Assembly: GCF_002197845.1 (NCBI RefSeq)
Contig: NZ_NIDE01000004.1
Coordinates: 248,001-312,000, forward strand
DNA: 64,000 nucleotides
From: Fimbriiglobus ruber
GTDB taxonomy: Bacteria; Planctomycetota; Planctomycetia; Gemmatales; Gemmataceae
Direction of reading: 5' to 3'
Both the position numbers and the translations under genes were made by a program. Position 1 is the stretch's first letter, and every line of letters begins with the position of its first letter. Of this stretch, positions 1-64,000 are shown piece after piece. The notes below the pieces were generated by a model that was not told the origin of the DNA, did not search any database, and saw nothing but the letters and a program-made list of their open reading frames with translations.

Positions 1-814
1 GTTCGTCCTTCTTCGCGGTGCCGGTAATCGTGGTCGGAATGCGCGTCTCGGCGTAGCAGAACTGCATCCCGAGCGTGCTGATGTCGGCCCCGTGGAGCCG
101 GCAGAAATCAGCCGCAGCTCGGCACCCGTCTTTGACCACCTGCGGGGCTGGATGCCACGGCTGCGGCCCTTGGTTCGTGAGCAAGCCCATCGACAGCGGA
201 CTCGCGTTCATCAGCCCGACCCCGCGCCGCTCGGCCACTGGTAGTAGGTCGGTGAGCAGTTGCGTGTTTTGCAACGAGAAGTGGCAGTACGAGACCACCG
301 CGTCCAGGTCACAGCGCTCGATCGCCAGTTTCAAGAGCCCGAGTGGGTAGCACGACATGCCGATGAACCGGCACTTACCCTCGCGTTTAAAATCTTGCAG
401 GACGCGGGCGGTCTCGGTGAAAACGAACTCGTAATCGTCGGCGTATTCGATGTCGTGGGCGAGCAGAATGTCGACGCAGTCGGTGCCGAGCCGCTTGAGC
501 GAGCCTTCCAGACACGTGCGCATGCCGGCCGGGGTGAAGTCGAACTTGTCCCGCGTCAACCGACCGGCCTTGGTGCAGATGTACGTCTTCTCCCGCCACC
601 CGCCCTTCAGCACTTCGCCCAGGATCTCTTCCGACTTGCCTTCGCCATAAAACGCACTCGTATCGATCAGGTTGATGCCGGCGTCGATCGCCGCGTGGAC
701 GCAGTCGGCGACCTCGGGCACCGAGACGGGGCCGTACTGCTGCCCGATGGCGGCGCCGCCCTGCGAAATGACGGAGACTTTGAGACCGGTCCGGCCGAGT
801 TCGCGATATTGCAT
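1..814 (-). CDS. Aldo/keto reductase, C-terminus cut by window edge
   Basis: Reading from ATG at 814 towards position 1 gives about 271 residues with no stop, so the gene continues beyond the window. The start MQYRELGRTGLKVS is the classic aldo/keto reductase N-terminus. The family tetrad residues are recognisable: Asp and Tyr in DTSAFYGEGKSEE, Lys in CTKAGR and His in LLAHDIE. The family reduces carbonyls with NADPH in a TIM barrel; the substrate cannot be told, though the spacing resembles the L-galactose dehydrogenase-like subgroup. No strong ribosome binding site is visible. The only long open frame over this segment on the same strand (387-881) is a different frame without family similarity. 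Confidence 0.88.
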   Translation of the reverse strand, partial: MQYRELGRTGLKVSVISQGGAAIGQQYGPVSVPEVADCVHAAIDAGINLIDTSAFYGEGKSEEILGEVLKGGWREKTYICTKAGRLTRDKFDFTPAGMRTCLEGSLKRLGTDCVDILLAHDIEYADDYEFVFTETARVLQDFKREGKCRFIGMSCYPLGLLKLAIERCDLDAVVSYCHFSLQNTQLLTDLLPVAERRGVGLMNASPLSMGLLTNQGPQPWHPAPQVVKDGCRAAADFCRLHGADISTLGMQFCYAETRIPTTITGTAKKDE

Positions 815-839
815 GACGGTTCTCAAGGAAGAGGTTAGC

Positions 840-939
840 CGCGGATGTACGCAGATAAACGCGGATCGGAAAAGAGATCAAGCAAGAATTCGGTTCTTTG
901 ATCTCTTTTCCGATCCGCGTTTATCTGCGTACATCCGCG
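840..939. repeat. Long inverted repeat of the 'cgcggat' family, 5' of the aldo/keto reductase
   Basis: Two arms of about 42 bases are near-perfect reverse complements around a short centre (agcaagaattcggttc). The arms contain the phrase acgcggatc. Related inverted repeats occur at 49303-49413 and 57189-57291, and the right half recurs at 1292-1350. It reads as a mobile or structural intergenic element, not a gene. Confidence 0.85.
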
Positions 940-1008
940 ACCAAATTAGTTGGCTCATGAGGCGGAAGAGGCGGAAGAGCGAACCAACCCGCCGCAATGG
1001 CCCCTCCC

Positions 1009-1290
1009 ACCGGCGCTCGGCGCGGGTCTCCGACCCCGCCGTTCGGCCCGACCGCAGGTCTCCAATTCCACCCTGGCGCAGACAGCGGTGTCCGAGGGTT
1101 CAAGCGTCGGGAGACCTTCGGTCCGAAGAACGGCGGGGTCGGAGACCCACGCCGAGCGCGGTGGGCTCAAGCGTTGGGAGCTGCGGTCGGGCCGAACGGC
1201 GGGGTCGGAGACCTACGCCGAGCGCGGTGGGCTCAAGCGTTGGGAGCTGCGGTCGCCGAACGGCGGGGTCGGAGACCCGCGCCGAGCGCC
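1009..1290. repeat. Dispersed GC-rich repeat, partly tandem
   Basis: The unit starting cggcggggtcggagac recurs at 1131, 1197 and 1261, so the periods are 66 and 64 bases. Copies also carry gtgggctcaagcgttggg. One inverted partial copy lies at about 1009-1045. The unit reads open in several frames, which explains the many small open frames here, but none looks like a protein family. The block is flanked by direct copies (888-946 and 1292-1350) of the inverted-repeat half-arm. Confidence 0.8.
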
Positions 1291-1291
1291 G

Positions 1292-1350
1292 GAATTCGGT
1301 TCTTTGACCTCTTTTCCGATCCGCGTTTATCTGCGTACATCCGCGGCCAA
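1292..1350. repeat. Half copy of the 840-939 inverted repeat
   Basis: This 59-base stretch matches 888-946 almost exactly, with two or three mismatches, and in the same orientation. The matching left arm is absent. It ends just downstream of the stop codon of the oxidoreductase gene on the minus strand. Confidence 0.85.
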
Positions 1351-1357
1351 ATCTGTT

Positions 1358-2341
1358 TTAGAGTTTCACAACTTTGCTACCGCGGATCGACTCCTCGCAA
1401 GCCTCGATCATCTTCTGTGCGGTGACCGCGTCGGCCATCGTTGAGAGGGGCTGCGCGCCGTGTCGCAGGCAGTCGACCAGGAAGTGCTTGACTTCGTTCA
1501 TGACCGACCCCTGGTAGGCCGTGTACGTCTGGCTGTGGACGAGGCCCGGCTTGATCTCGACGTGGTCGCGGTAGCTGTACCGGGTCGACCCGGCCGTGCC
1601 GATCACTTTTACCATGACCGTCCACGGGTCGGCCGCGTGATCGTCGGCCGCGAAGCTCGCGCAGAAGTGGGCCAGCGCGCCGTTGTGCAGCCGCATTTGC
1701 ACCATCGCGATGTCTTCTTCCGTGTACTCCTTGTAGTGCAGCGTCGCCTTCATCGCGCACAGCTCGACGGGTTTACCGACGAGATACAGCAGGATGTACG
1801 AGTGGTGCGTGAGGATCTGCCGGACCACGCCGGGATACCGCTTGGCCACCTCTTCGGGGTGGTGGATGTTGTACATCACGTAAGCCGAGACGATCGTGCC
1901 CAGGTCGCCGCCGTCCACGAGGTCGCGGGTCCGGGTCATCCCGGCTTCGTAAACGTAGTTGTGCCCGGGCATGCAGACGAGGCCCTTCGCGTCGGCGGTG
2001 GACTTCATCTCTTCGATCTCGGCGACCGACATCCCGACCGGCTTTTCGACCAGGACGTGCTTGCCGTGTTCGAGCGCGAGCTTGGTGTATTCGAGGTGCG
2101 ATTCCAGGTTCGTGAGGACGAACACGGCGTCGACGGCCGGGTCGCGGACGAGCGCCTCGGGCGTCGCGTAGTTGTGGCACTTGAACTCGGCCGCCCGCTG
2201 GACGGCCCGGTCCTGGCTCCGGTTCCACAGCCCGACCAGCCGCGCTCCGTGAGAGCGGGCGACGGCCCGGGCGTGCAGGATCGAGATGTCCCCCGCGCCG
2301 ATGAACCCGACGCCGATGGTGTCCTTGGTGATCTTCGCCAT
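1358..2341 (-). CDS. Gfo/Idh/MocA family NAD(P)-dependent oxidoreductase
   Basis: 327 residues. The N-terminal Rossmann motif is GVGFIGAGDISILHA (residues about 10-24). The conserved EKP catalytic motif appears as VLVEKPVGM near residue 97, followed by a C-terminal alpha/beta domain with HNYVYEAGM and HHSY. Family members oxidise sugars, inositols or related polyols, or reduce biliverdin-type substrates, in the cytoplasm; this one's substrate is unknown. No signal peptide is visible, unlike the secreted planctomycete Gfo/Idh members. ATG at 2341 begins MAKITKDTIG directly before the Rossmann strand, which supports the start. It is transcribed alone, with inverted repeats on both sides. Confidence 0.9.
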   Translation of the reverse strand: MAKITKDTIGVGFIGAGDISILHARAVARSHGARLVGLWNRSQDRAVQRAAEFKCHNYATPEALVRDPAVDAVFVLTNLESHLEYTKLALEHGKHVLVEKPVGMSVAEIEEMKSTADAKGLVCMPGHNYVYEAGMTRTRDLVDGGDLGTIVSAYVMYNIHHPEEVAKRYPGVVRQILTHHSYILLYLVGKPVELCAMKATLHYKEYTEEDIAMVQMRLHNGALAHFCASFAADDHAADPWTVMVKVIGTAGSTRYSYRDHVEIKPGLVHSQTYTAYQGSVMNEVKHFLVDCLRHGAQPLSTMADAVTAQKMIEACEESIRGSKVVKL

Positions 2342-2444
2342 GTTTGCGGTCGCTCCGGGGCGCGGCCGCGGCGCGGGCCGGGGCCGGGAAAGAGGTCGAG
2401 AACCGAGTTTTACGCCGGGCCACTACGTCAAGCAAGTCAGATAA

Positions 2445-2558
2445 AAATTAGCCACAGAGATCACAGAGGACACGGAGAATACTGAGAAGAGTAAATCCTT
2501 GTATTCATTTTGTCTTCTCTCTTCTCTCTGTGGCCTCTGTGATCTCTGTGGCTAATTT
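2445..2558. repeat. Inverted repeat of the 'cacagagatcacagagg' type
   Basis: The left arm aaattagccacagagatcac and its complement at about 2520-2558 flank a diverged centre. Repeats of this wording are common between genes in several bacterial phyla. The right arm runs into the HAD phosphatase gene and supplies that gene's stop codon and last residues. Confidence 0.85.
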
Positions 2559-3235
2559 CCTATGTTCCACGCCCGCAACAGCTCACGCGGCTCGGAGAGG
2601 TCGGCGAGCGCGAAATCCGGGTGCGTCGCTTCCAGCACGTCCAGCGTGTGCCACCCGGTCGCTACGGCGACAGCCTTTGCGCCGATCGCCCGGGCGCAGC
2701 GTACGTCGAGCGGGGTGTCGCCGATCACCCACACGTCGGCCGGGTCCACCGGCCCCGCCCGGTGGGCTTCGACCGCCGTCAGCGCGGCCCGGGCCACGTC
2801 GTCCCGCTCGTAGTGGTCGTCGCCGAACCCGCCGAGGGTGAAGAACTCCCAGAGGCCGTAGTGCCCGAGTTTGTGCCGCGCGCCGGCGCGGACGTTCCCG
2901 GTCAGGAGCCCGAGCAGCACGTCGTCGCGGTCCTGAAGTTTTTCGAGCAGGTGTCCGATGCCGGGGCAAATGGTGCCGTCGTGCTCGTTCAGGTATTTCG
3001 GAAGGCGGGTCAGGTAGCCGTTGGTGAGCCGGAGCTGGTTCGCGGGCGACGGGTCGATGGCGTGGGCCGTGAGAAGGTCGCGGCCGATCGCGCGGTCGGT
3101 CCGCCCACTATACGGGACTTCCTCGGCGGAAATCGCGACGCCGAACTCCTCGCTCAGTGCGGCCTCCATCGCGGCCTTGCCGGCGCCTCCGGTCCGGACG
3201 AGGGTGCCGTCGATGTCGAACAGGATCACGGGCAT
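2552..3235 (-). CDS. HAD-superfamily phosphatase (phosphoglycolate phosphatase-like)
   Basis: 227 residues from ATG at 3235. The frame stays open further upstream, but that part overlaps the divergent gene and is low-complexity. Motif I is VILFDIDGTLVRTGG at the very N-terminus with both aspartates; motif II is LGLLTGN; the Lys and motif III region is WVIGDTPLDVRCARAIGAKAVAVATG. The fold and length fit Gph-like phosphatases, which hydrolyse phosphoglycolate or similar small phosphoesters in the cytoplasm. The last residues (IGN) and TAG stop lie inside the inverted repeat 2445-2558, so the C-terminus may have been redefined by the repeat. It is divergent from the isomerase gene at 3415. Confidence 0.9.
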   Translation of the reverse strand: MPVILFDIDGTLVRTGGAGKAAMEAALSEEFGVAISAEEVPYSGRTDRAIGRDLLTAHAIDPSPANQLRLTNGYLTRLPKYLNEHDGTICPGIGHLLEKLQDRDDVLLGLLTGNVRAGARHKLGHYGLWEFFTLGGFGDDHYERDDVARAALTAVEAHRAGPVDPADVWVIGDTPLDVRCARAIGAKAVAVATGWHTLDVLEATHPDFALADLSEPRELLRAWNIGN

Positions 3236-3414
3236 GGCGGTCTCGCGAGGAAACGTCCGCCCCGCGGGCGGGGGGAATTGGCGGGGCGGGGTTGCGTCCG
3301 GGAAAACCTGTCGGTATAGCCCGGGTCGTACTTGAGTCATTTTATTTCCGGGCGGCGGAAAGTAAGCGGCGGGCCGCGAAACCCGCCACGCGCCCGGCGG
3401 AACGGAGGGGAACC

Positions 3415-4710
3415 ATGACGATTGAACCGACCCGCGCCCGCCGCTGGGCCCGCCATTTCCTCGCCGGCGGGGCCACCGTCTGCACCCTCGGTCTTGGCGC
3501 ATACTTGGCCCAAGCCCAAGGGCCGGCCCCGGGTCAGCCGCAAGCTCAACCCTCGGGCCAGCCGCAAACCCAACCCCCGGGCCAACCACAGGCTCAACAG
3601 GCACCGCGGAACGGGATTCGGCAGGTCTCCGCCGAGGAAATGGGTAAAGAGTCGATCGCGAGCATCAACGGCAACACCCTGATCACCCGCGCCCAACTGG
3701 GCGAATACCTGATCGAACGCCTCGGCGCGGACAAGGTCGAGCTGTTCGTCAACCGGATGATCATCGACGCCGAATGTAAGAAACGTGGCGTCACCGTCAC
3801 GGACCCGGAAATGCTAGCCGCCCTGATGGAAGACGTCGGGAGCCTGGGTATTCGGCGGGAGGACTTCATCAAGCTCGTCCTTCCGCGGTACAACAAGTCT
3901 TTTTACGAATGGATGGAAGACGTCATCCGCCCCCGCTTGCTCCTCGGCAAGCTGTGCCGCGACCGGATTTCGGTGACCGAAGAAGACCTCCGCATCCAGT
4001 TCGAGCGGGAATTCGGGGAGAAGCGGCAAATCCAGATCATCATCTGGCCGAAGGGTGACGACCTGAAGGCGATCGAGAAGGAGTACGCCAAGATCCGGGG
4101 CGACCAGGTCGAGTTCGACCGGGCCGCGCGGGCCATGGCGAACCCGTCGCTGGCCGCCGCCGGGGGGCACATCAAGCCGATCAGCCGCCACCTGTACTCG
4201 ACCGACAAGGTGATCGAGGAGCGGTCGTTCCAGCTCAAAGTCGGGGAAGTGAGCGAGGTGATTTCGACCTCGCAGGGGTTCCTCGTGATGAAACTCCACG
4301 CCATCATCCCGGCGCGGACCGACGTCAAGTTCGACGGCGAAAAGGTGCGGCTCGAAAAGCAGGCGAAGGACGAGAAACTGACGCAAGAGATCCCGAAATA
4401 CTTCGCGGAACTGAAGACCCAGGCCCAACCGCTGATCTACGAAGTGGCCCCGGCGAAATGGCGAATGGACACCGCGCCGGCCCAGGAATCGCGGAACGTG
4501 ATGGGCGGGATCGAACCCGTCTCTCCCCGCTCGCCGACCGCGCCGTCGAGCGCACAACCGTCGGCTTCCCCGACTCCGCCCGCGGCTCCGCCGGCTCTGC
4601 CCGCGGCTCCGCCGGCTCTGCCCGCGGCTCCGCCGGCAACTCCTGCGGCTCCGCCCGCGGGCACCCCGGCCCCTCCCGCTGGTTCGCCGGCTCCGCCCGC
4701 GGGGATGTAG
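3415..4710 (+). CDS. Secreted parvulin-type peptidyl-prolyl isomerase
   Basis: 431 residues from ATG at 3415, preceded by the ribosome binding site cggagggg. A twin-Arg-containing basic start and hydrophobic segment (residues about 14-33) form a signal peptide or anchor. A Gln/Pro-rich spacer follows (about 35-62), then a SurA-like N-terminal region beginning IASINGNTLITRAQL and a parvulin-like domain at about 200-305 (IQIIIWPKG ... GGHIKPISRHLY ... GEVSEVISTSQGFLVMKLH). The tail is a Pro/Ala repeat. Family role: folding of exported proteins in the periplasm. The active-site loop is shorter than in SurA, so chaperone activity without isomerase activity is possible. The gene ends at the bidirectional hairpin 4782-4846. 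Confidence 0.85.
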   Translation: MTIEPTRARRWARHFLAGGATVCTLGLGAYLAQAQGPAPGQPQAQPSGQPQTQPPGQPQAQQAPRNGIRQVSAEEMGKESIASINGNTLITRAQLGEYLIERLGADKVELFVNRMIIDAECKKRGVTVTDPEMLAALMEDVGSLGIRREDFIKLVLPRYNKSFYEWMEDVIRPRLLLGKLCRDRISVTEEDLRIQFEREFGEKRQIQIIIWPKGDDLKAIEKEYAKIRGDQVEFDRAARAMANPSLAAAGGHIKPISRHLYSTDKVIEERSFQLKVGEVSEVISTSQGFLVMKLHAIIPARTDVKFDGEKVRLEKQAKDEKLTQEIPKYFAELKTQAQPLIYEVAPAKWRMDTAPAQESRNVMGGIEPVSPRSPTAPSSAQPSASPTPPAAPPALPAAPPALPAAPPATPAAPPAGTPAPPAGSPAPPAGM

Positions 4711-4781
4711 GAAAATCGATCGTACTCAGACGCGATCGATCGGACATTATGCTCTGCGCGGTCGCGAGCAAGACGTTTTGA

Positions 4782-4846
4782 GCGCGTGGGAACGAGAGTC
4801 CCCCGGGTGGACACCGTCCACCCGGGGGACTCTCGTTCCCACGCGC
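4782..4846. terminator. Bidirectional hairpin between convergent genes
   Basis: A perfect palindrome with arms of about 31 bases (gcgcgtgggaacgagagtcc and onward) and a 3-base loop lies between the isomerase (plus) and the S53 peptidase (minus). There is no long T-run, so termination by hairpin alone is inferred from its position. Confidence 0.7.
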
Positions 4847-4886
4847 CTGCGCGACCTTACCTTGTCTTGAATTTGTAAGAACTAAC

Positions 4887-7800
4887 TTACCCGACGTACA
4901 CGCCGCCGGTGAAGCCGGGGAAGGCGTCGAACGTCAGCCCGGGCAGTGGGGTCGTCCCGTTCGCCACGATCGCCGCCCCCGTGTACGCCGTCACCGTCGC
5001 GCCCACTCCCTCGCCGTCGCCCGTGACCACGTCCGCCAGATCGTCCCCGTCCAGGTTCTTGACCGCCACCCGGACCCCGCCGCGGCTGTCCACGTCCCCG
5101 GCGAAGAAACTCGCGATCCCGGCCCCACTTACTGCGGGGTCGTCCAGACTGGTGAAGTTCCCGGCCGCCGCGATCAGTGCCTTTGTGTCAACGATCCGTA
5201 CCCGCGGGGCTCCGCCCGGCCCGGCCCCGAAAATCAGGTCCGCGTACCCGCCCCCGGTCACGTCCCCGGCCGTCACGTACACCCCGTTCCGCAGCGAACT
5301 CTCGAACGCGAAGAAGTCCGGCATCAATTCGGTCGGGTTGCCCGAGGCGATCGATTTCCCGTCGTAAATGGCGACCCGCGGGCCGCCGCCGAACCCGGCC
5401 GACACGATCAGGTCGCCGACGCCGTTCCCGGTCAGGTCGCCGACGGCCGCCCGGTCCCCGCCGCGGAAGGACGGGTCGTTGATGCCGAAGAACCTGGCCA
5501 CCTGAACGACCTGCCCCTGGGCCAAGGCGGCCCCGTCGTACACGGCCACGATCGGCCCGCCGGACTGATCGGGCGTGACGATCACGTCCGGAATGCCGTC
5601 CCCGGTCACGTCCCCGACGGCCACGAACACGCCGCCGGTGAACGTCGACTCGAACGGCGAGAACGAAACCACCGGCTGGCCGGTCGCCCCGTCCAGCACG
5701 ACGACTTCGTTAGAGATACCCGGACCCGACCCGGCGATCACGTCCGGCGGTCCGCCCGCGGTGAAGTCGGCGGCGGCCGTGCGGACCCCGCCGGTGAACG
5801 TGCCCGGGAACGGCATGGCCGTCCACTGGGTCGTTCCGTCGGCCGCCCGCAGTTGAACAGTCGGGCTCCCCCCGGCGTCGGCCCCGACCGCGATTTGCGG
5901 TATCCCGAGCAACAGGGCCGACTCGGCCGCTGCCGCGGTGGGGGGAGACGGCGGCGGGGGCGAGGCCGGCGGCGGTGACACGGGCGGTGTCAAGGTGATC
6001 GAGAGCGTCCCGGGCACGTCGGTCACGGTGTAGTTCGTCGCCTCACCGCCGACCGGCGTGATCGGGTAAGTCCCCACGGGGCTGGCCGCCGTCGCCGTGG
6101 TCGAAACGGTAACGCCGGACACGACGGCCGCGGTATCCCCGTTCGCAAGGCCGGTAACGGTGTACGTCAACGTCGGGATCGCCGCACCGACGAGGATCTG
6201 GACATTGTCGGCTGTGACCGTCAGTGCCGCTTTGACGACGGTCAGGGTGCCGGGGGTGAACGTGAAGTTATAGTCGGCGGAGGCGAGGGTGCCCTGTGTG
6301 ATGGGGTACGCCCCGAGCGGACTCGCGGCGGTCGCCGTCGTCGCGGGCGAACCGGTGAACGCGGTCGCCGTCGTGTCGCCGTTGACCAGGCCGGTGGCCG
6401 AGATCGTCAGGGGTGGAATTGCCGCCCCGTAACTTTTGGACTGATCCAGAGCGGCGACGGTCGCCGTGGCTTTTTGCACGGTCGCGAACGCGGTTCCGTT
6501 GCTCACGTCGTAATTCGTGTCCCCGAGGTAATTGGCGGTAACGCTATCGGTCCCCGCCGGCAGCGCCGTCGTTGAGAGCGTCGCCGTGGTTCCGGTCAGA
6601 GGGACCGTGCCGAGGTCGGTCGTTCCGGATTTGAAGTCGACGCTCCCCGTCGGGGTGTGCCCGGCGATGCCGGTGACGGTGGCCGTAAACGTGTCCGACC
6701 CGCCGTACACCAGTGTCGGCATCCCGACCATCAACGTCGTAACGCTGGACGCAGACGAAACGGAGACGGTCGCCGGCGCGCTGCTTTCCTGGTTGTTCGC
6801 GTCCCCGAGATATTGTGCGGTGACGGTCTCGGTCCCGGCCGGCAGGTTGGACGTGACGAGGGTGGCCGTACCCCCGACCAGAGATACCGTCCCGAGATTG
6901 GTCGAGCCCACAAGGAATTCGACACTCCCCGTCGGGGTTAAGCCCACGCCTGTCACGGCGGCCGTCAAAGTGATTGATCCGAACGCGGTCGAAGAAGAAG
7001 GGGTTGCCGTGAGCGTGGTCGTACTAACACTCGTGGTCCCCGGCCCCGCGACCAGGTCCGGCACGAGCTTGTTGGCGATCGGCGTGCCCAACCCCGTCAA
7101 CAAGTCGTACCCGACGGTCGCCGGGTCGCCGGCGGCATTATGTCCGGAGGTGATGTCGTGGAAGTCGGTTGTGGGAAGGCTGTAGAGGTCCGGGAGCGTC
7201 CGCGAACCGTCCAGCGGGTTGAGCCCCGCGGCCGCCCGGCCCTGGTCCACGATGGCGATCAGGGCGGCCCACTGCGGGGTTCCGGCACTGGACCCGAACT
7301 CGGCCGACCACGGCTTCGCCGCGCTGTTCGTGGTCGTGTCGTAGACCGAAACCGCGCTGTCCGAGCCGCCGTTGTAGGAAACGTCGGGAACCCCGCGGAC
7401 CACGCCGACCACGTCCGCCACACTGTCCTGGAAGGCCGGGATCGCTTCCTGGGTGCTGAGCCCGCCCCCACCGCCGCTCATCGTCGACTTGTTGTACGAC
7501 CAGCCGACCTCGGACGCCCAGGAGTTGTCCGGGTTGAGAGTCAGGGTCGTGGCCCCGACGGCGACCACGTCGGGTGACGCCGCGGGGTATTCGACGGTGC
7601 CGTCGTCGCCGGCGCTCACGACGACCGTGACCCCCGCGTGGGTGGCCGGGGTGATGAAATTCGAGTCGTCGCCCGTCTCGCCGGAATACTCGGCCCCGCC
7701 CCAACTGCCCGAGACGACGGACACGCCCGGGTGATTGACCGCCCACTTGGTCCCGGCGTAAAGGTCGGGGTCGTTGTCCGTCGCGCATTCCACCAGGATG

Positions 7801-8276
7801 ATGTCGGCCTTTGGGGCGATGGCGTGCGCCCATTCGACGTCGAGCGCGGTCTCGCCGATCCACCCGTTGTCGGACGCCGGCGGCGCCGGTGGGAGCGAAG
7901 CCCCGCCCGACTGGTTCACGATTGAGAAAAAAGACGAGACCGGCGTGGCGTTGATTTCGTTGGCGGCAGTCCCGAAGGCACTGTCGAACCCGGCCAGGTC
8001 GCTTGCGATGGTCGGGTCCTGGAAAGCCACGACGATGGCGATCGTCTGCCCGGCCCCGTCGGCCGTGGCGCCGTTGAACGACGGGATGGCGTCGATGCCG
8101 TACGCGTGCCGGATTTGATCGGGCGTCAGTCCCTCGGGGGCGCTGCTGCCGGCCGGGAGCGCGGTGCGGACGAGCGGAGCCAGGACGGTCGAGTTCGGGG
8201 TCAGCCGGTCTTCCAGAACGACGAGATCCAGTCGACACGTCCGCGGAGAGATGCGGGCGCGGGTCGAAAGCGACAT
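4887..8276 (-). CDS. S53 (sedolisin) peptidase with Ig-like, MBG and FG-GAP repeats
   Basis: 1129 residues from ATG at 8276 (an upstream TTG adds one residue). The N-terminus carries LEDRLTPNS, the short motif seen at the start of many planctomycete secreted proteins. The peptidase domain spans about 50-410, with Glu142/Asp146 in GETALDVEW and Ser about 330 in FGSSAGTPQW, matching the sedolisin Glu-Asp-Ser arrangement. The usual long propeptide is missing. Two Big_3-type Ig domains follow (about 415-600), then two MBG-type domains (about 605-755), a Pro/Ser linker, and FG-GAP-like repeats to the end with TGGVxxAxGDVTGDG phrases. It is likely exported and acts on proteins outside the cytoplasm. 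The same FG-GAP type recurs in the gene at 53101-54639. Confidence 0.88.
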   Translation of the reverse strand: MSLSTRARISPRTCRLDLVVLEDRLTPNSTVLAPLVRTALPAGSSAPEGLTPDQIRHAYGIDAIPSFNGATADGAGQTIAIVVAFQDPTIASDLAGFDSAFGTAANEINATPVSSFFSIVNQSGGASLPPAPPASDNGWIGETALDVEWAHAIAPKADIILVECATDNDPDLYAGTKWAVNHPGVSVVSGSWGGAEYSGETGDDSNFITPATHAGVTVVVSAGDDGTVEYPAASPDVVAVGATTLTLNPDNSWASEVGWSYNKSTMSGGGGGLSTQEAIPAFQDSVADVVGVVRGVPDVSYNGGSDSAVSVYDTTTNSAAKPWSAEFGSSAGTPQWAALIAIVDQGRAAAGLNPLDGSRTLPDLYSLPTTDFHDITSGHNAAGDPATVGYDLLTGLGTPIANKLVPDLVAGPGTTSVSTTTLTATPSSSTAFGSITLTAAVTGVGLTPTGSVEFLVGSTNLGTVSLVGGTATLVTSNLPAGTETVTAQYLGDANNQESSAPATVSVSSASSVTTLMVGMPTLVYGGSDTFTATVTGIAGHTPTGSVDFKSGTTDLGTVPLTGTTATLSTTALPAGTDSVTANYLGDTNYDVSNGTAFATVQKATATVAALDQSKSYGAAIPPLTISATGLVNGDTTATAFTGSPATTATAASPLGAYPITQGTLASADYNFTFTPGTLTVVKAALTVTADNVQILVGAAIPTLTYTVTGLANGDTAAVVSGVTVSTTATAASPVGTYPITPVGGEATNYTVTDVPGTLSITLTPPVSPPPASPPPPSPPTAAAAESALLLGIPQIAVGADAGGSPTVQLRAADGTTQWTAMPFPGTFTGGVRTAAADFTAGGPPDVIAGSGPGISNEVVVLDGATGQPVVSFSPFESTFTGGVFVAVGDVTGDGIPDVIVTPDQSGGPIVAVYDGAALAQGQVVQVARFFGINDPSFRGGDRAAVGDLTGNGVGDLIVSAGFGGGPRVAIYDGKSIASGNPTELMPDFFAFESSLRNGVYVTAGDVTGGGYADLIFGAGPGGAPRVRIVDTKALIAAAGNFTSLDDPAVSGAGIASFFAGDVDSRGGVRVAVKNLDGDDLADVVTGDGEGVGATVTAYTGAAIVANGTTPLPGLTFDAFPGFTGGVYVG

Positions 8277-8585
8277 CAAGGGCCACTCCGAAGAGCAAGA
8301 ATGTGAACGGCCGACCGTTATGAGTTATGATCAATATTCTACAGTGACGACACCAGTGGCACCAACAGCCGGCCGTTATCAATAATTCGCTCGAAACGAA
8401 AACGAGCGGGCGCAGCTGGGCCGGTTTTCGGAAACCGTTACTGTTGTCGGGCGGAGTCCGCGCCGGCTTCGCTGCCAGTGGGCGACGCGGCCCCGCACGA
8501 AAAGATCGCGCTTGCCGTCCGACACTCCATCGCCGAACTTGTTGCGAGACCCGTTCTTCTTCCACCCCCCGACGAGACCCGTCCC
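8277..8585. other. Divergent intergenic region, promoter-bearing by position
   Basis: About 309 bases separate the divergent S53 peptidase and PQQ-propeller genes. The central part (8320-8390) is AT-richer than its surroundings (atgagttatgatcaatattc). No clear sigma-70 consensus, operator or conserved repeat can be named. Confidence 0.4.
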
Positions 8586-9845
8586 GTGCCACGATTCCTA
8601 CCTGTCCTCGGGTTGCTCGTTTCTCTCGCGACCGGCCCCGCTTCCGCCGCGTACCCCGTAACCGTCGGCCCCGCCGATTGGCCGTGGTGGCGCGGGCCGA
8701 CCCGCGACGGCGTGGCACCGCCGAACCAGACCCCGCCGCAGAAGTGGAGCGCGACCGAAAACGTCCTCTGGAAAGCCCCGGTCCCCGGTCGTGGGCACGG
8801 GTCGCCCGCGGTCGTAGGTGACCGGGTGTTTTTGGCCGTCGCTGATGCCCAGACGGAAACGCAAGCCGTTCACTGTTTCGACCGCAAGACCGGCGAACTC
8901 GCCTGGGCGACCGTGGTCCACCGCGGCGGGTTCGAGACCAAGGGGAACGCCAAGAGTTCGCTGGCCTCGTCGACACCCGCGTGCGACGGCCGGCGCGTGT
9001 TCATTAACTTCCAGACCGCGAACACGATCACCACCACGGCCCTCGACCTCAATGGGAAGATCCTCTGGCAGCGGAAGGTCTCCGATTTCGTCCAACACCA
9101 GGGCTTCGGCTCGTCCCCGGCCGTCTACGGTCCGCTGGTGCTCGTGACCGCGGACAACAAGGGAGGCGGGGCCGCCGCCGGGCTCGACCGTGAGACCGGG
9201 ACCGTCGTCTGGACAAGAACCCGCCCGAAGCTCCCGAATTACACCTCGCCGGTCATTCTCCCAATCGGGGGCAAGGACCAACTCCTCCTGACCGGGTGCG
9301 ACCTGGTTACCTCCCTCGACCCGCTCACCGGCTCCCAGCTCTGGGAACACAAAGGCGCCACGACCGAGTGCGTGACCTCGACCGTCACCGACGGCCGGCA
9401 CGTGTTCACCAGTGGCGGCTACCCGAAGAACCACCTCGCCGCGGTGACGGCCGATGGGTCGGGCAAGGTGGCGTGGGAAAGCGGAGCCCGGGTGTACGTC
9501 CCGTCCCTGCTATACAAAGACGGTCATCTGTACGGCGTGCAAGACGAGGGCGTGGCCGTCTGCTGGCGGTGCGACACCGGCAAACAGGTCTGGAAGGAGC
9601 GCCTCGGCGGGACGTTCAGTGCGTCCCCCGTTCTCGTCGGGGATGTGGTTTACTCGGTCAACGAAGCCGGAAAGTGGTTTCTGTTCAAGGCGACGCCCGA
9701 GGCGTTCACACTGGTAGCCGAGAACAAATTGGGTGATGAAGTGTTTGCCACGCCCACAATCTGCGGAGACCATATTTACGCCCGGGTGGCGGAGAAGGTC
9801 GACGGCCAGCGCAAGGAATGGCTCTACTGTTTGGGGAAGCAGTAA
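8586..9845 (+). CDS. Secreted PQQ-binding-like beta-propeller protein
   Basis: 419 residues from GTG at 8586. That start gives a clean signal peptide (PRFLPVLGLLVSLATGPASA); the frame also opens upstream without family sequence. The mature protein opens with DWPWWRGPTRDG, the phrase typical of planctomycete PQQ-like propellers, followed by repeated blades with AWxxxxG-like strands (GELAWATVVHRGG, GKILWQRKVSDF, GTVVWTRTRPKL, KVAWESGARVYV, KQVWKERLGGTF). The fold resembles BamB and PQQ dehydrogenases, but no catalytic residues can be assigned; such proteins are usually annotated only as outer membrane protein assembly factor BamB-like. It is secreted or periplasmic, and is followed by an inverted repeat and a hairpin. 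Confidence 0.85.
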   Translation: MPRFLPVLGLLVSLATGPASAAYPVTVGPADWPWWRGPTRDGVAPPNQTPPQKWSATENVLWKAPVPGRGHGSPAVVGDRVFLAVADAQTETQAVHCFDRKTGELAWATVVHRGGFETKGNAKSSLASSTPACDGRRVFINFQTANTITTTALDLNGKILWQRKVSDFVQHQGFGSSPAVYGPLVLVTADNKGGGAAAGLDRETGTVVWTRTRPKLPNYTSPVILPIGGKDQLLLTGCDLVTSLDPLTGSQLWEHKGATTECVTSTVTDGRHVFTSGGYPKNHLAAVTADGSGKVAWESGARVYVPSLLYKDGHLYGVQDEGVAVCWRCDTGKQVWKERLGGTFSASPVLVGDVVYSVNEAGKWFLFKATPEAFTLVAENKLGDEVFATPTICGDHIYARVAEKVDGQRKEWLYCLGKQ

Positions 9846-9929
9846 GCCCCAGATCCTCGCGGGTCAAAAAACGGCTACGGGGCACGTTTGTTAAAGCGCC
9901 TCGCAGAAATTACCATCCCCATTGCCATG

Positions 9930-10058
9930 ATTCTTCAGTCCGAAGGACTGGTGGTTCTCAGCCCAGGGCAACGCCCTGGGTCGAACGGGCGCCCGAGAAT
10001 CAGATGTCCCAGGGCGTTGCCCTGGGCTGAGAACCATCAGTCCTTCGGACTGAAGAAT
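9930..10058. repeat. Inverted repeat of the 'cccagggcaacgccctggg' family
   Basis: Left arm attcttcagtccgaaggact plus ggttctcagcccagggcaac is mirrored by the right arm ending at 10058. Each arm itself contains the small palindromes cagtccgaaggactg and cccagggcaacgccctggg, so this is a palindrome of palindromes. One diverged half copy lies at 26987-27035. Confidence 0.88.
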
Positions 10059-10110
10059 CCTGCGTGGCGTCTTCAACACATGTGGGTCGGTTTTTCCCCA
10101 CCGCATGCCT

Positions 10111-10171
10111 AAACGTCCGGGGGGGGGCGGGTTCGCGAGACTATCTCGCGAACCCGCCCCCCCGGACGTTT
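10111..10171. terminator. Bidirectional hairpin downstream of the DUF1549/DUF1553 operon
   Basis: The arms aaacgtccggg...gcgggttcgcgaga and tctcgcgaacccgc...ccggacgttt pair almost fully, with a two-base difference in the G-run and a 3-base loop. It lies 20 bases beyond the stop of the minus-strand gene and faces the plus-strand PQQ gene. Confidence 0.75.
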
Positions 10172-10190
10172 GGGCGTTCCGTTCCCCGTC

Positions 10191-13100
10191 CTAGCGGTTG
10201 AACAGGAACGCCGGGCTGTTGATGAGTGCCCACACCAGATCCTGCGCCCCGAGTACGCGGGCGTCGGCCGGCGCCGGAACACTGGCGTCGCGCTGCAGCC
10301 GTTGGTATTCGGCGTCCTGGGCCAAGTACATCTGCCGCAGTTTCGCGGCGACCTCCGGCTTCCGGCCCTTGGTCGGGGTGTCGAGCATCTCGGCCAGTTC
10401 GTGCGTCACCGGGGCTTTCAGCTTCGCATTCTTGTCCGTCGTCACCGACAGTCGGAACTTACCGATGGTGTGATTTGTTCCGAACCGTTGATCGAGGACG
10501 AAGGAGAACAGGGTTCCGTCGTCCCCCGCACCGACCCCCGCGCCCTGGACCGGAAAGATCGCGACCTGATCCCGGCCGGTTTGCGGCGAGATCGCCCAGC
10601 CGGTCGCCGGGTTGTTGTCGATCGCGTTGTTAATGCCGAAATTGCCCTGCTCGTAGGTGGCCTGGGCGCCCGCGAACTTGACGGGCTTCGGCTTTTCCGT
10701 CGGCTTCTTCGCAGGGCGGTGAGTCGCCCGGAACTCGTTCAGCACGAAGTTCCCGTTCTTCGCCCGGCCCGGGCCGTTCGCGGGCAGCCGCGGGTCCGAG
10801 AAGACTTCCAGGCGGACGGCCGTGACGCCCTTCAGCTTCGACTCGGCCCCGATCGTGTAAAGCTCGTTCGTGGTCGTGCCGCCGTGCAACAGCAGGGTGC
10901 CGTCGTCACCCACGTCGAACGATGCACCGCTCGCGGCCTTGACCGTGACCGGGTCGAGGACGGTCCACGCGGTTGGCTTCTGGGCGCGGAGGCCGTCCTC
11001 CCAGGCTGCCTGGCGGCCGTCCACCGTCGCCTGGTAAGCCTTGAACGCCTCGACCTTTTTGTTGTGTTCGGCGACCAACCGGGTGAAGTCCGGCGCGGCC
11101 GAATTCAGCGCCTTGACGCCAGAGGCCGACTCCGCCGCGGTCGGCGCGCGGTTCAGGATCGAGAAGTAGATCTCCTCGACGACTTTCCCGTCGTCCTTCG
11201 TCGCCGCGGTGAACTTCGAGATGTGGCTGTTCGGGTCGTTGACGGCGGACGCCACGATCGGCCCGTTCACCATCGCCATGACCGAGCCGAGCATCATCGT
11301 GTTCGACCGTTCACACTCGCAGGCGGACTCGCGGACCGGCTTGCCGAACAGTTCCAGAAAGCCGCCCGGCAGGTCGACGTTGCTGTCGAGCAGTTGGGCG
11401 GCTCGCGCCCCGGCCGGCATCCCGGGTAGCCGACTCTCGCTCCCGGTCGCCCGGTGGATGCTGTCGAACAGCACCTCGGCCGGCAGCCGCCGCGGGAGGG
11501 CGTGGCTGTAGTTGATATCGTCGTCTTTATTGAACGGGTTCGTGGCGATCGCGAGCTGGTAGGTCCGGCTCTTGCAGATCGTCTTGATTAACTTCCGCGT
11601 GTCGAACCCGGAGGCCACGAATTCTTTCGTCAGCCGATCGAGCAGTTCCGGGTTGGTCGCCGGGTTGCCGGCGCGAATGTCGTCGACCGGCTCGATGATG
11701 CCGACACCGAGCAGGTAGCTCCAGATACGGTTCGTCCAGCTCTTGGCGAAGTACGGGTTGTCCTTGGACGTGATCCATTTGGCGACCTGGACGCGGCGGG
11801 GTTCGGTGGAGACCGTCGTCGAGGCGAACGAGTACGGGAACTTCGGCGCGACGACGGAACCGGTCCGGGCGTGTTTCACGTCCCCGCCCTTGCCGTCCGC
11901 GATCACCTCGACCAGCGGCTTGGCACCTTCGACCGCGGTGCCGCCGATCCGCTGGCCCTTGAACTTCGGGTCTTCGGTCCGGTTCACCTGCGCGAAGTAG
12001 GCGGCCATCTCGTAATACTGGTCCTGGGTCCACCGCTCGAACGGGTGGTCGTGGCACTTGTTGCAGTTGAAGCGGATCGCCAGGAAGAGCTGCGTGGTGT
12101 TTTCCATCACGGCGTCCGGGTCCCGCAGCGTCTTGTAGTAGGCAGCCGGGGGGTTATCGACGTTCGAGCCGGACGCGGTCAGGACGGAGTAAGCGAACTT
12201 GTCGTAAGGCATGTCGGTCGTCACGGCGTCCCGAATCCATTTCTGGAGGGCGGCCGCGCCGGGGTCGCCCAGGAACTTGCGGTTCACCTGGAGTAGGTCG
12301 GCCCACTTGTTCGTCCAGTGTTCGACGAACGCCTCGCTGCCGACGAGTTTGTCCACGAGGGCTTCCCGCTTTTCGCGGGTCGGGCGGGCGTCGGCGAGGA
12401 ACGCCCGAACCTCGGCGGCCGTCGGCGGGACGCCGGTCAGGTCGATCGACACCCGGCGGACGAAGTCGGCGTCGTCGCAGATCCCGCTCGGGAGGATCTT
12501 GACCTTCTTCAGCTTCGCATCCACGAGTTCGTCGATCCAGTTCAGCTGCGGCGGCGCGGTCCACGCGAAGCCGGACCGGTCGCCGGTCACGACGACCGTG
12601 CTGGCCGAATACGAGCCTTCGTACCGGGCAAGCATCGTCGCCTCGCCGCGGCGGACGGTGGTGAGCAGGCCCGTCTTGTCGATCGTGGCCACGTCGGTGT
12701 TGCTGCTGTCAATGAACGCCTCGGCCGACACGTCCCGCTTCTTCCCGTCCGCGTAAGTCGCGAGGACGGCGAACTGCTGCCTGGCCCCGATGCGGCCGAC
12801 GGTCGGGTCTTTCGGGAAGATTTCGATGCCGGTCACGCGCGGGGCGGTCAGGTCCACTTTCACCCCCTCGGCAATCCACCGGCGGAGCAGCTCGTAGTAC
12901 GGTTCGCCGGGCGACATCAGGACGCCGCCGACGTGGGGCACAGCCCCGGCCGGCTTCATCAGCATCAGGCTCCGCTCGGGAGCCGCCCGGTTGAAGCGGC
13001 GGCCTTCCAGGTCGTCGGTCAGGGCACGGAAGTCGTACACCGGGTCGTAGCCGCGGAGCGAGAGCTTGAAGCCGTTCTTGCCCGCCTGGGCACCGTGGCA

Positions 13101-13535
13101 GGTGCCGGCGTTGCACCCCGTCTTCGAGAGGACGGGCTGCACGTCTTTCACGAAGCTGACCGGGTGGGCGGACTTCTGTCCGGTCACCGTGACCGCAACC
13201 GTGGCCGACTTATCGCCCACGGAAATCGTCAGGGTGCCAGAGCCGTCGGCGACCGGGCGGACGGAACCCGAGGCGGCCACGGTCGCGATCGCGGGGGCTG
13301 CAATCCTGGCCACCCGCGTGGCATCGACCGCTTCACCCGTGGAGAGTTTCGCGGTCACAAGCAGTTGCGAGTACGCGAACGGGCCGTCGAGGTTGATCGT
13401 CGCGGGCCGCACGTCGAGCGACACGACGCCGGCTCCGTCGGGGAGCTTTTCTGGGGCGGGAGTTTCGGCGCCGGCACGGCCGACGGTTAGCCCCAGTGCG
13501 ACGCACGCGAGCGAAAGGAGTCGAAGGCGGGACAT
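10191..13535 (-). CDS. DUF1549/DUF1553 cytochrome-type protein with Ig-like domains
   Basis: 1114 residues from ATG at 13535 (MSRLRLLSLACVALGLTVG, a signal peptide); the frame extends 16 codons further without support. Order: an Ig-like segment at about 40-120; a cytochrome-like segment with CNAGTCHG (a CX4CH variant of the heme c motif) near 140; a Big_2-type domain at about 225-310; DUF1549 with a standard CNKCHDHPFERW heme motif; DUF1553 with KWITSKDNPYFAKSW; an inserted beta-rich discoidin-like segment; and the DUF1553 C-terminus ending LINSPAFLFNR. Family role: abundant secreted planctomycete proteins of unsettled function, possibly redox or polysaccharide-related. It is the second gene of an operon, 87 bases after the cytochrome-WD40 gene, a pairing that recurs in planctomycetes. 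Confidence 0.9.
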   Translation of the reverse strand: MSRLRLLSLACVALGLTVGRAGAETPAPEKLPDGAGVVSLDVRPATINLDGPFAYSQLLVTAKLSTGEAVDATRVARIAAPAIATVAASGSVRPVADGSGTLTISVGDKSATVAVTVTGQKSAHPVSFVKDVQPVLSKTGCNAGTCHGAQAGKNGFKLSLRGYDPVYDFRALTDDLEGRRFNRAAPERSLMLMKPAGAVPHVGGVLMSPGEPYYELLRRWIAEGVKVDLTAPRVTGIEIFPKDPTVGRIGARQQFAVLATYADGKKRDVSAEAFIDSSNTDVATIDKTGLLTTVRRGEATMLARYEGSYSASTVVVTGDRSGFAWTAPPQLNWIDELVDAKLKKVKILPSGICDDADFVRRVSIDLTGVPPTAAEVRAFLADARPTREKREALVDKLVGSEAFVEHWTNKWADLLQVNRKFLGDPGAAALQKWIRDAVTTDMPYDKFAYSVLTASGSNVDNPPAAYYKTLRDPDAVMENTTQLFLAIRFNCNKCHDHPFERWTQDQYYEMAAYFAQVNRTEDPKFKGQRIGGTAVEGAKPLVEVIADGKGGDVKHARTGSVVAPKFPYSFASTTVSTEPRRVQVAKWITSKDNPYFAKSWTNRIWSYLLGVGIIEPVDDIRAGNPATNPELLDRLTKEFVASGFDTRKLIKTICKSRTYQLAIATNPFNKDDDINYSHALPRRLPAEVLFDSIHRATGSESRLPGMPAGARAAQLLDSNVDLPGGFLELFGKPVRESACECERSNTMMLGSVMAMVNGPIVASAVNDPNSHISKFTAATKDDGKVVEEIYFSILNRAPTAAESASGVKALNSAAPDFTRLVAEHNKKVEAFKAYQATVDGRQAAWEDGLRAQKPTAWTVLDPVTVKAASGASFDVGDDGTLLLHGGTTTNELYTIGAESKLKGVTAVRLEVFSDPRLPANGPGRAKNGNFVLNEFRATHRPAKKPTEKPKPVKFAGAQATYEQGNFGINNAIDNNPATGWAISPQTGRDQVAIFPVQGAGVGAGDDGTLFSFVLDQRFGTNHTIGKFRLSVTTDKNAKLKAPVTHELAEMLDTPTKGRKPEVAAKLRQMYLAQDAEYQRLQRDASVPAPADARVLGAQDLVWALINSPAFLFNR

Positions 13536-13622
13536 ATCCGTGAGTCTCTGGAGGAGGGCAAAAGGATGTCGTCCGGTCCACACTTGACGCGATCAGGACA
13601 AAGTCATTCGCACGACCAAATC

Positions 13623-15095
13623 TTACTGCCGGGCGCTGATTTTTTCCGCGGGGAGGGCGACGAACGAGTGGAGGAGCTTGCCGGTCGCCGGGTCGTGTAG
13701 CCAAATGCGGCCGTCGAACCCGGCCGAGGCGACGACCTTGCCGGTCGGCGACCACGCCACGACGTAAGCCGGGCCGGTCACCTGTTCACACACGACCTTC
13801 TTGCCGGAGGCCACATCGTACACGCGGACCTCGCCTTTGCCGTCCAGGCTGCTGGCGGCGGCGAAGCGATCACCTTCCGCATCAAAGCGGACGCACGACA
13901 CGCGACCCGGCAAAGCCTCGTACTCCTTGATGCGGTTGGCGTCGTCGCCGATGACCCGAGGAACTTCCCGGTGCATCTTGTACAGCCGCGGCGTCCCGTC
14001 GGAGCCGGCGGCAATCAGTTCGTCGTACTCTTTCGGGGCGGCGTTCGGTGTATCGGTCGGAATCTTAGCCTTTTTCGCCTCCTCGAACGGCCGACAGTCG
14101 ATCGCCATCAGCCCGCCCTTGAGCGCGCCGGGCGTGATGCTGGTCACGTTGTCCACGAACCGCTGGGTCGGGACTTCGGTGAGCTTCATCGTCATGTCCC
14201 GGCTGACGGACGCCAGGTGCAACCCGTCTCGCGAAAACGTGGTGCCGACGATCCAGTCCGAGTGCGTGCCCATCTGGAGAACCTGGGCGCCGGTGGCCGC
14301 GTCGATCGCGCGGACGGTGTTATCCGAGCAGCCGAACCCGACGACCTTCCCGTCCGGCGACCAACTCACTCCGTACAGGGTGTCGAACGTCACCGTCGTT
14401 GAGACGAGCAATTTATCCTTGTCATGTGTCCAGATCTGGATTTCACCGAACCGGCCGGGCGCGCCACCGGCGACCGCGAGACGGTTACCGTCCGGGGAGA
14501 AAGCCAGGGACTGAACCCGTTCGGACGCACCGATCAGCCGCGAGATGAGATGCGAGCCATCGGCCGCGAACAGCAGCACCTCGTGGTAACCACTGACGGC
14601 CAAGAACCGGCCGTCCGGCGAGAATGCGAGCGCGGTCACGACGGGCGGCGCGGAGTATTGGGGCGGGTTCTTGGCATCGACGACCACAGCCCTGGCGGAA
14701 GCCGGCGTGTCGTCGGCCGCGCCTTCCTTGATCCACTTCGCGACCAGATCAATCTCGAGCTGTTTCAGCGGGGGACGCCCCTTGGGCATTTCCGCTTTGC
14801 CGTCTTTAAGTTGGATCTCGTGAAGTAGGAAGCTGGCTTCCGGTTTCCCGGCCACGACCGCCGGCTTTCCGCTCTCTCCGGTCTTCAAAAGGTTCGCGAA
14901 CGCGGTCATGACGTACAGACCGCCCGCCTTGGCCGGTTGGTGACAACCGAGGCAGTGTTGTTGGAGAATCGGCCGCACGTCCTTGTAGTAACTGACTTTG
15001 GCCGACGTACCAGCCGACGGAAGCTCAGCCGCATTCACACGCGACACTGAAAGGACGGAGGCGAAAACGACCAGGGCAATGACTCGTCCGGTCAT
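13623..15095 (-). CDS. Cytochrome c-domain (PSC1) plus WD40 repeat protein
   Basis: 490 residues. Signal peptide MTGRVIALVVFASVLSVSRVNA, then a planctomycete-type cytochrome domain with CLGCH (about residues 48-52) and the usual EMPKGRPPLKQLEIDLVAKWI stretch near 115. From about 150 onward come WD40-like repeats (VTALAFSPDGRFLAVSG, VQSLAFSPDGNRLAVAGG, LYGVSWSPDGKVVGFG, VGTTFSRDGLHLASVS, VVAWSPTGKVVASAGFDGRI). The propeller probably forms a protein-interaction platform beside the heme. It is first in the operon with the DUF1549/DUF1553 gene, and is likely periplasmic or outer-surface. Confidence 0.9.
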   Translation of the reverse strand: MTGRVIALVVFASVLSVSRVNAAELPSAGTSAKVSYYKDVRPILQQHCLGCHQPAKAGGLYVMTAFANLLKTGESGKPAVVAGKPEASFLLHEIQLKDGKAEMPKGRPPLKQLEIDLVAKWIKEGAADDTPASARAVVVDAKNPPQYSAPPVVTALAFSPDGRFLAVSGYHEVLLFAADGSHLISRLIGASERVQSLAFSPDGNRLAVAGGAPGRFGEIQIWTHDKDKLLVSTTVTFDTLYGVSWSPDGKVVGFGCSDNTVRAIDAATGAQVLQMGTHSDWIVGTTFSRDGLHLASVSRDMTMKLTEVPTQRFVDNVTSITPGALKGGLMAIDCRPFEEAKKAKIPTDTPNAAPKEYDELIAAGSDGTPRLYKMHREVPRVIGDDANRIKEYEALPGRVSCVRFDAEGDRFAAASSLDGKGEVRVYDVASGKKVVCEQVTGPAYVVAWSPTGKVVASAGFDGRIWLHDPATGKLLHSFVALPAEKISARQ

Positions 15096-15250
15096 CGGGA
15101 CACGACCTCAATGGGGAGGCGGAGGCAGGCGGCGGGAATAAGTAGTGTACCAGTCGGGCGAGGAAGGGTTCAAACGGAATTCCGGCAAAAGTGAGCGGTG
15201 CGAGCCCGGGCTTCGGCATTACGAACACGCGCGATAAGTGAAGTCGTGAT

Positions 15251-15352
15251 TCAGGATGTGGTTCGATCGCCCTCGAGGTGGACATGCGGGCCGCCGATGT
15301 GTTCGACACGCCAGTCGATCAGAAGGGGAAGAAAATCCACACAGCGTTCTAC
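15251..15352 (-). pseudogene. C-terminal remnant of a second SPFH-type gene
   Basis: On the minus strand, 15352-15251 reads ...VDFLPLLIDWRVEHIGG and then PHVHLEGDRTTS before TGA. This matches the end of the intact neighbour at 15926-17797, which has VDLTAFL..., RVIELRGG and THVHLDGVDGDRTAS. The frame is closed upstream by a stop at 15353-15355 and no further similarity is visible, so only about 30 codons remain. It lies 574 bases downstream of the intact gene in the same orientation, consistent with an old tandem duplication that was mostly deleted. Confidence 0.65.
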
Positions 15353-15513
15353 TTACCCGAACGCAAGGCCGAGGTGGAAATCGCCGAAAATACAACCCAG
15401 AGTCCCGGCACAACCCCCGCAGGTGGCCGGTTCGTATTCCGGCGTCACGAGCCGAACGGGTACAATCCCAATCGTATCGCGGTAGTACGTTCGGGGCCGA
15501 GAAGGGCCGGGGT

Positions 15514-15859
15514 ATGGGTGCGTTCGACCCGGCGGCGCGGTTCGCGGCCCAGACCGACCCGGACGCCACGGGTGATGCGCTCACCTCAGAGTTGAATGGT
15601 GCTGCAGGCTGAGGGCTTGGAGATGACCGAATCGCAAGTGGTGAACGAGTGGATCAGCCGCGGGGAAGCCCGTGGGAGGTTAGTCGGACGGCGGCAGAGC
15701 TTGTTGAGATTGCTCACCAAACGATTTTCTGGAGCCGTACCAGACGAGGTTGTCCGGTTCATCAATGAGCAAGAGAGTCCGGAGGTCCTCGACCACTGGT
15801 TTGATGCGGCGGTCGAGGTGTACACGTTCCCACAATTCCTGGCCGTGTTGAAGATGTAG
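15514..15859 (+). pseudogene. Possible internally deleted Rpn-like/PD-(D/E)XK nuclease family gene
   Basis: Two pieces lie in different frames. The first (15514-15612, ATG preceded by a G-rich stretch) starts MGAFDPAARFAAQTDPDA and soon stops. The second (15596-15859, 87 residues) holds VVNEWISRGEARGRLVGRRQ, LLRLLTKRFSG and FTFPQFL-like endings (VYTFPQFLAVLKM). The second piece resembles the C-terminal tail of Rpn-type putative transposase/nuclease proteins that are abundant in Gemmata. I infer one gene that lost its catalytic middle; the 87-residue part could instead be a small gene of its own. Confidence 0.4.
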
Positions 15860-15925
15860 ATCGGTGGCTGCTCGGAAGTCCATAGACAGAATGCACGCTC
15901 GTCTGGCGGTTGCGCAAACATCGCC

Positions 15926-17797
15926 TCACGAAGCAGTTCGGTCGCCGTCCACACCATCCAGGTGAACGTGGGTGCCGCCCTTCGCGCCGCCGCGGAGTTC
16001 GATCACACGGTCGGCGCGGCCCTGAGTGAGGAATGCTGTCAGGTCGACGTTCATGTCTTTCAACGCAGCGAGATGTTGACGGGTCCGCTCCTCGGACTGG
16101 CGGCGGATTTCTTGTTCCACTTCTGCATCGCGGACCCGCTGCTGGCGGACGGCGTCGCGCTCGGTTTCTTTTTGGCGTAACTCGGCCTCCTGACGTTTTC
16201 GCGCGAGTCCGATCTCGGAATCGACCTCGATCGCCTGCTCCGTCCGGCGTTTGGTGGCGCGGGCCATCTGGGCGTTGAGCTTGTCGTCTTCGAGTTCCTG
16301 GGCCTGTTGCTCGGTCGCCCGTTCGAGTTGGAGTTTGGTCCGCGCCTCGATGGCCTGGTCGTGCATCGCCTGGAGACGATCCGGGGCGCCGTAGCCGCGG
16401 TAGACCACTTTGTTGATCCGGTAGCCGTTTTGCACGGCGCGGGCGGTGAGCTGGCGGTACGTTTCGAGTTCGTTGAGCTTCCCGGTCTCGTGCTTGAATG
16501 CTTCGAACGTCCGGTGGCCGGTGAAGTCCACCACGTCGGACGTGGCGGCGTTGATGAAGTCGCCGATCGGGTCGTGGGTGGCTTCGAGCATCCGCTCGAT
16601 ATCGATCAACTCGAAGAAGATCATCAGCCGCAGCATCAGAACCGCGTCGTCCGCCGTGCGGACGTCGGTCACGTCGTGGTACATCTGGTCCGGCATCAGC
16701 CAGAGCTTTTGGAACACCAGCCCCTTGGCGACCTTCTGAACCCCGGCCGACCCGCCTTCGGACCCGTGCCAGGTGAACGTGTGGAGCCACTCGCCCGGTG
16801 CGGGAACAAACAGCGTCGGCCCACTCACGATGCGGCGAGTGACCGTGGCAGTCTCGGCGGCCCGGCTGTAAACGACGACCGCTTCCTTAGCCGCGACTTG
16901 CAGCCCCTCCTGTTTCTGCACGTCCATGTGGACACGTGGGTCGAACCAAATGTCCGCCGGGCCGGTGAGGTGATCCTGGCGGCCGTCCCGGAAACGGACG
17001 ACGAGGAAATCCCCCGGGTGGGCGACGAAGTGGGCCATCTGCCGAAATGTCTTGCCCCACTGGAGGACGCGAGCCGGGCCGGTCACGACCTCGACCTGCC
17101 CATTCCGGTGGATGACCAGAACCCGCTGCCCGTCTTGCACCGTGTAGAAGAACATGCCTCCCTCCCAGATTGGTTCAGTGGTGTCCTGCCCCTGGCGCCA
17201 CCGCGGCGGGCCGGAGAGGGACCATTGAGATGATGTGTCGCGGCCCGATTGTTTCAGCCCGAGTAGACGCTCGGATGTGCCGTCGTCTTCGTCAAGAAGC
17301 TCAAATTCGTCTTCGCTACCGTTGATGCCTTTTTTGTGCGCAATCACCCGTTCGCCAAGGTTCCTTAGGGGATTGATCGCGAGAGCCGCGATGCGGCCGA
17401 AGCGTGATTCCGCGAAATAATCGCCGAACGCGAGACGTGTGTTCGACGCCAGCATCGAGTCCACGCCATCGTATTCCGTACACCCGTAGTGGCGGTTGAT
17501 TTCTTCGCCGATGGCCGGCCCGTGCGCCGGGACGAGTTGGATCTTCTTGTTCAGTACGAAACTGAGTTTGTCGCGCAACAAGATGTCGTTCGAGTTGGCC
17601 GAGTAACAGGTTAACGTCTCGCCATTGACCGAGATCGGGAAGATCAGGTTCTCCCGGGCTACTGACTCGGGAACGAGGTCGAGTACCGATTGGGGAACGA
17701 CAACCCCGAGACCGCCGGAATATTCTTCCCCTGTTGTAGCCGAGGCGGCGGGCTGATGGACCGCGCCTCGGCGTTGGATCAACTGCGGTAGCCCCAT
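15926..17797 (-). CDS. GspE_N (MshEN-like) domain fused to SPFH/band 7 protein
   Basis: 623 residues. Residues about 38-105 (VLDLVPESVARENLIFPISV, then LSFVLNKKIQLVPA and IGEEINRHYG) match the N-terminal domain of type II secretion/pilus ATPases (T2SSE_N, related to the c-di-GMP-binding MshEN). After an acidic linker (about 170-215) comes a beta-rich region (GGMFFYTVQDGQRVLVIHRN) and a band 7/SPFH-like region (about 230-480) that contains FFELIDIERMLEATHDPIGDF. A long charged coiled coil spans about 495-590. No obvious transmembrane helix is seen. SPFH proteins scaffold membranes or assemble large cages. It is transcribed alone, downstream of trpB with a 21-base gap, so co-transcription is possible. 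Confidence 0.8.
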   Translation of the reverse strand: MGLPQLIQRRGAVHQPAASATTGEEYSGGLGVVVPQSVLDLVPESVARENLIFPISVNGETLTCYSANSNDILLRDKLSFVLNKKIQLVPAHGPAIGEEINRHYGCTEYDGVDSMLASNTRLAFGDYFAESRFGRIAALAINPLRNLGERVIAHKKGINGSEDEFELLDEDDGTSERLLGLKQSGRDTSSQWSLSGPPRWRQGQDTTEPIWEGGMFFYTVQDGQRVLVIHRNGQVEVVTGPARVLQWGKTFRQMAHFVAHPGDFLVVRFRDGRQDHLTGPADIWFDPRVHMDVQKQEGLQVAAKEAVVVYSRAAETATVTRRIVSGPTLFVPAPGEWLHTFTWHGSEGGSAGVQKVAKGLVFQKLWLMPDQMYHDVTDVRTADDAVLMLRLMIFFELIDIERMLEATHDPIGDFINAATSDVVDFTGHRTFEAFKHETGKLNELETYRQLTARAVQNGYRINKVVYRGYGAPDRLQAMHDQAIEARTKLQLERATEQQAQELEDDKLNAQMARATKRRTEQAIEVDSEIGLARKRQEAELRQKETERDAVRQQRVRDAEVEQEIRRQSEERTRQHLAALKDMNVDLTAFLTQGRADRVIELRGGAKGGTHVHLDGVDGDRTAS

Positions 17798-17818
17798 ACT
17801 CGCCCCCGCCTGACGTGA

Positions 17819-19057
17819 TTACCCGTGCCCCTTGGCCGCCGCTTTCGCCGCTGTCACGCGGGCCACCTCGGCGCAGTCCTTGTCGCCGCGGCCGGAGAAG
17901 TTCAGCACCACCACGTCGTCCGTCGACCGCTTGGCCGCCACGCGCATCGTTTCGACGATCGCGTGCGCAGTCTCCAGCGCGGGAAGGATGCCTTCCAGTC
18001 GGCTACACAAGTGAAATGCGTCCAAGGCTTCGTCGTCGGTGACGTGGCAGTACCGAACCCGGCCGGCGTCGTTCCAGTAGCTGTGCTCGGGGCCGACGCC
18101 GGGGTAATCCAGGCCGGCCGAGATCGAATGGACCGGGGCCGTCTGGCCGTCCTCGTCCTGTAGCACGTAGCTGTAGCTGCCGTGCAGGACGCCGGGCTTG
18201 CCGTAGCTGAGGGTGGCCGCGTGCTGGCCGAATGTCGATGAGTGCCCCCCGGCTTCGACGCCCACCAATTCTACGCCGTCGTCGTCCGCGAACGGATAAA
18301 AAATTCCGGCCGCGTTGCTGCCGCCGCCGACGCACGCCACGACGACGTCGGGCAGCCGCCCCACCTTCTCCAGGCACTGCTCTTTGGTTTCTTCACCGAT
18401 GACCGACTGGAAGTCGCGGACCATCATCGGGAACGGGTGCGGGCCGACGACCGAGCCGATGATGTAGTGCGTCGACTCGACCGACGACATCCACTCGCGC
18501 ATCGCCTCGTTGGTCGCGTCCTTGAGCGTCTTGCTGCCGGACGTGACCGGGAACACCTCGGTCCCCATCGCCTTCATCCGGAAGACGTTTAGTTCCTGCC
18601 GCCGGATGTCTTCCGAGCCCATGTAGACCCGACTAGTCATCCCGAACAGGGCGGCCGCGGTCGCCGTGGCGACGCCGTGCATTCCGGCCCCGGTCTCGGC
18701 GATGACACGCTGCTTGCCCATCCGCCTGGTGAGCAGGGCTTGGCCGAGGGCGTTGTTGATCTTGTGCGCGCCGGTGTGGTTCATGTCCTCGCGCTTGAGG
18801 TAGATCCGCGCCCCGCCCGCCTCCTTCGTGAGCCGTTCCGCGAAATAGAGCCGGGACGGTCGGCCGACGTAGTCGTTGAAGAGCGACCGGAGTTCGGTCC
18901 GGAAGGCGGGGTCGTTCTTCGCTTCCTGGTACGCCCGGTCGAGTTGGTCGAGGGCGAACATCAGGGTTTCGGGCACGAACCGCCCGCCGAACTGGCCGAA
19001 CCGCCCGAGGGCGTTCGGCACGGCGGACACAGGGGCGGAGGGGGATGCGATAGCCAT
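17819..19057 (-). CDS. trpB: Tryptophan synthase beta subunit
   Basis: 412 residues, typical TrpB length. It condenses indole with L-serine to tryptophan using PLP, in complex with TrpA. The PLP lysine motif is [13 protein letters not shown]; the phosphate-binding glycine loop is [10 protein letters not shown]; other family phrases are [38 protein letters not shown] and NFSGRGDKD. In the usually conserved GAGQHG element the Gln is Met here ([10 protein letters not shown]). No trpA or other trp gene is adjacent, so the pathway is scattered. ATG at 19057 gives a short N-terminal extension before GRFGQFGG, as expected. Confidence 0.97.
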
Positions 19058-19204
19058 GAACGTTATCTCGAAGAATGAGAGCCGGGTTGCCGTAGTTAGT
19101 TTTGTGAGGAGCGGTCGGGGAATTCAAGCTGGCGACCACGAAGGCGGGGACATCACTCGGGTGTTGGGATTTCGGCCGGCGCTCAGAGCCCTGGTACGCC
19201 AACA

Positions 19205-19501
19205 CTACAAGTTCTTGTAGCGTGGCTTCACCCTCACCCAGTTGTTATCGAAGTCGCAGATAGCCAGATAGTGGTACTCCCACCTTCCGTTCTTCATCCG
19301 AAAACGACAGGTGTACCACGGCGAGCCGTATTCATCAATTCGGGCGATGCGCACCGCGCGCCTTCTGACAATCAACTTCTTGAAAACATATTTTGTATCT
19401 GAGTGCAAGTAATAATTGGAAACACCTTCGCCCGGCATTCCAATGATCCTAATCCTGTCCCCAACTTTAAGATCACTGGGTCTCGTTTTCTTCTTCCGCA
19501 T
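19205..19501 (-). CDS. Small basic hypothetical protein with SH3-like start
   Basis: 98 residues from ATG at 19501, which has GGAG eight bases upstream; a GTG six codons earlier is the alternative. The sequence begins with a run of Lys/Arg, followed by DLKVGDRIRIIGMPGEG, a phrase resembling small beta-barrel (KOW/SH3-like) proteins, then many aromatic and basic residues (WYTCRFRMKNGRWEYHYLA). No enzyme motif is seen. Base composition is lower in GC than the neighbours. A cytoplasmic nucleic-acid-binding role would fit the charge but is only a guess. It is divergent from the toxin-antitoxin-like pair at 19587. Confidence 0.6.
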   Translation of the reverse strand: MRKKKTRPSDLKVGDRIRIIGMPGEGVSNYYLHSDTKYVFKKLIVRRRAVRIARIDEYGSPWYTCRFRMKNGRWEYHYLAICDFDNNWVRVKPRYKNL

Positions 19502-19586
19502 TCGACGCTCCAGTGGCACTATTATCCTGCCCCGAAATGCAGTAAAATGATGGGTAGCAGAGTACAGTAATCAGGAGGGTTCGGCG

Positions 19587-19778
19587 ATGAGTGTTTCTCC
19601 CCGAGACGAACAGCCACAAACGAAAACGCCCGTACCCTCCGACGTGGTCGAACAGGCGCTTCGTGATTTCGACGAGAAAGAAACGCTAGAAGGTATCCGC
19701 CAAATCCAGGAAACCGGCGGGCTAGCGCTGAGCGATTTCTACGAAGAACTCGAACAACTCGTTCGCCCCTCCGAGTGA
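19587..19778 (+). CDS. Small acidic protein, putative antitoxin of a ParE/RelE-like pair
   Basis: 63 residues, acidic C-terminal half (FDEKETLEGIRQIQETGG). A perfect AGGAGG at 19573-19578 precedes the ATG, unusual strength for this window. It is followed after six bases by the ParE/RelE-like gene at 19785, the usual antitoxin-first order. No DNA-binding motif is evident, so the antitoxin call rests on size, charge and position. Confidence 0.6.
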   Translation: MSVSPRDEQPQTKTPVPSDVVEQALRDFDEKETLEGIRQIQETGGLALSDFYEELEQLVRPSE

Positions 19779-19784
19779 CGCCCG

Positions 19785-20090
19785 GTGGACGCCCCTCTCG
19801 CCTATCAAGTTTCCTATTCGGGCCGTGTTCGAGACGCGTTACGCGATCTGGTTTTGCGGGCGCTGGAAGTCGGTTTGGGTGCCGAGATCCTTGCCGCCGT
19901 CCGAGAAATTGACACCCGCCTGCACATTTATCCGCAATTCGGCCAACCGCTTCGCGACCTGTCCGTCGAATCGGCTCAACTCTGGATCGGTGTCGTCGCA
20001 CCAGTCGTCGTGCAATACGTCTTGGTCGAGTCCCGCAGGCAAGTCATGGTCGTTCAACCACTGAGGCCAGTTTCGGGATACGGTCTCTGA
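19785..20090 (+). CDS. ParE/RelE-like toxin-fold protein
   Basis: 101 residues from GTG at 19785. The layout resembles ParE/RelE toxins: an early YQVSYSGRVRDALRDL helix, IDTRLHIYPQFGQPLRDL in the middle, and the terminal strands IGVVAPVVVQYVLVESRRQV and VVQPLRP. Toxins of this fold cleave ribosome-bound mRNA or poison gyrase. The usual C-terminal catalytic positions cannot be confirmed by eye. The gene is preceded by the small acidic gene with only six bases between them, so the two are likely co-translated. It ends 74 bases before mutM. Confidence 0.55.
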   Translation: MDAPLAYQVSYSGRVRDALRDLVLRALEVGLGAEILAAVREIDTRLHIYPQFGQPLRDLSVESAQLWIGVVAPVVVQYVLVESRRQVMVVQPLRPVSGYGL

Positions 20091-20164
20091 CCTCGCGTCA
20101 CCTCGGGTAACGCCCCGCGCACCCGCCTGGTACAATTCCCCCACACCGCGAGGTCATTGTCCCG

Positions 20165-21025
20165 ATGCCCGAACTGCCGGAAGTCGAAACCGTCGTCCGC
20201 GACCTGCGGCCGCTTTTGGTCGGCAAGCGGTTGCGTGCTGTTCGCACCGGCAAACAGAGCCTTCGCCGGCCGTGGCAGGCCGCGTGGACCAGGCCGCTCA
20301 CCGGGGCGACCGTCGCGGCCGTCCGCCGGCGCGGGAAGTGGATCCTCATCGACCTGGACGGGAAAGCCTCCTCGCCGCGCTTGCTCATCCACCTTGGCAT
20401 GACCGGACAACTCACCGTGGCGGCCGCGTCGGTGCCGCAGCCAGACCACCTGCATCTGTGGTTCGACCTTGACGGCGGGGACCAACAACTCCGATTTCGC
20501 GATCCCCGCCGGTTCGGCAGCGCGGACGTGTTCCCGGACGAAACAGCCCTCGAGGCCTTCCTCGCCGAACGACTCGGCCCCGAACCGTTCGACCTCGACG
20601 CGGCCGCGTTCCGCGCGTCCCTCCGGCACACAACCCGGCCGATCAAGGCGGTTCTTCTCGACCAGACCGTCGTGGCCGGCGTCGGCAACATTTACGCGGA
20701 CGAGGCTCTTCACCGGGTCGGGCTCCACCCCGAAACGCGGGCACAAACGATCGGTTCCGCCCGCGCGGACGCCTTGCGGGAGGCGGTCACGACCGTACTC
20801 CTTCACGCCATCGAGAACCGCGGGTCATCAATCCGCGATTACGTGGACGGCGAAGGGCAAAAAGGTGGTTTCCAGCACGAGTTCCGCGTTTACGGCCGCG
20901 GCAAAGAGCCGTGCCTGACTTGTGCGACGACCATTGAAGTCGTCCGCGTCGCCGGCCGGTCGTCGCACTTTTGCCCGCGGTGCCAGAAGCCTTCGCGGGC
21001 GCGGAAAAAGGTAGCCGAACCGTGA
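20165..21025 (+). CDS. mutM: Formamidopyrimidine-DNA glycosylase
   Basis: 286 residues. The N-terminal PELPEVETV contains the catalytic Pro (after Met removal) and Glu. Further family motifs are LIHLGMTGQL, RFRDPRRFG, the helix-two-turn-helix region with VAGVGNIYADEALHRVGLHP, the Lys-containing strand KAVLLDQ, and a C-terminal zinc finger CLTC...CPRCQ. It excises 8-oxoguanine and formamidopyrimidines and nicks the abasic site in base excision repair. The start at 20165 is fixed because the catalytic Pro must follow the initiator Met. Confidence 0.97.
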   Translation: MPELPEVETVVRDLRPLLVGKRLRAVRTGKQSLRRPWQAAWTRPLTGATVAAVRRRGKWILIDLDGKASSPRLLIHLGMTGQLTVAAASVPQPDHLHLWFDLDGGDQQLRFRDPRRFGSADVFPDETALEAFLAERLGPEPFDLDAAAFRASLRHTTRPIKAVLLDQTVVAGVGNIYADEALHRVGLHPETRAQTIGSARADALREAVTTVLLHAIENRGSSIRDYVDGEGQKGGFQHEFRVYGRGKEPCLTCATTIEVVRVAGRSSHFCPRCQKPSRARKKVAEP

Positions 21026-21093
21026 TAGGGTGCTGACGTGCCGAATCGGGTGTTGTTTCCGCGCTCGCCGCGCCCCGCGATGGATCGATTGAT

Positions 21094-22812
21094 ATGTCTT
21101 ATCGAGCCTTCAAGCGCCTACTCGGCGAGACGAGCCTGGAGCGGAAGTGTCGGTGGCTGCTCGGCAGCGGCGTCCTCGTCCTGATGACGGTCAGCTTTTA
21201 CATCTACTCGTCCCAGACCGAGGGTCTCGCATACGACCAGCTCGCCTTCACCGGGCGAACACTCGTCGCCCCGATCATCACCCGCCAGCACGTCGGCACG
21301 TCGCTCCGCAAGGAATCCGACCTCTTCGGGCAAGACCCCGAAGCCGCCCGGCCGGGCAAGCTGAAAGACTACAAGTACAAGATCATCAAGCCGGACGCGA
21401 CCCGCCCGGAGAGCCAGCCGAGCGCCGACGACCTGGCTATCCTCCAGGCGTTCCGCGCCGACCCGCGGCTGACCGAAGACGCCCGCTCCCTGCCGCACTT
21501 GAAAGAGTATTACTACTACGGCGCGATCCGGGCCGGTGAGTCCTGCGTGGCCTGCCACCGGAACCAGGAGGCGATGTCCCGCTACATGGACGCGGACGAA
21601 GACCGTCCCGCGGCCGGTCTCGCCAACCCGGCCCTCCAACCCGGCGACCTGATGGCCGTCGTGCGGGTCGAATTGTCCACCGAAATGATCGAGGCCGGCG
21701 TCCACCGGAACCGCGCCCTGCTGATCGCGTTCGCCATCGGCACCACGTTCCTGATCCTGGCCGGAAGCTACGCCGTCATTCGCTACGTGATCGTGAAGCC
21801 GGTCAAGCACCTCAAGGCCGTCTCCGACGCCATCGCCGCCGGGCAACTCAACGTCCGCAGCGAGATCCAGACCGCCGACGAGTTCGAGGATCTATCTGAT
21901 GCGTTCAACCGGATGCTCCGGAACCTGACCAACGTCCAGGAGCGCAACCGGAACCTGATCGCCGACCTGGACCGCAAGGTGGACGAACTCGCCCGGTTGA
22001 ACATGGCACTGTTCGAGTCGAACCGGCTCAAGGGCGACTTCCTCTCCACCATGAGCCACGAGTTGCGGACGCCGTTGAACAGCGTCATCGGGTTCAGCGA
22101 AGTGCTGTTGAACGCGGACAACCTGAGCGAGAAGCAGCACCGGTGGGCGGCCAACATCATGACCAGCGGCCAGCAACTGCTGGCGATGATTAACGACATC
22201 CTGGAACTGGCCAAGGCCGAGGCCGGGAAGATGCGGCTGCACCCGGAAGAGATGAACGTGGTGGCCGTCTGCGAGCAGGCGGCCGCGCTCTACCGCCAGC
22301 AGGCCGAGAAGAAGAACATCGACCTCCGCGTGCAGGTCGCGGCCGACGTTCCGAAGGGCCGACAGGACGCCGGCAAGCTCGGCCAGATACTCAACAACCT
22401 GATCTCGAACGCGATCAAGTTCACCCCCGAGGGCGGCCGCGTCACGCTCCGCGCCGCGACCGAGGGGAGCCAACTCGTCTTCACGGTCACGGATACGGGG
22501 GTGGGGATCGCGGCCGAGGAGCAGGAACTCGTCTTCGACAAGTTCCGCCAGGCGTCGAACCCGCTGACCCGTGAGCAGGGCGGGTCGGGGCTCGGCCTCT
22601 CGATCGTCCGGGAGTTGTCCAAGTTGCTCGGCGGCGAGGTGACGCTGAAGAGCGACCTCGGCCGCGGCAGCACTTTTACTGTGAGAGTGGCCGCCCGATT
22701 GAAGGACGACGTCTCACTGGCGTTCGACCTGCCCGAAGAACCCGTCCCGCCGCTACGGTCCTTGCCTCCCGTCCCCGCCCTTCGAGAAGGGACCGGGGAC
22801 GGCATCGGGTAA
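21094..22812 (+). CDS. Membrane histidine kinase with c-heme sensor domain
   Basis: 572 residues. Helix 1 at about 22-38; a periplasmic DUF3365/Tll0287-like domain at about 40-200 with one heme c motif CVACH (151-155); helix 2 at about 207-229; HAMP at about 230-283; HisKA with His322 in FLSTMSHELRTPL; HATPase_c with NNLISNAIKFTPEGG, DTGVGIA and GGSGLGLSI. There is no receiver domain and no response regulator next door. The sensor probably binds heme covalently and reads redox state or a gas; the kinase would phosphorylate an unlinked regulator. It is convergent with the porin gene at 22830, with only 17 bases between stops and no clear terminator. Confidence 0.92.
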   Translation: MSYRAFKRLLGETSLERKCRWLLGSGVLVLMTVSFYIYSSQTEGLAYDQLAFTGRTLVAPIITRQHVGTSLRKESDLFGQDPEAARPGKLKDYKYKIIKPDATRPESQPSADDLAILQAFRADPRLTEDARSLPHLKEYYYYGAIRAGESCVACHRNQEAMSRYMDADEDRPAAGLANPALQPGDLMAVVRVELSTEMIEAGVHRNRALLIAFAIGTTFLILAGSYAVIRYVIVKPVKHLKAVSDAIAAGQLNVRSEIQTADEFEDLSDAFNRMLRNLTNVQERNRNLIADLDRKVDELARLNMALFESNRLKGDFLSTMSHELRTPLNSVIGFSEVLLNADNLSEKQHRWAANIMTSGQQLLAMINDILELAKAEAGKMRLHPEEMNVVAVCEQAAALYRQQAEKKNIDLRVQVAADVPKGRQDAGKLGQILNNLISNAIKFTPEGGRVTLRAATEGSQLVFTVTDTGVGIAAEEQELVFDKFRQASNPLTREQGGSGLGLSIVRELSKLLGGEVTLKSDLGRGSTFTVRVAARLKDDVSLAFDLPEEPVPPLRSLPPVPALREGTGDGIG

Positions 22813-22829
22813 GAACGTCGGGCGGCGAA

Positions 22830-24572
22830 CTACCACTTGTAGGTCACAGCCACGAAGGTCGAACTCGCGTTCACCGCGCCGGTCGCGCCGGCGGTCTTCT
22901 TGAGGAACTCGCCGCCGAACAGGTAGCTATAGCCGGTGAAGATGTCCACGTGTTTCGTCAGGTGGAAGTTGACGTTGAAGTCGACTTCCTGGCCGACGTC
23001 GTTCCCGGCCGCCCCGGTCGCGTCCCGGCGGTACGCGACGCCGGACTTGTTATAAAGGGCGTCGGTGCTGTCCGCGAGCCAGAAGTGGTGGTACTGGATC
23101 CACAACGTGATCCACGGGGTCGGGTAGAGGTACAGGTGCAGGTTGAGGTCCTGGATGTTCTGACGGCCGACCAGGTCCGTCCAGCCCAGGTAGTAGTGGC
23201 CGAACGGGAACAACTGGTTGAACGTGTGGTCCGTACCGGTCCCGTTGTTGCCACCGCTCGCGTAGTCGTAGTAGAGCCATAAGGTCGGGTTCCACGCCAC
23301 GTCTTTAAAGTTGTACCCCAACCCGGCCGTGGCCATCCCCGCCACCACGTCCTGGCGCGAGCCGGTCGAATTGATCGTCCCGAGCTGCATCGCGCCTTCA
23401 AAGTCCCACAGGAAACTACCCTGGTTGCCCGCGTAGCGGCTGCCGAACGTGTTCAGGGTGAACGGCCCGCGGGTGAGGCCGAGTTGGGTGGTGGGTAGGC
23501 GGCTGTCCAACATCAAATAGTACCCGTCGATCAGCGACGTCTTGGTCGGGTGGTACGTGAGGTACCCCCCGGCGAAGTCCTGGGTGTCGTCCCAGGAGTC
23601 GAGCTGGTTCGGATTGAGGACCATCGGCTTGACCCAGAACAGGTCCGCGTCCCAGTCCTCGCCCGTCCGCGTCGCGCGGACCCCCTGGAACGTGCGGAGG
23701 GTGTTCGACCAGTCGAGCGGGGACACGAGCCGCTGGGACCCGAGGGCCAACTCCTGCCGCCCGACGCGGACGTAGCCCGGCTTCCCGTCCAGGTCGAAGA
23801 TCTTCACGTCGACGAACAGGTTGAGAAAGTCGGCCTTGTTGATGTCCGTGGGGAGTGGGGCGAGGTTCTGGGGCGACGAGTACGCGCCGATGAATTCGGC
23901 GAAGACCCGGAAGCTGTCCCCGTACCACAGGTCGGCGTTCAACCGGGCACGGGCCAGGTCGTAGTTGTTGTTGTTCGCCGTCAGGCGGCTGTTGTACTCG
24001 CTCATATACCGGTTGCGGAGTTCGCCCCCCGTCGATAAGAGCCAGTTGTCCCCGATGCGAATCCGCTTCAACGGGTCCGCGTAGTCCGTGTCCGTGTTTT
24101 TCGGGTCGTCGAGGTACCGAAAGTCGGCGTCGTAGTAGACGCCGATGTTCGGCGAAATCCGCGGGTACGCGTACTTCGGCGGGGCCTGGCGGTAGTCCCC
24201 GGTGAGCATGTCCAGGGCCGAGTAATAACCCGGGCCGGTCGGCAGGATCGGAAAGTTCCCGGGGCGCGGGAGCGGGCGGACCGGCGGGACCTTGTTGCGA
24301 ATATCGTCCGCCGGGGCACCGTCCGCTGCCGGCGTGGGAGTCGGAGCCGCAGACGGATCGACGACGACCAGCGGGGTAGCGGGGGTGCTACCGACGGGAG
24401 CCGGGGGCACGGGATTAGCCACAACGATCGGGGCCGGGGCCTGTGTCCCTGGGGGAATGGGTAGCGCCGACGGAGTGGGCGATTGGGCGAGTAACGCGGA
24501 GCCGGACCACCCGAGCAACGCGTAAACCGCGCCCCCCGCGAGCCAACGGCCCGCGCGTGCGTGAGGCGTCAT
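22830..24572 (-). CDS. Alginate export (AlgE)-like outer membrane porin
   Basis: 580 residues from ATG at 24572, preceded by ggatgg; the frame stays open upstream without family sequence. Signal peptide (RAGRWLAGGAVYALLGWSGS), then a long Pro/Ala/Val-rich spacer (about 30-125), then an AlgE-type beta-barrel with alternating aromatic strands: LLSTGGELRNRYMSEYN, VRVGRQELALGSQRLVSPLDW, TFQGVRATRTGEDWDADLFW and the terminal strand ending VAVTYKW with an aromatic last residue, as in outer membrane barrels. The family conducts anionic polysaccharide or small solutes through the outer membrane; the substrate here is unknown. Confidence 0.87.
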   Translation of the reverse strand: MTPHARAGRWLAGGAVYALLGWSGSALLAQSPTPSALPIPPGTQAPAPIVVANPVPPAPVGSTPATPLVVVDPSAAPTPTPAADGAPADDIRNKVPPVRPLPRPGNFPILPTGPGYYSALDMLTGDYRQAPPKYAYPRISPNIGVYYDADFRYLDDPKNTDTDYADPLKRIRIGDNWLLSTGGELRNRYMSEYNSRLTANNNNYDLARARLNADLWYGDSFRVFAEFIGAYSSPQNLAPLPTDINKADFLNLFVDVKIFDLDGKPGYVRVGRQELALGSQRLVSPLDWSNTLRTFQGVRATRTGEDWDADLFWVKPMVLNPNQLDSWDDTQDFAGGYLTYHPTKTSLIDGYYLMLDSRLPTTQLGLTRGPFTLNTFGSRYAGNQGSFLWDFEGAMQLGTINSTGSRQDVVAGMATAGLGYNFKDVAWNPTLWLYYDYASGGNNGTGTDHTFNQLFPFGHYYLGWTDLVGRQNIQDLNLHLYLYPTPWITLWIQYHHFWLADSTDALYNKSGVAYRRDATGAAGNDVGQEVDFNVNFHLTKHVDIFTGYSYLFGGEFLKKTAGATGAVNASSTFVAVTYKW

Positions 24573-24856
24573 TGTGCCATCCTGTGGCGTGTAAATGATA
24601 TCCCGACAAGGGGATGCGAGAGATTGCGAGGAATCAGCCCGTCCGTGGGCTCTGGTCTTATTCATTCGGTTAGAGAGATGTCAAGATCACAGTAAAACTG
24701 ATTTTGCCTTGTGGAGCGGTCGTAACGGAAATGTTAGAAATGGTACAAATTCACATTGCGCGATTCGGACGGGATCGGCAGCGAGATGGAAACCGGGAGG
24801 GCGTCCTCCCGGATCGAAAAGCTCAACGGTGACTTTTGTCACGCTCCCATAACACT

Positions 24857-26248
24857 TTACTTCTTGGGGATGAGTTCCAAACAGATCAAGCGGTGGCCGT
24901 CGCGCGTCGTTTCGTCTTTACCGCGAACGTACAGTAAGCCCCGGCTGAGGACCGGCGGGGCCCAACTCGGGTACGCCAGACCGGGGACGTCCCACTTGGC
25001 GACTTCCTCGTACTTTTTCGGGTTCAGCTTGATCAGCCGCAGTTCGCCGCTCTCGCCGAAGCTGAGCAGGTGCCCGTCGACCTTGAGCAGCATGCACCGC
25101 GACGTCCGCCGCTCGCGCCAGGTCACGTCGCCCGTCGCGAGGTCGAGGCAGCGGAGGTCGGCTTCCGCCGTGTGCCGGCCGCTGCAACCGTACACGAAGC
25201 CCCCTTCGTGAATCGGCGTGGCCCAGTGGCCCATGAGGGACTGCTCGCCGCGGTCTTTGCCGGCGTCGGTCCAAACTTCCTTGACCGCGCCGCCCGCGCC
25301 CACTTGTATGAAGGCAGCCCCCTTTTCGTAGCACTCGGTCAGCAGCACCTTGTCGCCGATCACGACCGGGTTCGCGGCGTTGACGCACTCCAGAATGCGG
25401 CCCCGCCATTTGTAGTGAAAGAGTTCTTTGCCCGCCGCCGGGTCGAATCCGAGCAGACCGCCCCGGGCGAAGTAGAGACCGACGCGCCGGTCGCCGAAGG
25501 TGGTGACGACGGGGCTGCTGTAGCTGGCGAGTTCGTCCCCGAAGGCGTACTTCACTTCGCCGGTCTTCTTGTCGAACGCCACGATCGCCGACCCGTTGCC
25601 CTTCGCGTCGCGGAGGTCGCCCGGCCGCGGCCCCTTGGGGCTGCCGCCGACGGCCACGATGAGCAGGTCGCCCTCGACGGCGGGGACGCTACCGACGCCG
25701 AAGAAGTTCTGGTGGAAGTGGTATTTGGCCCGGGTGTCGAACTTCCAGATCTCCTTGCCGTCCGCGGCGGACAGGCAGTGCAGCATCCCTTCGGCGCCGT
25801 AAGTGTAGAGGCGGTCGCCGTCCACGACCGGGCAGGCGCGGGGGCCGGAGTCGTAGCCGTACAGATCCTGGTAATCGGTGGGGTACTCGAACTTCCAGAC
25901 GAACTCGCCGGTCTCGGCGTTCCGGCACGTGACCCGGGCGGCGTCGCCGAACCGGTCGAAGTGGTAGAGTCGTCCGCCCGCGACGGTCGGCGGCGCGTAG
26001 CCGATGCCGAGGGGGCAGTCCCACACTTTTTTGAGCCCGTCTTTCGGCCAGGTCGTCAGGATGCCCTTCTCGGGCGAAGACGCATCGCCCGCCGGCCCGA
26101 GGAAGCGCGGCCAATCGGTGCCCGGCCGGGTCGGCTTCGTCCGCTCGCCGGCGCCGGCTTCAGCGGGTGGGTCGGCCGGGATCGCGGACGCCGCGGGGGA
26201 ACAGCCCGCGAGTACCGTGGGCAGGGCCGCGAGAACGATCCATCGCAT
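24857..26248 (-). CDS. PQQ-binding-like beta-propeller lipoprotein
   Basis: 463 residues from ATG at 26248, which gives the lipoprotein signal MRWIVLAALPTVLAGCSPAA with lipobox LAGC. The mature part opens with DWPRFLGPAGDASSPEKGIL and carries repeated propeller strands (GLKKVWDCPLGIGYAPPTVAGG, GEFVWKFEYPTDYQD, GKEIWKFDTRAKYHF). A second copy of the family in this window is at 8586-9845; the two are only distantly similar. Such proteins are surface or periplasmic and have no assigned enzymatic role. It is divergent from the coiled-coil gene at 26386. Confidence 0.88.
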   Translation of the reverse strand: MRWIVLAALPTVLAGCSPAASAIPADPPAEAGAGERTKPTRPGTDWPRFLGPAGDASSPEKGILTTWPKDGLKKVWDCPLGIGYAPPTVAGGRLYHFDRFGDAARVTCRNAETGEFVWKFEYPTDYQDLYGYDSGPRACPVVDGDRLYTYGAEGMLHCLSAADGKEIWKFDTRAKYHFHQNFFGVGSVPAVEGDLLIVAVGGSPKGPRPGDLRDAKGNGSAIVAFDKKTGEVKYAFGDELASYSSPVVTTFGDRRVGLYFARGGLLGFDPAAGKELFHYKWRGRILECVNAANPVVIGDKVLLTECYEKGAAFIQVGAGGAVKEVWTDAGKDRGEQSLMGHWATPIHEGGFVYGCSGRHTAEADLRCLDLATGDVTWRERRTSRCMLLKVDGHLLSFGESGELRLIKLNPKKYEEVAKWDVPGLAYPSWAPPVLSRGLLYVRGKDETTRDGHRLICLELIPKK

Positions 26249-26385
26249 CGACGAACTCCGTATCCTGAGCGAAAGCCGGACGGTACAATTCCCAGATATC
26301 GTACCGTCTGTCATGCGGAGAACCCAACGGCGTTTCCCCGCGGGCAGTCTCTCGCCCCTGGTGCCGGGCCCGTGTGGGGTACACC

Positions 26386-26922
26386 ATGAACGCCAATCGC
26401 GAACGCTGGAGCGGGCGGTTAGAAGTCTGGGCTTGCGGGTCGTTCTTCGCGCTGTGCGCGCTGACCCTGGTGGGCGGCAACCTGGCGGTCGGGGTCGCCG
26501 AACATCGGGCGGAGAGCCAGCGGGAGCAAGCCGCCCGTGAACTCGAAGACGAACTGACCACGTTCGGCCGCGCCCAGATCCCGACCCTGCAACAACTGAT
26601 CGATGATCTGCCGGGCTGGATCGGCCAGATCGACGAGCGGTGCCGCCGGTTGGCGGACGAACTGACTCGCCTCCACCGCATCCCGCGCCGTGATCCCGAC
26701 TACCAAACCTGGAAGAAGCAGGCGGACGAGTTGCGAGTCGGCCTCACGGCGGCCCGGAGTCAGCGCGAGGAGTTGTACCTGGAATATCGGAAAGCCGAAC
26801 TCGCGCCGGCCGGCAAGGACGCCTTCCTCCAGCGACTGGCCGAGGTCCGGCAGGAATGCGACCGGACGACGGAGAAATTCAAACAAGTCGTCGCCGAGCG
26901 GGAGAAGTTGGGGCGGGAGTAA
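26386..26922 (+). CDS. Single-span membrane protein with coiled coil, unknown function
   Basis: 178 residues from ATG at 26386; a GTG four codons earlier is possible. One hydrophobic helix (about 15-38, CGSFFALCALTLVGGNLAVG) is followed by charged heptad-rich helices to the end (REQAARELEDELTTFGRAQ, IDERCRRLADELTRLHR, RQECDRTTEKFKQVVAERE). The layout resembles short cell-envelope scaffolds, with the coiled coil on one side of the inner membrane. No family is recognised. It stands alone between the divergent PQQ lipoprotein and a half repeat. Confidence 0.7.
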   Translation: MNANRERWSGRLEVWACGSFFALCALTLVGGNLAVGVAEHRAESQREQAARELEDELTTFGRAQIPTLQQLIDDLPGWIGQIDERCRRLADELTRLHRIPRRDPDYQTWKKQADELRVGLTAARSQREELYLEYRKAELAPAGKDAFLQRLAEVRQECDRTTEKFKQVVAEREKLGRE

Positions 26923-26986
26923 GCGAGGCACGAATTCGGTAACCGTGTCGCGTCCTTGTAGCTCCGTGGGTAGATCGGTCTTTTTT

Positions 26987-27035
26987 GGTCAGTCTAAAGG
27001 ACTGACAGTTCTCAGCCCAGGGCAACGCCCTGGGG
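26987..27035. repeat. Half copy of the 'cccagggcaacgccctggg' repeat
   Basis: ggtcagtctaaaggactgac followed by agttctcagcccagggcaac matches the left arm of the repeat at 9930-10058 with a few changes. The second arm is absent. It lies between a coiled-coil gene and the 3' end of ribD. Confidence 0.8.
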
Positions 27036-27061
27036 ACCGCTCCCCGCGATGAGGTTCCCAT

Positions 27062-28168
27062 TCATTTCGTGAGCCGGGCCGTGATGAGTACGTCGGCCCC
27101 GATGGTTTCGACGGTCGCGTCGGCCGCCGACAAAGCGTGAGCGATTTTCACTTCTCCCATGCCAGCCACGGGCGACGGCGCGGCCGCACCGCCGATCACC
27201 TTGGGGGCCACGAACACCCAGGCTTCGTCGACGAGCGCTTCGTCGAAGAGCGTCCCGAACACGCCGGCCCCGCCTTCGGCCAGGACGTTCGTCATCTTCC
27301 GGCGGCCGAGTTCCGTGAGTACCGCGGCCGCCGAGAGGCCGGCGTTTTGCGCCGGGAACTCCAGTATCTCGGCGCCGTCGTCGGCCCAGCCGGCGAGCTT
27401 GCTGGCGTTCCCGGGGCCGGTCGCGATGAGTACGGGGATGTCCCGCGCGGTCGCCCGGAGATGGCACTCCTTGGGCAGAAACCCGGACGCCGTGACCACC
27501 ACCCGCGCGGCCCGACGAGGACCGGGCGGCCGGGCGGTCAGTTGCGGGTCGTCGGCGAAGACGGTCCCGCTGCCGACCATAATGGCGTCCACGCGGCCGC
27601 GCAATTCGTGAACCCGCCGCCGCGACTCCTCGCCGCTGATCCACCGGGAGTCGCCGGTCCGCGTGGCGATCTTGCCGTCGAGCGACATCGCCCACTTCGC
27701 GATCACCCACGGCAGGCCGGTCTGCAGCAACTTCAGATAAGGGGCGTTGAGCCGCCGGGCCTCGGCTTCACAGGTGCCGACCGTCACCTCCAACCCCGCG
27801 GCCCGAAGGATGGCCAATCCGCCGCCAGCGACCTTCGGGAAGGGGTCGGCCATCGCGGCCACCACCCGTCGCACCCCGGCGCGCAACACGGCGTCGCTGC
27901 AGGGCGGTGTTTTCCCGTGGTGGCAGCATGGCTCCAGGGTGACGTACAGCGTGCCGCCGCGGGCGCGCTCGCCGGCCGCAGCGAAGGCGTGGACCTCCGC
28001 GTGCGGCCCGCCGAACTGCTGGTGCCACCCCTCGCCAACGAGACTCCCGTCCGCGGCCAGCACCACGGCCCCGACCATCGGATTCGGCTCGACGGCCCCG
28101 CGCCCCTTCGCGGCCAGCGCAACGGCGTGCTTCATCCAGCGTGCGTCGTCAGACGGGTCGGGTGCCAC
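27062..28168 (-). CDS. ribD: Riboflavin biosynthesis deaminase/reductase
   Basis: 368 residues, both domains present. The deaminase half has the zinc site HAEVHAF and PCCHHGKTPPC with the catalytic Glu in HAE; the reductase half has KWAMSLDGKIATRTGDSRWISG and VGSGTVFADDPQLTAR. It deaminates the pyrimidine product of GTP cyclohydrolase II and then reduces its ribosyl side chain, in the cytoplasm. No other rib gene is nearby. The upstream 186 bases and first codons recur in truncated form at 32851-33020. I searched the leader by eye for the FMN riboswitch consensus and did not find it. Confidence 0.96.
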   Translation of the reverse strand: MAPDPSDDARWMKHAVALAAKGRGAVEPNPMVGAVVLAADGSLVGEGWHQQFGGPHAEVHAFAAAGERARGGTLYVTLEPCCHHGKTPPCSDAVLRAGVRRVVAAMADPFPKVAGGGLAILRAAGLEVTVGTCEAEARRLNAPYLKLLQTGLPWVIAKWAMSLDGKIATRTGDSRWISGEESRRRVHELRGRVDAIMVGSGTVFADDPQLTARPPGPRRAARVVVTASGFLPKECHLRATARDIPVLIATGPGNASKLAGWADDGAEILEFPAQNAGLSAAAVLTELGRRKMTNVLAEGGAGVFGTLFDEALVDEAWVFVAPKVIGGAAAPSPVAGMGEVKIAHALSAADATVETIGADVLITARLTK

Positions 28169-28298
28169 GGTCGGGTTCCTGGTGCGGAGCGAAGGATTTC
28201 AAAACGTCCCGCGAGCCAACTCGGCCGCCGGGCGCCTATATCCATGTACAACGCGACGGACGAGTGAGCCGGCTCCGCGATACGACCGATACAACGTT
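28113..28298. repeat. ribD start and leader, copy A of a dispersed duplication
   Basis: From the first codons of ribD through about 130 bases upstream, this segment is shared with 32851-33020. The best conserved core (about 28226-28275, starting ctcggccgccgggcg) is nearly identical between the two. The core sits 60-110 bases upstream of the ribD start, where a leader or promoter element would be. Confidence 0.8.
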
Positions 28299-28739
28299 CG
28301 CCCGCTAACCGCGACGCTTCCCACCCCGAAGACCCGTACTCCCGGGGCGTTGTCGTTTTTAGGCGGCTACCACTCCCACGGCGGACGGCCACGTGTTCTC
28401 CGCCCTCGTTTCTCGGCACGGCCTTCCATCACTCACGCCGACGCCGTGGTTCCTGATGTTAAATCTGATCCCGTCGGCGCAGTTATTGCTGGTATTGAGA
28501 TCAAACAGTCGGTCAACTCGGGAGTCGGATGTGACGCTGGCTGTTCACGCGGTGAGATTGCCCGCGCCTGCCCGTCGAGAAGTAGCGGGGTAATTTTGTA
28601 GAATCAATGCGTGTCGAACTCAGCGGCTCAGATGCCTTTCTGACGGCCAAGACCTTTTTAGATCATCCGAGTTCGCGTCGGTGCCGGGAATGGGATACCT
28701 GCCTCGGACCGTCATAAGCGTTTACATACGGACCTCACT
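28299..28739. other. Intergenic region between ribD and the CheB/CheR hybrid gene
   Basis: About 440 bases with no credible gene. A stretch around 28440-28600 has moderate coding-like phrasing in one plus frame (DAVVPDVKSDPVGAVIAG) but no start, family or ribosome binding site. No clear hairpin or promoter consensus is seen; the region must hold promoters for both divergent genes. Confidence 0.4.
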
Positions 28740-31700
28740 ATGGAGTCGCCACCGGACGCACCCGGGGTCGGGCCGTCTGCCGAATTATCCGAACCCGCCT
28801 TCCCAATCGTCGGCATCGGGGCGTCGGCCGGTGGCCTCGACGCGTTCAAGCAACTCCTCCAGGCGCTCCCCGCCGACACCGGCGCGGCGTTCGTACTCGT
28901 GCAGCACCTGGCCCCCACACACGTCAGCATGCTGGCCGACATCCTCGCCCGTTCCACGACCATGCCGGTCGTCGAGGTTAAGGACGAACCCCGGGTGACG
29001 CCCAATTGCGTCTACGTCATCCCGCCGAACCGGACGATGGTGATGATCGACGGCCACCTGAGATTACTACCGCGCGAAGAGGGGCGGGGGCAACACCGGC
29101 CCGTCGACGCGTTTCTCCGCTCCCTTGCCGAACAGGATAGCCACCAGGCCGTCGGCGTGATCCTGTCGGGCACCGGCACCGATGGCACCTTCGGATTGGC
29201 GGCGATCAAAGCCGAGGGCGGCATCACCTTCGCCCAGGACGGGACGGCCCAGCAGGACGGCATGCCGAAGAGTGCGATCGCCGCCGGGTGCGTGGACTTC
29301 ATCCTGCCGCCGGACGAGATCGCCGCCGAACTGGCCCGCATCGGCCGGCACCCCTACGTCACCCCGGACCCTCCCGGTCCCCTCGCCGCGGCCGGCAACG
29401 AACCGCTGCCGAGCGCGGCCGTCGGCAACGTCCTCCAATTGCTTCACAAGACCACCGGCGTTGATTTCCGCAACTACCGCTCGACCACCCTCTATCGGCG
29501 CATCACCCGGCGCATGCTGCTCCACAAGCTGGACGGACTGGATGAATACCTCCGGCTGCTGCGGTCCGACGCGGCCGAGGTGCAGAGTCTCTACCGCGAC
29601 ATCCTGATCAGCGTGACCGCTTTCTTCCGCGACCCGCAGTCGATCGACGCCCTGAAGACTACAGTCTTTCCCGCGCTGCTCAAGGGCCGGACGCGGAACG
29701 AACCAGTACGGGTCTGGGTACTCGGGTGCTCGACCGGCGAGGAGGCGTACTCGATCGCCATCGCCATCGCCGAGTGCGTCGCGGACCGGGGAACTCAGGT
29801 TCCGGCCCAGATCTTTGCCACCGACCTGAACGAGCACGGGATCGCGAAGGCCCGCGCGGGTCTGTACGCCAAGAACATCGTCCAGGACGTCTCCCCGGAA
29901 CGTCTGGCCCGGTTCTTCGTCGAGACGGACGCGGGCTACCAGGTGGTCAAATCGGTCCGCGACGCGTGTGTCTTCGCCCGGCAAAATGTGCTGAGTGACC
30001 CGCCGTTTTCGCGCATGGACCTGATCACCTGCCGCAACCTGCTCATTTACATGGAGCCGGTCCTTCAGCGCCAGATCCTCCCATTGTTTCATTACGCCCT
30101 CAAACCGAACGGCTACCTCTGGCTGGGCAGTTCCGAGACGGTCGGCACGTTCACCGACCTGTTCGGGGTGAATGATTCCCGGCACAAAATCTTCCACAAG
30201 AAGGGCGCACAGACGCAGCTGCACCTGACGACCCCCCTGACGACCCCCGTATGGCCGTCGCGCGCGGGCCGGGTCGAGCCGCCGCCGGGGGAGCGGCGCG
30301 GGGCCACCGCGGACGCGCAGAAGGAAGCCGACCGTTTTGCTCTGGCGAAGTATTCCCCGCCCGGGGTTCTCGTAAATTCGGACCTGGAGGTACTCCAGTT
30401 CCGGGGGGACACCGGTCCGTATTTGACGCAGCCGCCCGGCAAGCCCAGCCTCAACCTGCTGAAGATGACCCGCGAGGGGCTGACGATGGGCCTCCGGACG
30501 CTGGTGCAGAAGGTGTTGGAGGACGGCACAACCGGTCGCCACGAGGGGCTGCGAGTCAAGTCCGACGGCGCGACGCGGGAAGTGAACCTGCAGGTCGTGC
30601 CGCTCCGCGGGGAGGGGGCCGCGGGGTGCTTCCTGGTTCTGTTCGAGCCCGTCGGCGGCCCTACCCGTGACGTGTCGGCAATTACTCCCGCGGCACCCGA
30701 AGCTGCGGACGCCGAACGGGAGATCGCGCGTCTGGTGCACGAGCTATCCGCCACGCGGGAATACATGCAATCGCTCGGCGAGCAACAGGAGGCGTCGAAC
30801 GAGGAATTGCAGTCCGCCAACGAGGAGATCCAGTCCGCCAACGAGGAACTCCAGAGCATCAACGAGGAATTACAAACGTCCAAGGAGGAGATTCAATCGA
30901 GCAACGAAGAACTGACCACGGTCAACGAGGAAATGATCCACCGCAACGAGCAGCTCGGGCGGGCGAACGGCGACCTGATCAACTTCCTTTCCAGTACGCA
31001 CCTGGCCCTGGTGACGCTGGGTCCGGATCTGTGCGTTCGACGGTTCACGCCGCAGGCGGAAAAAATGCTGAATCTGACCACCGCCGCCGTCGGTCGGCCG
31101 ATCGGCGACCTCGACCTGCCGATCGACTATCCCGAACTGGCGCGGGAATTGGCGGTGGTTATCAACACCGCGCGCATTGTGGAGCAGGAAGTTCGGGACC
31201 GCAATGGCCGGTGGTTTTCCATGCGACTGCGGCCGTACCGTACCCCCGACAACCACATTGACGGGGCGGTTCTCGTGTTCGTCGATATCACCGTGCAGAA
31301 GCGTGCGGAAGACGCGCTGCGGGAGGCCGACCGGCGCAAGGACGAGTTTCTGGCCATGCTCGCCCACGAACTCCGCAACCCGCTGGCCCCCTTAATGAGT
31401 TCCGTCGAACTGCTGCGACTGGCAGCCGGGGGCGAAGGAACGGAGCGGGTGCGGGCCGTGATGGGTCGGCAGTTGGACAAGCTCAAGCGACTGGTGGACG
31501 ACCTGTTGGATGTGTCCCGTGTCAATCAGGGCAAGATCGAGTTGAAGTCGGAACCGATGGATCTTGTGGGGACCGTCTCGGCGGCTGTCGAGGCGGTCCA
31601 GCTTCAGGTCGACGCGCAAGCCCAGACGCTGTCGGTCGTCGTCCCGCCCGGCACACTGTCCGTGCAAGGGGACCCGACGCGACTGGAACAGGTCGTCACC

Positions 31701-32435
31701 AACCTGCTCGGCAACGCCGTGAAGTACACCGACGTCGGCGGCCGGATCGAGGTGGTGCTGGAGCGGCGGGAGAGACAAGCAATACTGCGCGTGCGAGACT
31801 CGGGGATCGGGATCGCGCCGGAGCTGCTGCCGCGGGTGTTCGACCTGTTCACCCAGGCCGACACGTCCTCCGCCCGCTCGCGCGGCGGGTTGGGGATCGG
31901 GTTGTCTCTGGTCCGCCAACTGGTCCAACTCCACGGCGGCAGCGTCGAGGCCAACAGCGCGGGGTTGGGCCGCGGCAGCGAGTTCGTGGTACGCCTTCCG
32001 CTTCTGCCCGAACTGCCCGGACTCACACAGGTGCCGGAGCGTGTGCATACGGTGGTTGCGCCGAGCCCCACTCTGGGCGGAATTCTCGTCGTCGACGATA
32101 ACGTGGACGCCGCCGAAAGTTTGGCCCTGTTGCTGCGCCTGTCCGGCCACGAGGTCCGTGTCGCGCACGCCGGTCTCGCCGCCATCGCGATCGCCGCGGA
32201 GTTTCAACCACAGGCCGTGATCCTCGACATCGGCATGCCCGGAATGGACGGCTACGCGGTCGCGCGAGCCTTGCGGACACACGTCGGCGGGCAAGAGAGA
32301 ATTCTTGTAACGCTGAGCGGCTACGGGCAGGAGGAGGACCGGCAGCGATCGCGGGAGGCCGGGTGCAACGGGCACCTGGTCAAGCCGGTCAACCTGCCGG
32401 ACCTGGAAAAGCTGTTAGCCTCGCTGGCAAAGTGA
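28740..32435 (+). CDS. CheB-CheR-PAS hybrid histidine kinase with receiver
   Basis: 1231 residues. CheB methylesterase domain at about 22-205 with Ser in GIGASAGG, His in VQHLAPTH and Asp in SGTGTDGT. CheR methyltransferase at about 225-480 with the SAM loop VWVLGCSTGEEAYSIA. A PAS-like region, then a strikingly repetitive coiled coil (ASNEELQSANEEIQSANEEL and on) at about 685-740, a second PAS, HisKA with FLAMLAHELRNPLAPL, HATPase_c (NLLGNAVKYTDVGG, DSGIGIAPELL) and a C-terminal receiver with ILVVDDN, LDIGMPGMDG and LVKPVN. This CheB/CheR fusion class is usually linked to alternative, non-flagellar signalling. No chemoreceptor or CheA is nearby. Start ATG at 28740. Confidence 0.95.
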   Translation: MESPPDAPGVGPSAELSEPAFPIVGIGASAGGLDAFKQLLQALPADTGAAFVLVQHLAPTHVSMLADILARSTTMPVVEVKDEPRVTPNCVYVIPPNRTMVMIDGHLRLLPREEGRGQHRPVDAFLRSLAEQDSHQAVGVILSGTGTDGTFGLAAIKAEGGITFAQDGTAQQDGMPKSAIAAGCVDFILPPDEIAAELARIGRHPYVTPDPPGPLAAAGNEPLPSAAVGNVLQLLHKTTGVDFRNYRSTTLYRRITRRMLLHKLDGLDEYLRLLRSDAAEVQSLYRDILISVTAFFRDPQSIDALKTTVFPALLKGRTRNEPVRVWVLGCSTGEEAYSIAIAIAECVADRGTQVPAQIFATDLNEHGIAKARAGLYAKNIVQDVSPERLARFFVETDAGYQVVKSVRDACVFARQNVLSDPPFSRMDLITCRNLLIYMEPVLQRQILPLFHYALKPNGYLWLGSSETVGTFTDLFGVNDSRHKIFHKKGAQTQLHLTTPLTTPVWPSRAGRVEPPPGERRGATADAQKEADRFALAKYSPPGVLVNSDLEVLQFRGDTGPYLTQPPGKPSLNLLKMTREGLTMGLRTLVQKVLEDGTTGRHEGLRVKSDGATREVNLQVVPLRGEGAAGCFLVLFEPVGGPTRDVSAITPAAPEAADAEREIARLVHELSATREYMQSLGEQQEASNEELQSANEEIQSANEELQSINEELQTSKEEIQSSNEELTTVNEEMIHRNEQLGRANGDLINFLSSTHLALVTLGPDLCVRRFTPQAEKMLNLTTAAVGRPIGDLDLPIDYPELARELAVVINTARIVEQEVRDRNGRWFSMRLRPYRTPDNHIDGAVLVFVDITVQKRAEDALREADRRKDEFLAMLAHELRNPLAPLMSSVELLRLAAGGEGTERVRAVMGRQLDKLKRLVDDLLDVSRVNQGKIELKSEPMDLVGTVSAAVEAVQLQVDAQAQTLSVVVPPGTLSVQGDPTRLEQVVTNLLGNAVKYTDVGGRIEVVLERRERQAILRVRDSGIGIAPELLPRVFDLFTQADTSSARSRGGLGIGLSLVRQLVQLHGGSVEANSAGLGRGSEFVVRLPLLPELPGLTQVPERVHTVVAPSPTLGGILVVDDNVDAAESLALLLRLSGHEVRVAHAGLAAIAIAAEFQPQAVILDIGMPGMDGYAVARALRTHVGGQERILVTLSGYGQEEDRQRSREAGCNGHLVKPVNLPDLEKLLASLAK

Positions 32436-32850
32436 CTCGGGGTCGCTGCCGAGAAGGGCGGCACTTGTAAAGGGCGGTACGGTCCCTGACCGCGCAGGTG
32501 GTCCCGACCGCCCCCGCGGACCCCTCATACACACGCCTCGTTGTCGATGCACTTTCAGAAAACACGATGTAAGGCGCAAAAAGCGCAAAAACCCTCCCCG
32601 CCATACGACCCGCTGGGATGACCGCGCCGCAGCCGGATTCCGATCCGCGTCGTGGTTAGTCTGTGGTCAACGGACCGAGCCGTTCGTGTGGCCATCCGCA
32701 CATCCATTTCGGGGAGTCGGCCACGGTGACACCGAGACGCCATCCGGTCGGGAAAGATTCCCGCTCGCGACTTGCGGAGGCAGATGGAGTCACCCCTCAC
32801 TCCCGGCCGCGGAGAGCATAAGTAGCGCAGAGCAGCGGATGAAAGAGGCA
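32436..32850. other. Intergenic region 3' of the hybrid kinase
   Basis: About 415 bases without a credible gene. At 32575-32605 the phrase aaggcgcaaaaagcgcaaaaac resembles a widespread intergenic repeat wording, but only one arm is present. No terminator hairpin of good quality was found after the kinase stop. Confidence 0.35.
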
Positions 32851-33020
32851 GCCAGCGCAAGGGCGTACTTCATCCAGCGTTCGTCGGCGACTAGTTGGGT
32901 TCCTGGTGCGTGGCGAAGGATTTCGAAAATTACCGCGAACCAACTCGGCCGCCGGGCGTCTATATCCATGTACAACGCGACGGACGAGTGAACCGGCCGC
33001 GGGATACGACCGAAACAACG
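32851..33020. pseudogene. Truncated duplicate of the ribD start and leader, copy B
   Basis: On the minus strand this reads DERWMKYALALAA, equivalent to DARWMKHAVALAA of ribD, and then departs from ribD after about 15 codons. The upstream leader is shared with 28113-28298, including a nearly identical core of about 60 bases. The copy has no intact start context and no downstream ribD sequence. The two copies lie about 4.7 kb apart on either side of the CheB/CheR hybrid gene and in the same orientation. Confidence 0.7.
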
Positions 33021-33223
33021 ACAACGAACCATCATAGTTGAGACGCCATGTTATCCCTCACCGCGAGTTATGAACGTCGCCTGACGGTCGCCGGCCATGA
33101 TGCCGGCCGACTGAACGGTTACGGGCTTAACGCCGGTGAACGGATGGCAGCGAAGGCCGGCAGCCAGGATTGGCAGACCGACGACGGATGACCCCCAGCT
33201 TCGGGTGCACACTAGCACACGCG
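33021..33223. other. Unassigned segment before the tRNA array
   Basis: About 200 bases with small GC-rich inverted pieces (gtcgccggccatgatgccggccgac near 33088) and no credible gene. A minus-strand frame of 104 residues covers part of it but runs antisense into the first tRNA gene and has no family. It could hold the promoter or leader of the array. Confidence 0.35.
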
Positions 33224-33256
33224 CCGGCCGGGGGACAACCAACCCCGGCCGGTTTT
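33224..33256 (+). terminator. Terminator-like hairpin just before the tRNA array
   Basis: Ten perfect GC pairs (ccggccgggg / ccccggccgg) with a 9-base loop, followed by ttttcgttt. This is the form of a factor-independent terminator on the plus strand, 26 bases before the first tRNA. No gene precedes it closely, so it may end an unseen transcript or attenuate the array. Confidence 0.65.
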
Positions 33257-33281
33257 CGTTTGTCGGCAGGATGGCACACAA

Positions 33282-33353
33282 CGCCCGTTCGTCTACCAGC
33301 GAGGACGCCGGTTTTTCACACCGGAAGAAGGGGTGCGACTCCCCTACGGGTGA
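33282..33353 (+). tRNA. tRNA-Glu(TTC)
   Basis: Acceptor CGCCCGT/ACGGGTG, canonical D-arm, anticodon stem CCGGT/ACCGG, anticodon at 33315-33317. The T-loop is TGCGACT, so the usual T55 is G. A73, no encoded CCA. Confidence 0.85.
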
Positions 33354-33405
33354 CTCACGCACCAAGGACTGGTGCGGGCAGGTCGGAGCAAGGAAGGATG
33401 AACAC

Positions 33406-33477
33406 GAGGTCCAGGTGTTAGCGGCAGCACTCCGGTCTCTTAAACCGGATGTGAGGGTTCAAGTCCCTCGGGCCTCA
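33406..33477 (+). tRNA. tRNA-Lys(CTT)
   Basis: Acceptor GAGGTCC/GGGCCTC, anticodon stem CCGGT/ACCGG, anticodon at 33439-33441, T-arm GAGGG TTCAAGT CCCTC. A73 followed by ctg. Confidence 0.88.
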
Positions 33478-33498
33478 CTGTCGAGTGCGACGAATTTC

Positions 33499-33569
33499 AG
33501 GGGTGTGGTGTAACGGTAGCACGGCTGTTTCCAAAACTGCCTGCGTGGGTTCGAATCCTGCCGCCCCTG
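33499..33569 (+). tRNA. tRNA-Trp(CCA)
   Basis: Acceptor AGGGGTG/CGCCCCT, short D-loop AACGGTA, anticodon at 33531-33533. The anticodon stem GCTGT/ACTGC has one T-T mismatch. G73 as expected for Trp, followed by ctg. Confidence 0.85.
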
Positions 33570-33581
33570 CTGACGACTTCC

Positions 33582-33652
33582 GCGCCCATGATGTAGCGGG
33601 AGCCTGCCGCCTTGCCAAGGCGGAAGTGTGGGTTCGACTCCCACTGGGCGCT
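33582..33652 (+). tRNA. tRNA-Gly(GCC)
   Basis: Perfect acceptor GCGCCCA/TGGGCGC, anticodon stem CCGCC/GGCGG, anticodon at 33614-33616, T-arm GTGGG TTCGACT CCCAC. The D-stem ATGT/GCCT has a mismatch. T73 (usual for Gly), then ctg. Confidence 0.88.
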
Positions 33653-33665
33653 CTGAATGTGGATC

Positions 33666-33736
33666 GCACCTGTGTTGTAACGGTAGCCTCCCGTCTTGGT
33701 AAGACGGTCGCGTGGGTTCGACTCCCGCCTGGTGTT
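33666..33736 (+). tRNA. tRNA-Thr(GGT)
   Basis: Anticodon stem CCGTC/GACGG, anticodon at 33698-33700, T-arm GTGGG/CCCGC. The acceptor GCACCTG/CTGGTGT has a T-T mismatch and a G-T closing pair; the D-stem is weak. T73, then ttc instead of ctg. Confidence 0.75.
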
Positions 33737-33752
33737 TTCGGTGAAGACAAAC

Positions 33753-33823
33753 GCGCCCGTGATGTAACGGAGCATGCCCCCTTTTCTAAAGGGGACGTGC
33801 GGGTGCAACCCCCGCCGGGCGTC
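33753..33823 (+). tRNA. tRNA-Arg(TCT)
   Basis: Acceptor GCGCCCG/CGGGCGT, anticodon stem CCCCT/AGGGG, anticodon at 33785-33787. The T-loop TGCAACC has G in place of T55. C73 followed by gtg. Confidence 0.82.
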
Positions 33824-33840
33824 GTGACTACGTGACTGAT

Positions 33841-33911
33841 GCGTCTGTGAGGTAACGGTAGCCTCCCAACTTCCCAAGCTGGTCGTGCGGGTTCAAATCC
33901 CGCCAGACGCT
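33841..33911 (+). tRNA. tRNA-Gly(CCC)
   Basis: Perfect acceptor GCGTCTG/CAGACGC, D-stem AGGT/GCCT, anticodon at 33873-33875. The anticodon stem CCAAC/GCTGG has one A-C mismatch. T73, then ctg. Confidence 0.85.
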
Positions 33912-33932
33912 CTGCCCGCTGTGCGGGTCAAT

Positions 33933-34007
33933 GCCCTTGTGGAGCAGCCTGGAATGCTCGCCACTCTGTCAACGTGGAGATCGCGGGTTCAAATCCCGCC
34001 AAGGGCG
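33933..34007 (+). tRNA. tRNA-Asp(GTC)
   Basis: Acceptor GCCCTTG/CAAGGGC, full D-arm GAGC/GCTC with a GG-containing loop, anticodon at 33968-33970. G73 is the Asp identity base. One T-C mismatch closes the anticodon loop. Confidence 0.87.
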
Positions 34008-34026
34008 CCTGTCGGTGTTGATGTGA

Positions 34027-34100
34027 GGCACGGTCCGCTAATTGGCAACGCGGCCAAGCTCAAACCTTGGTGATTGTGGGTTCGACTCCCACCCGTGCTA
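34027..34100 (+). tRNA. tRNA with Leu anticodon CAA but short variable loop
   Basis: Acceptor GGCACGG/CCGTGCT, anticodon stem CCAAG/CTTGG, anticodon at 34061-34063, T-arm GTGGG TTCGACT CCCAC, A73, then ctg. The variable region is five bases (TGATT), whereas bacterial leucine tRNAs are class II with a long arm. Charging by LeuRS is uncertain. Confidence 0.8.
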
Positions 34101-34112
34101 CTGATGATCTCT

Positions 34113-34194
34113 GCGCCGGCCGGCATGGGCTGAGCCAAGCGGTCTGTAAAATCGTGCCCTTCGGGGCGTGCAGGTTCAAATCCTGCCCGGCGCA
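34113..34194 (+). tRNA. tRNA-Tyr(GTA)
   Basis: Perfect acceptor GCGCCGG/CCGGCGC, anticodon at 34146-34148, and a long variable arm GCCC-TTCG-GGGC as expected for bacterial Tyr. The anticodon stem GCGGT/ATCGT uses two G-T pairs. A73, then ctg. Confidence 0.88.
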
Positions 34195-34206
34195 CTGAAA
34201 CATGAC

Positions 34207-34279
34207 GGCCCGTTCGGCTAGCGGTCTAGGCCGCCGCCCTCTCACGGCGGAAACGGGGGTTCGAGTCCCCCACGGGTCA
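34207..34279 (+). tRNA. tRNA-Glu(CTC)
   Basis: Acceptor GGCCCGT/ACGGGTC, anticodon stem CCGCC/GGCGG, anticodon at 34241-34243, T-arm GGGGG TTCGAGT CCCCC. A73, then ctg. Confidence 0.9.
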
Positions 34280-34298
34280 CTGACATGGGTCACTGAAC

Positions 34299-34372
34299 GG
34301 TGATGTAGCCCAATTGGTAGCGGCAACGGTCTCAGAAGCCGTCAAGTGTGGGTTCGACTCCCACCGTCACCA
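34299..34372 (+). tRNA. tRNA with Leu anticodon CAG but short variable loop
   Basis: Acceptor GGTGATG/CGTCACC, anticodon stem ACGGT/GCCGT, anticodon at 34333-34335, T-arm GTGGG TTCGACT CCCAC, A73, then ctg. The variable region is only CAAGT, so this is a class I shape with a leucine anticodon. Confidence 0.8.
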
Positions 34373-34416
34373 CTGACACGCCCGGCGTGTCGCGCCCCTC
34401 ACGGGGCACCAGAAAT

Positions 34417-34484
34417 TGCAGGCGGGCCGGCGCCCGACCGGGTCTCATAAGCCTGGACGCTGGGTTCGACTCCCAGGTCTGCAA
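34417..34484 (+). tRNA. tRNA with CAT anticodon, minimal D-arm (first of a pair)
   Basis: Acceptor TGCAGGC/GTCTGCA with T1-A72, anticodon stem CGGGT/GCCTG, anticodon at 34446-34448, T-arm CTGGG TTCGACT CCCAG. The D-arm is reduced to GGGC-CGGC-GCCC with a four-base loop, giving a 68-base tRNA. It lacks the initiator GGG/CCC pairs. Met or lysidine-type Ile are both possible. Confidence 0.72.
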
Positions 34485-34486
34485 CT

Positions 34487-34554
34487 TGCGGACGGGTTGG
34501 CACTCGACCGGGTCTCATAAGCCTGGTTTCCCAGTTCGATTCTCGGGTCCGCAA
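34487..34554 (+). tRNA. tRNA with CAT anticodon, minimal D-arm (second of a pair)
   Basis: Acceptor TGCGGAC/GTCCGCA, the same anticodon arm as its neighbour, anticodon at 34516-34518, D-arm GGGT-TGGC-ACTC. The T-stem CCCAG/CTCGG has a C-C mismatch. It starts two bases after the previous gene, so this is a tandem duplicate. Confidence 0.7.
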
Positions 34555-34598
34555 CTGACCGCCGGCCGGTCTCCCACGACCGCGCCGGCGGCGACAAC

Positions 34599-34672
34599 GA
34601 CCAGGTACCCCAACTGGTAGAGGGGTCAGGTTGAGAGCCTGATTTGTGTGGGTTCGACCCCCACCCTGGTCA
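34599..34672 (+). tRNA. tRNA with Leu anticodon GAG but short variable loop
   Basis: Perfect acceptor GACCAGG/CCTGGTC, D-stem CCCC/GGGG, anticodon stem TCAGG/CCTGA, anticodon at 34633-34635, five-base variable region TTTGT, T-arm GTGGG TTCGACC CCCAC. A73, then ctg. This is the third leucine-anticodon class I member. Confidence 0.82.
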
Positions 34673-34693
34673 CTGCGGCAACCGCCGCTCAAC

Positions 34694-34764
34694 GGGATCG
34701 TCGTCCAACAGGAGGACACACGTTTCGCACGCGTGAAATCAGGGTGCAACTCCCTGCGGTTCCA
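34694..34764 (+). tRNA. tRNA-Ala(CGC)
   Basis: Acceptor GGGATCG/CGGTTCC, anticodon stem CACGT/GCGTG, anticodon at 34726-34728. The T-loop TGCAACT has G at position 55. The usual Ala G3-T70 pair is present. A73, then ctc. Confidence 0.8.
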
Positions 34765-34782
34765 CTCCCCACCTGGGGTTAC

Positions 34783-34853
34783 GGGCTCGTGGTCTAACGG
34801 GATGACGCCGGTATGGCATACCGGCAGTCCGGGTTCAATTCCCGGCGGGTCCA
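34783..34853 (+). tRNA. tRNA-Ala(GGC)
   Basis: Acceptor GGGCTCG/CGGGTCC with the Ala identity pair G3-T70, anticodon stem CCGGT/ACCGG, anticodon at 34815-34817, T-arm CCGGG TTCAATT CCCGG. A73, then ttc. Confidence 0.88.
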
Positions 34854-34881
34854 TTCCGCTGATACGGCGGACGACGGTTAC

Positions 34882-34967
34882 GGAAGGGAGCCGGATACGG
34901 CTGGCCGGCGCACACTGCTAACGTGTTGGCCCGAAAGGGTGTGAGGGTTCGAATCCCTCTCCTTCCG
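34882..34967 (+). tRNA. tRNA-Ser(GCT)
   Basis: 86 bases with a long variable arm (GCCC-GAAA-GGGT), acceptor GGAAGGG/TCCTTCC, anticodon at 34917-34919, T-arm GAGGG TTCGAAT CCCTC. G73 is the Ser identity base. One A-C mismatch closes the anticodon loop. Followed by ctg. Confidence 0.88.
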
Positions 34968-34976
34968 CTGATAACT

Positions 34977-35049
34977 GCCCTGGTAGTGAAACGGATCATC
35001 ATTCCGCGCTTCGAACGCGGCGTTCCAGGTTCGAATCCTGGCCGGGGTA
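34977..35049 (+). tRNA. tRNA-Arg(TCG)
   Basis: Acceptor GCCCTGG/CCGGGGT with two G-T pairs, anticodon stem CCGCG/CGCGG, anticodon at 35011-35013, T-arm CCAGG TTCGAAT CCTGG. A73, then cta. Confidence 0.85.
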
Positions 35050-35145
35050 CTATTCGGCTCAGGCAATAAGTGGACTGTTAGTGAGAATTTGATCTCCGGA
35101 GGTGCGGAAAAGATAATGCGTGGCGCGAAATAAACGATCGAACAC

Positions 35146-35218
35146 GGTCCCGTAGCCCAGTGGCCAAGGCGCTTCCCCGACACGGAAGAGAGCGGTGGTT
35201 CGAGTCCACCCGGGATCA
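35146..35218 (+). tRNA. tRNA-Val(GAC)
   Basis: Acceptor GGTCCCG/CGGGATC, anticodon stem CTTCC/GGAAG, anticodon at 35179-35181, T-arm GGTGG TTCGAGT CCACC. A73 as usual for Val, then ctt. Confidence 0.88.
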
Positions 35219-35250
35219 CTTTCCCCCGCGTTTGCCCCGCGGGGACCGAT

Positions 35251-35324
35251 GCAGCCCGTAGTGTAGTGGCCGGCACGCGACGCTGTGAACGTCGAAGTGG
35301 CGGGTTCAAATCCCCCCGGGTTGC
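35251..35324 (+). tRNA. tRNA-His(GTG)
   Basis: It has the His-specific extra G-1 pairing with C73, acceptor CAGCCCG/CGGGTTG, anticodon stem CGACG/CGTCG and anticodon at 35285-35287. The T-stem GCGGG/CCCCC has one mismatch. Followed by ctg. Confidence 0.88.
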
Positions 35325-35335
35325 CTGATTTTCCT

Positions 35336-35409
35336 GCCGGTGTGGCGCGACACAGAAAGGCACCGATTTCGTAAGTCGGGTCATGCGGGTGCGAATCCCG
35401 CCGCCGGCT
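35336..35409 (+). tRNA. tRNA-Thr(CGT)
   Basis: Acceptor GCCGGTG/CGCCGGC, anticodon stem CCGAT/GTCGG, anticodon at 35370-35372. The T-loop TGCGAAT has G at position 55 and the D-loop lacks the GG pair, so the elbow contact is probably lost. T73, then ctc. Confidence 0.75.
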
Positions 35410-35642
35410 CTCGACAGTGAGATTATTTGGCCGGTCGGTAGAAATCCGTTTTGTGCGTTCAAATGGATAGCATGAGCCGATCAATCCGCCTCGTAGTCGA
35501 CACGATCGCACAACGAATTACGGCATCTATGGCACGATGTCCTGTTTGTCGATAGAACATCTTCAAACTCCGGATTCGGGGCACTCGCGGGCGCGGTTTC
35601 CCGCAACGCGTCCGAACCGGGCTGAGAAGGTGTTGACGTAAG

Positions 35643-36047
35643 ATGAATCATCAGAAAGCGCGAAAAATTGCCGACATGCTCGCCGCGGTCGGCGAACCCA
35701 CCCGCATGCTCATCCTGCACCGCCTCGCCGAGAAGCCGTACCACGTCGGCCTGCTGGCCGAGGCGGTCGGGGTGCCGATGGTCAACATCTCCCACCACCT
35801 GGGCGTCATGCGCCAGGCCGGTCTGCTGGAGGATGACAAGGAGGGCCGGCGGGTGATTTATTCCCTCTCCAAAGATATCTACACACCCGGCGGCGAGCCC
35901 GGCGTGATCGGAACGTTTCGCATCGGATCGTTCGTCATGACCTTGGTACGATCCTCCGGCGGCGCGGGAATGGACGGCACGGCCGACCCCGCGTCCAAAC
36001 CGGGCGGCGGGACTAAAGCCAAGGGATCGCGCAAGAAATCCGGGTGA
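35643..36047 (+). CDS. ArsR-type winged-helix transcriptional regulator
   Basis: 134 residues. The winged helix covers about 1-80: IADMLAAVGEPTRMLILHRL, then the recognition helix MVNISHHLGVMRQAGLLEDD and the wing KEGRRVIYSLSKD. This is the ArsR pattern. The metal-binding ELCVCDL motif of ArsR is absent, so a non-metal signal is likely. A basic, Gly/Lys-rich tail follows from about 108. It lies 233 bases after the last tRNA and 161 before the MATE gene on the same strand; regulation of that exporter is possible but not shown. The 35410-35642 spacer holds nothing recognisable. Confidence 0.85.
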   Translation: MNHQKARKIADMLAAVGEPTRMLILHRLAEKPYHVGLLAEAVGVPMVNISHHLGVMRQAGLLEDDKEGRRVIYSLSKDIYTPGGEPGVIGTFRIGSFVMTLVRSSGGAGMDGTADPASKPGGGTKAKGSRKKSG

Positions 36048-36208
36048 GCGAGACGGTGCCGCCCGTAACGGGTTGAATAGTCAGACGTTCGGCCCGTATC
36101 GACGACCGGCGCCTGCCCGATTTGCGGCAGGCGGGGTTCCGCGGCCGAATTTCCAACTCGTTTCCCCGACGACCGGCCGGACCAGTCGGGGACTGGTATC
36201 ATATCCGG

Positions 36209-37636
36209 ATGACTCCGACCGATCGTGCTGCGGACGCCGCGCGCCCATCCCCGGATTCCGCCATCGAGCCCGTTCCCCCGCCTGAAACGTCCGTGACCCG
36301 CGAACCGGTCGTCGCCCAGATCCTTCATCTGGTTTGGCCCGCCCTGGCTTATCAGGGGCTGTTTCTCACCATCCAGTTGTTCGACCAGTTCCTGGCCGGC
36401 CGCTTTTCGCAGTCCCACCAAGCCGCCCTCACCACCGCGAACTACTTGTACTGGTTCGTCACCAGTTACACGGTCGTCGTGAACGCCGGGGCCACGGCCC
36501 TGGTCGGGCGGTTCGTCGGCGGGGACGATCTCGCGCACGCGAGGCGGGCGACCGGGCAGGCGATACTGCTCGCCATCGCGTTCGGGGCACTCGCCGCGGT
36601 AGCCGGGCTAGTCGGGTTGCCGGCGCTCATCAGTACACTCAACCTCGAGGGCGAAGGGGCGGCCCACGCCGTCGCTTATCTGAACCCGCTCGCCGTACTC
36701 CTGCCCTGTTACATGATCGAAGTCGGCGGAATCGCCTGTCTGGTGGGGGCCGGGGACACGCGGACCGGGCTCAAAGTGCTTGCCACCGTTGTGTTTATCA
36801 ACGTGCCTCTGGCCTGGGGCTTTTCCCACGGCACGGGCCCGTTTCCGGACCTGGGGTTCGTCGGGATCGCGTGGGGCACGGGCTTGAGCCACGCGGTCGG
36901 CTGCGCGTACGTGCTGGTCGTACTCGCGCGGGGGCGATTCGGGCTGAAACTGACGCCGGCCGATTTGGTCCCCGATTCGGATTTGATCTACCGGCTGTTG
37001 CGCGTGAGCGTGCCGGCCGCCATCGACAGCGTCTCGATGGGCTCCTTTCAGCTCGTTTTTCTCGGCATGATTAACGCCCTCGGCGAGACCGCGGCCAGCG
37101 CCCACGGGATCGCCCTGCGACTGGAAGCCCTGGGCTACCTGTCCGGGGCCGCGTTCGCGACCGCGGCCGTGTCGTTCGTCGGCCGCGCGCTTGGGGCCGG
37201 GCGGCCGGACCTGGCAGCCCGCGGCGGATGGACGGCGCTCGCACTCGGCGGCAGCATGATGACCGTGATGGGCGTCATTTTCTTCTTCGCCGCCCGGCCA
37301 ATGTTCAAAAGTTTTAGCCCGGAGAACGACCCGACCCCGGTAATCGAAGCGGGTGTGCCCGTTCTCCGGCTCATCGCGTTTGCCATGCCGGCGCTGGCAT
37401 CCACAATTGTTCTAACGCAAGCGTTGCGTGGAGCAGGAGATACGCGGGTTCCGGTGCTATTCACCTGGGTCGGATTCCTGGGCGTCCGATTGCCGTTGGC
37501 TTACATTCTCACGCGGCCCGATGTCGGCATGGGCTTGTTCGGCGCCTGGCTCGCGATGTTCGTGGACATCCACGTCCGTGGGGCGTTCTTTTTGTGGCGC
37601 TACATCGGCGGCAAGTGGCAGCAGATCAAAGTGTGA
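36209..37636 (+). CDS. MATE family efflux transporter
   Basis: 475 residues from ATG at 36209; the frame is open 29 codons further upstream without support. After a Pro-rich cytoplasmic start come about twelve hydrophobic helices, with MATE-like phrases in the first helix pair (ILHLVWPALAYQGLFLTIQLFDQFLAG), ATALVGRFVGG after helix 2, and the second-half repeat (AATAAVSFVGRALGAGRPD-like, seen as ATAAVSFVGRALGAGRPDLA). Family role: sodium- or proton-coupled export of cationic drugs or metabolites through the inner membrane. The partner substrate is unknown. It lies downstream of the ArsR-type gene on the same strand. Confidence 0.92.
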   Translation: MTPTDRAADAARPSPDSAIEPVPPPETSVTREPVVAQILHLVWPALAYQGLFLTIQLFDQFLAGRFSQSHQAALTTANYLYWFVTSYTVVVNAGATALVGRFVGGDDLAHARRATGQAILLAIAFGALAAVAGLVGLPALISTLNLEGEGAAHAVAYLNPLAVLLPCYMIEVGGIACLVGAGDTRTGLKVLATVVFINVPLAWGFSHGTGPFPDLGFVGIAWGTGLSHAVGCAYVLVVLARGRFGLKLTPADLVPDSDLIYRLLRVSVPAAIDSVSMGSFQLVFLGMINALGETAASAHGIALRLEALGYLSGAAFATAAVSFVGRALGAGRPDLAARGGWTALALGGSMMTVMGVIFFFAARPMFKSFSPENDPTPVIEAGVPVLRLIAFAMPALASTIVLTQALRGAGDTRVPVLFTWVGFLGVRLPLAYILTRPDVGMGLFGAWLAMFVDIHVRGAFFLWRYIGGKWQQIKV

Positions 37637-37952
37637 CAAAGTAGGTCATGCCCTTTCGGCTGCCAGACTACGCTTTTCATTTGAGAGCGACCGTCCCCGA
37701 GCCACTCGTTTCTAGCGGCTCGGAGCGGTGGGAAAGTCGCATATTATTGCCCGCAAACCTATATCTAATCAGCTATTACGCCGTACATAACGAATTGAGA
37801 GCCAGCGAGATCCTGCACGTAAAAATCTCGCGACGAGTGTGGCATCTGGCTTTTTACCATCTCGATAGCACCCGGATTTTTTCAGTCGGCTACTTGATCG
37901 TGGAGAATACCAGGGTTATATTTTACTAAGTTGACAATTATGGAGATGTATC
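37637..37952. other. AT-richer intergenic region, no convincing gene
   Basis: About 315 bases. One 93-residue frame (37648-37929) is open but has no ribosome binding site and no recognisable family, and the local base composition is much less GC-rich than true genes here. The region may carry the promoter of the receiver-like gene; tagttgacaattatggagatg at its end contains a TTGACA-like hexamer. Confidence 0.4.
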
Positions 37953-38438
37953 ATGAATACGGTTCTCTCTCCTGATCAGTCCTCGACTGCGGTTGGAACG
38001 TCCCGGCAACCGGCTCTGGCTCACCCTCCCGTGCAATGGGGGCTGAAGGTACTCGTGGTCGGGGACCGCCCCGTCGACACCGAACCGTTGGCACTTGTAC
38101 TCGAAGCACTGGGCAGCGATGTCGAAGTGACGTCGGGCGGGACGACGGCCGTGGAACTCGCGCAGTTGACGCAGCCGCACGTCGTCATCATTGCTTCCGA
38201 CCTGGCTAACGCGGACCGCTTCGGCGTCGTCCGGGACATACTCGACCGGGCGAAGTGGCGGAAACCGCTGGTCGTCGCGCTGACCGCGAAAGGCGACGTC
38301 GACGCCCAGCGCCGGTATCAAGAATCCGGCGTGCATCTGACAGCCGAGCGCCCCGTCAACGCGGATCTGCTGTGCGGCTTGCTCCGCCGCTTCCGGGCGC
38401 TGCTGGCAGACATCGAAAACTTCGACCCGATGATTTAA
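37953..38438 (+). CDS. Receiver-like protein lacking key phosphorylation residues
   Basis: 161 residues. The fold pattern of a response-regulator receiver is clear from about 30 onward: LKVLVVGDRPVDTEPLALVL, then VVIIASDLANADRFGVV where LLDIxMPxxDG is expected, LVVALTAKGD, and HLTAERPVN in place of the Lys-Pro motif. The acidic pair after strand 1 is reduced (GDR), the acceptor Asp position is Ala, and the conserved Lys is Arg. It is therefore probably a pseudo-receiver that works by binding, not phosphorylation. There is no output domain and no kinase gene next to it. Confidence 0.8.
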   Translation: MNTVLSPDQSSTAVGTSRQPALAHPPVQWGLKVLVVGDRPVDTEPLALVLEALGSDVEVTSGGTTAVELAQLTQPHVVIIASDLANADRFGVVRDILDRAKWRKPLVVALTAKGDVDAQRRYQESGVHLTAERPVNADLLCGLLRRFRALLADIENFDPMI

Positions 38439-38516
38439 TTGAACGGCCCGATTCGACTGTGCGCCCGAGCCGAAACCAAGCCCGTTTTACGCCAAACCGT
38501 GAACGCGGGAGTTCGG

Positions 38517-38522
38517 TATAAT
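38517..38522 (+). promoter_or_regulatory. Candidate -10 box of the MazF-type toxin-antitoxin operon
   Basis: A perfect TATAAT lies 18 bases before the antitoxin start codon, overlapping the expected leader; ggagg at 38529-38533 is the ribosome binding site. No good -35 hexamer is visible at the usual distance, and the leader would be very short. Confidence 0.45.
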
Positions 38523-38539
38523 GATCGCGGAGGTGTCTA

Positions 38540-38758
38540 ATGATTCAGACAGTCGAAGCAGTCGTTGATACCGACGGTCGGGTCCGTTTACTGGGTGCGG
38601 TGAATGTCGCCAGTCCCAGGCGGGCGCTGGTGACGGTGTTAGAGGAACCAGCGGTGATTCCGGGCGAAGCCGCGCTGCTAGCCGAAGCGGCTCTTGCAGC
38701 AGACTGGTCCCGGCCGGAGGAGGACGCTGCGTGGTTACACCTGCAGCCGGTGAGGTAG
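38540..38758 (+). CDS. Putative antitoxin of a MazF/PemK-type pair
   Basis: 72 residues. The start MIQTVEAVVDTDGRVRLLGA resembles the short beta-rich N-terminus of planctomycete antitoxins, followed by ALVTVLEEP and an acidic C-terminal helix region (EEDAAWLHLQ). The ribosome binding site ggagg is six bases upstream. Its 3' end overlaps the toxin start by 28 bases, so translation is probably coupled. Family role: it binds and neutralises the MazF-like RNase and represses its own operon. Confidence 0.75.
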   Translation: MIQTVEAVVDTDGRVRLLGAVNVASPRRALVTVLEEPAVIPGEAALLAEAALAADWSRPEEDAAWLHLQPVR

Positions 38759-39072
38759 TCCTCATCCCGTTCCCGTTTTCGGACTTATCGCAGTCGAAAG
38801 TTCGGCCGGCCGTCTGCCTGGCGGACGCCGGACGTGGGGATTGGATTTTGTGCCAAATTACAAGCAGTCCTTACGGCGATCCGGCGGCGGTCTCCCTGGG
38901 TGCGGCCGATTTTGCTTCGGGCGGATTGCTTGTGGCCAGCTTCGCACGCCCGGGGAAGCTGTTTACGGCACACGAAGGGTTGTTGGTCCGTACAGTCGGT
39001 AGCTTGACGCCCGCTGCGTTCGGGCGCGTACTCACAGCAGTTGTGACAGTTCTCCAACCACCAAGACCTTGA
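38731..39072 (+). CDS. MazF/PemK-like endoribonuclease toxin
   Basis: 113 residues from GTG at 38731. Typical MazF/PemK elements: GEVVLIPFPFSDLSQSKVRPAVCLAD near the N-terminus, ILCQITSSPYGD in the middle, and the terminal region SFARPGKLFTAHEGLLVRTVGSLTP. The family cleaves mRNA at short sequences when the antitoxin is lost. The gene ends before the bidirectional hairpin 39085-39138. Confidence 0.88.
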   Translation: MVTPAAGEVVLIPFPFSDLSQSKVRPAVCLADAGRGDWILCQITSSPYGDPAAVSLGAADFASGGLLVASFARPGKLFTAHEGLLVRTVGSLTPAAFGRVLTAVVTVLQPPRP

Positions 39073-39084
39073 AGTCGAAACAAA

Positions 39085-39138
39085 CGAAGCGCACAGCCCC
39101 GAATGGGCCGGATGGCCCATTCGGGGCTGTGCGCTTCG
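39085..39138. terminator. Bidirectional hairpin between mazF-like and giant genes
   Basis: Perfect arms cgaagcgcacagccccgaat plus gggcc with a 4-base loop (ggat) lie between convergent stops at 39072 and 39179. No T-run. Confidence 0.75.
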
Positions 39139-39178
39139 CGTGACGTGTAAACACACTCCAGATACTATGCCGGGCGGT

Positions 39179-42100
39179 CTACTTCGCCAGTTGTCCTTCT
39201 CGCAACTGGCGATCCAACTCGGCGATCCGGCCGGGGGCGTTCGCCGCGTGGGGCGGCCAGGTACGGGCTTTGAGCTTCTCCATCGTTTCGGCCGCCTTGA
39301 CGTACTGCTTCTCGTGCAATTGGGCGGCAGCCAGGCCGAGCAACCCGTCGGGCTCCAGGGCTCGAATTCGCGCGACCTGTTCCCACTGGCCGATCGCGTC
39401 CGCCCACCGGCCCTGCCGCTCGCGGATCTGAGCTAGCAGCGTGTGCCCTTCGGACTCGTTCGGCGTTACTTCCACGATCGATGTGTACGCCCGCTCGGCT
39501 TCCGCGCGGCGGTCAGTGGTTTCGTACCGCTTGCCGAGGTCTTCGTACCGCTTGATGTCTCGCCGGGACAATTCGAGCGTTCGCAGGATCTGCCCGATCG
39601 CACCGTCCGGGTTCTTCATCTTGTCGAAGCAGTCGATAAGCAAGTTCAGCGTCTCGGCGTCGTTCGGTTGGGCGTTCATCGCCAGTTGAAGCTGTGCGAT
39701 CGCCTGCGGGAACTTGCTCTGGCTGTGGTACACCTGGCCGACCGCCTTGCGGACGATCGGATTCAGCAAGCCCGTCTCAGCCGTCTTCGCGTCCAGGTGG
39801 GCGACGAACCCGTCGAGGTTCGGGGACGCCGCGATGACGTTCCGCAACTCGTTGAGGGCGTTCGCCCGGTTGTTCACGTCCGAGCCCCAGCTCACGATCG
39901 CGCCGCTCGCCGCGTCGACGGCTTCCGCCGTGTGGCCGAGGCCGGCTTGGGCGCGGGCCAGAACCTGATAATAGCCCGAGAGGGTGCCGTGTTGTCTCGC
40001 TTGTCCACTCCGCTGGCAGAGTGGGATCAGTTCGCCGGAAATGGCGACCCCCCGGTCGTACAGTTGGGTGTCCGTGGCGACGAGGGCGAGCGGGGCCATC
40101 GCGTCCTCGGTCCAGCGATCTTTCGCGCGGAAGTGAGCCTCGGCGGCCGCGAACGCCGTGGCGCGGTCGTCGAGGCGGCCGGTGTGGATGTACGCCCGAC
40201 ACAATTCGGTCCGGTACCAGACGTTGTCCGGCGTCATCCCGATGAGGAGCGTCAGGATCGGAATTTGTTCGCCGTACCGCCCCGCCTCGCGGAGGACGTT
40301 GACCAACTGCGTGAGGCCGCCTTCGTCCAGAAGCTTCTTTTCGTGGGCAGCGAACAGGATCTCGATCGCCCGGTCGCGGTGGTTGCAGCCACGGGCGAAA
40401 TAGTCAGCGATGTAGCGCACAGCCGCGACAGACGTTTTCTGAGCCGCGTACACTTCTTCCGCGACCTGGACGAATTCCGGTTCTTTCTCCGCCCAGTAGT
40501 ACCCGTTGTGGGCGTAACACATCGTTTGGTACCGCTGCACCCGATTGATCAGGTCTTCGCGCAGGCGGGTCAGCACCAGCTTGAGCAACCGGGCGTCCAG
40601 CGCCGCCGGCAGATTCTTGGCGGCGGTGCGGTGCTGGGCCAGCATCCAGTGGTGCTGCGACCACCCGTCCTGGTTGTTCCAGCGGAGCCACGAGGGCTCC
40701 TGCTCGATCCGCGTCACGAGGAAGTCGACGATTTCCTGCGGGCCGTGGAGGGCGCTGATCCGCTGGGCGACCACGCTCACGATCTGGTGGTACAGGTTCC
40801 CTTGCATTTTGAGCAGGCCCGGCAGGTCGTTGCGGCTGAACGCCAGGAGGTCGTTCTGGCCCGGGTACTTCTTCTCGTGCGCGGTCTGGTAGAGGGTGCA
40901 GAGCCGCGAGATGACCTGATACCGATTGTGCGAATAAGTAGCCGCGGCTTCCCGCACCATTCGCCGTTCGAGCGCCTTGTACAAGGCCTCGCCGGTGCCG
41001 AGGGCGACCGTCGCGTCGGCGCGAATCGCGTGCGAGTAGAGTTCGTCTAGTTGCGTGTCGAACCAGATTTTTTGTTGCTCGTTGGTCGGGTTCTTCGCGA
41101 GCTGTTGGAGGAGTGCTTCGGCTTGGGCGTACTGCCGGGCTCCTTCGTGCAGGTTGACCAGGTCGGTCACGGCGCTGGTCGCGAAGTCGGGCGTGATCCC
41201 GTCCGACGCTTTGACGAAGGCGGCCAGATCCGCGTCGAGCAGCACGGCTCCTTCCGCGTGGCGGTCGTAGCTGCCGAGGGTGGTGGCGTAGCTCTGGGCC
41301 AATCGGAGCCGGTCGAGTGTGGCGGGGGCGGCCGCGGCGTGGAGTTCGTGAAGCTCGCGCCGCTGCTCAGCCGCGAGGTCCGCGTGCGCGATCCGGCCGA
41401 GGCCGCGTAGGAGGTCGCCCATCAAGAGTCGTTCGCCGTCCGCCCACGGGCGGGCGTAGGCCCGTTTCAGCGCGGCGAGCGCCCTGTCGGCGTGCGGGCC
41501 GGGCTGGTTCTTGAGTTCGGCCGCCCGGCGGCGGACCTGCATTTCGAGCAGGTCGAGCGCCCGCGCGTCGGTCGGGGTCTTGGTGGTCGCGCGGAGTGTG
41601 TCGATCCGGGCGGCCATTTCATCCACTACTGCCTCGTCGCGGATCTCGTTGAAGACGGTCTGTAGGCTCAGAAGGAAGGGGTAGATCTTCCCCGCGCTCT
41701 GTCCGACCACCGAGTCGCACACGGCCGCCAGGAGGCGGAAGTCGTGCGTCGCCAGGTACGCCTCGCGGAGCAGCCACTGATAGTTTTGCGGCGAAGCGGA
41801 CTTCTCGAAGACCACAGCGAACGCGCGGATCACGTTCGCGTCCAACGCCGTCGGCGCGTGAGCGCCGCCGTTCCGCCACGCGTTGATATGACCCTGGAGG
41901 AAATAGGAGAGTGTGTTCTCGTCGGTCGACTTGAGCGCGTCGACCAGGGCTTTCTCGTGGGCGGCGCGGTCGTTCACGGCCATGTACCAGCCAGCCAGTG
42001 CGCGGTAGTCGGCGGGGCCGAGGTCACCGTCGTGCCTGACGGTTTCCAACAGCGCGATGGCCTCTTTCAACTGGCCGAGTTCGGCCCGCACGTACCCGAG

Positions 42101-45100
42101 CGCCGTCCGCCAGCGGCCGTCGGCGTCCCCGGCTGCGACCCATGTGGTGAGCGCGGCTTCGAGTTCTTTCGGCCGTTCGAGCGCCACGAGCAACTGGAAC
42201 GTGACGGCACGCCAGAACGGGTTGTCCGCGTCGGCGGCTGCTCCGGCGTCCAAGTACTTCAACGCCCGATCCGTCAGGTCTGGGGCCGCGCCGGACTGGG
42301 CGGCGAAGTAGAGGGCCAGACTCAGGTAGCGGTGGCGTAAGATCTCGGCCAGTTGTTGGGCGGGCGTCGCCTCGCCTTCATCTGCCGACTTCGGGGGTGT
42401 CGCCCCCAGGAAGGCCCAGCATTCGGCCGCCAGCGGCTTGGCGTCCACCCCCGCGCGGGTCAGGAGGTACAGGCGGTCGATCGCGGCCCACGGCTGGAGA
42501 TCCGCGGGGAGCGTCTTGCCGGCGTCTTTCAGCCGGTCGGCGTACTCGGTCCGAGCCTGTGTCAGCAACTCCGCCCGTTTCTTGGCCAGTTCGGTGCGAG
42601 TGAGTTTTTCGGGACTCGTAATGGTCTTTTGAAGAACCTCGTAGCGCCCTTGAACCATGCGATCCGTCAGCGTGTAGATGTCGACAGGCGTTCTGGCGAG
42701 ACTCAGCGCTTCGGTTTCGTGCTCGGCCGTCCAAGTCGTCGAGATGAGCGACTGGAAGAGTTGGGACGCGTATTGATCGCGTGTTCGTTCCGTAGCCGCT
42801 TTGTACCGCTCGCGGAGAAAATCGCGGTACTCGTCCCCACCGATGCGCTGGGTCATCATCATTTCGATCACGCCGCCAAGTTGATCCTTCAGTTGGGAAT
42901 CTTTTTCGGCGGCCCAGCGGGTGCGGATGTCATTGGTCAGTTTGACCCAGACGGCCTTATCCGTCGTGGTCGGGTACGAGACGGCGGACCGAATCTGTTC
43001 TGCTAACTGGGGCACCGGCAGCGTTGAAACGTGTTCGATGAGCCACCGGAACAAATCCTCTCGTACACGAAGCCCTTCGTCCGTCAGGTTAAAGCGGTTG
43101 GTAAAGAGTACGGCCAGGGTGAGGTCGCCGTGCTTGGGATGCCCGATGAAGAATCGGGCGGCGGTGGCGAGTGGCTTGATCCACCGCGGGTCGATCCGGT
43201 CGGCGTTAATGTTGTGCCCGCTTCCGCCCGCCGTGGCCGCGGCCGCCCGGAACCGCGCGACGGCGGCCGGCGCGACGTCGCCTTTGACTTGGGCCGCGGT
43301 CAGCCATTTCGCGATCAGTTCGTTCGCCTGGGCTTCCGCGCCGCCGTAGATGAGGGCGGAGAGCTGACGCTTGTAAACCGATTCGTCGTTGGGCGACACT
43401 TTGGCCCAGTCGGCCGTGAAAGCAGCCAGGTCGGTGAATCGATTGAGTTGTTCGAGCCAGTCGGCGTACTGCGCTCGCAGATGTTCCTTTCCACCCGCCG
43501 CGAACAGTTTCTTCAGCCAGGCGAAGGCCGCTTCGTGGTCGCCGCGCTGGAAGAGTTCGTTGGCGTACTGGACCTGGAGCGACTCGTCGCCCGGGTTCTC
43601 CTCGGCCAGTTCCTTCCGCAAGGCGATGGCCTTGTCCGGCCGCCCGGACACCGCCAGGGCTTGCGCCCGTTGCTGTTTCCACTGCTTGAAGGCGTCGTAA
43701 GACTTCGGCAGACCCGCGTAAGCCACCGCCAGGCGGTCGAGTACGTCGAGTTGTTCGGTGTAGGAGAGAGCTGATTGGGACTGACTGAGCAGGTAAGTCG
43801 CGATCGCGACCCGGTCGCCGCCAGCGGGCAACCTGGCCGTCTGGTCGGCTTCGTCGAGTAGCCGCCTGCGGAGTTCTTCGTTCCGCCGACTGCCGGCCAA
43901 CACGGCCGTTCGCAGCCAGCGGGCGCCGGGCTTGTCGGCGGTCCGTTTCTCCAGTGCGGCGAGGTGTTCGCTCGCCTTCGCCCACTGTTGGAACGCGGCG
44001 TAGAAGTTCAGGAGTGTGAATTCATCGTCCGCGGTCGCCTTGCCGGCTGCGAGTGCCTTCTTGGCGGCCAGCACCGTCGGCCCGGGCGTGCGGAGCAGCA
44101 GGGCGTTCGGGCGGTCGGCCAGGGTTTGCTTGACCTGAGCGGCGAATTCGTCGGCGGTCAACGCGGTTACGGTCTGAATAACTCGTACCGACGGCCGCCT
44201 CTGATACTCGGGGTGAACGGTCTCGGTCCGCCGCGGCCACCAGAGGCCACCTGCTTCGACGAAATCGCCGTAGGTCGTAGTAGTCGACGGCTTGCCCGCC
44301 GTCCGGTGTTCGATCCGGGTGACGGCTCGCTTGTCCGTGTCGATGGAGTACCGGATTTCGTTATTCTGAGCCGTCTGTTTGAGGACCAACACCATACCGC
44401 CATCGGCCTTTTCGACGGCCGCCGTCAGGTGCGCGTAAGTCTCGTCGAGCGGGGCAAGCGAGTGACCGGGCAGGTCGAACGCCGGGGCACGGAGGTCGGT
44501 AGCGAGCGACGGGCGGACACGGCCGAGGAGGAACGCTCGCGTGTACGTGCCGCGCTCCTTGCCGTCGCACCACTCGATCACGGACCGTCCAGCGTCGCTC
44601 GCGTACTGCGTGACCCAGCCACCCGGCGAATAGAGTTCGAGGTCGCGTTCGTGGCCGGACGGCACGTTTTCCGCGGGGCGGAACGACTCCGTTTTTCGTT
44701 CGATCCGCAACCCGCCAGCGATCTTCGCCAGGGCATCGCTGTGCCACACCGACCGGGCGAGGTCGCGGGCATCTTGCGGCCAGTCCGACTTGGGCGCGGC
44801 TTTCGGAGCGGCAACCGGCACGGGCAACTCTGGGAACAGTGGGTTGAACCACTGAGTCTGTTGTGGAGCCCGCTGGGAATAAGAATGTGGGACCATTACC
44901 GTTAGTCCGCCAATTATGCCCGCGTCGACGGTTCGCCATTGAGGGCTTCTCGCGAACCCACCGCCGCCGAACCCGCCGTGGAGCATTCGCCGGCCTGAAA
45001 TGGGCATTACGCCGCTTCGTGAGTCGAACTCTAAACCTTGCCGGTCGAATGTCTCCAAGTCCGGCAGGGCGTCGAACGCTTCAGCGTCTCGGAGCTGTTT

Positions 45101-48100
45101 GAAGCCTAACGCTTTCTTATCGCTGAGATCCCCCAAACTTTTCGCATCTTTATCGGCAAAGAAATCGTCGTCGATGTCTCCTCTTGGCAAAAACCCGGGA
45201 GCAAGTCCTCGTGACCTACCGGCCATTCCCGCCAACCTTGTGGTGTCAGAGATAGGAGCGAGGTCGTCGACCAATCCTTTGTTCCGTTCCGCAAGTCCCC
45301 CAAAGTATTCACCCGATTCCCGGGCCGCGGCGCCGAGTTCTTCAAATTCACTCTCGGCGTAACGATTTCTACCCAGTCCAGCAACGGGTCCGTCCTCGTA
45401 ATACGGGTATGCGGTGGACGGCGAAGACGTTGGGGCGAGAAGTGCCTTTGCCAGCTTTTCGATCCCCCGAACGTCGTTCGGTGACCGGCCGAGGAGAGAC
45501 AAAGCGGCGAGCGCGTTACGTCGCAGCCCGGCCCGCCATGTGCCGGCTCGTTTCATCTGCTCGCGGGCGAGCGCGTAGCCAGCGTCGTCCCGGCCCTTGG
45601 CGAAGAATTGCTCGCCGTCGCGCATCTGGAACCGCCGCTGAACTTTGAACCGTGCCCGGTCGGCGTCGCTCTCCAGCACCAGGAATGACGTGTACGGCGT
45701 CATGATGTGGAACTCTTCGGAGAGCGCGATCACGTCGTCGCGGACGGCCGGCGTCTGCGGCTGTTCGAGCAGTTTGTCGAGGTGTGCCCGCGCCCAGAGC
45801 CGCGGGATGAACGAGTTCCCGCTCTCGGCGTCCTTGAGGATCGCCTTGGCCGTGTACTTCACCTCCTTGCCGTCGCGTGAGCCGGTCACGACGACTTCGC
45901 CCGTCTGGTCCTTCCCTTCGGGCAGGTAGCGGCCGGTGAGGATTTGTTGCGTGCCCGGGCTGAGGTTCGCCAGCGTTTCCGGATAAACGCGGGCTGTCTG
46001 CCAGCCGCGGAACTCGACCTTGAGGTCGCGCACCGGCGGGCGGGTGAGTTCGCCTAATAGCTCGAGCGCGACGGCCGTCGGGCCTTGCTCGGTCGTGACC
46101 CGGCGGAACGAGCCGCCGCCCAACCGACTCAGAGTCCGCATGACACCGGGCTCGAACGTACTCCCCAATGCGACGGTGTGGACGGCCGCCGTCGTGCCGT
46201 TCGCCGTGTACAGCGCCTGGACGCGTGCGGCGAGCGCCTGCGGGTTGGCGTCGCCGGTCGTCGAGATGCCGTCGCCCAGGTAAACCACGTGGCCCTTGGG
46301 GCCGCACTGCTTGAACGCGGCGGCGAACGCCGTGTCGAGGTCCGTCCACCCGAGGGAGGTCCGCCCCGCCAGGAACGCGGTCGCCTTACGGACGTTGTCC
46401 GGCGTGGCCGGTTGTGTGCGGTCGAACACCCATTCTGCGGCCACATCGCAGGTCGCCAGGTTGAACGTGTCGGCCGGCGTCAGTGCGCCGAGGAGGGAAG
46501 CGGCCAGCGCCGTCTGGGTCGAGCGCTGGTGCGGGTCGACAGAGGCCGAGGTGTCGCACACCAGGACCAGTTCGAGCGGGTTGCCGTCCGGCAACGTGTC
46601 GCGCTCCGCGGCGTCCCCGGCGGGCGGCGTCACCTGAGCCAGGAAGTACCCGTCCGCCCCGCGGCGGTGCGGGACGACCACGACTTCCGGCGCCGCGGCC
46701 GCCACATCTACAACGACTTCGAAGTCCTTGATCGGCGTGTATTCCTGGGCCGAGAATTCGAGCTTCGCGGCGTGGTCGGTCTTGCTCGCGCGTGCGACGT
46801 GCGTGGGAGATAATACGGACTTGAGCGGTGCGGCCGAGGCCACGGTCACGTCGATCGACAGGTCGCGGAGCGGGTGCTGCTGCAACATCTCGCTCTGGAG
46901 GGCGTAGCTGTACCGGTAGCGGTTCGCCTTGAGCGGCAGAACTTGCGTGTACGTGATCCTGATCCGCTTTTCGGAGTGCGGGAAGATCGGCCAGACGCGG
47001 GCCTTGAACACGTTCCCGCCGGCCCATTCCAGCAGGCCCGGGTCGCGCTTCTCGCGCATGATCTCTTCGTAAATCTCCCGCGCCCGCTGCTTCTCGACCA
47101 CGTCCGCCTCGACCATCTCGTTCCCGATCCACATCGCGAACCCGGAAATCGAAGCGTCCTGCGGCAGCGGGAAATGGAAGGTGCCTTCGAGTTGCGCGTT
47201 CGTGTGATTCACAAAGGATTCTTCGATCGTCGTCCGGGCGATCTGGTCGCGGATGTCGACGCTGACCTTGTGATACCCGACGGTCAACGGGACGTTTCGG
47301 CCATCAACCTTGGCGACGAGTTCGCCGAGCGATTCGTTCGCGCTCGTGCCCTTGAAGCCCTTCAGCCACACCGGCTCTTTCGTCACCTGTACGAACTGCT
47401 CTTTCTCGACGCGGTAGTGCGTTTTTTCTTTGACGACGATTTTCTGATCGCCCGGCCCGAGCAGCTCGACGGGCGTGTTCTTGGCCGGCGTGATCTCGAC
47501 TTCTCCTTCGTGCAAGCGAAGCTGAGTCGGCTTGACGACTTCGAGCAACCCGCCGGGGCCGACGACCACGGTGGCGCGGGGCAGCAGCTTGAGCGAGGCG
47601 GCGTTCGCCCCGCGGAGGTCGGCGCGGACCCAGTCGCCGGGCAAAAGAACCGCGTTCGGTCGCACCGGCGTCCACCGCTGGGCGGTCATGGGTTTGATGC
47701 TCACGACGCCCTGCACGTCCGCGACTTTGCCCACGCGGCCGTCTTCGGAAAGCGTGTCCGCGACGACGAATTTCTCGGCGGGCACGGGTGCGTTCTGGGC
47801 CAGCACGACGAATGTGGCAACAAGATCATGACGGCCGCCGCGACCAAGCTCGAACGTTTGAACGGAGCGCAAATCACCCGTTAGCGCGTCGGCTTCGATA
47901 ACGGCTTCTTCTCCGCCGCAACTTACGTAGAACCGATCCACCGTCGCCCCGTCTCGTTCGATCCGCTCAGAGCGTGCGACTCTCACCCTATCCGGCGACG
48001 GCGTAGATACGTTGACCAGGGCGAAGAGGTTCAACCCGCGGCGGTCTGGGCGGAAGTAACTTTTGGCCACAACCGTCGCGCGGTTGGCTTTTTCGTCGAT

Positions 48101-48628
48101 CGTGTAAACAAGGTCGCCGCGCGCGATTTGATAGCGGTCGGCGGAATCGTCCCAGCGGATTCTGTCCGGATGCGCGACCCACACGTCGCGGGGGGTGTCG
48201 CCCGTGATGACTTGCAGGTGAAGCGTTTCAGCGTCAGCCGCCCGGTCGAGAACCTGGGCGAGCCGAGCCTCGGGCTGGCCGGACGGCCAGAAGTGAACAC
48301 CCGTGGCGACCAACACCGCCGCCGCGATCGCCGCGGTCGTCAGTTTGACGAGTACCGAGAACATTTTGCGCCTCCGATTTGGAGCAAGAGAGGACGGAGT
48401 GATCGGGGGAACGATTTCCGCGCCGGCGGGCGGCACGGCGGTGGTCCCGTCGCCGTTGATAGACGGGTTCGGGGCGAAGCCGGAATGAGTCGCGAGGAAT
48501 GCTTCGGTGGACAGGTCGCGTTGCCAGGCGAGGAACGCGGGGTCCGGGGGCGGCGCGTCGGCGCCGGCGGCCGCCAGCAGATCGGCGAGCCGTTCGTCGT
48601 CGTCCGGTGTGTGGTCGGGTGGTGTCAT
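39179..48628 (-). CDS. Giant VIT/vWA/TPR membrane protein with anti-sigma-like start
   Basis: 3149 residues from ATG at 48628, which overlaps the sigma factor stop as ATGA; the frame is open 172 codons further, but that part is the sigma gene in another frame. Residues 1-90 are cytoplasmic-like with DDERLADLLAAAGAD; a membrane helix spans about 91-113. A FecR-like stretch lies at about 296-380 (VADVQGVVSI ... LLPGDWVRAD). A VIT domain at about 445-570 precedes a vWA domain at about 685-860 with MIDAS DTSAS at 692-696. A beta-rich region with YxDFVEAGGLWWPRRTE follows. From about 1550 to the end are TPR-like helical repeats. Family knowledge: VIT-vWA proteins bind partners through metal-dependent adhesion. 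Overlap with the ECF gene suggests it controls that sigma factor or is its main target. Confidence 0.88.
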   Translation of the reverse strand: MTPPDHTPDDDERLADLLAAAGADAPPPDPAFLAWQRDLSTEAFLATHSGFAPNPSINGDGTTAVPPAGAEIVPPITPSSLAPNRRRKMFSVLVKLTTAAIAAAVLVATGVHFWPSGQPEARLAQVLDRAADAETLHLQVITGDTPRDVWVAHPDRIRWDDSADRYQIARGDLVYTIDEKANRATVVAKSYFRPDRRGLNLFALVNVSTPSPDRVRVARSERIERDGATVDRFYVSCGGEEAVIEADALTGDLRSVQTFELGRGGRHDLVATFVVLAQNAPVPAEKFVVADTLSEDGRVGKVADVQGVVSIKPMTAQRWTPVRPNAVLLPGDWVRADLRGANAASLKLLPRATVVVGPGGLLEVVKPTQLRLHEGEVEITPAKNTPVELLGPGDQKIVVKEKTHYRVEKEQFVQVTKEPVWLKGFKGTSANESLGELVAKVDGRNVPLTVGYHKVSVDIRDQIARTTIEESFVNHTNAQLEGTFHFPLPQDASISGFAMWIGNEMVEADVVEKQRAREIYEEIMREKRDPGLLEWAGGNVFKARVWPIFPHSEKRIRITYTQVLPLKANRYRYSYALQSEMLQQHPLRDLSIDVTVASAAPLKSVLSPTHVARASKTDHAAKLEFSAQEYTPIKDFEVVVDVAAAAPEVVVVPHRRGADGYFLAQVTPPAGDAAERDTLPDGNPLELVLVCDTSASVDPHQRSTQTALAASLLGALTPADTFNLATCDVAAEWVFDRTQPATPDNVRKATAFLAGRTSLGWTDLDTAFAAAFKQCGPKGHVVYLGDGISTTGDANPQALAARVQALYTANGTTAAVHTVALGSTFEPGVMRTLSRLGGGSFRRVTTEQGPTAVALELLGELTRPPVRDLKVEFRGWQTARVYPETLANLSPGTQQILTGRYLPEGKDQTGEVVVTGSRDGKEVKYTAKAILKDAESGNSFIPRLWARAHLDKLLEQPQTPAVRDDVIALSEEFHIMTPYTSFLVLESDADRARFKVQRRFQMRDGEQFFAKGRDDAGYALAREQMKRAGTWRAGLRRNALAALSLLGRSPNDVRGIEKLAKALLAPTSSPSTAYPYYEDGPVAGLGRNRYAESEFEELGAAARESGEYFGGLAERNKGLVDDLAPISDTTRLAGMAGRSRGLAPGFLPRGDIDDDFFADKDAKSLGDLSDKKALGFKQLRDAEAFDALPDLETFDRQGLEFDSRSGVMPISGRRMLHGGFGGGGFARSPQWRTVDAGIIGGLTVMVPHSYSQRAPQQTQWFNPLFPELPVPVAAPKAAPKSDWPQDARDLARSVWHSDALAKIAGGLRIERKTESFRPAENVPSGHERDLELYSPGGWVTQYASDAGRSVIEWCDGKERGTYTRAFLLGRVRPSLATDLRAPAFDLPGHSLAPLDETYAHLTAAVEKADGGMVLVLKQTAQNNEIRYSIDTDKRAVTRIEHRTAGKPSTTTTYGDFVEAGGLWWPRRTETVHPEYQRRPSVRVIQTVTALTADEFAAQVKQTLADRPNALLLRTPGPTVLAAKKALAAGKATADDEFTLLNFYAAFQQWAKASEHLAALEKRTADKPGARWLRTAVLAGSRRNEELRRRLLDEADQTARLPAGGDRVAIATYLLSQSQSALSYTEQLDVLDRLAVAYAGLPKSYDAFKQWKQQRAQALAVSGRPDKAIALRKELAEENPGDESLQVQYANELFQRGDHEAAFAWLKKLFAAGGKEHLRAQYADWLEQLNRFTDLAAFTADWAKVSPNDESVYKRQLSALIYGGAEAQANELIAKWLTAAQVKGDVAPAAVARFRAAAATAGGSGHNINADRIDPRWIKPLATAARFFIGHPKHGDLTLAVLFTNRFNLTDEGLRVREDLFRWLIEHVSTLPVPQLAEQIRSAVSYPTTTDKAVWVKLTNDIRTRWAAEKDSQLKDQLGGVIEMMMTQRIGGDEYRDFLRERYKAATERTRDQYASQLFQSLISTTWTAEHETEALSLARTPVDIYTLTDRMVQGRYEVLQKTITSPEKLTRTELAKKRAELLTQARTEYADRLKDAGKTLPADLQPWAAIDRLYLLTRAGVDAKPLAAECWAFLGATPPKSADEGEATPAQQLAEILRHRYLSLALYFAAQSGAAPDLTDRALKYLDAGAAADADNPFWRAVTFQLLVALERPKELEAALTTWVAAGDADGRWRTALGYVRAELGQLKEAIALLETVRHDGDLGPADYRALAGWYMAVNDRAAHEKALVDALKSTDENTLSYFLQGHINAWRNGGAHAPTALDANVIRAFAVVFEKSASPQNYQWLLREAYLATHDFRLLAAVCDSVVGQSAGKIYPFLLSLQTVFNEIRDEAVVDEMAARIDTLRATTKTPTDARALDLLEMQVRRRAAELKNQPGPHADRALAALKRAYARPWADGERLLMGDLLRGLGRIAHADLAAEQRRELHELHAAAAPATLDRLRLAQSYATTLGSYDRHAEGAVLLDADLAAFVKASDGITPDFATSAVTDLVNLHEGARQYAQAEALLQQLAKNPTNEQQKIWFDTQLDELYSHAIRADATVALGTGEALYKALERRMVREAAATYSHNRYQVISRLCTLYQTAHEKKYPGQNDLLAFSRNDLPGLLKMQGNLYHQIVSVVAQRISALHGPQEIVDFLVTRIEQEPSWLRWNNQDGWSQHHWMLAQHRTAAKNLPAALDARLLKLVLTRLREDLINRVQRYQTMCYAHNGYYWAEKEPEFVQVAEEVYAAQKTSVAAVRYIADYFARGCNHRDRAIEILFAAHEKKLLDEGGLTQLVNVLREAGRYGEQIPILTLLIGMTPDNVWYRTELCRAYIHTGRLDDRATAFAAAEAHFRAKDRWTEDAMAPLALVATDTQLYDRGVAISGELIPLCQRSGQARQHGTLSGYYQVLARAQAGLGHTAEAVDAASGAIVSWGSDVNNRANALNELRNVIAASPNLDGFVAHLDAKTAETGLLNPIVRKAVGQVYHSQSKFPQAIAQLQLAMNAQPNDAETLNLLIDCFDKMKNPDGAIGQILRTLELSRRDIKRYEDLGKRYETTDRRAEAERAYTSIVEVTPNESEGHTLLAQIRERQGRWADAIGQWEQVARIRALEPDGLLGLAAAQLHEKQYVKAAETMEKLKARTWPPHAANAPGRIAELDRQLREGQLAK

Positions 48629-49230
48629 GGCTCGGTCCTCGCCGGGCGGCCCGCGGTGCGCTTCCCGAACGTGTCGCGGAACGCCTGACGCGCCCGCGCG
48701 AGCTTGGACCGCACCGCGCCGGCGGTCGCCCGCTCGCGGCTGGCGATCGTTTCGACGGAATCGCCGTCCATGTATTTGGCCGTGAGCAGGGTTTCGTAGT
48801 CCGCGGGTAACTCGGTCAGAGTGGCCCGGACCAGGGCGTTCAACTCGCCGTCGGCCAGCGCGTCGCGGGTTTCGCCGGGGCGCCGGTGGGGGTGGTCCGC
48901 GCCGGCCCGGAGCAGGCGGTCCCGCTGGGCTTCTTGCCGGTAATGCAAGGCGATACGGACGCGGGCGATGCCCCAAAGCCACATCCAGAGTGTTCCGCGG
49001 TCCGGGTCGAACGCCGCCGCGGACCGGGCGGCGGCCAGGAAGGTTTCCTGGACCACGTCGGCCACATCCGTGGCCGACGGCCCCATCAGACGCGCGACGG
49101 CCCGCCACACGCGCTCGGCGTGCGCGTCGTACAGCGCCCGCCACGCGTCCGGGTTTCCCCCGCGGAGCCCGCGGGCAATCTCGCGCTCCTGGTGTTCGTC
49201 CATAACCGGCCGGTCCGCCGTAAGGGCCAT
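48625..49230 (-). CDS. ECF-type RNA polymerase sigma factor
   Basis: 201 residues from ATG at 49230; GTG at 49257 and ATG at 49203 are alternatives, none with a strong ribosome binding site. Region 2 is clear (AWRALYDAHAERVWRAVARL, DVADVVQETFLAAARSAAAFD, LWMWLWGIARVRIALHYR) and region 4 is clear (LTELPADYETLLTAKYMDG, SVETIASRERATAGAVRSKL, ARARQAFRDTF). It directs RNA polymerase to promoters released by an envelope signal. The stop overlaps the start of the giant membrane protein, a coupling typical of sigma and anti-sigma pairs. Confidence 0.93.
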   Translation of the reverse strand: MALTADRPVMDEHQEREIARGLRGGNPDAWRALYDAHAERVWRAVARLMGPSATDVADVVQETFLAAARSAAAFDPDRGTLWMWLWGIARVRIALHYRQEAQRDRLLRAGADHPHRRPGETRDALADGELNALVRATLTELPADYETLLTAKYMDGDSVETIASRERATAGAVRSKLARARQAFRDTFGKRTAGRPARTEP

Positions 49231-49302
49231 CGTGGCGCTCGCCCGGGTTTCGTACACGGCACCCTAGATTTGCGCGCGGCGGGGGAAATGTGTCGCAAAA
49301 TT

Positions 49303-49413
49303 TTTCGCCGCAGATTCACGCGGATAAACGCGGATCAGGCAAGAGATTAAGCAGAAAATCGATTCTTAATCTCTGTTCTGATCCGCGTTTATCCGCGTGA
49401 ATCTGCGGCGAAA
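49303..49413. repeat. Inverted repeat of the 'cgcggat' family, second copy
   Basis: The arms tttcgccgcagattcacgcg plus gataaacgcggatca and its complement are near-perfect. The centre differs from the copy at 840-939. The right arm lies five bases from the stop codon of the amidohydrolase gene. Confidence 0.87.
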
Positions 49414-49418
49414 TTTTC

Positions 49419-51242
49419 TTATTCGAAGATCAGAGTGCCGAACTTGCGGAACTCGTGGAAGCTCGGACCGACCCGGGCCCAATCCCAGCTCGCGGGCTTC
49501 TTATCGTCGTAGTCCATCCGGTAGAAGTTCGCCCGCCACTTCGTGCCGGGCTTCGGCGAGACGTTCCGCAGCGGCGTGAGGAGTTCATACGGGATGAACA
49601 CTTCCGCCTTCCACCCCGTCACCGTCGCGCCGGACTTGAGTTCACCGCCGGCCGCCGAGGTCGCCTTGCGGGTCTTCCGCCCGCCCGCGTAGTGCCACGG
49701 CCGCCAGCCCATCGCCTTGTCGCCCAGATTGGGCACCAGGATCGGGAGTTCGTAGTTCAGCGGCGAAATCTCGTACTCGAAATAAATCGGGTCTCGTTCG
49801 TCCGTCCATAGGAAGACTTCAAACACGTCTTCCGTCCAGAGGTTCAAGAAGTCCTCCTTGAGCGTGGCCGTGATCTTTTCGTCCGCCGCGTCGATGAGGA
49901 CGTAGAAGCCTTTTTTGGAGTACAGCGTTTTCACCCGCGTCGCGTAGTCCTTGCCTTCCTTCGTGCGTTTGTTCAGCGGCACCCACTCCGCCGCCTTCCA
50001 GGCCGCGGCGGTCCCGTCGCCGGTGAGTTCAAAATCTTCCGTCGGCTTGACCCGCATTTCTTTCCCTTTTGGGGCTTCATCTTTCGGGGTGGCGTCCTTG
50101 GCGGGCGTGTCCTTGGGGCCATCTTTCAGGCCGTACAGCACGCGCTCAGCGTTGGTCTGGTAGACCTTCTTCAGCACCTCGGGCGGCAGGAAGAGGCCGT
50201 AGATGTTCCAGAACCCCTGACGGTGGTGACTGGCCGAGCAGTCGAAGTATTCGTCGTCCGTTTCCAGGAACCGATAGTAGATGCGGTAGGCGTCGACCTT
50301 CGGCGTAGTGTCGGTGCCGAACATGATCCGGTCCTGATATTTCAGGAAGAACTTGCGGGCCGTGTACGGCTGGCGGCCGAGTTCCGAGATGCGGGCGTCG
50401 ATGTCCACGTACATGTTGGGGTACTTGTCGAGTTTGTCCGCGACCGCCGCGAGGTCTTCGGCGTTGTTGCCGAAGTGGGTGTTCACGAACGTCGTCTTGG
50501 GGTGTTTCGCGATGACGTGGTGGAGTTGATCGAGCACGTCTTCCCGCTTCGGGTTGTCGCCGGCGTAGAAGAGCCAGTCGAGGTGCTGGTTGAGTTCGTG
50601 CCAGCGCTCGTTGTGACGGTCGAGCGGCGTGAAGAACGCGGCCGGGTCGCCGACGTGAATCACCACCGGGCGGCCGAACTTCGCGCACGTCTCCCAGATC
50701 GGGTCGAGCTTCGGGTCGTCGACCGGAACCAGGCGACCGTCCTTGTAGCGGTAGCGCAGGCCGAAGGTCTTGTGAAACTTGAGCCCCTTCGCCCCGGCTT
50801 TGAAGCCCTCTTCCAGCCGCTTGACCTCGCGGGCCGTCCAGTCGGGGCCGTCGATTCCTTCGAAGTTAATGAGGGCGAAGGTCAAGAACCGGCCGGGGTA
50901 GGTTTCGTCCAGGGCCGCGATCGTTTCCTTGAGCCGGCCGTCCCAGCCGCCGTCGAGGTTCACGACGGTCCGCACGCCCGCCTCGTCCATGACCTTGAGA
51001 TACCGCTTCACGACGTCCGGCGTCAGCACCTTGCTGCCCCCGCCGAGGTGGTTGTGAACGTCCACGACCGGGTACATGGGGCGGTCGACGGCGGTGGCTT
51101 TGGCGACCATCATGGACCGCGGCTCCCAGTCGTGGAGCTTCAACTCGCGGATGTCGGCAGGCGGGTCGGCCGACCGCGCCGGGCCGGCGATCGCGATCAG
51201 AAAAAGCGATGAGAACAAAGCCATGCGGAGTCGTAGGCCCAT
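49419..51242 (-). CDS. Secreted amidohydrolase fused to a CBM9/DOMON-like domain
   Basis: 607 residues. Signal peptide (LRMALFSSLFLIAIAGPARS). The amidohydrolase_2 domain spans about 55-370 with VVDVHNHLGG as the first metal motif, GLKFHKTFGL, VVIHVGDP, TFVNTHFGN and FGTDTTPK as later metal or catalytic positions. A charged Lys/Asp/Pro linker (about 372-400) joins it to a C-terminal CBM9-like/DOMON sandwich (about 405-607: FYVLIDAADEKITATLKEDF, LWTEDVFEVFLWTDERD, ending FRKFGTLIFE). The enzyme half probably hydrolyses or decarboxylates a cyclic or aromatic substrate; the C-terminal half may bind sugar or heme. It lies alone between a repeat and a 176-base spacer. Confidence 0.87.
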   Translation of the reverse strand: MGLRLRMALFSSLFLIAIAGPARSADPPADIRELKLHDWEPRSMMVAKATAVDRPMYPVVDVHNHLGGGSKVLTPDVVKRYLKVMDEAGVRTVVNLDGGWDGRLKETIAALDETYPGRFLTFALINFEGIDGPDWTAREVKRLEEGFKAGAKGLKFHKTFGLRYRYKDGRLVPVDDPKLDPIWETCAKFGRPVVIHVGDPAAFFTPLDRHNERWHELNQHLDWLFYAGDNPKREDVLDQLHHVIAKHPKTTFVNTHFGNNAEDLAAVADKLDKYPNMYVDIDARISELGRQPYTARKFFLKYQDRIMFGTDTTPKVDAYRIYYRFLETDDEYFDCSASHHRQGFWNIYGLFLPPEVLKKVYQTNAERVLYGLKDGPKDTPAKDATPKDEAPKGKEMRVKPTEDFELTGDGTAAAWKAAEWVPLNKRTKEGKDYATRVKTLYSKKGFYVLIDAADEKITATLKEDFLNLWTEDVFEVFLWTDERDPIYFEYEISPLNYELPILVPNLGDKAMGWRPWHYAGGRKTRKATSAAGGELKSGATVTGWKAEVFIPYELLTPLRNVSPKPGTKWRANFYRMDYDDKKPASWDWARVGPSFHEFRKFGTLIFE

Positions 51243-51418
51243 GAGTTCGCTCCGGGGTTAACGGGTGCGCGTCGGATCGGAGAGGGTGGCGACCACCAAC
51301 CGAACACGGATCGGGTTACGTGATCCGGTCATTTCAACAGGAGATGAGTACGCTCGCGAGAACTTTCGGGGCGACGGGACGGAATCTTCGTCCGGGTTTC
51401 GACGTGATACCAACGAAA

Positions 51419-51444
51419 ACGCCCGTCTGCTGAGAGCCGGGCGT
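51419..51444 (-). terminator. Terminator of the aminotransferase gene
   Basis: Read on the minus strand, acgcccg ... cgggcgt forms a seven-pair stem with an 12-base loop followed by TTTTCG, 18 bases after the stop codon at 51462. Confidence 0.75.
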
Positions 51445-51461
51445 GCGCTGGGCGTCTTGTG

Positions 51462-52742
51462 CTACCGTTCCAATCCGCGACAAGCGCGACGGAGGCGGCG
51501 GACGCCTTCCAAGATTTGCTCGGGGGTTGCGACTCCGAAACTGAGGCGCACTTCGTTCTTGGGCACCACGCCGGCCGCGTCCGGGACGTGGCCGAACTGG
51601 CCGGGGACGTACAGCACGCCGGCGTCGACCGCGCGACCGATGAGCGGGCCGTCTTTGCCGGTGTCGATGTACGACGGGAACGTCAGCCAGACGTAGAGGC
51701 CGCCGCCGGGCACCGTCCACTTCACCCCGGGCCAGTTCGCGAACTCGCTGCCGAGGGCTTTCACCATCGCGTCCCGTTTCAGGCGGTACGCGCGCTGGAG
51801 CGTTTCGACGTGCCGGTGGTAGGCGCCGGTTTCCATCAGCCGGTTCAGGATATGTTGCGCGAGGTTGGACGAGCCGAAATCGTGGCTACCCTTGAGATTG
51901 CACACCGGAGTCACGAGGTCGCGTGGGAGGATCGAATACCCGGTCTTCAACCCCGGCGAACAGGGCTTCGAGAACGTACTCGTGTACACGACGAACTCGT
52001 TCGCCGGGTCGTAGCGTTTCACGCTCGGCAAGTCCGGCCCGTCGTACCGTAGTTCGCGGTACGCGGCGTCTTCCAGGATAAGAATGCGGTGGGTGGTGCT
52101 GTACTTCTTCGCGATCTCGACCAACCGCGGGCGGCGATCGGCTGTCAGGGAGAGGCCGGTCGGGTTCTGGAAGTAGTCCACGGTGTAGATCAGCTTGACC
52201 CGTTTCAGGTCGCCGGTCTCCGCGAGCCGGGCCAGGAGCGCGTCGAGCGCGTCCAGGTCCATCCCGCCCGAGTCCATCGGGACCGCGCGGACGTCCGCCC
52301 CGTGGCTCGTCAGGCAGTCGTGGTAGACGAAGTACGACGGCGCCTCGGTGATCACGATGTCGCCCGGGTCGAACAGCACTTCGCCGAGGATGTAAAGGAT
52401 CTGCTGCGACCCAGTCGTCAGCACCACGTCGTCCGCGGTCAGGTTGAGGTCGCGGGGTGCGATGCCGTCCGCGTCGCAGACGTGGCGGAGAACCTTCTCG
52501 CGCAACGCCGGGAGCCCCTGAGTCGAACCGTACTGGAGCGCCGCCCGGGCCGCGGCCGGGTCCGCCATGATGTCCGCGACCGCCGTGGCGACGTCCGCCG
52601 CCGGGAGCGTCTCCGCGTCGACCAGGCCGGCGGCGAAGGAGATGATCCCGGGGGTTTCGATCGCCTTCTGGATGAAGAACGAGATGGGCGAATCGGTCGT
52701 CCGCAGCGAGCGGTTCGACAGGGGTAGCGGCGCCGGCGGCAT
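51462..52742 (-). CDS. PLP-dependent class I aminotransferase
   Basis: 426 residues from ATG at 52742, preceded by gaaagg; the frame opens 188 codons further upstream into the next gene's leader. Family motifs: SFAAGLVDAETLP near the N-terminus, VLTTGSQQILYILGEVLFDPGD, TVDYFQNPTGLSL with the Asn-Pro-Thr-Gly cofactor contact, and YTSTFSKPCSPGLKTGY where the Lys of SFSK binds PLP. The C-terminal part has PGGGLYVWLTF. It looks like the 2-aminoadipate/valine-pyruvate type of the family, cytoplasmic; the amino acid handled cannot be told. Confidence 0.92.
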   Translation of the reverse strand: MPPAPLPLSNRSLRTTDSPISFFIQKAIETPGIISFAAGLVDAETLPAADVATAVADIMADPAAARAALQYGSTQGLPALREKVLRHVCDADGIAPRDLNLTADDVVLTTGSQQILYILGEVLFDPGDIVITEAPSYFVYHDCLTSHGADVRAVPMDSGGMDLDALDALLARLAETGDLKRVKLIYTVDYFQNPTGLSLTADRRPRLVEIAKKYSTTHRILILEDAAYRELRYDGPDLPSVKRYDPANEFVVYTSTFSKPCSPGLKTGYSILPRDLVTPVCNLKGSHDFGSSNLAQHILNRLMETGAYHRHVETLQRAYRLKRDAMVKALGSEFANWPGVKWTVPGGGLYVWLTFPSYIDTGKDGPLIGRAVDAGVLYVPGQFGHVPDAAGVVPKNEVRLSFGVATPEQILEGVRRLRRACRGLER

Positions 52743-52803
52743 GATGGCCTTTCGTGTACGGCCTCCCGCGCGTGGCGGGGGCGTGTCGGGGTACGAAACG
52801 AAA

Positions 52804-52833
52804 CCGGCCCCGGAGGACAACCTCCGGGGCCGG
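52804..52833 (-). terminator. Hairpin 3' of the 39-residue ORF
   Basis: Thirteen perfect pairs (ccggccccggagg / cctccggggccgg) around acaa; on the minus strand it is followed by tttcgtttcg. It lies 31 bases after the small ORF stop. Confidence 0.75.
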
Positions 52834-52864
52834 CGTGATTCGTCTTCGCGTGGTTCCCGGGAGG

Positions 52865-52984
52865 TTATGTTGGTGCGACGGCGACGACCGCGGCCGCAGC
52901 CGCGCCGGTAGCGATCGCGACGGCCGCGCAGACAGCCGCAAGGGCTGCCGCAACGAACCGGACGTCGACCACGAGCCGTGACAT
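52865..52984 (-). CDS. 39-residue single-span hydrophobic peptide
   Basis: An open frame of 40 codons starts MSRLVVDVRFVAAALAA and continues with an Ala/Val-rich stretch to VVAVAPT and TAA. It has one charged pair near the start, and from about residue 10 it is a single hydrophobic helix. GAGG lies eight bases before the ATG, and a terminator-like hairpin follows at 52804-52833, so it looks like a self-contained unit. No family is recognised. It is located between the FG-GAP gene and the aminotransferase, same strand. Alternatively it is only the decayed signal peptide of a lost gene. Confidence 0.5.
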   Translation of the reverse strand: MSRLVVDVRFVAAALAAVCAAVAIATGAAAAAVVAVAPT

Positions 52985-53100
52985 GAACCGAACCTCGAAA
53001 CGGAAGTCGCCCGCGACCGGGCGACTGAGGAACCTTATCACCGGCCGGGCCGATCAACAAGCGAAAATCGCCGCGGCCGACCGCTTTCGACCGGTGGACT

Positions 53101-54639
53101 TTAGCCCGCCGCGACGTTGACCCCGCCGAGGAAGGAGGTGGAGAACACCTGGACCTTGGACAGCTGGGTTTGGCCGCTGGTCGAGTAGACGGTGTAGTAC
53201 GGCTGGTCTCCGGACCCCGCCCCGACGATAATGTTGGCCAGACCGGTGCCGTAGTAATCGACCGCGGCCACGTGAACGCCGCCGGTCGTGTTGAGGGAGG
53301 ACGCACCGGTCGTCGAGGTCACACCCGGGACGAGCGAACTCGGAGCCTGGGACGGGTTGAGGAGCGTTCCGAGCTGGGTGCCCGTCGGGTTGTAAACGCT
53401 CGCGTCCGTCGACGGCCCGCTGAGCGTCTGCTGGTTGTCCGACGGGACGGTGAACGACGAAATCAGACCGGTCGTCTGACCGTTGAAAATCTGAACCAGG
53501 CCGGCACCGGATCCGGCCCCGGTGATGATGTCGTCCTTGCCCGTCCCGCTCAGGTCGCCGGCCGTTATGTACACACTCGAGTTGTCGCTCGCGGTCGTGG
53601 CGTAGAACGATTGGGCCGCGGTCGCGACCTGGACCTTCCCCTGCTCCGGTATCACGGTCTGGGAATCGAACACCTTGACGTTCGTCCCGCCGCCCGCGCC
53701 GGGGGCGGTGATGATCTCGTCCCGCCCGATCCCGTTCAGGTCGCCGGCCGCGACGCGGACGCCGTCCGTCTGCGACGGGTCGTAAGCGAAGAAGTCCGCG
53801 AGTACGTCGTACCCGACCGCGGACTTCGAGTCGAGTTGGAGGACCGTCACCCGGCCGCCGCCGCCTTCGCCGGCGCCGACGATGATGTCGTTGGTCCCGC
53901 TGCCGGTGAAGTCGCCGACCGCGACGTACCCGCCGCCGCGGAAGTTCGGGTCGTACAGGAGCGTGTTGAGAAGGATCGCCCCGGTGGCCCCGTCGAACAC
54001 CTCGAGCCGGGCCGCCCCGCCGGTCCCGGGGATGGTCACGATGTCCGGCACGCCGTCACCGTTCAGGTCGCCCGTGGCGACCCGGACGCCGGACGTGAGC
54101 GTCGGTTCGTAGGGGAAGAAGTTGAACTTCTGGAGGCCGGTCCCGGTGTCGTACACCTTGACCTCCGGCCCGCCGGGCGACTCGGCTCCCGCCACGACGT
54201 ACGAAATGGGTTTCGCCGTAATGTTGATGGTCACGACCCCGGTCGCGGTCTCGCCCTGGGTGTCCGTGACGGTGTAACCAAACGTGAGCTGCGTGACACC
54301 GGTGGGTACCGACGACGGGACGACCAGCGTGAAGCTGCCGTCGGGGCTCAACGTCAGCGTCCCGGTCGGGGGCGCCGGTAACGTCCCCGCCCCCGGGTTG
54401 ACGTACGTAATCGCGGTGGTCAACGAGGCCGTGAGTACCGTACCCGGGAAAGTGGTGCTGTAATCATTCGCCAGGACGCCCTGGGTCGAGGAAACCGTCA
54501 AAACCTGCCCGATCGGAGCGGAGTAAGTATCCCCTGTGGCAACGAGTGCCGGGGTCTCGCGGGTTTCGAGGTGTTCGAGTTGGGGGCGGTAGCCGGGTTG
54601 TGGCTGCCGGGGGGTCTTGCGTTTGGGGAAGCCGAACAT
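53101..54639 (-). CDS. FG-GAP repeat protein with N-terminal LETRETP motif
   Basis: 512 residues. The start MFGFPKRKTPRQPQPGYRP plus LEHLETRETPAL belongs to the planctomycete secreted-protein N-terminal pattern (compare LEDRLTP at 4887-8276). A cadherin-like or VCBS-type beta domain at about 40-145 (DTYSAPIGQVLTVSSTQGVL, FGYTVTDTQGETATG) is followed by FG-GAP-like repeats to the end (VRVATGDLNGDGVPDIVTI, YVAVGDFTGSGTNDIIVGAG, VRVAAGDLNGIGRDEIITA, VYITAGDLSGTGKDDIITGAG), each with a Ca-binding-like DxNxDG or DxTGxG loop. It is likely surface-exposed and adhesive. The sequence ends at LGGVNVAAG in mid-repeat, slightly shorter than the related protein. Confidence 0.85.
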   Translation of the reverse strand: MFGFPKRKTPRQPQPGYRPQLEHLETRETPALVATGDTYSAPIGQVLTVSSTQGVLANDYSTTFPGTVLTASLTTAITYVNPGAGTLPAPPTGTLTLSPDGSFTLVVPSSVPTGVTQLTFGYTVTDTQGETATGVVTINITAKPISYVVAGAESPGGPEVKVYDTGTGLQKFNFFPYEPTLTSGVRVATGDLNGDGVPDIVTIPGTGGAARLEVFDGATGAILLNTLLYDPNFRGGGYVAVGDFTGSGTNDIIVGAGEGGGGRVTVLQLDSKSAVGYDVLADFFAYDPSQTDGVRVAAGDLNGIGRDEIITAPGAGGGTNVKVFDSQTVIPEQGKVQVATAAQSFYATTASDNSSVYITAGDLSGTGKDDIITGAGSGAGLVQIFNGQTTGLISSFTVPSDNQQTLSGPSTDASVYNPTGTQLGTLLNPSQAPSSLVPGVTSTTGASSLNTTGGVHVAAVDYYGTGLANIIVGAGSGDQPYYTVYSTSGQTQLSKVQVFSTSFLGGVNVAAG

Positions 54640-55087
54640 GATCGGGCTGCTCCTACGAGTCCATGGATTGGTGGGGCGACACGGGCGGCCGGGCGGCGAA
54701 CCCGTGTCGGGTGCCGTCCTTCTTCTCGTGCCGGGCCAGACGCCCTGACGGCAGTCCTTGCCCTCATGACGGCAGCGCGGGCGGGTGACGCCCGCGACAG
54801 CCCCTCATCGTTAGTATTCCACTCGGACGGTCTGGGGCGCCTGAAACACGGAAACGGCCGGTCCTTCGGGTTGTTACCGTGCCCGAGTGCCGGGCGCGCC
54901 GCGATTGCCAGATGTACCGGGGGTCCGGTATCGCGGGGTTGCACCGACCGGCAGAAATTTCCGCGCCTGATGCGGGGTTGTTTCGCTCAAGTTTCGCCCG
55001 AACACCGATCGGACACGGGTTGTGGAGCGGGCTCACACATCCGGTAAACCCTTCGCAACCGGAATTATTTCGCGCCGCGGACGAGCC
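54640..55087. other. Intergenic region, no gene seen
   Basis: About 450 bases between two minus-strand genes. No family, no hairpin of good quality and no repeat match were found. It must contain the promoter of the FG-GAP gene; a run of GC-rich words near 54690 is unremarkable. Confidence 0.4.
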
Positions 55088-57094
55088 TCACGCCGCCTTG
55101 AGTGCGAAATCGGGGCGGTCGAGCCGGAAATGAGGGCTGTAGTACGGGTCGCCGGCCCGCAGGAACGCGCCCCACTTGAGGTGAAAAAGATCATACTCGC
55201 GCTTGAATCGTTTCTGCTTTTCGTCCGTGTCCTCCGGCCCCCGCGTCTTCGATTCCAGGTGGTACAGCTCGGCGTCCGGCGTCCACACCACGCGGTACCC
55301 CTTGGCCAACACCTGAAGGCAGAGGTCGACGTCGTTGAACGCGAGTACGAAGCCCTCGTCGAACCCGCCGACCTCGTCGAACACCCGCTTCGGCATGAGC
55401 AGACACGCGCCGGTCACGGCCGCCACGTTCTGGGTGTACGTGAGCCGCTGCATGTGCCCGGCGGCCTGCCGGGGGAAGTTCAGGTGGCTGTGCCCGGCCA
55501 CCCCACCCATGCCGACGACGATGCCGGCGTGCTGGATCGTGTCGTCTGCGTAGTACAGTTTGGCTCCGACCGCCCCAACGCCCGGCTGGGCGGCGATCTT
55601 CACGAGCGATTCGAGCCAGTCCGGGCTGATCGCCTCAATGTCGTTATTGAGGAACAGAATCAGTTCCCCGGTCGCTCGGCTGGCGGCGAAGTTGTTCACC
55701 GCCGCGTAGTTGAACGGTTTGGTCCACTCGACGACGCGGACGTGGGGCTGTTTTTCGAGTTCACGGTAATACGCGAACGTCTCGGCCCGCTGGCTGCCGT
55801 TCTCGACCACGATCAGTTCGTAGTTCGCGTAACTCGACTTCGCCAGCGCGTCGACGCACCGGGCGAGCATTTCCGGGTGGTCCTTGTTCGGGATGACCAC
55901 GCTCACGAGCGGCTGCGTCCGCAGGTGGTACACGACCTGGTACGTGCCGAGGGTCGGCCCGTCGTGGACCGAGGCGTCGACGCCGATCCGCGCGAGGTGT
56001 TCCGCCAGCGCCCGGCGGCCGTTCTCGAAAGCGTAAGACTTGCTCCCTTTGTTCGACGCCGTGGACTGGGCGTGCATCCGCCAGTGGTACAGCACCTGGG
56101 GGATGTGAACGATGCGCGCCGCACGCTCGCTCGCCCGAAGAACGAGGTCGTAGTCCTGGGCCCCGTCGAACCCGGGTCGGAAGCCGCCGACCTCGCGAGC
56201 CAGGGCGGTCTTGAGCGTCAACAAGTGGCAAACGTAATTCCGGCTGCGGATCGTCTCCGGCGACCAGTCCGGCTTGAAGTTTGGCTCGACCCGCTCGCCG
56301 GTCTGGTCGAGCTTGTCTTCGTCCGAGTAAAGAAAGTCGGCGTCCAGAGTCGCGTCCAGAGAGACAGCGACTTCGTACAGCGCGAACGGGGCGAGCAAAT
56401 CGTCGTGGTCGAGGAAGCTGACGTAGTCGCCGGTCGCAATGTCGAGTGCGGCGTTAGAGTTGCCGACGATGCCGAGGTTTTCCGAGAGGAACTTCACGCG
56501 CACCCGGGGATCGTGAGCCGCGTACTTTTCGAGAACCGGGCGGACGTGCGGCGCGGTGCTGGCGTCGGCCAGGCAGAGTTCCCAGTTGGAATAAGTCTGC
56601 ACGAGGACCGACTGGATCATCGCGTCCAGGAACGACTCGGGCGGGTTGTACACCGGGACGACGACGCTGATCTTTGGCCCGCGAGGGAAGGTGTGTGCCC
56701 GCTGGCGAACCAGGTCGGCGGCTTTCGGCTCGAAGCGGTTGACCCACCGCCGGTATTCGGCCGGCGGCGCGGCTTCGGTCAGGTATCGCTCTTGGGGCGT
56801 CGGCCCATTCCGCGCGGCCCGGGCGTCGAGCGCCCACTTGGCCGCGCTGCTAACCGAGCGAATCCCGGCGCGGACGAACGCCCTGCGTCGGGTGTGGATC
56901 GGGAAGAAGCGGTTGAACACCTTCTGAACGCCGCTAACGAGCTTGAACGCACGGGACGCACGGATGTTGGCCAGCTCCGCCTGCTTCTGTTCGAGTAGTT
57001 CCGTGCGCCGCATGAGCGCGGCTTCAAGCTGCTCGATCCGCCGCCGGGCGACGTCGAGTTCTCGCGTGGTATCTACCGACTGGTCTGAGGCCAT
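55088..57094 (-). CDS. Tandem GT2 glycosyltransferase
   Basis: 668 residues from ATG at 57094. An N-terminal coiled coil (about 10-50, VARRRIEQLEAALMRRTELL) precedes two GT2 domains. The first (about 140-330) begins KISVVVPVYNPPESFLDAMI, has SFLDHDDLLAPFAL and SDEDKLD; the second (about 405-620) begins VSVVIPNKDHPEMLARCVD, has LILFLNNDIEAISPDWLESL and GGFDEGFVLAFNDVDLCLQ. Both contain the acidic motifs that bind the nucleotide sugar metal. Such O-antigen or rhamnan-type enzymes extend surface polysaccharide in the cytoplasm. It is not inside a recognisable polysaccharide cluster. Confidence 0.92.
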   Translation of the reverse strand: MASDQSVDTTRELDVARRRIEQLEAALMRRTELLEQKQAELANIRASRAFKLVSGVQKVFNRFFPIHTRRRAFVRAGIRSVSSAAKWALDARAARNGPTPQERYLTEAAPPAEYRRWVNRFEPKAADLVRQRAHTFPRGPKISVVVPVYNPPESFLDAMIQSVLVQTYSNWELCLADASTAPHVRPVLEKYAAHDPRVRVKFLSENLGIVGNSNAALDIATGDYVSFLDHDDLLAPFALYEVAVSLDATLDADFLYSDEDKLDQTGERVEPNFKPDWSPETIRSRNYVCHLLTLKTALAREVGGFRPGFDGAQDYDLVLRASERAARIVHIPQVLYHWRMHAQSTASNKGSKSYAFENGRRALAEHLARIGVDASVHDGPTLGTYQVVYHLRTQPLVSVVIPNKDHPEMLARCVDALAKSSYANYELIVVENGSQRAETFAYYRELEKQPHVRVVEWTKPFNYAAVNNFAASRATGELILFLNNDIEAISPDWLESLVKIAAQPGVGAVGAKLYYADDTIQHAGIVVGMGGVAGHSHLNFPRQAAGHMQRLTYTQNVAAVTGACLLMPKRVFDEVGGFDEGFVLAFNDVDLCLQVLAKGYRVVWTPDAELYHLESKTRGPEDTDEKQKRFKREYDLFHLKWGAFLRAGDPYYSPHFRLDRPDFALKAA

Positions 57095-57188
57095 GAGTGC
57101 CGTCCTGCGCTCGCCACGTATCGTCCGTGTGTGAAGTGGGTTATACCAGCGCGGGGGAAATCTCGGCAACGACAACCGGGCAGAAGAA

Positions 57189-57291
57189 TTGGCCGCAGAT
57201 TCACGCGGATCAACGCGGATCAGTAGAGATCCAAGAATTGATCTCTCTTATCTTTTCTGATCCGCGTCGATCCGCGTGGAACCACGGCAAA
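57189..57291. repeat. Inverted repeat of the 'cgcggat' family, third copy
   Basis: ttggccgcagattcacgcgg plus atcaacgcggatcag is partly complementary to gatccgcgtcgatccgcgtg plus gaaccacggcaa. More diverged than the copies at 840 and 49303. Confidence 0.78.
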
Positions 57292-57380
57292 AGTTTGTTG
57301 CCAAGTCCGCCCGTTTCGATGATAACCAAGACCCGCCTGTGATCCGGTCCCGCCATCCCGCTCGTGCCAGGGTCGCTCTC

Positions 57381-59461
57381 ATGTACCGCCTACTCGTACT
57401 CGTTCTGGTTCTCGTATTGGTCGTTGTCCTTCCCCCATTGGGACAAACGGCCGACCCGCCGCCAGGACAGCAGTACCTCGACTTCATCAAGAAACAGGCC
57501 GCCACACTTCGGGCTGCCGACAAGCCTCCCGCGTCCCGAGACGAGTGGCAAAAGCAGCGGGATGAGTTGCGCAAGAACCTGCTCGCCGCGTGGGGCGGAT
57601 TCCCGACTGAGAAGTACCCGCTCGACGTCAAGAAACTGGGCGAACTCAAGCGGGACGGGTATCGAGTCGAGAAGCTGATTTTCCAGACCCTGCCTGGCGT
57701 CTGGATGACGGCCAACTCCTACGTCCCCGACAAGCCCGGCAAACTCCCCGCGATCTTGCAGGTTCACGGCCACTGGCGGGGGGCGAAGCAAGACCCGGTC
57801 GTGCAGTCGCGGTGTATCGGGGCCGCGAAGCTCGGGTTCTTCGTACTGTGCGTCGACGCGTTCGGGGCCGGCGAGCGGGCCATCGGCACCGCCCTCGGCG
57901 AATACCACGGCGAGATGACCGCCGCGACCCTGTTTCCGATCGGCCGCCCGCTCTCCGGCATCCAGGTCTACGAAAATATGCGGGCGGTCGATTACTTGCA
58001 GACGCGGCCGGAGGTAGACGGCGACAAGATCGGCATCACCGGGGCGAGCGGCGGCGGCAACCAGACGATGTACGCCGGGGCGTTCGACGAGCGGTTCAAA
58101 TGCGTCGTCCCGGTCTGCTCGGTCGGTAACTACCAGGCGTACCTCGGGGCCGCATGCTGCATGTGCGAGGTCGTGCCGGGGGCGTTCAAGTTCACGGAAG
58201 AAGGCAACATACTCGGCCTCGTCGCCCCGCGCGGGCTCATGGTCATCAGCGCGACACGGGACGCCTTCCAGTTCTCGGTCGGCGAAGCGAAGAAGTCGCT
58301 GGCGGCGGCTGAGCCGATCTTCAAGCTTTACGGCAAGCCGGGCCACATCCGCCACGCGATCTTTGATTCCGGCCACGATTACAGCAAGGCGATGCGGGAG
58401 GAGATGTACGGCTGGATGACGCTACACCTCAAAGGTCAAGGTGACGGCTCGCCGGTCAAGGAGCCCGAATTCAAAACGGAGAACCCGGAAGACCTGCGGT
58501 GCTTCCCCGGCGATTCCCGACCGAAGGACTGGATGACGCTCCCGAGGTTCGCCGCGTCCGAAGGCAAGAAACTGGTCGCGGCGGTGCCGGTGCCGAAGAC
58601 GGCGGACGAGTGGACGACCGAGGCTGAGAAGCGGCGGACGGTCCTGCGCGAGAAGGTTCTTGGCGGGTTTCCAGACGCTCAGCCGACGAGCAAGTACCGG
58701 GAAGGGTTTGAAGAGTTGACGATTTTTGACTACGTAACCGAACCCGGGCTCAAGACCGAACTTTGGTACCAGTACGACCAAAAAGCGCCCAAAGGTACGC
58801 GCCCGCTGGTCGTACTACTTAGCCTGGAAAACAGTCACGCCCCTGGCCTGGAGAAATTGGAGAAAGAAGTTCGGGCGGCTGGTTGGGGGGTACTCACGTT
58901 TGACCTCCGCTCGACCGGCAAACTCGCGCTCGCCTCGGAAAAGGTCGGCCGCGCCCCGGACCACAACTCGGCCGAATGGGGCTTGTGGACCGGCCGGCCG
59001 CTTCTGGGGCAATGGGTGTTCGAGGTGCGTCAACTCTTAACGAAATGGCTCCCTGCGGACGGAAAACCACCTCAACACGACGTCATTGTGATCGGCGAAG
59101 GTCAGGCCGGGTTGGTCGCCCTCGCGGCCGCCGCGACGGACCCGCGCATCACCAAGGCCGCTGCCATCGGCACGCTCGCCACCTACGTCACGGACGAGCC
59201 GTACACTAACCAGCGCCTCGGTACGATCGTCCCGGGGATACTCCGCGACGTGGGCGACATAGCCCACCTCGCCGCGCTGGCCGCCCCACGGCGGATGGTA
59301 ATCGCGGGCGGGGTCGCCGGGAACGGCAAGACCCTGACCGCCGACCAACTCCGGGCTGCCTACCAGCCAGCCGCTCAGGTCTGGGGCTTGCTCAAGGCGC
59401 CGGACGCGCTCACGATCACCGACAAGACGGACGCAGCCGAGGTCATCCGACTGTTGAAGTA
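57381..59461 (+). CDS. Secreted alpha/beta hydrolase (acetyl xylan esterase-like)
   Basis: 693 residues from ATG at 57381, giving the very hydrophobic signal peptide MYRLLVLVLVLVLVVVLPPL. The first hydrolase half (about 90-360) has AILQVHGHWRG as oxyanion region, the nucleophile elbow GITGASGGGNQTMYAG, and HAIFDSGHDYSK with the likely catalytic His. A second hydrolase-like half (about 430-690) lacks a clear GxSxG (VIVIGEGQAGLVALAAA has Gln in place of Ser), so it is probably non-catalytic. The family deacetylates or hydrolyses carbohydrate esters outside the cytoplasm. It is followed by the SMP-30 gene after 36 bases, probably co-transcribed. Confidence 0.88.
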
Positions 59462-59497
59462 GCCTTCCCGGAACGCCTTCTCTCCCAGAGGTTTTCG

Positions 59498-60486
59498 ATG
59501 CGTTTACTGATGCTGGCGGGCTTGCTTGTGGTCTATCCCGTCTCCCGGGCCAAGGCCGACGACGAACCGATTTTCGCCCCCGATTCCAAGCTGAAAGCCG
59601 AGACCGCCAAGGGAGCGGGCGGCGAAGGACCGGCGTGGGACCCCGAACTCGGCATCCTGACCAGCGGCAACGGGAACGTCAACAGACTCGCCCGCGACGG
59701 GAAGGCGAGCGTCTACCGCGAGAAGGCCGGGACGAACGGGCTGCTCTTCGACAAGACCGGCCGGCTCGTGGCGTGCGAAGCCGAGTCGCGCCGCATCACC
59801 CGCACGGACCGCGAGGGCGCCGTTACCGTCCTGACGGACCGCTTCAACGGCAAGCGGTACAACCAGCCGAACGACCTGACCATCGATTCCCAGGGCCGCA
59901 TTTACTTCTCCGACCCGCGGTACGGCTCGCGCGAGGGGATGGAACAACTCGACGCGGCCGGGAAAACGATCGAGGGTGTTTACCGCATCGATCTGGACGG
60001 CAAGGTCGCCCGCGTGATCGGACGGGAAGTTGAGCGGGCGAACGGCGTTCTCGTGTCGGCCGACGACAAGTTCCTGTACGTAGCCGACAACAACAACGAC
60101 GACCTCGGCGGCGCGCGGAAGTTATGGCGGTTCGACCTCACCGCCGACGGCACGGTCGACGCCAAGAGCAAGAAGCTGATCCACGACTGGGGCACGGGTC
60201 GCGGGCCGGACGGAGTCAAGCAAGACGCGAAGGGCCGCCTGTACGTGGCCGGTGGACTGAACAAGCCGAACCCCCGGCCGAGCCCGCGGCCGACGTGAAA
60301 GGGGGCATCTACGTCCTCAGCCCCGAAGGTAAGTTACTCGCGTTCCTGGCCGTGCCGACGGACGAAGTCACCAACTGCGCCTTCGGTGGCGACGATCTCA
60401 AAACGCTGTACATCACCGGCGGCGGCACGCTCTACAGCATCCGCACCACGACGCCCGGGCGGGTGGTGTGGCCGGCGCGGCCGTAA
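59498..60486 (+). pseudogene. SMP-30/gluconolactonase-like gene with a one-base frameshift
   Basis: ATG at 59498 gives a signal peptide (RLLMLAGLLVVYPVSRAKA) and a beta-propeller of the SMP-30/gluconolactonase type: GPAWDPELGILTSGNGNVNRL, GLLFDKTGRLVACEAESRRI, YNQPNDLTIDSQGRIYFSDP with the Asn/Asp metal ligands, and GRLYVAGGLNKP. The frame then hits a stop at 60298, while the family's remaining C-terminus continues in another frame (AADVKGGIYVLSPEGKLLAF ... YITGGGTLYSIRTTTPG) to 60486. Adding one C in the run at about 60270-60274 restores a single frame reading LNKPNPPAEPAADVKGGIY. It is either a sequencing error or a recent inactivation. The protein would hydrolyse sugar lactones. Confidence 0.82.
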
Positions 60487-60530
60487 GGTTGAACGGCCAG
60501 GAACGCCGACGGGCTCGACGCACGAAGAGG

Positions 60531-60562
60531 AACCCGGCGGGCGACGTTCGCCCGCCGGGTTC
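60531..60562 (+). terminator. Terminator of the esterase/SMP-30 unit
   Basis: aacccggcgggcg and cgcccgccgggtt pair fully around acgtt and are followed by cttag. It lies 45 bases after the restored stop at 60486. Confidence 0.75.
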
Positions 60563-60701
60563 TTAGTTACGTTTGGCTGACGCTATGAAAACGGACGTGT
60601 GAAGGTCGCCCGCACGGAACCGTGATAGCATGATTGGTATCCTCTGTTGCCAACCGATGTGTTCTGCTCGCAATAGGTTTCAAGGAAAGGGCGAAAGTAC
60701 C

Positions 60702-61928
60702 ATGTTCCCACACCCGCCCCCGGGAGATAGCAACTTTGAAAAGTCCCAAACGCCTCCTCAAATAGAGACCCGATCGCCGTCCTCGGACAGGCAAAAGCCG
60801 ATCCCGTTTACGTTCGATTCGTTGGTTCGGTGCCCGGTTACTTCTCTGGTCTGTTTCGCGGCGATTGTGACCTCGTCGCTCGTCTGGCTCGGGCGGTGGG
60901 ATGGCGAGCCAATGTACACGGACTTTCGGGTCTGGGAGGGGCAACTTTGGCGGCTCGCGACTGCGGCTCTGCTACACGTCAATTTCTTCCACCTCGCGTT
61001 CAACCTCTACTGGTTGTGGATTTTCGGAGCCACACTCGAGCGAGCTTTCGGGAGCCTGAAAATCTTGGGCGTTTACCTCCTGTTCGACATCGGATCGTCC
61101 GCGGCCGAATACGGGTTGTCCAGTCCGGGTATCGGCCTTTCGGGTGTTGGATACGGTTTATTCGGCTGTCTTTGCGTCCTTCGGTGGAAAGATTCTAAAT
61201 TCGAAGGCGTGCTGAACCGCCAGATAGTCAAGCTTTTCCTCGGATGGTTCGTTTTCTGTTGGGTGGCGACACAAGCGGGAATCTGGAACGTGGGCAACGA
61301 GGCCCACGCCGCGGGAGCCATTTTGGGCGGTCTGTTGGGTGCGGTAATGGTCGCAGGTGCCTGGTGGCGGTGGCTCGCGACCGGCGGTCTGGCCGTCACT
61401 TTCCTCGTGTTTCTCGTTGCCGGGTATGTCAAATCTCCGTCGTCAGAAGAACTCGCCTTCGCCGCCTACCACGATCTCGAGGCGGATCGAAACGAGCAAG
61501 CGGTTCGCCGGTACGAAGCAGCCCTGGCGCGAAATCCGACAGACGCGGACTCGTGGTTTAATTTGGGATTTGTGCGGCAAAGGACCGGTCAGGTTGAGGG
61601 CGCGGTCGACGCATTCCAACGTGCGAGCAAGATGCGACCGTATGACCAGACCTTCCGGCGGAGTTGGCTCGACGCGAAATTGTCCTGGGCGACCGATCAG
61701 CAAATGAACGGGCACGTGGAAGACGCCGTCACCCTTTATCGCGAGGTGCTGGCGGAAGACAAGGATTCCGCCTTCGGCTGGTACAATCTCGGCACCGCCT
61801 ACGCAGCGCTGAATCGTCTTACCGAGGCACGGGATGCCTTCCAGACGGCCTCCCGATTGAAGCCGGACGAGAAGCAGTTCCATGACGCTCTGGAATCATT
61901 GCCTCCGGGCGTTCTCGAGAACAAATAA
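60702..61928 (+). CDS. Rhomboid-family intramembrane protease with TPR tail
   Basis: 408 residues from ATG at 60702 (gaaaggg upstream). Six or so hydrophobic helices span about 40-245. The rhomboid active site is complete: HVNFFHLAFNLYWLWIFG in helix 2, the Ser of GLSGVGYGLFG in helix 4, and the His of NEAHAAGAILGG in helix 6. TPR repeats follow (about 258-400: RNEQAVRRYEAALARNPTDA, DSWFNLGFVRQRTGQVEGAV, FGWYNLGTAYAALNRLTEAR). The protease cleaves other membrane proteins inside the inner membrane; the cytoplasmic TPR part probably binds partners. It stands alone between terminators. Confidence 0.93.
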   Translation: MFPHPPPGDSNFEKSQTPPQIETRSPSSDRQKPIPFTFDSLVRCPVTSLVCFAAIVTSSLVWLGRWDGEPMYTDFRVWEGQLWRLATAALLHVNFFHLAFNLYWLWIFGATLERAFGSLKILGVYLLFDIGSSAAEYGLSSPGIGLSGVGYGLFGCLCVLRWKDSKFEGVLNRQIVKLFLGWFVFCWVATQAGIWNVGNEAHAAGAILGGLLGAVMVAGAWWRWLATGGLAVTFLVFLVAGYVKSPSSEELAFAAYHDLEADRNEQAVRRYEAALARNPTDADSWFNLGFVRQRTGQVEGAVDAFQRASKMRPYDQTFRRSWLDAKLSWATDQQMNGHVEDAVTLYREVLAEDKDSAFGWYNLGTAYAALNRLTEARDAFQTASRLKPDEKQFHDALESLPPGVLENK

Positions 61929-62029
61929 CTGACACGGAAGGTATGAAAGGACAATACCTCGTGCGAGCGCGGATAGGCTCGATGCCCGCAAACGACAGGT
62001 CGTTACGCTGAAAGGGTGGGAATCGCGGT

Positions 62030-62389
62030 ATGCTGGCGCCTCGGCGAGTGCTGTTCGTCTGCGAAGGGAACCTTCACCGGAGCCCGACCGCCGAACGTCT
62101 CTACTCGACAACGCCCGGCATCGAGGCCCGTTCGGCGGGCCTTTCATATCTGGCACGCACGCAAGTGACTGACGAATTGTTGGCCGGAGCGGATACGATA
62201 TTTGTGATGGAACGCCGGCTACGCAAGTTACTCCGGATGCGATTTGCCGCCGCTCTGAAGGGTAAGCAGTTGGTGTGCCTGGACATTCCCGACGACTACC
62301 AATTCCTTCAGCCCGAGTTGTTGACCGTTCTCACCGAACGCCTTGTCCCACACCTCGGGCTTCCGACCGATTTCAAGGAACATCCGTAA
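62030..62389 (+). CDS. Low-molecular-weight phosphotyrosine phosphatase-like protein
   Basis: 119 residues. The P-loop is VLFVCEGNLHRSPTAERLY, keeping the Cys-X5-Arg-Ser catalytic pattern but with His where the second Cys of CXGNXCRS usually sits. The rest (ARSAGLSYLARTQVTDELL, ADTIFVMERRLRKLLR, VCLDIPDDYQFLQPELL) matches the short LMW-PTP subfamily of about 110 residues, which lacks the usual C-terminal DP motif. It is probably cytoplasmic and removes phosphate from Tyr or a small molecule. Its stop overlaps the start of the hydrolase at 62389 (TAATG). Confidence 0.85.
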   Translation: MLAPRRVLFVCEGNLHRSPTAERLYSTTPGIEARSAGLSYLARTQVTDELLAGADTIFVMERRLRKLLRMRFAAALKGKQLVCLDIPDDYQFLQPELLTVLTERLVPHLGLPTDFKEHP

Positions 62390-63222
62390 TGCTGTCGGTA
62401 ACGAACCACGAGATCGCGGGCGTGCGTTGCGCGATACACGACAGCGATCCCGCCCGGCGTGAAGCCGTCGTGTTCGTCCACGGCAACCCCGGCCCGATGG
62501 ACGATTGGGAGGAACTGGCCCCGGTCGTCGCGAAATTCGCCCGGGTCGTGGCGATGGACATGCCGGGTTACGGCCGGGCCGATCATCCGCGCGATTTCGA
62601 TTACACCATTTCGGGCTACGCCAAATACCTCGGGGCGCTGCTCGACCGCCTGGCCGTCGACCGGGCTCACCTGGTGCTGCACGATTTCGGCGGCGCGTGG
62701 GGCTTGCGCTGGGCGATCGACCACCCGAGCCGCATCGCGAGCCTGACGCTGATCAATACTGGGATCATGGAGGGATATCGCTGGCATTCGTTCGCGAGGA
62801 TCTGGCAGACGCCTATCCTCGGTGAACTGGCTCAACTGACGACAACTGCCTGGGGGACGCATCGGGCTCTGAACCGCATGAGCCCGAAACCGATGCCGCG
62901 GAGCTTCGTCGACCGGATCATGAAGTACGCGGACTGGGGGCACAAGCGGGCGGTTCTGAAGTTGTACCGGGCGTCCAAGAACTTGCCCCAGGCGTTCCCC
63001 GAATTCACGGGGCACACGTTCGCCGAGACGTTGCCGACGTGCGTGCTCTGGGGAGCCGGCGATCCGTTCGTGTCGGTCGACTTCGCGGAGAAGCAGAAGA
63101 AGTTCTTCCCGCTGGCAGAAGTCCACGTCCTGCAAGGTCTGGGGCACTGGCCGTTTATCGACGATCTGCAGGCCGTGCAACGACCGCTGGAGGCGTTCCT
63201 GCGTAGGCAGGCGAAAGGGTAA
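62389..63222 (+). CDS. Alpha/beta hydrolase of the haloalkane dehalogenase/epoxide hydrolase type
   Basis: 277 residues from ATG at 62389; the frame is open 38 codons further, inside the phosphatase gene. The oxyanion region is VFVHGNPGPMDDW, the nucleophile is Asp in LVLHDFGGAWG (where lipases have Ser), a later acid lies in WGAGDPFVSVDF, and the catalytic His is in LQGLGHWPFID. An Asp nucleophile with this spacing is typical of haloalkane dehalogenases and epoxide hydrolases; the substrate is unknown. It is translationally coupled to the phosphatase upstream. Confidence 0.88.
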   Translation: MLSVTNHEIAGVRCAIHDSDPARREAVVFVHGNPGPMDDWEELAPVVAKFARVVAMDMPGYGRADHPRDFDYTISGYAKYLGALLDRLAVDRAHLVLHDFGGAWGLRWAIDHPSRIASLTLINTGIMEGYRWHSFARIWQTPILGELAQLTTTAWGTHRALNRMSPKPMPRSFVDRIMKYADWGHKRAVLKLYRASKNLPQAFPEFTGHTFAETLPTCVLWGAGDPFVSVDFAEKQKKFFPLAEVHVLQGLGHWPFIDDLQAVQRPLEAFLRRQAKG

Positions 63223-63367
63223 AAAGAAACCAGGTGAAATTCCTGCCTCGTGTGCGATATGCTTGTAGTGAGATTGTTTCCTGCGAGACTGCCGGCAGCC
63301 CGCCTTTTATAGACTCGGTAGCCCGTGCCCTCCCCATCCCCTTCCCACCCGGAAGGGGGAGAATTCC

Positions 63368-64000
63368 ATGCTCACGCTGCTCATCAGTGCGGCTCTGCTC
63401 GCCCCGGCTGCGCCGCCCCCGGGCGCGGATGACGCATTTTTCGAGGCCAAGGTGCGGCCGGTTCTGGTCGAGCGGTGCGTTCGTTGCCACGGTCCGGAGA
63501 AGGCGTCCGGCGAACTCCGCCTGGATTCGCGCGAGGCACTCCTCAAAGGCGGCGAGAGCGGGCCTGCGATCGTACCCGGTAAGCCGGCGGAGAGCCTGCT
63601 CGTCCGCGCGGTGAAGCGTGAGAAGAGCGTGACGGCCATGCCGGCGGACAAGCCGCTTCCACCGGACGCGGTGGCCGCCCTGGAAGCCTGGGTCGCAGCC
63701 GGGGCGCCGTGGCCGGTGCGCACCACTCCCGTGAAAGCCGCGCGGCACTGGGCGTTCGAGCCTATGCGCGATGCGCGCCCGTCCACAATCCCTGGCCGAG
63801 TCGGACAGCAACCCGTTGACGCCTTTGTGGAAGCCAAACAGCGCGAGGCGGGCGTCAAGCCGGTCGCCGCGGCGGATAAGATCGCGCTCGTCCGCCGGGC
63901 CACATTCGACCTGACGGGGCTGCCACCGACGCCGGAAGAGGTCGAGGTCTTTCTGAAAGACACGTCGCCGCAGGCGTTCGGCTCCCTGATCGACCGACTG
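63368..64000 (+). CDS. Cytochrome c-domain (PSC1) plus DUF1549 protein, cut by window end
   Basis: ATG at 63368 preceded by ggaaggggga; 211 residues lie inside the window with no stop, so the C-terminus is missing. A signal peptide (MLTLLISAALLAPAAP) is followed by a planctomycete-type cytochrome domain with CVRCHGPEKASGELRLDSRE (heme c motif at about 37-41) and the tail of that domain (PPDAVAALEAWVAAGAPWP). DUF1549 then begins with VDAFVEAKQREAGVKPVAAA and RRATFDLTGLPPTPEEVEVF. It differs from the gene at 10191-13535 in carrying the cytochrome domain at its start, without Ig-like domains. The usual DUF1553 part is expected beyond the window. Confidence 0.93.
   Translation, partial: MLTLLISAALLAPAAPPPGADDAFFEAKVRPVLVERCVRCHGPEKASGELRLDSREALLKGGESGPAIVPGKPAESLLVRAVKREKSVTAMPADKPLPPDAVAALEAWVAAGAPWPVRTTPVKAARHWAFEPMRDARPSTIPGRVGQQPVDAFVEAKQREAGVKPVAAADKIALVRRATFDLTGLPPTPEEVEVFLKDTSPQAFGSLIDRL

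Follow-up and report, generated by a model that had tools for sequence, protein, structure and literature searches.

Two dense arrays of tRNA genes in the planctomycete Fimbriiglobus ruber, A and B, very probably constitute a reserve tRNA set that is silent under normal conditions and is controlled by ribosome-mediated transcription attenuation, which would sense tRNA shortage. In silico, a promoter motif, a leader open reading frame (ORF), an intrinsic terminator, covariation between this terminator and an anti-terminator strand, and matching between leader and array were observed. Array A lies in the window, i.e., the whole 64,000-nt stretch of genomic DNA that was analysed. In the proposed mechanism, RNA polymerase would start at a dedicated ECF-like promoter and transcribe a short leader ORF and, behind it, an intrinsic terminator; the codons of this leader are those for the amino acids carried by the downstream tRNAs. 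With the leader translated to its end, the ribosome on the stop codon would cover the anti-terminator strand, the terminator would fold, and the tRNAs would not be made. If a tRNA for one such amino acid were missing, cleaved, or uncharged, the ribosome would stall upstream in the leader, the stop-codon strand would pair with the terminator 5' arm, and the polymerase would read through to the matching spare tRNAs. We infer that stalling of the ribosome in the leader drives this read-through, that the array tRNAs are charged and used, and that the physiological trigger is tRNA depletion (e.g., by tRNA-cleaving toxins or antiphage nucleases) and not amino-acid starvation.

Contents of array A and its partner array B

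Array A (positions 33282-35410, plus strand) comprises 22 tRNA genes according to ARAGORN and cmscan, in agreement with the 22 same-strand tRNA-like units described in an earlier, sequence-only reading of this DNA. Their order is Glu-UUC, Lys-CUU, Trp-CCA, Gly-GCC, Thr-GGU, Arg-UCU, Gly-CCC, Asp-GUC (units 1-8), Leu-CAA, Tyr-GUA, Glu-CUC, Leu-CAG, two Met-CAU, Leu-GAG (units 9-15), and Ala-CGC, Ala-GGC, Ser-GCU, Arg-UCG, Val-GAC, His-GUG, Thr-CGU (units 16-22). ARAGORN called 20 of the 22 units in the window, and cmscan found two further ones that are absent from the ARAGORN calls, namely, tRNA-Arg(UCU) (33753-33823, plus strand, 43.2 bits) and tRNA-Ala(CGC) (34694-34764, plus strand, 51.1 bits), the anticodons of which were assigned by eye. 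In cmscan, 18 units were scored as tRNA (E 1.2e-5 or better), the Tyr and Ser units matched tRNA-Sec only, below the gathering score, and the two Met units were not called, these being found by ARAGORN only. The two Met(CAU) tRNAs (34416-34555, plus strand, 69 nt each) have a very short D arm, as judged from sequence, ARAGORN, and folds. A paired change between their D arms was seen by eye (GGGC-CGGC-GCCC / GGGU-UGGC-ACUC), and the short arm is present in the fold of the first tRNA and absent from that of the second. Odd members of the array include a short-arm Leu tRNA and these mini-D-arm Met tRNAs.

A search of the whole genome located tRNAs for each of the 20 amino acids outside array A, which identifies this array as auxiliary and bears out the previous view that it cannot be the sole set. 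The absence of Phe, Ile, Pro, Cys, Asn, and Gln from array A had also been noted correctly. Four of these six amino acids (Phe, Pro, Asn, and Gln) are contributed by array B on contig C17, which holds nine tRNAs, has its own matching leader, and shares no anticodon with array A. Both arrays have the ECF-like promoter motif, a leader ORF, and an intrinsic terminator ahead of the first tRNA; a mini-cluster on contig C6 (Arg-CCG, Arg-GCG, Cys) has no leader and terminator under the rule applied to the arrays. The sequence-only reading made no mention of the promoter motif, leader ORF, and terminator, which lie within 350 nt upstream, or of the complementary second array. Compared with the housekeeping tRNA of the same anticodon, which was available for 26 of the 29 ARAGORN tRNAs of arrays A and B, mean identity is 0.62 (range 0.49 to 0.93), the highest value being that of Pro-GGG of array B.

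Promoter motif, leader ORF, and terminator

The likely start of the array A transcript is marked by the motif GCGAACC-N15-CGTCTA (32935-32962, plus strand), which we take to be of the ECF type. No other exact copy (spacer 14-16) exists in the 12.4-Mb genome, and the reversed control gave none. Allowing one mismatch gave 23 copies in the genome and 11 in the control, and the motif was therefore not used to define a regulon. Ahead of the arrays, at most 200 nt from the leader, the strict form occurs at 34 of 49 loci and the relaxed form, which has a shuffle rate of 1.3%, at 41 of 49. In the single-contig genomes G009 and G010, the pattern is found at the A and B arrays only; in G051, one of two copies lies away from the arrays, and G074 has no copy.

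The leader ORF of array A (33048-33191, plus strand) has 47 codons, MLSLTASYERRLTVAGHDAGRLNGYGLNAGERMAAKAGSQDWQTDDG, and that of array B has 33. Array A decodes 91% of the residues that follow Met in its leader; Phe, Ile, Pro, and Cys are absent, and the exceptions to the match are two Asn and two Gln. Across 49 leader-array pairs, each with a leader of 14-62 codons that starts with ATG and stops 10-36 nt ahead of the terminator, a mean of 0.754 of the residues match the own array versus 0.496 in shuffled pairings, none of 20,000 of which was as good; arrays with no terminator of -18 kcal or stronger, arrays with no qualifying leader, and single-tRNA arrays were left out of this set, and the leader rule was fixed after the first examples had been seen. 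With one pair per genus and type (n = 16), the values are 0.702 versus 0.449 (0/20,000), and in each of 16 genomes the leader matches its own array better than the swapped A/B one. Phe makes up 69 of 547 residues in leaders of arrays with tRNA-Phe and 4 of 1,364 in leaders of arrays without it. Phe, Pro, Ile, Cys, Asn, and Gln together account for 75 of 1,247 residues in A leaders, 368 of 664 in B leaders, and 188 of 641 in leaders of the mostly unsplit arrays of other families. The match extends to the Lys codons, since A leaders use AAG 28 times and AAA 3 times (array tRNA CUU) and B leaders use AAA 24 times and AAG 5 times (tRNA UUU; Fisher p = 1e-8). Frames +1 and +2 of the leaders contain 53 and 78 stops and match the arrays less well. 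Chance leader composition was ruled out by the shuffled pairings, the other reading frames, and the Lys codons. With a pooled pN of 0.048 and pS of 0.139 (12 pairs), the leader evolves as coding sequence.

The match is not uniform. Eight of the 49 leaders, mostly those of short array fragments, match their own array at less than half of the residues, and the leaders of the small A-type arrays G051:A, G052:A, and G053:A come no higher than 13th, 24th, and 26th among the 49 in matching their own set. A leaders contain 12 TTA codons, although their arrays mostly have no Leu-UAA. Ile makes up 32 of 664 residues in B leaders, though those arrays yielded no Ile tRNA, and the tRNA-Ile predicted from leader Ile in the B arrays of genus g6 was not confirmed there. 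Ile-GAU occurred no closer than about 1.2 kb downstream, in two loci.

The terminator, CCGGCCGGGG...CCCCGGCCGG-TTTT (33224-33256, plus strand), lies with its T run 25 nt from the first tRNA; its hairpin has a predicted energy of -26.7 kcal/mol, and 0 of 200 shuffles were as stable. A generic promoter/terminator scan, with a loop limit of 8 nt, listed nothing at the leader or at this terminator. Terminators of the same sequence type precede A arrays in several other genera. The exact A-type pattern was found in 103 stretches of genome contigs, and the 80 listed are mostly from unrelated bacteria, so that this sequence alone is not diagnostic; one hit is in Limnoglobus roseus PX52, a culturable member of the Gemmataceae. 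Of the 66 arrays, 48 have a strong terminator and 46 a leader plus terminator; of the 27 control (housekeeping tRNA) loci, 7 and 1 do, respectively. Among the 20 arrays (of at least three tRNAs) that failed this automatic test, G010:B, G015:B, G022:B, G092:B, and G094:A have a leader and a terminator by inspection, with a weak T run; the rest are array fragments or apparently have no leader and terminator.

The candidate anti-terminator strand consists of the stop codon and the next bases, UGACCCCCAGC (33189-33199, plus strand), and is complementary to the terminator 5' arm. In a test of 52 loci, in which single-tRNA loci were retained, the two strands covary between arrays, with a mean pairing of -17.25 kcal versus -11.23 when shuffled; arm swaps were as good as the native pairing in 0 of 5,000 cases overall and 0 of 5,000 within B. 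Eighteen of the 52 loci fall short of the 5% level, G052:B, G053:B, and G054:B have no such pairing, and in the window array A by itself the duplex does not go beyond shuffles (86/500 as good). Among arrays of other families, 12 of 15 pass at the 5% level, these 15 having been selected with a less strict energy limit (-14) and a window of 15-36 nt. In predicted nascent folds, the sequestered fraction of the 5' arm is 0.81 when the leader is free, 0.31 when a block the size of a ribosome occupies the stop codon, and 0.76 when an equally large control block is placed immediately upstream of it; in 47 of 49 cases, the stop-codon block gives less sequestering than the control block. T-box control was rejected, as only the tRNA family reached the gathering score in an Rfam scan of the window.

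Conservation and alternative explanations

Judged by its flanking genes, array A appears to lie outside any recognisable mobile element, as the sequence-only reading had held, and in a conserved chromosomal setting. Its gene order and content are kept across Gemmataceae genera, and its neighbours ribD, ArsR, and MATE are conserved in this family: among 34 loci whose array holds five or more tRNAs, some of these loci being truncated by a contig end, a divergent ribD lies upstream in 22 other loci, and ArsR and MATE lie downstream in 14 and 13 other loci, respectively. It is extremely improbable that the array is a decaying or phage-derived relic without function and that the upstream features belong to other genes, even though the array tRNAs diverge from the housekeeping set (mean identity 0.62), some of them are odd (the Leu and Met tRNAs above), arrays of 27-28 tRNAs occur on three mycobacterial plasmids, and tRNA-rich phages are described in PMC10264068. 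The conserved order and neighbours and the leader-array match argue against a relic, as does tRNA identity exceeding spacer identity in six of six close pairs. Compensatory stem changes occur in every tRNA family tested among Gemmataceae orthologues, and 94-100% of consensus-stem cells are canonical, with the consensus predicted from the same alignments and covering only part of the cloverleaf in some families. The impression of many mismatched stems thereby needs qualification, and the earlier suggestion of decay is contradicted by the kept order and content, the identities, and the compensatory changes. Synteny, stem covariation, and tRNA/spacer identity were the grounds for rejecting decay or mobile origin.

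Other readings accept a functional array. It is highly unlikely that the terminator only ends an upstream transcript and insulates an array with its own promoter between terminator and first tRNA: strong terminators do lie at most 130 nt upstream of 7 of 27 housekeeping loci (some of which overlap), but the T run starts at most 40 nt from the first tRNA in 44 of 49 cases, a gap too short for a separate promoter, and the conserved promoter motif ahead of the leader, the near absence of leader plus terminator from housekeeping loci, and the covariation of the stop-codon strand with the terminator arm also argue against it. The array could be a constitutive second housekeeping set that boosts translation, its leader tuning supply to demand in normal growth, given that Gln-CUG, Gly-CCC, and Glu-CUC have no housekeeping copy among the tRNAs found. 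However, housekeeping Gln-UUG, Gly-UCC, and Glu-UUC are all present and should read these codons under wobble rules, and the strong terminator predicts low basal output, which makes such a role quite unlikely. A real attenuator that senses general amino-acid starvation, the extra tRNAs being stress signals or decoys and not replacements, is a possibility of rather low probability. Classical leader-peptide attenuators sense uncharged tRNA, and the present data cannot tell an uncharged from a missing tRNA; on the other hand, extra tRNA would give no relief for a lack of amino acid, and the leader match at the level of the Lys isoacceptor suits the sensing of particular tRNAs.

Relation to known systems and significance

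The attenuator features found are an array-matched short leader ORF, an intrinsic terminator between leader and first gene, and an alternative anti-terminator pairing, weak in the window array alone, that would be blocked by a ribosome finishing the leader; a dense array with a housekeeping set elsewhere is a feature of auxiliary tRNA operons. The trp and his attenuators combine a short leader ORF with many codons for the amino acids under regulation, a terminator, and a mutually exclusive anti-terminator, and the array A/B system appears to have the same parts. Its output, in contrast, is a tRNA array and not enzymes, its leader covers many amino acids simultaneously and reflects what the array contains, and its anti-terminator strand begins at the stop codon.

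Anabaena sp. PCC 7120 likewise has a long auxiliary array beside a housekeeping set, namely, the trn operon, with 26 tRNA genes carried on a megaplasmid; as described in PMC10272220, this operon is silent in standard culture, is induced by antibiotics targeting translation, favours survival, and is controlled by a protein repressor, TrcR, at the promoter. The main text of that paper makes no mention of a leader, attenuation, or terminator, whereas the F. ruber arrays are chromosomal, in two complementary parts, with an apparent leader peptide and a terminator in the RNA. The uORF toiL of E. coli topAI-yjhQ is similar in that several translation stresses are sensed by one uORF, but it is described as acting via ribosome-binding-site occlusion and Rho, with a toxin-antitoxin system as output (PMC12121999). 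Phage tRNA sets are proposed to counter anticodon nucleases by replacing cleaved tRNAs with spare ones (PMC10264068); these lie in phage genomes, unlike the present host locus with its conserved neighbours. The mycobacterial plasmid arrays (L325-L327) also hold 27-28 one-strand tRNAs by ARAGORN, but have no strong terminator at most 130 nt ahead of the first tRNA in three of three checked. Among the matches listed, there was no literature on leader-peptide control of tRNA arrays or on tRNA arrays in Planctomycetes or Gemmata.

It is likely that the arrays represent a class-wide planctomycete translation failsafe, in which the leader spells out the spare tRNA kit and a shortage of any kit tRNA releases the kit. 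In Gemmataceae, the ancestral kit would have been split in two, and the leader would have divided alongside it; most of the codons retained in either half would be those for the tRNAs of that half, a correspondence that reaches the level of the Lys isoacceptor. Large bacterial tRNA arrays pose the puzzle of why a low-scoring second set is retained; here, the DNA itself appears to state the reason, because the control region would test for the very tRNAs that the array supplies, and this makes the question directly testable with a reporter. If true, attenuation would extend from amino-acid enzymes to the decoding machinery, and the system would provide a naturally occurring sensor of tRNA depletion, whether caused by toxins, antiphage nucleases, or drugs.

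Two divergent tRNA arrays in one genome

The Fimbriiglobus ruber genome (12.36 Mb, 20 contigs) carries one tRNA array in the window, which spans C4:248001-312000 (array A), and a second on contig C17 (array B). In array A, ARAGORN predicted 20 tRNA genes, all on the plus strand (window positions 33282-35410), and cmscan added one at 34694-34764 (at the gathering score) and one at 33753-33823 (43.2 bits, focused search), confirming the 22 same-strand units of the sequence-only reading. That reading also held that array A cannot be the sole tRNA set. A whole-genome scan gave at least 83 tRNA matches (150 of 299 candidates scored), and ARAGORN, run on the fetched genome-wide match sites, found tRNAs for all 20 amino acids outside array A, which is thus not the only set. 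Array B (C17:218189-218936) consists of nine tRNAs, namely, Asn-GUU, Gln-UUG, Leu-UAA, Gln-CUG, Lys-UUU, Phe-GAA, Gly-UCC, Pro-CGG, and Pro-GGG, and none of these anticodons is present in array A. It supplies four (Phe, Pro, Asn, and Gln) of the six amino acids that had been listed as missing from array A, Ile and Cys being the others. In 20 of the 23 Gemmataceae genomes from which both array types were fetched, A and B have no anticodon in common (ARAGORN), and in the remaining three Arg-UCG is the sole common one.

The array tRNAs are divergent from the housekeeping tRNAs. A housekeeping tRNA with the same anticodon exists for 26 of the 29 ARAGORN tRNAs of both arrays, and the best identities average 0.62 (range 0.49-0.93, the highest being Pro-GGG of array B). 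All four Leu tRNAs of the two arrays are 74-75 nt long and hence lack the long variable arm; the five housekeeping Leu tRNAs measure 81-85 nt. Among the 110 Leu tRNAs of Gemmataceae arrays, 82 do not exceed 78 nt. The tRNA-Trp(CCA) is 82-84 nt in 14 of the 15 A arrays of genus g6 that have one, which suggests a long variable arm, and 71 nt in genome G014; the window copy has 72 nt. At another fetched locus, L048 (C5:584737-584822), ARAGORN assigned the anticodon TTA, which would read the stop codon UAA, to an 86-nt tRNA; the likely cause is a wrongly placed loop in a Leu-like tRNA. Further divergent tRNAs lie beyond both arrays (Arg-CCG, Arg-GCG, Cys-GCA twice, Ser-GGA, Ser-UGA, and Ser-CGA; loci L032 at C6:29887-30508, L055, L033, and L054) and may complete a spare set. 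The three Ser tRNAs among them carry the acceptor stem of the array Ser.

Conservation and chromosomal setting of array A

Array A DNA matches 79 of 95 family genomes at E<=0.001, the weak matches being single tRNAs, and 252 of 397 genomes class-wide at E<=1e-6, many through one tRNA only. The tRNA order is kept, e.g., Glu-Trp-Asp-Lys-Gly-Thr-Leu-Tyr-Glu-Leu-Met-Leu-Leu-Ala-Ser-Arg-Val-His-Thr in G008. Among 34 loci with arrays of at least five tRNAs, some cut by contig ends, a divergent ribD lies 268-641 nt upstream in 22 other loci, and an ArsR gene and a MATE gene lie downstream in 14 and 13, respectively. Identity is higher in tRNAs than in spacers in 6/6 close pairs, and consensus stems, which were predicted from the same alignments that they score and are incomplete for some families, are 94-100% canonical; every tested family has stem changes on both sides. 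Array A thus appears to be a chromosomal locus that is stable and under selection, not a relic, and the earlier suggestion that it is decaying is not borne out.

In the window, a kinase gene (28740-32435) intervenes between the array and ribD (minus strand, 27062-28168), which adjoins the array in other genomes. A 127-nt fragment of the ribD 5' end and its upstream region is duplicated (28170-28296 and 32894-33020, 89% identity), and the duplicate (region 32848-33020) sits directly before the array A leader, as if an insertion had duplicated the promoter region. In G051 (locus L102), array A is divided by approximately 12 kb, and no strong terminator was found before its second half. No array A match was found in genera g25, g30, and g36 (13 genomes, all drafts of 2.8-4.7 Mb); the spare set may have been lost there with genome reduction.

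Leader ORFs, terminators, and a shared putative promoter motif

Upstream of the first tRNA, one layout recurs: a short ORF (the leader), its stop codon, a strong hairpin, a T run, and then the first tRNA. In the loci kept, the stop codon lies 17-34 nt before the hairpin, and the T run starts at most 40 nt from the first tRNA in 44/49 and at most 63 nt in 47/49. One automatic rule found leader and terminator in 46 of 66 Gemmataceae arrays (at least three tRNAs and 300 nt upstream); of this genome's 27 housekeeping tRNA loci, which include overlapping ones, it found both in one. Five arrays that failed the rule (G010:B, G015:B, G022:B, G092:B, and G094:A) show both elements by inspection, with a weaker T run; the others are internal fragments, divergent clusters, or apparently without the layout (G021:B, G050:B).

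A putative promoter motif, GCGAACC-N15-CGTCTA, which resembles ECF sigma promoters, precedes the leaders, in strict form in 34/49 (spacer 15 in 30, 16 in four) and in relaxed form within 200 nt of the leader in 41/49, versus 1.3% in shuffles. The exact motif occurs once in this genome, at array A; array B has one mismatch, and one-mismatch copies number 23 genome-wide versus 11 in the control. The single-contig genomes G009 and G010 have only two copies each, at arrays A and B. One of the two copies in G051 lies away from the arrays, and no copy was found in G074.

The leaders are MLSLTASYERRLTVAGHDAGRLNGYGLNAGERMAAKAGSQDWQTDDG (array A) and MKPKPFNTGFQQPQPSGFGFGLPTQPAPFFPTG (array B) in this genome, and, e.g., MTRLLTSTELHLTTAGVRASVVAKKMRLAGEVVGGLGYWLTLDTSG in G018:A, MTGFIKQPRNPQRPQPRGFGFGPFNRPNQFPNQFRTPIRIQTG in G012:B, and MLRQREMLRAMTRESSESLDRSERFSLECESLERLSQLELSLDCESSRRLERDTP in G074, whose array contains only Glu, Asp, Leu, Met, Ser, and Arg. 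With pooled pN of 0.048 and pS of 0.139 (12 pairs; one, G052:B/G053:B, has a ratio above 1), the leader ORFs evolve as coding sequence. By predicted composition, they mirror their own arrays. The mean fraction of leader residues decoded by the own array is 0.754, versus 0.496 for shuffled pairing (49 pairs; 0/20000 as good), and 0.702 versus 0.449 when each genus and type contributes a single pair (n=16; 0/20000). Both leaders are present in 16 genomes, and in all 16 the match with the own array is better than that with the swapped array. For Lys, A leaders have 28 AAG and three AAA codons, and B leaders 24 AAA and five AAG (p=1e-8), in agreement with tRNA-Lys CUU in A and UUU in B. Among amino-acid-poor A arrays, the own leader ranks high of 49 for G074 (1), G034 (1), G045 (2), and G028:A (6), and weakly for G051:A (13), G052:A (24), and G053:A (26). 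There are exceptions: eight of 49 leaders match their array at less than half of their residues (mostly arrays of 2-4 detected tRNAs), Ile makes up 32/664 residues of B leaders, yet no Ile tRNA was detected in those arrays, TTA codons occur in A leaders, and the window's own leader contains Asn and Gln although array A lacks both.

Predicted attenuation and possible function

The leader stop codon and following bases (the candidate anti-terminator strand) are complementary to the terminator 5' arm, with sequences that differ between arrays: ACCCCYGGC with GCCGGGGGU in A, UUCCCCG with CGGGGAA in G074, and GACGCC with GGCGUC, GAUGCC with GGCAUC, or GACACC with GGUGUC elsewhere. The mean duplex energy is -17.25 kcal versus -11.23 for shuffled strands, and arm swaps were as good in 0/5000 cases overall and 0/5000 within B. 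Singly, 34/52 loci reach the 5% level; in this genome, array B passes (24/500 shuffles as good) and array A does not (86/500). In nascent RNA folds, the sequestered fraction of the 5' arm is 0.81 without a block, 0.31 when a 30-nt block is centered on the stop codon, and 0.76 when a control block covers the preceding 30 nt; the stop block gives the lower value in 47/49. The predicted pairing and folds give the logic of a trp-type attenuator; the signal would be a ribosome failing to finish the leader.

Outside Gemmataceae, 20 loci were fetched from 19 genomes; many of the loci hold a single large array (up to 37 tRNAs, covering almost every amino acid) with a different terminator (AAAGCCCGGTGTC...GACACCGGGCTTT). 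The leader test was passed by 15 of these 20, and 12/15 have an anti-terminator at the 5% level. The leaders of these families make free use of Phe, Pro, Ile, Cys, Asn, and Gln (188/641 residues); in Gemmataceae, the same six are mostly avoided by A leaders (75/1247) and abundant in B leaders (368/664). The simplest history would be one ancestral array that was split in Gemmataceae, followed by a split in leader content. Seven of the 15 leaders end in PLRL or PLRT, and many A and B leaders finish in Gly before the stop (TSG, RTG, DG); a conserved end of this kind might delay termination, keeping the ribosome at the stop codon. All results on arrays, leaders, terminators, and promoters come from sequence analysis. 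The rules defining a leader were set once the first cases had been seen, same-genus leaders are related, and the loci derive from BLAST matches to this genome's arrays. Against these limits, the best support comes from swapping A and B within genomes, from the arm-swap test, and from the class members outside Gemmataceae.

Among the literature matches listed, with most subscription papers outside their scope, none reported a tRNA array under a leader-peptide attenuator or such arrays in Planctomycetes. In three of three mycobacterial plasmid tRNA arrays checked, no strong terminator precedes the first tRNA. The closest case described is the trn operon of Anabaena, which stays silent in standard culture, is induced by inhibitors of translation, and is controlled by a protein repressor (PMC10272220). 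Replacement of cleaved host tRNAs has been proposed as a role for phage tRNA sets (PMC10264068). We think that the planctomycete arrays would likewise be replacements for depleted tRNAs, and their divergent tRNA bodies may escape nucleases.
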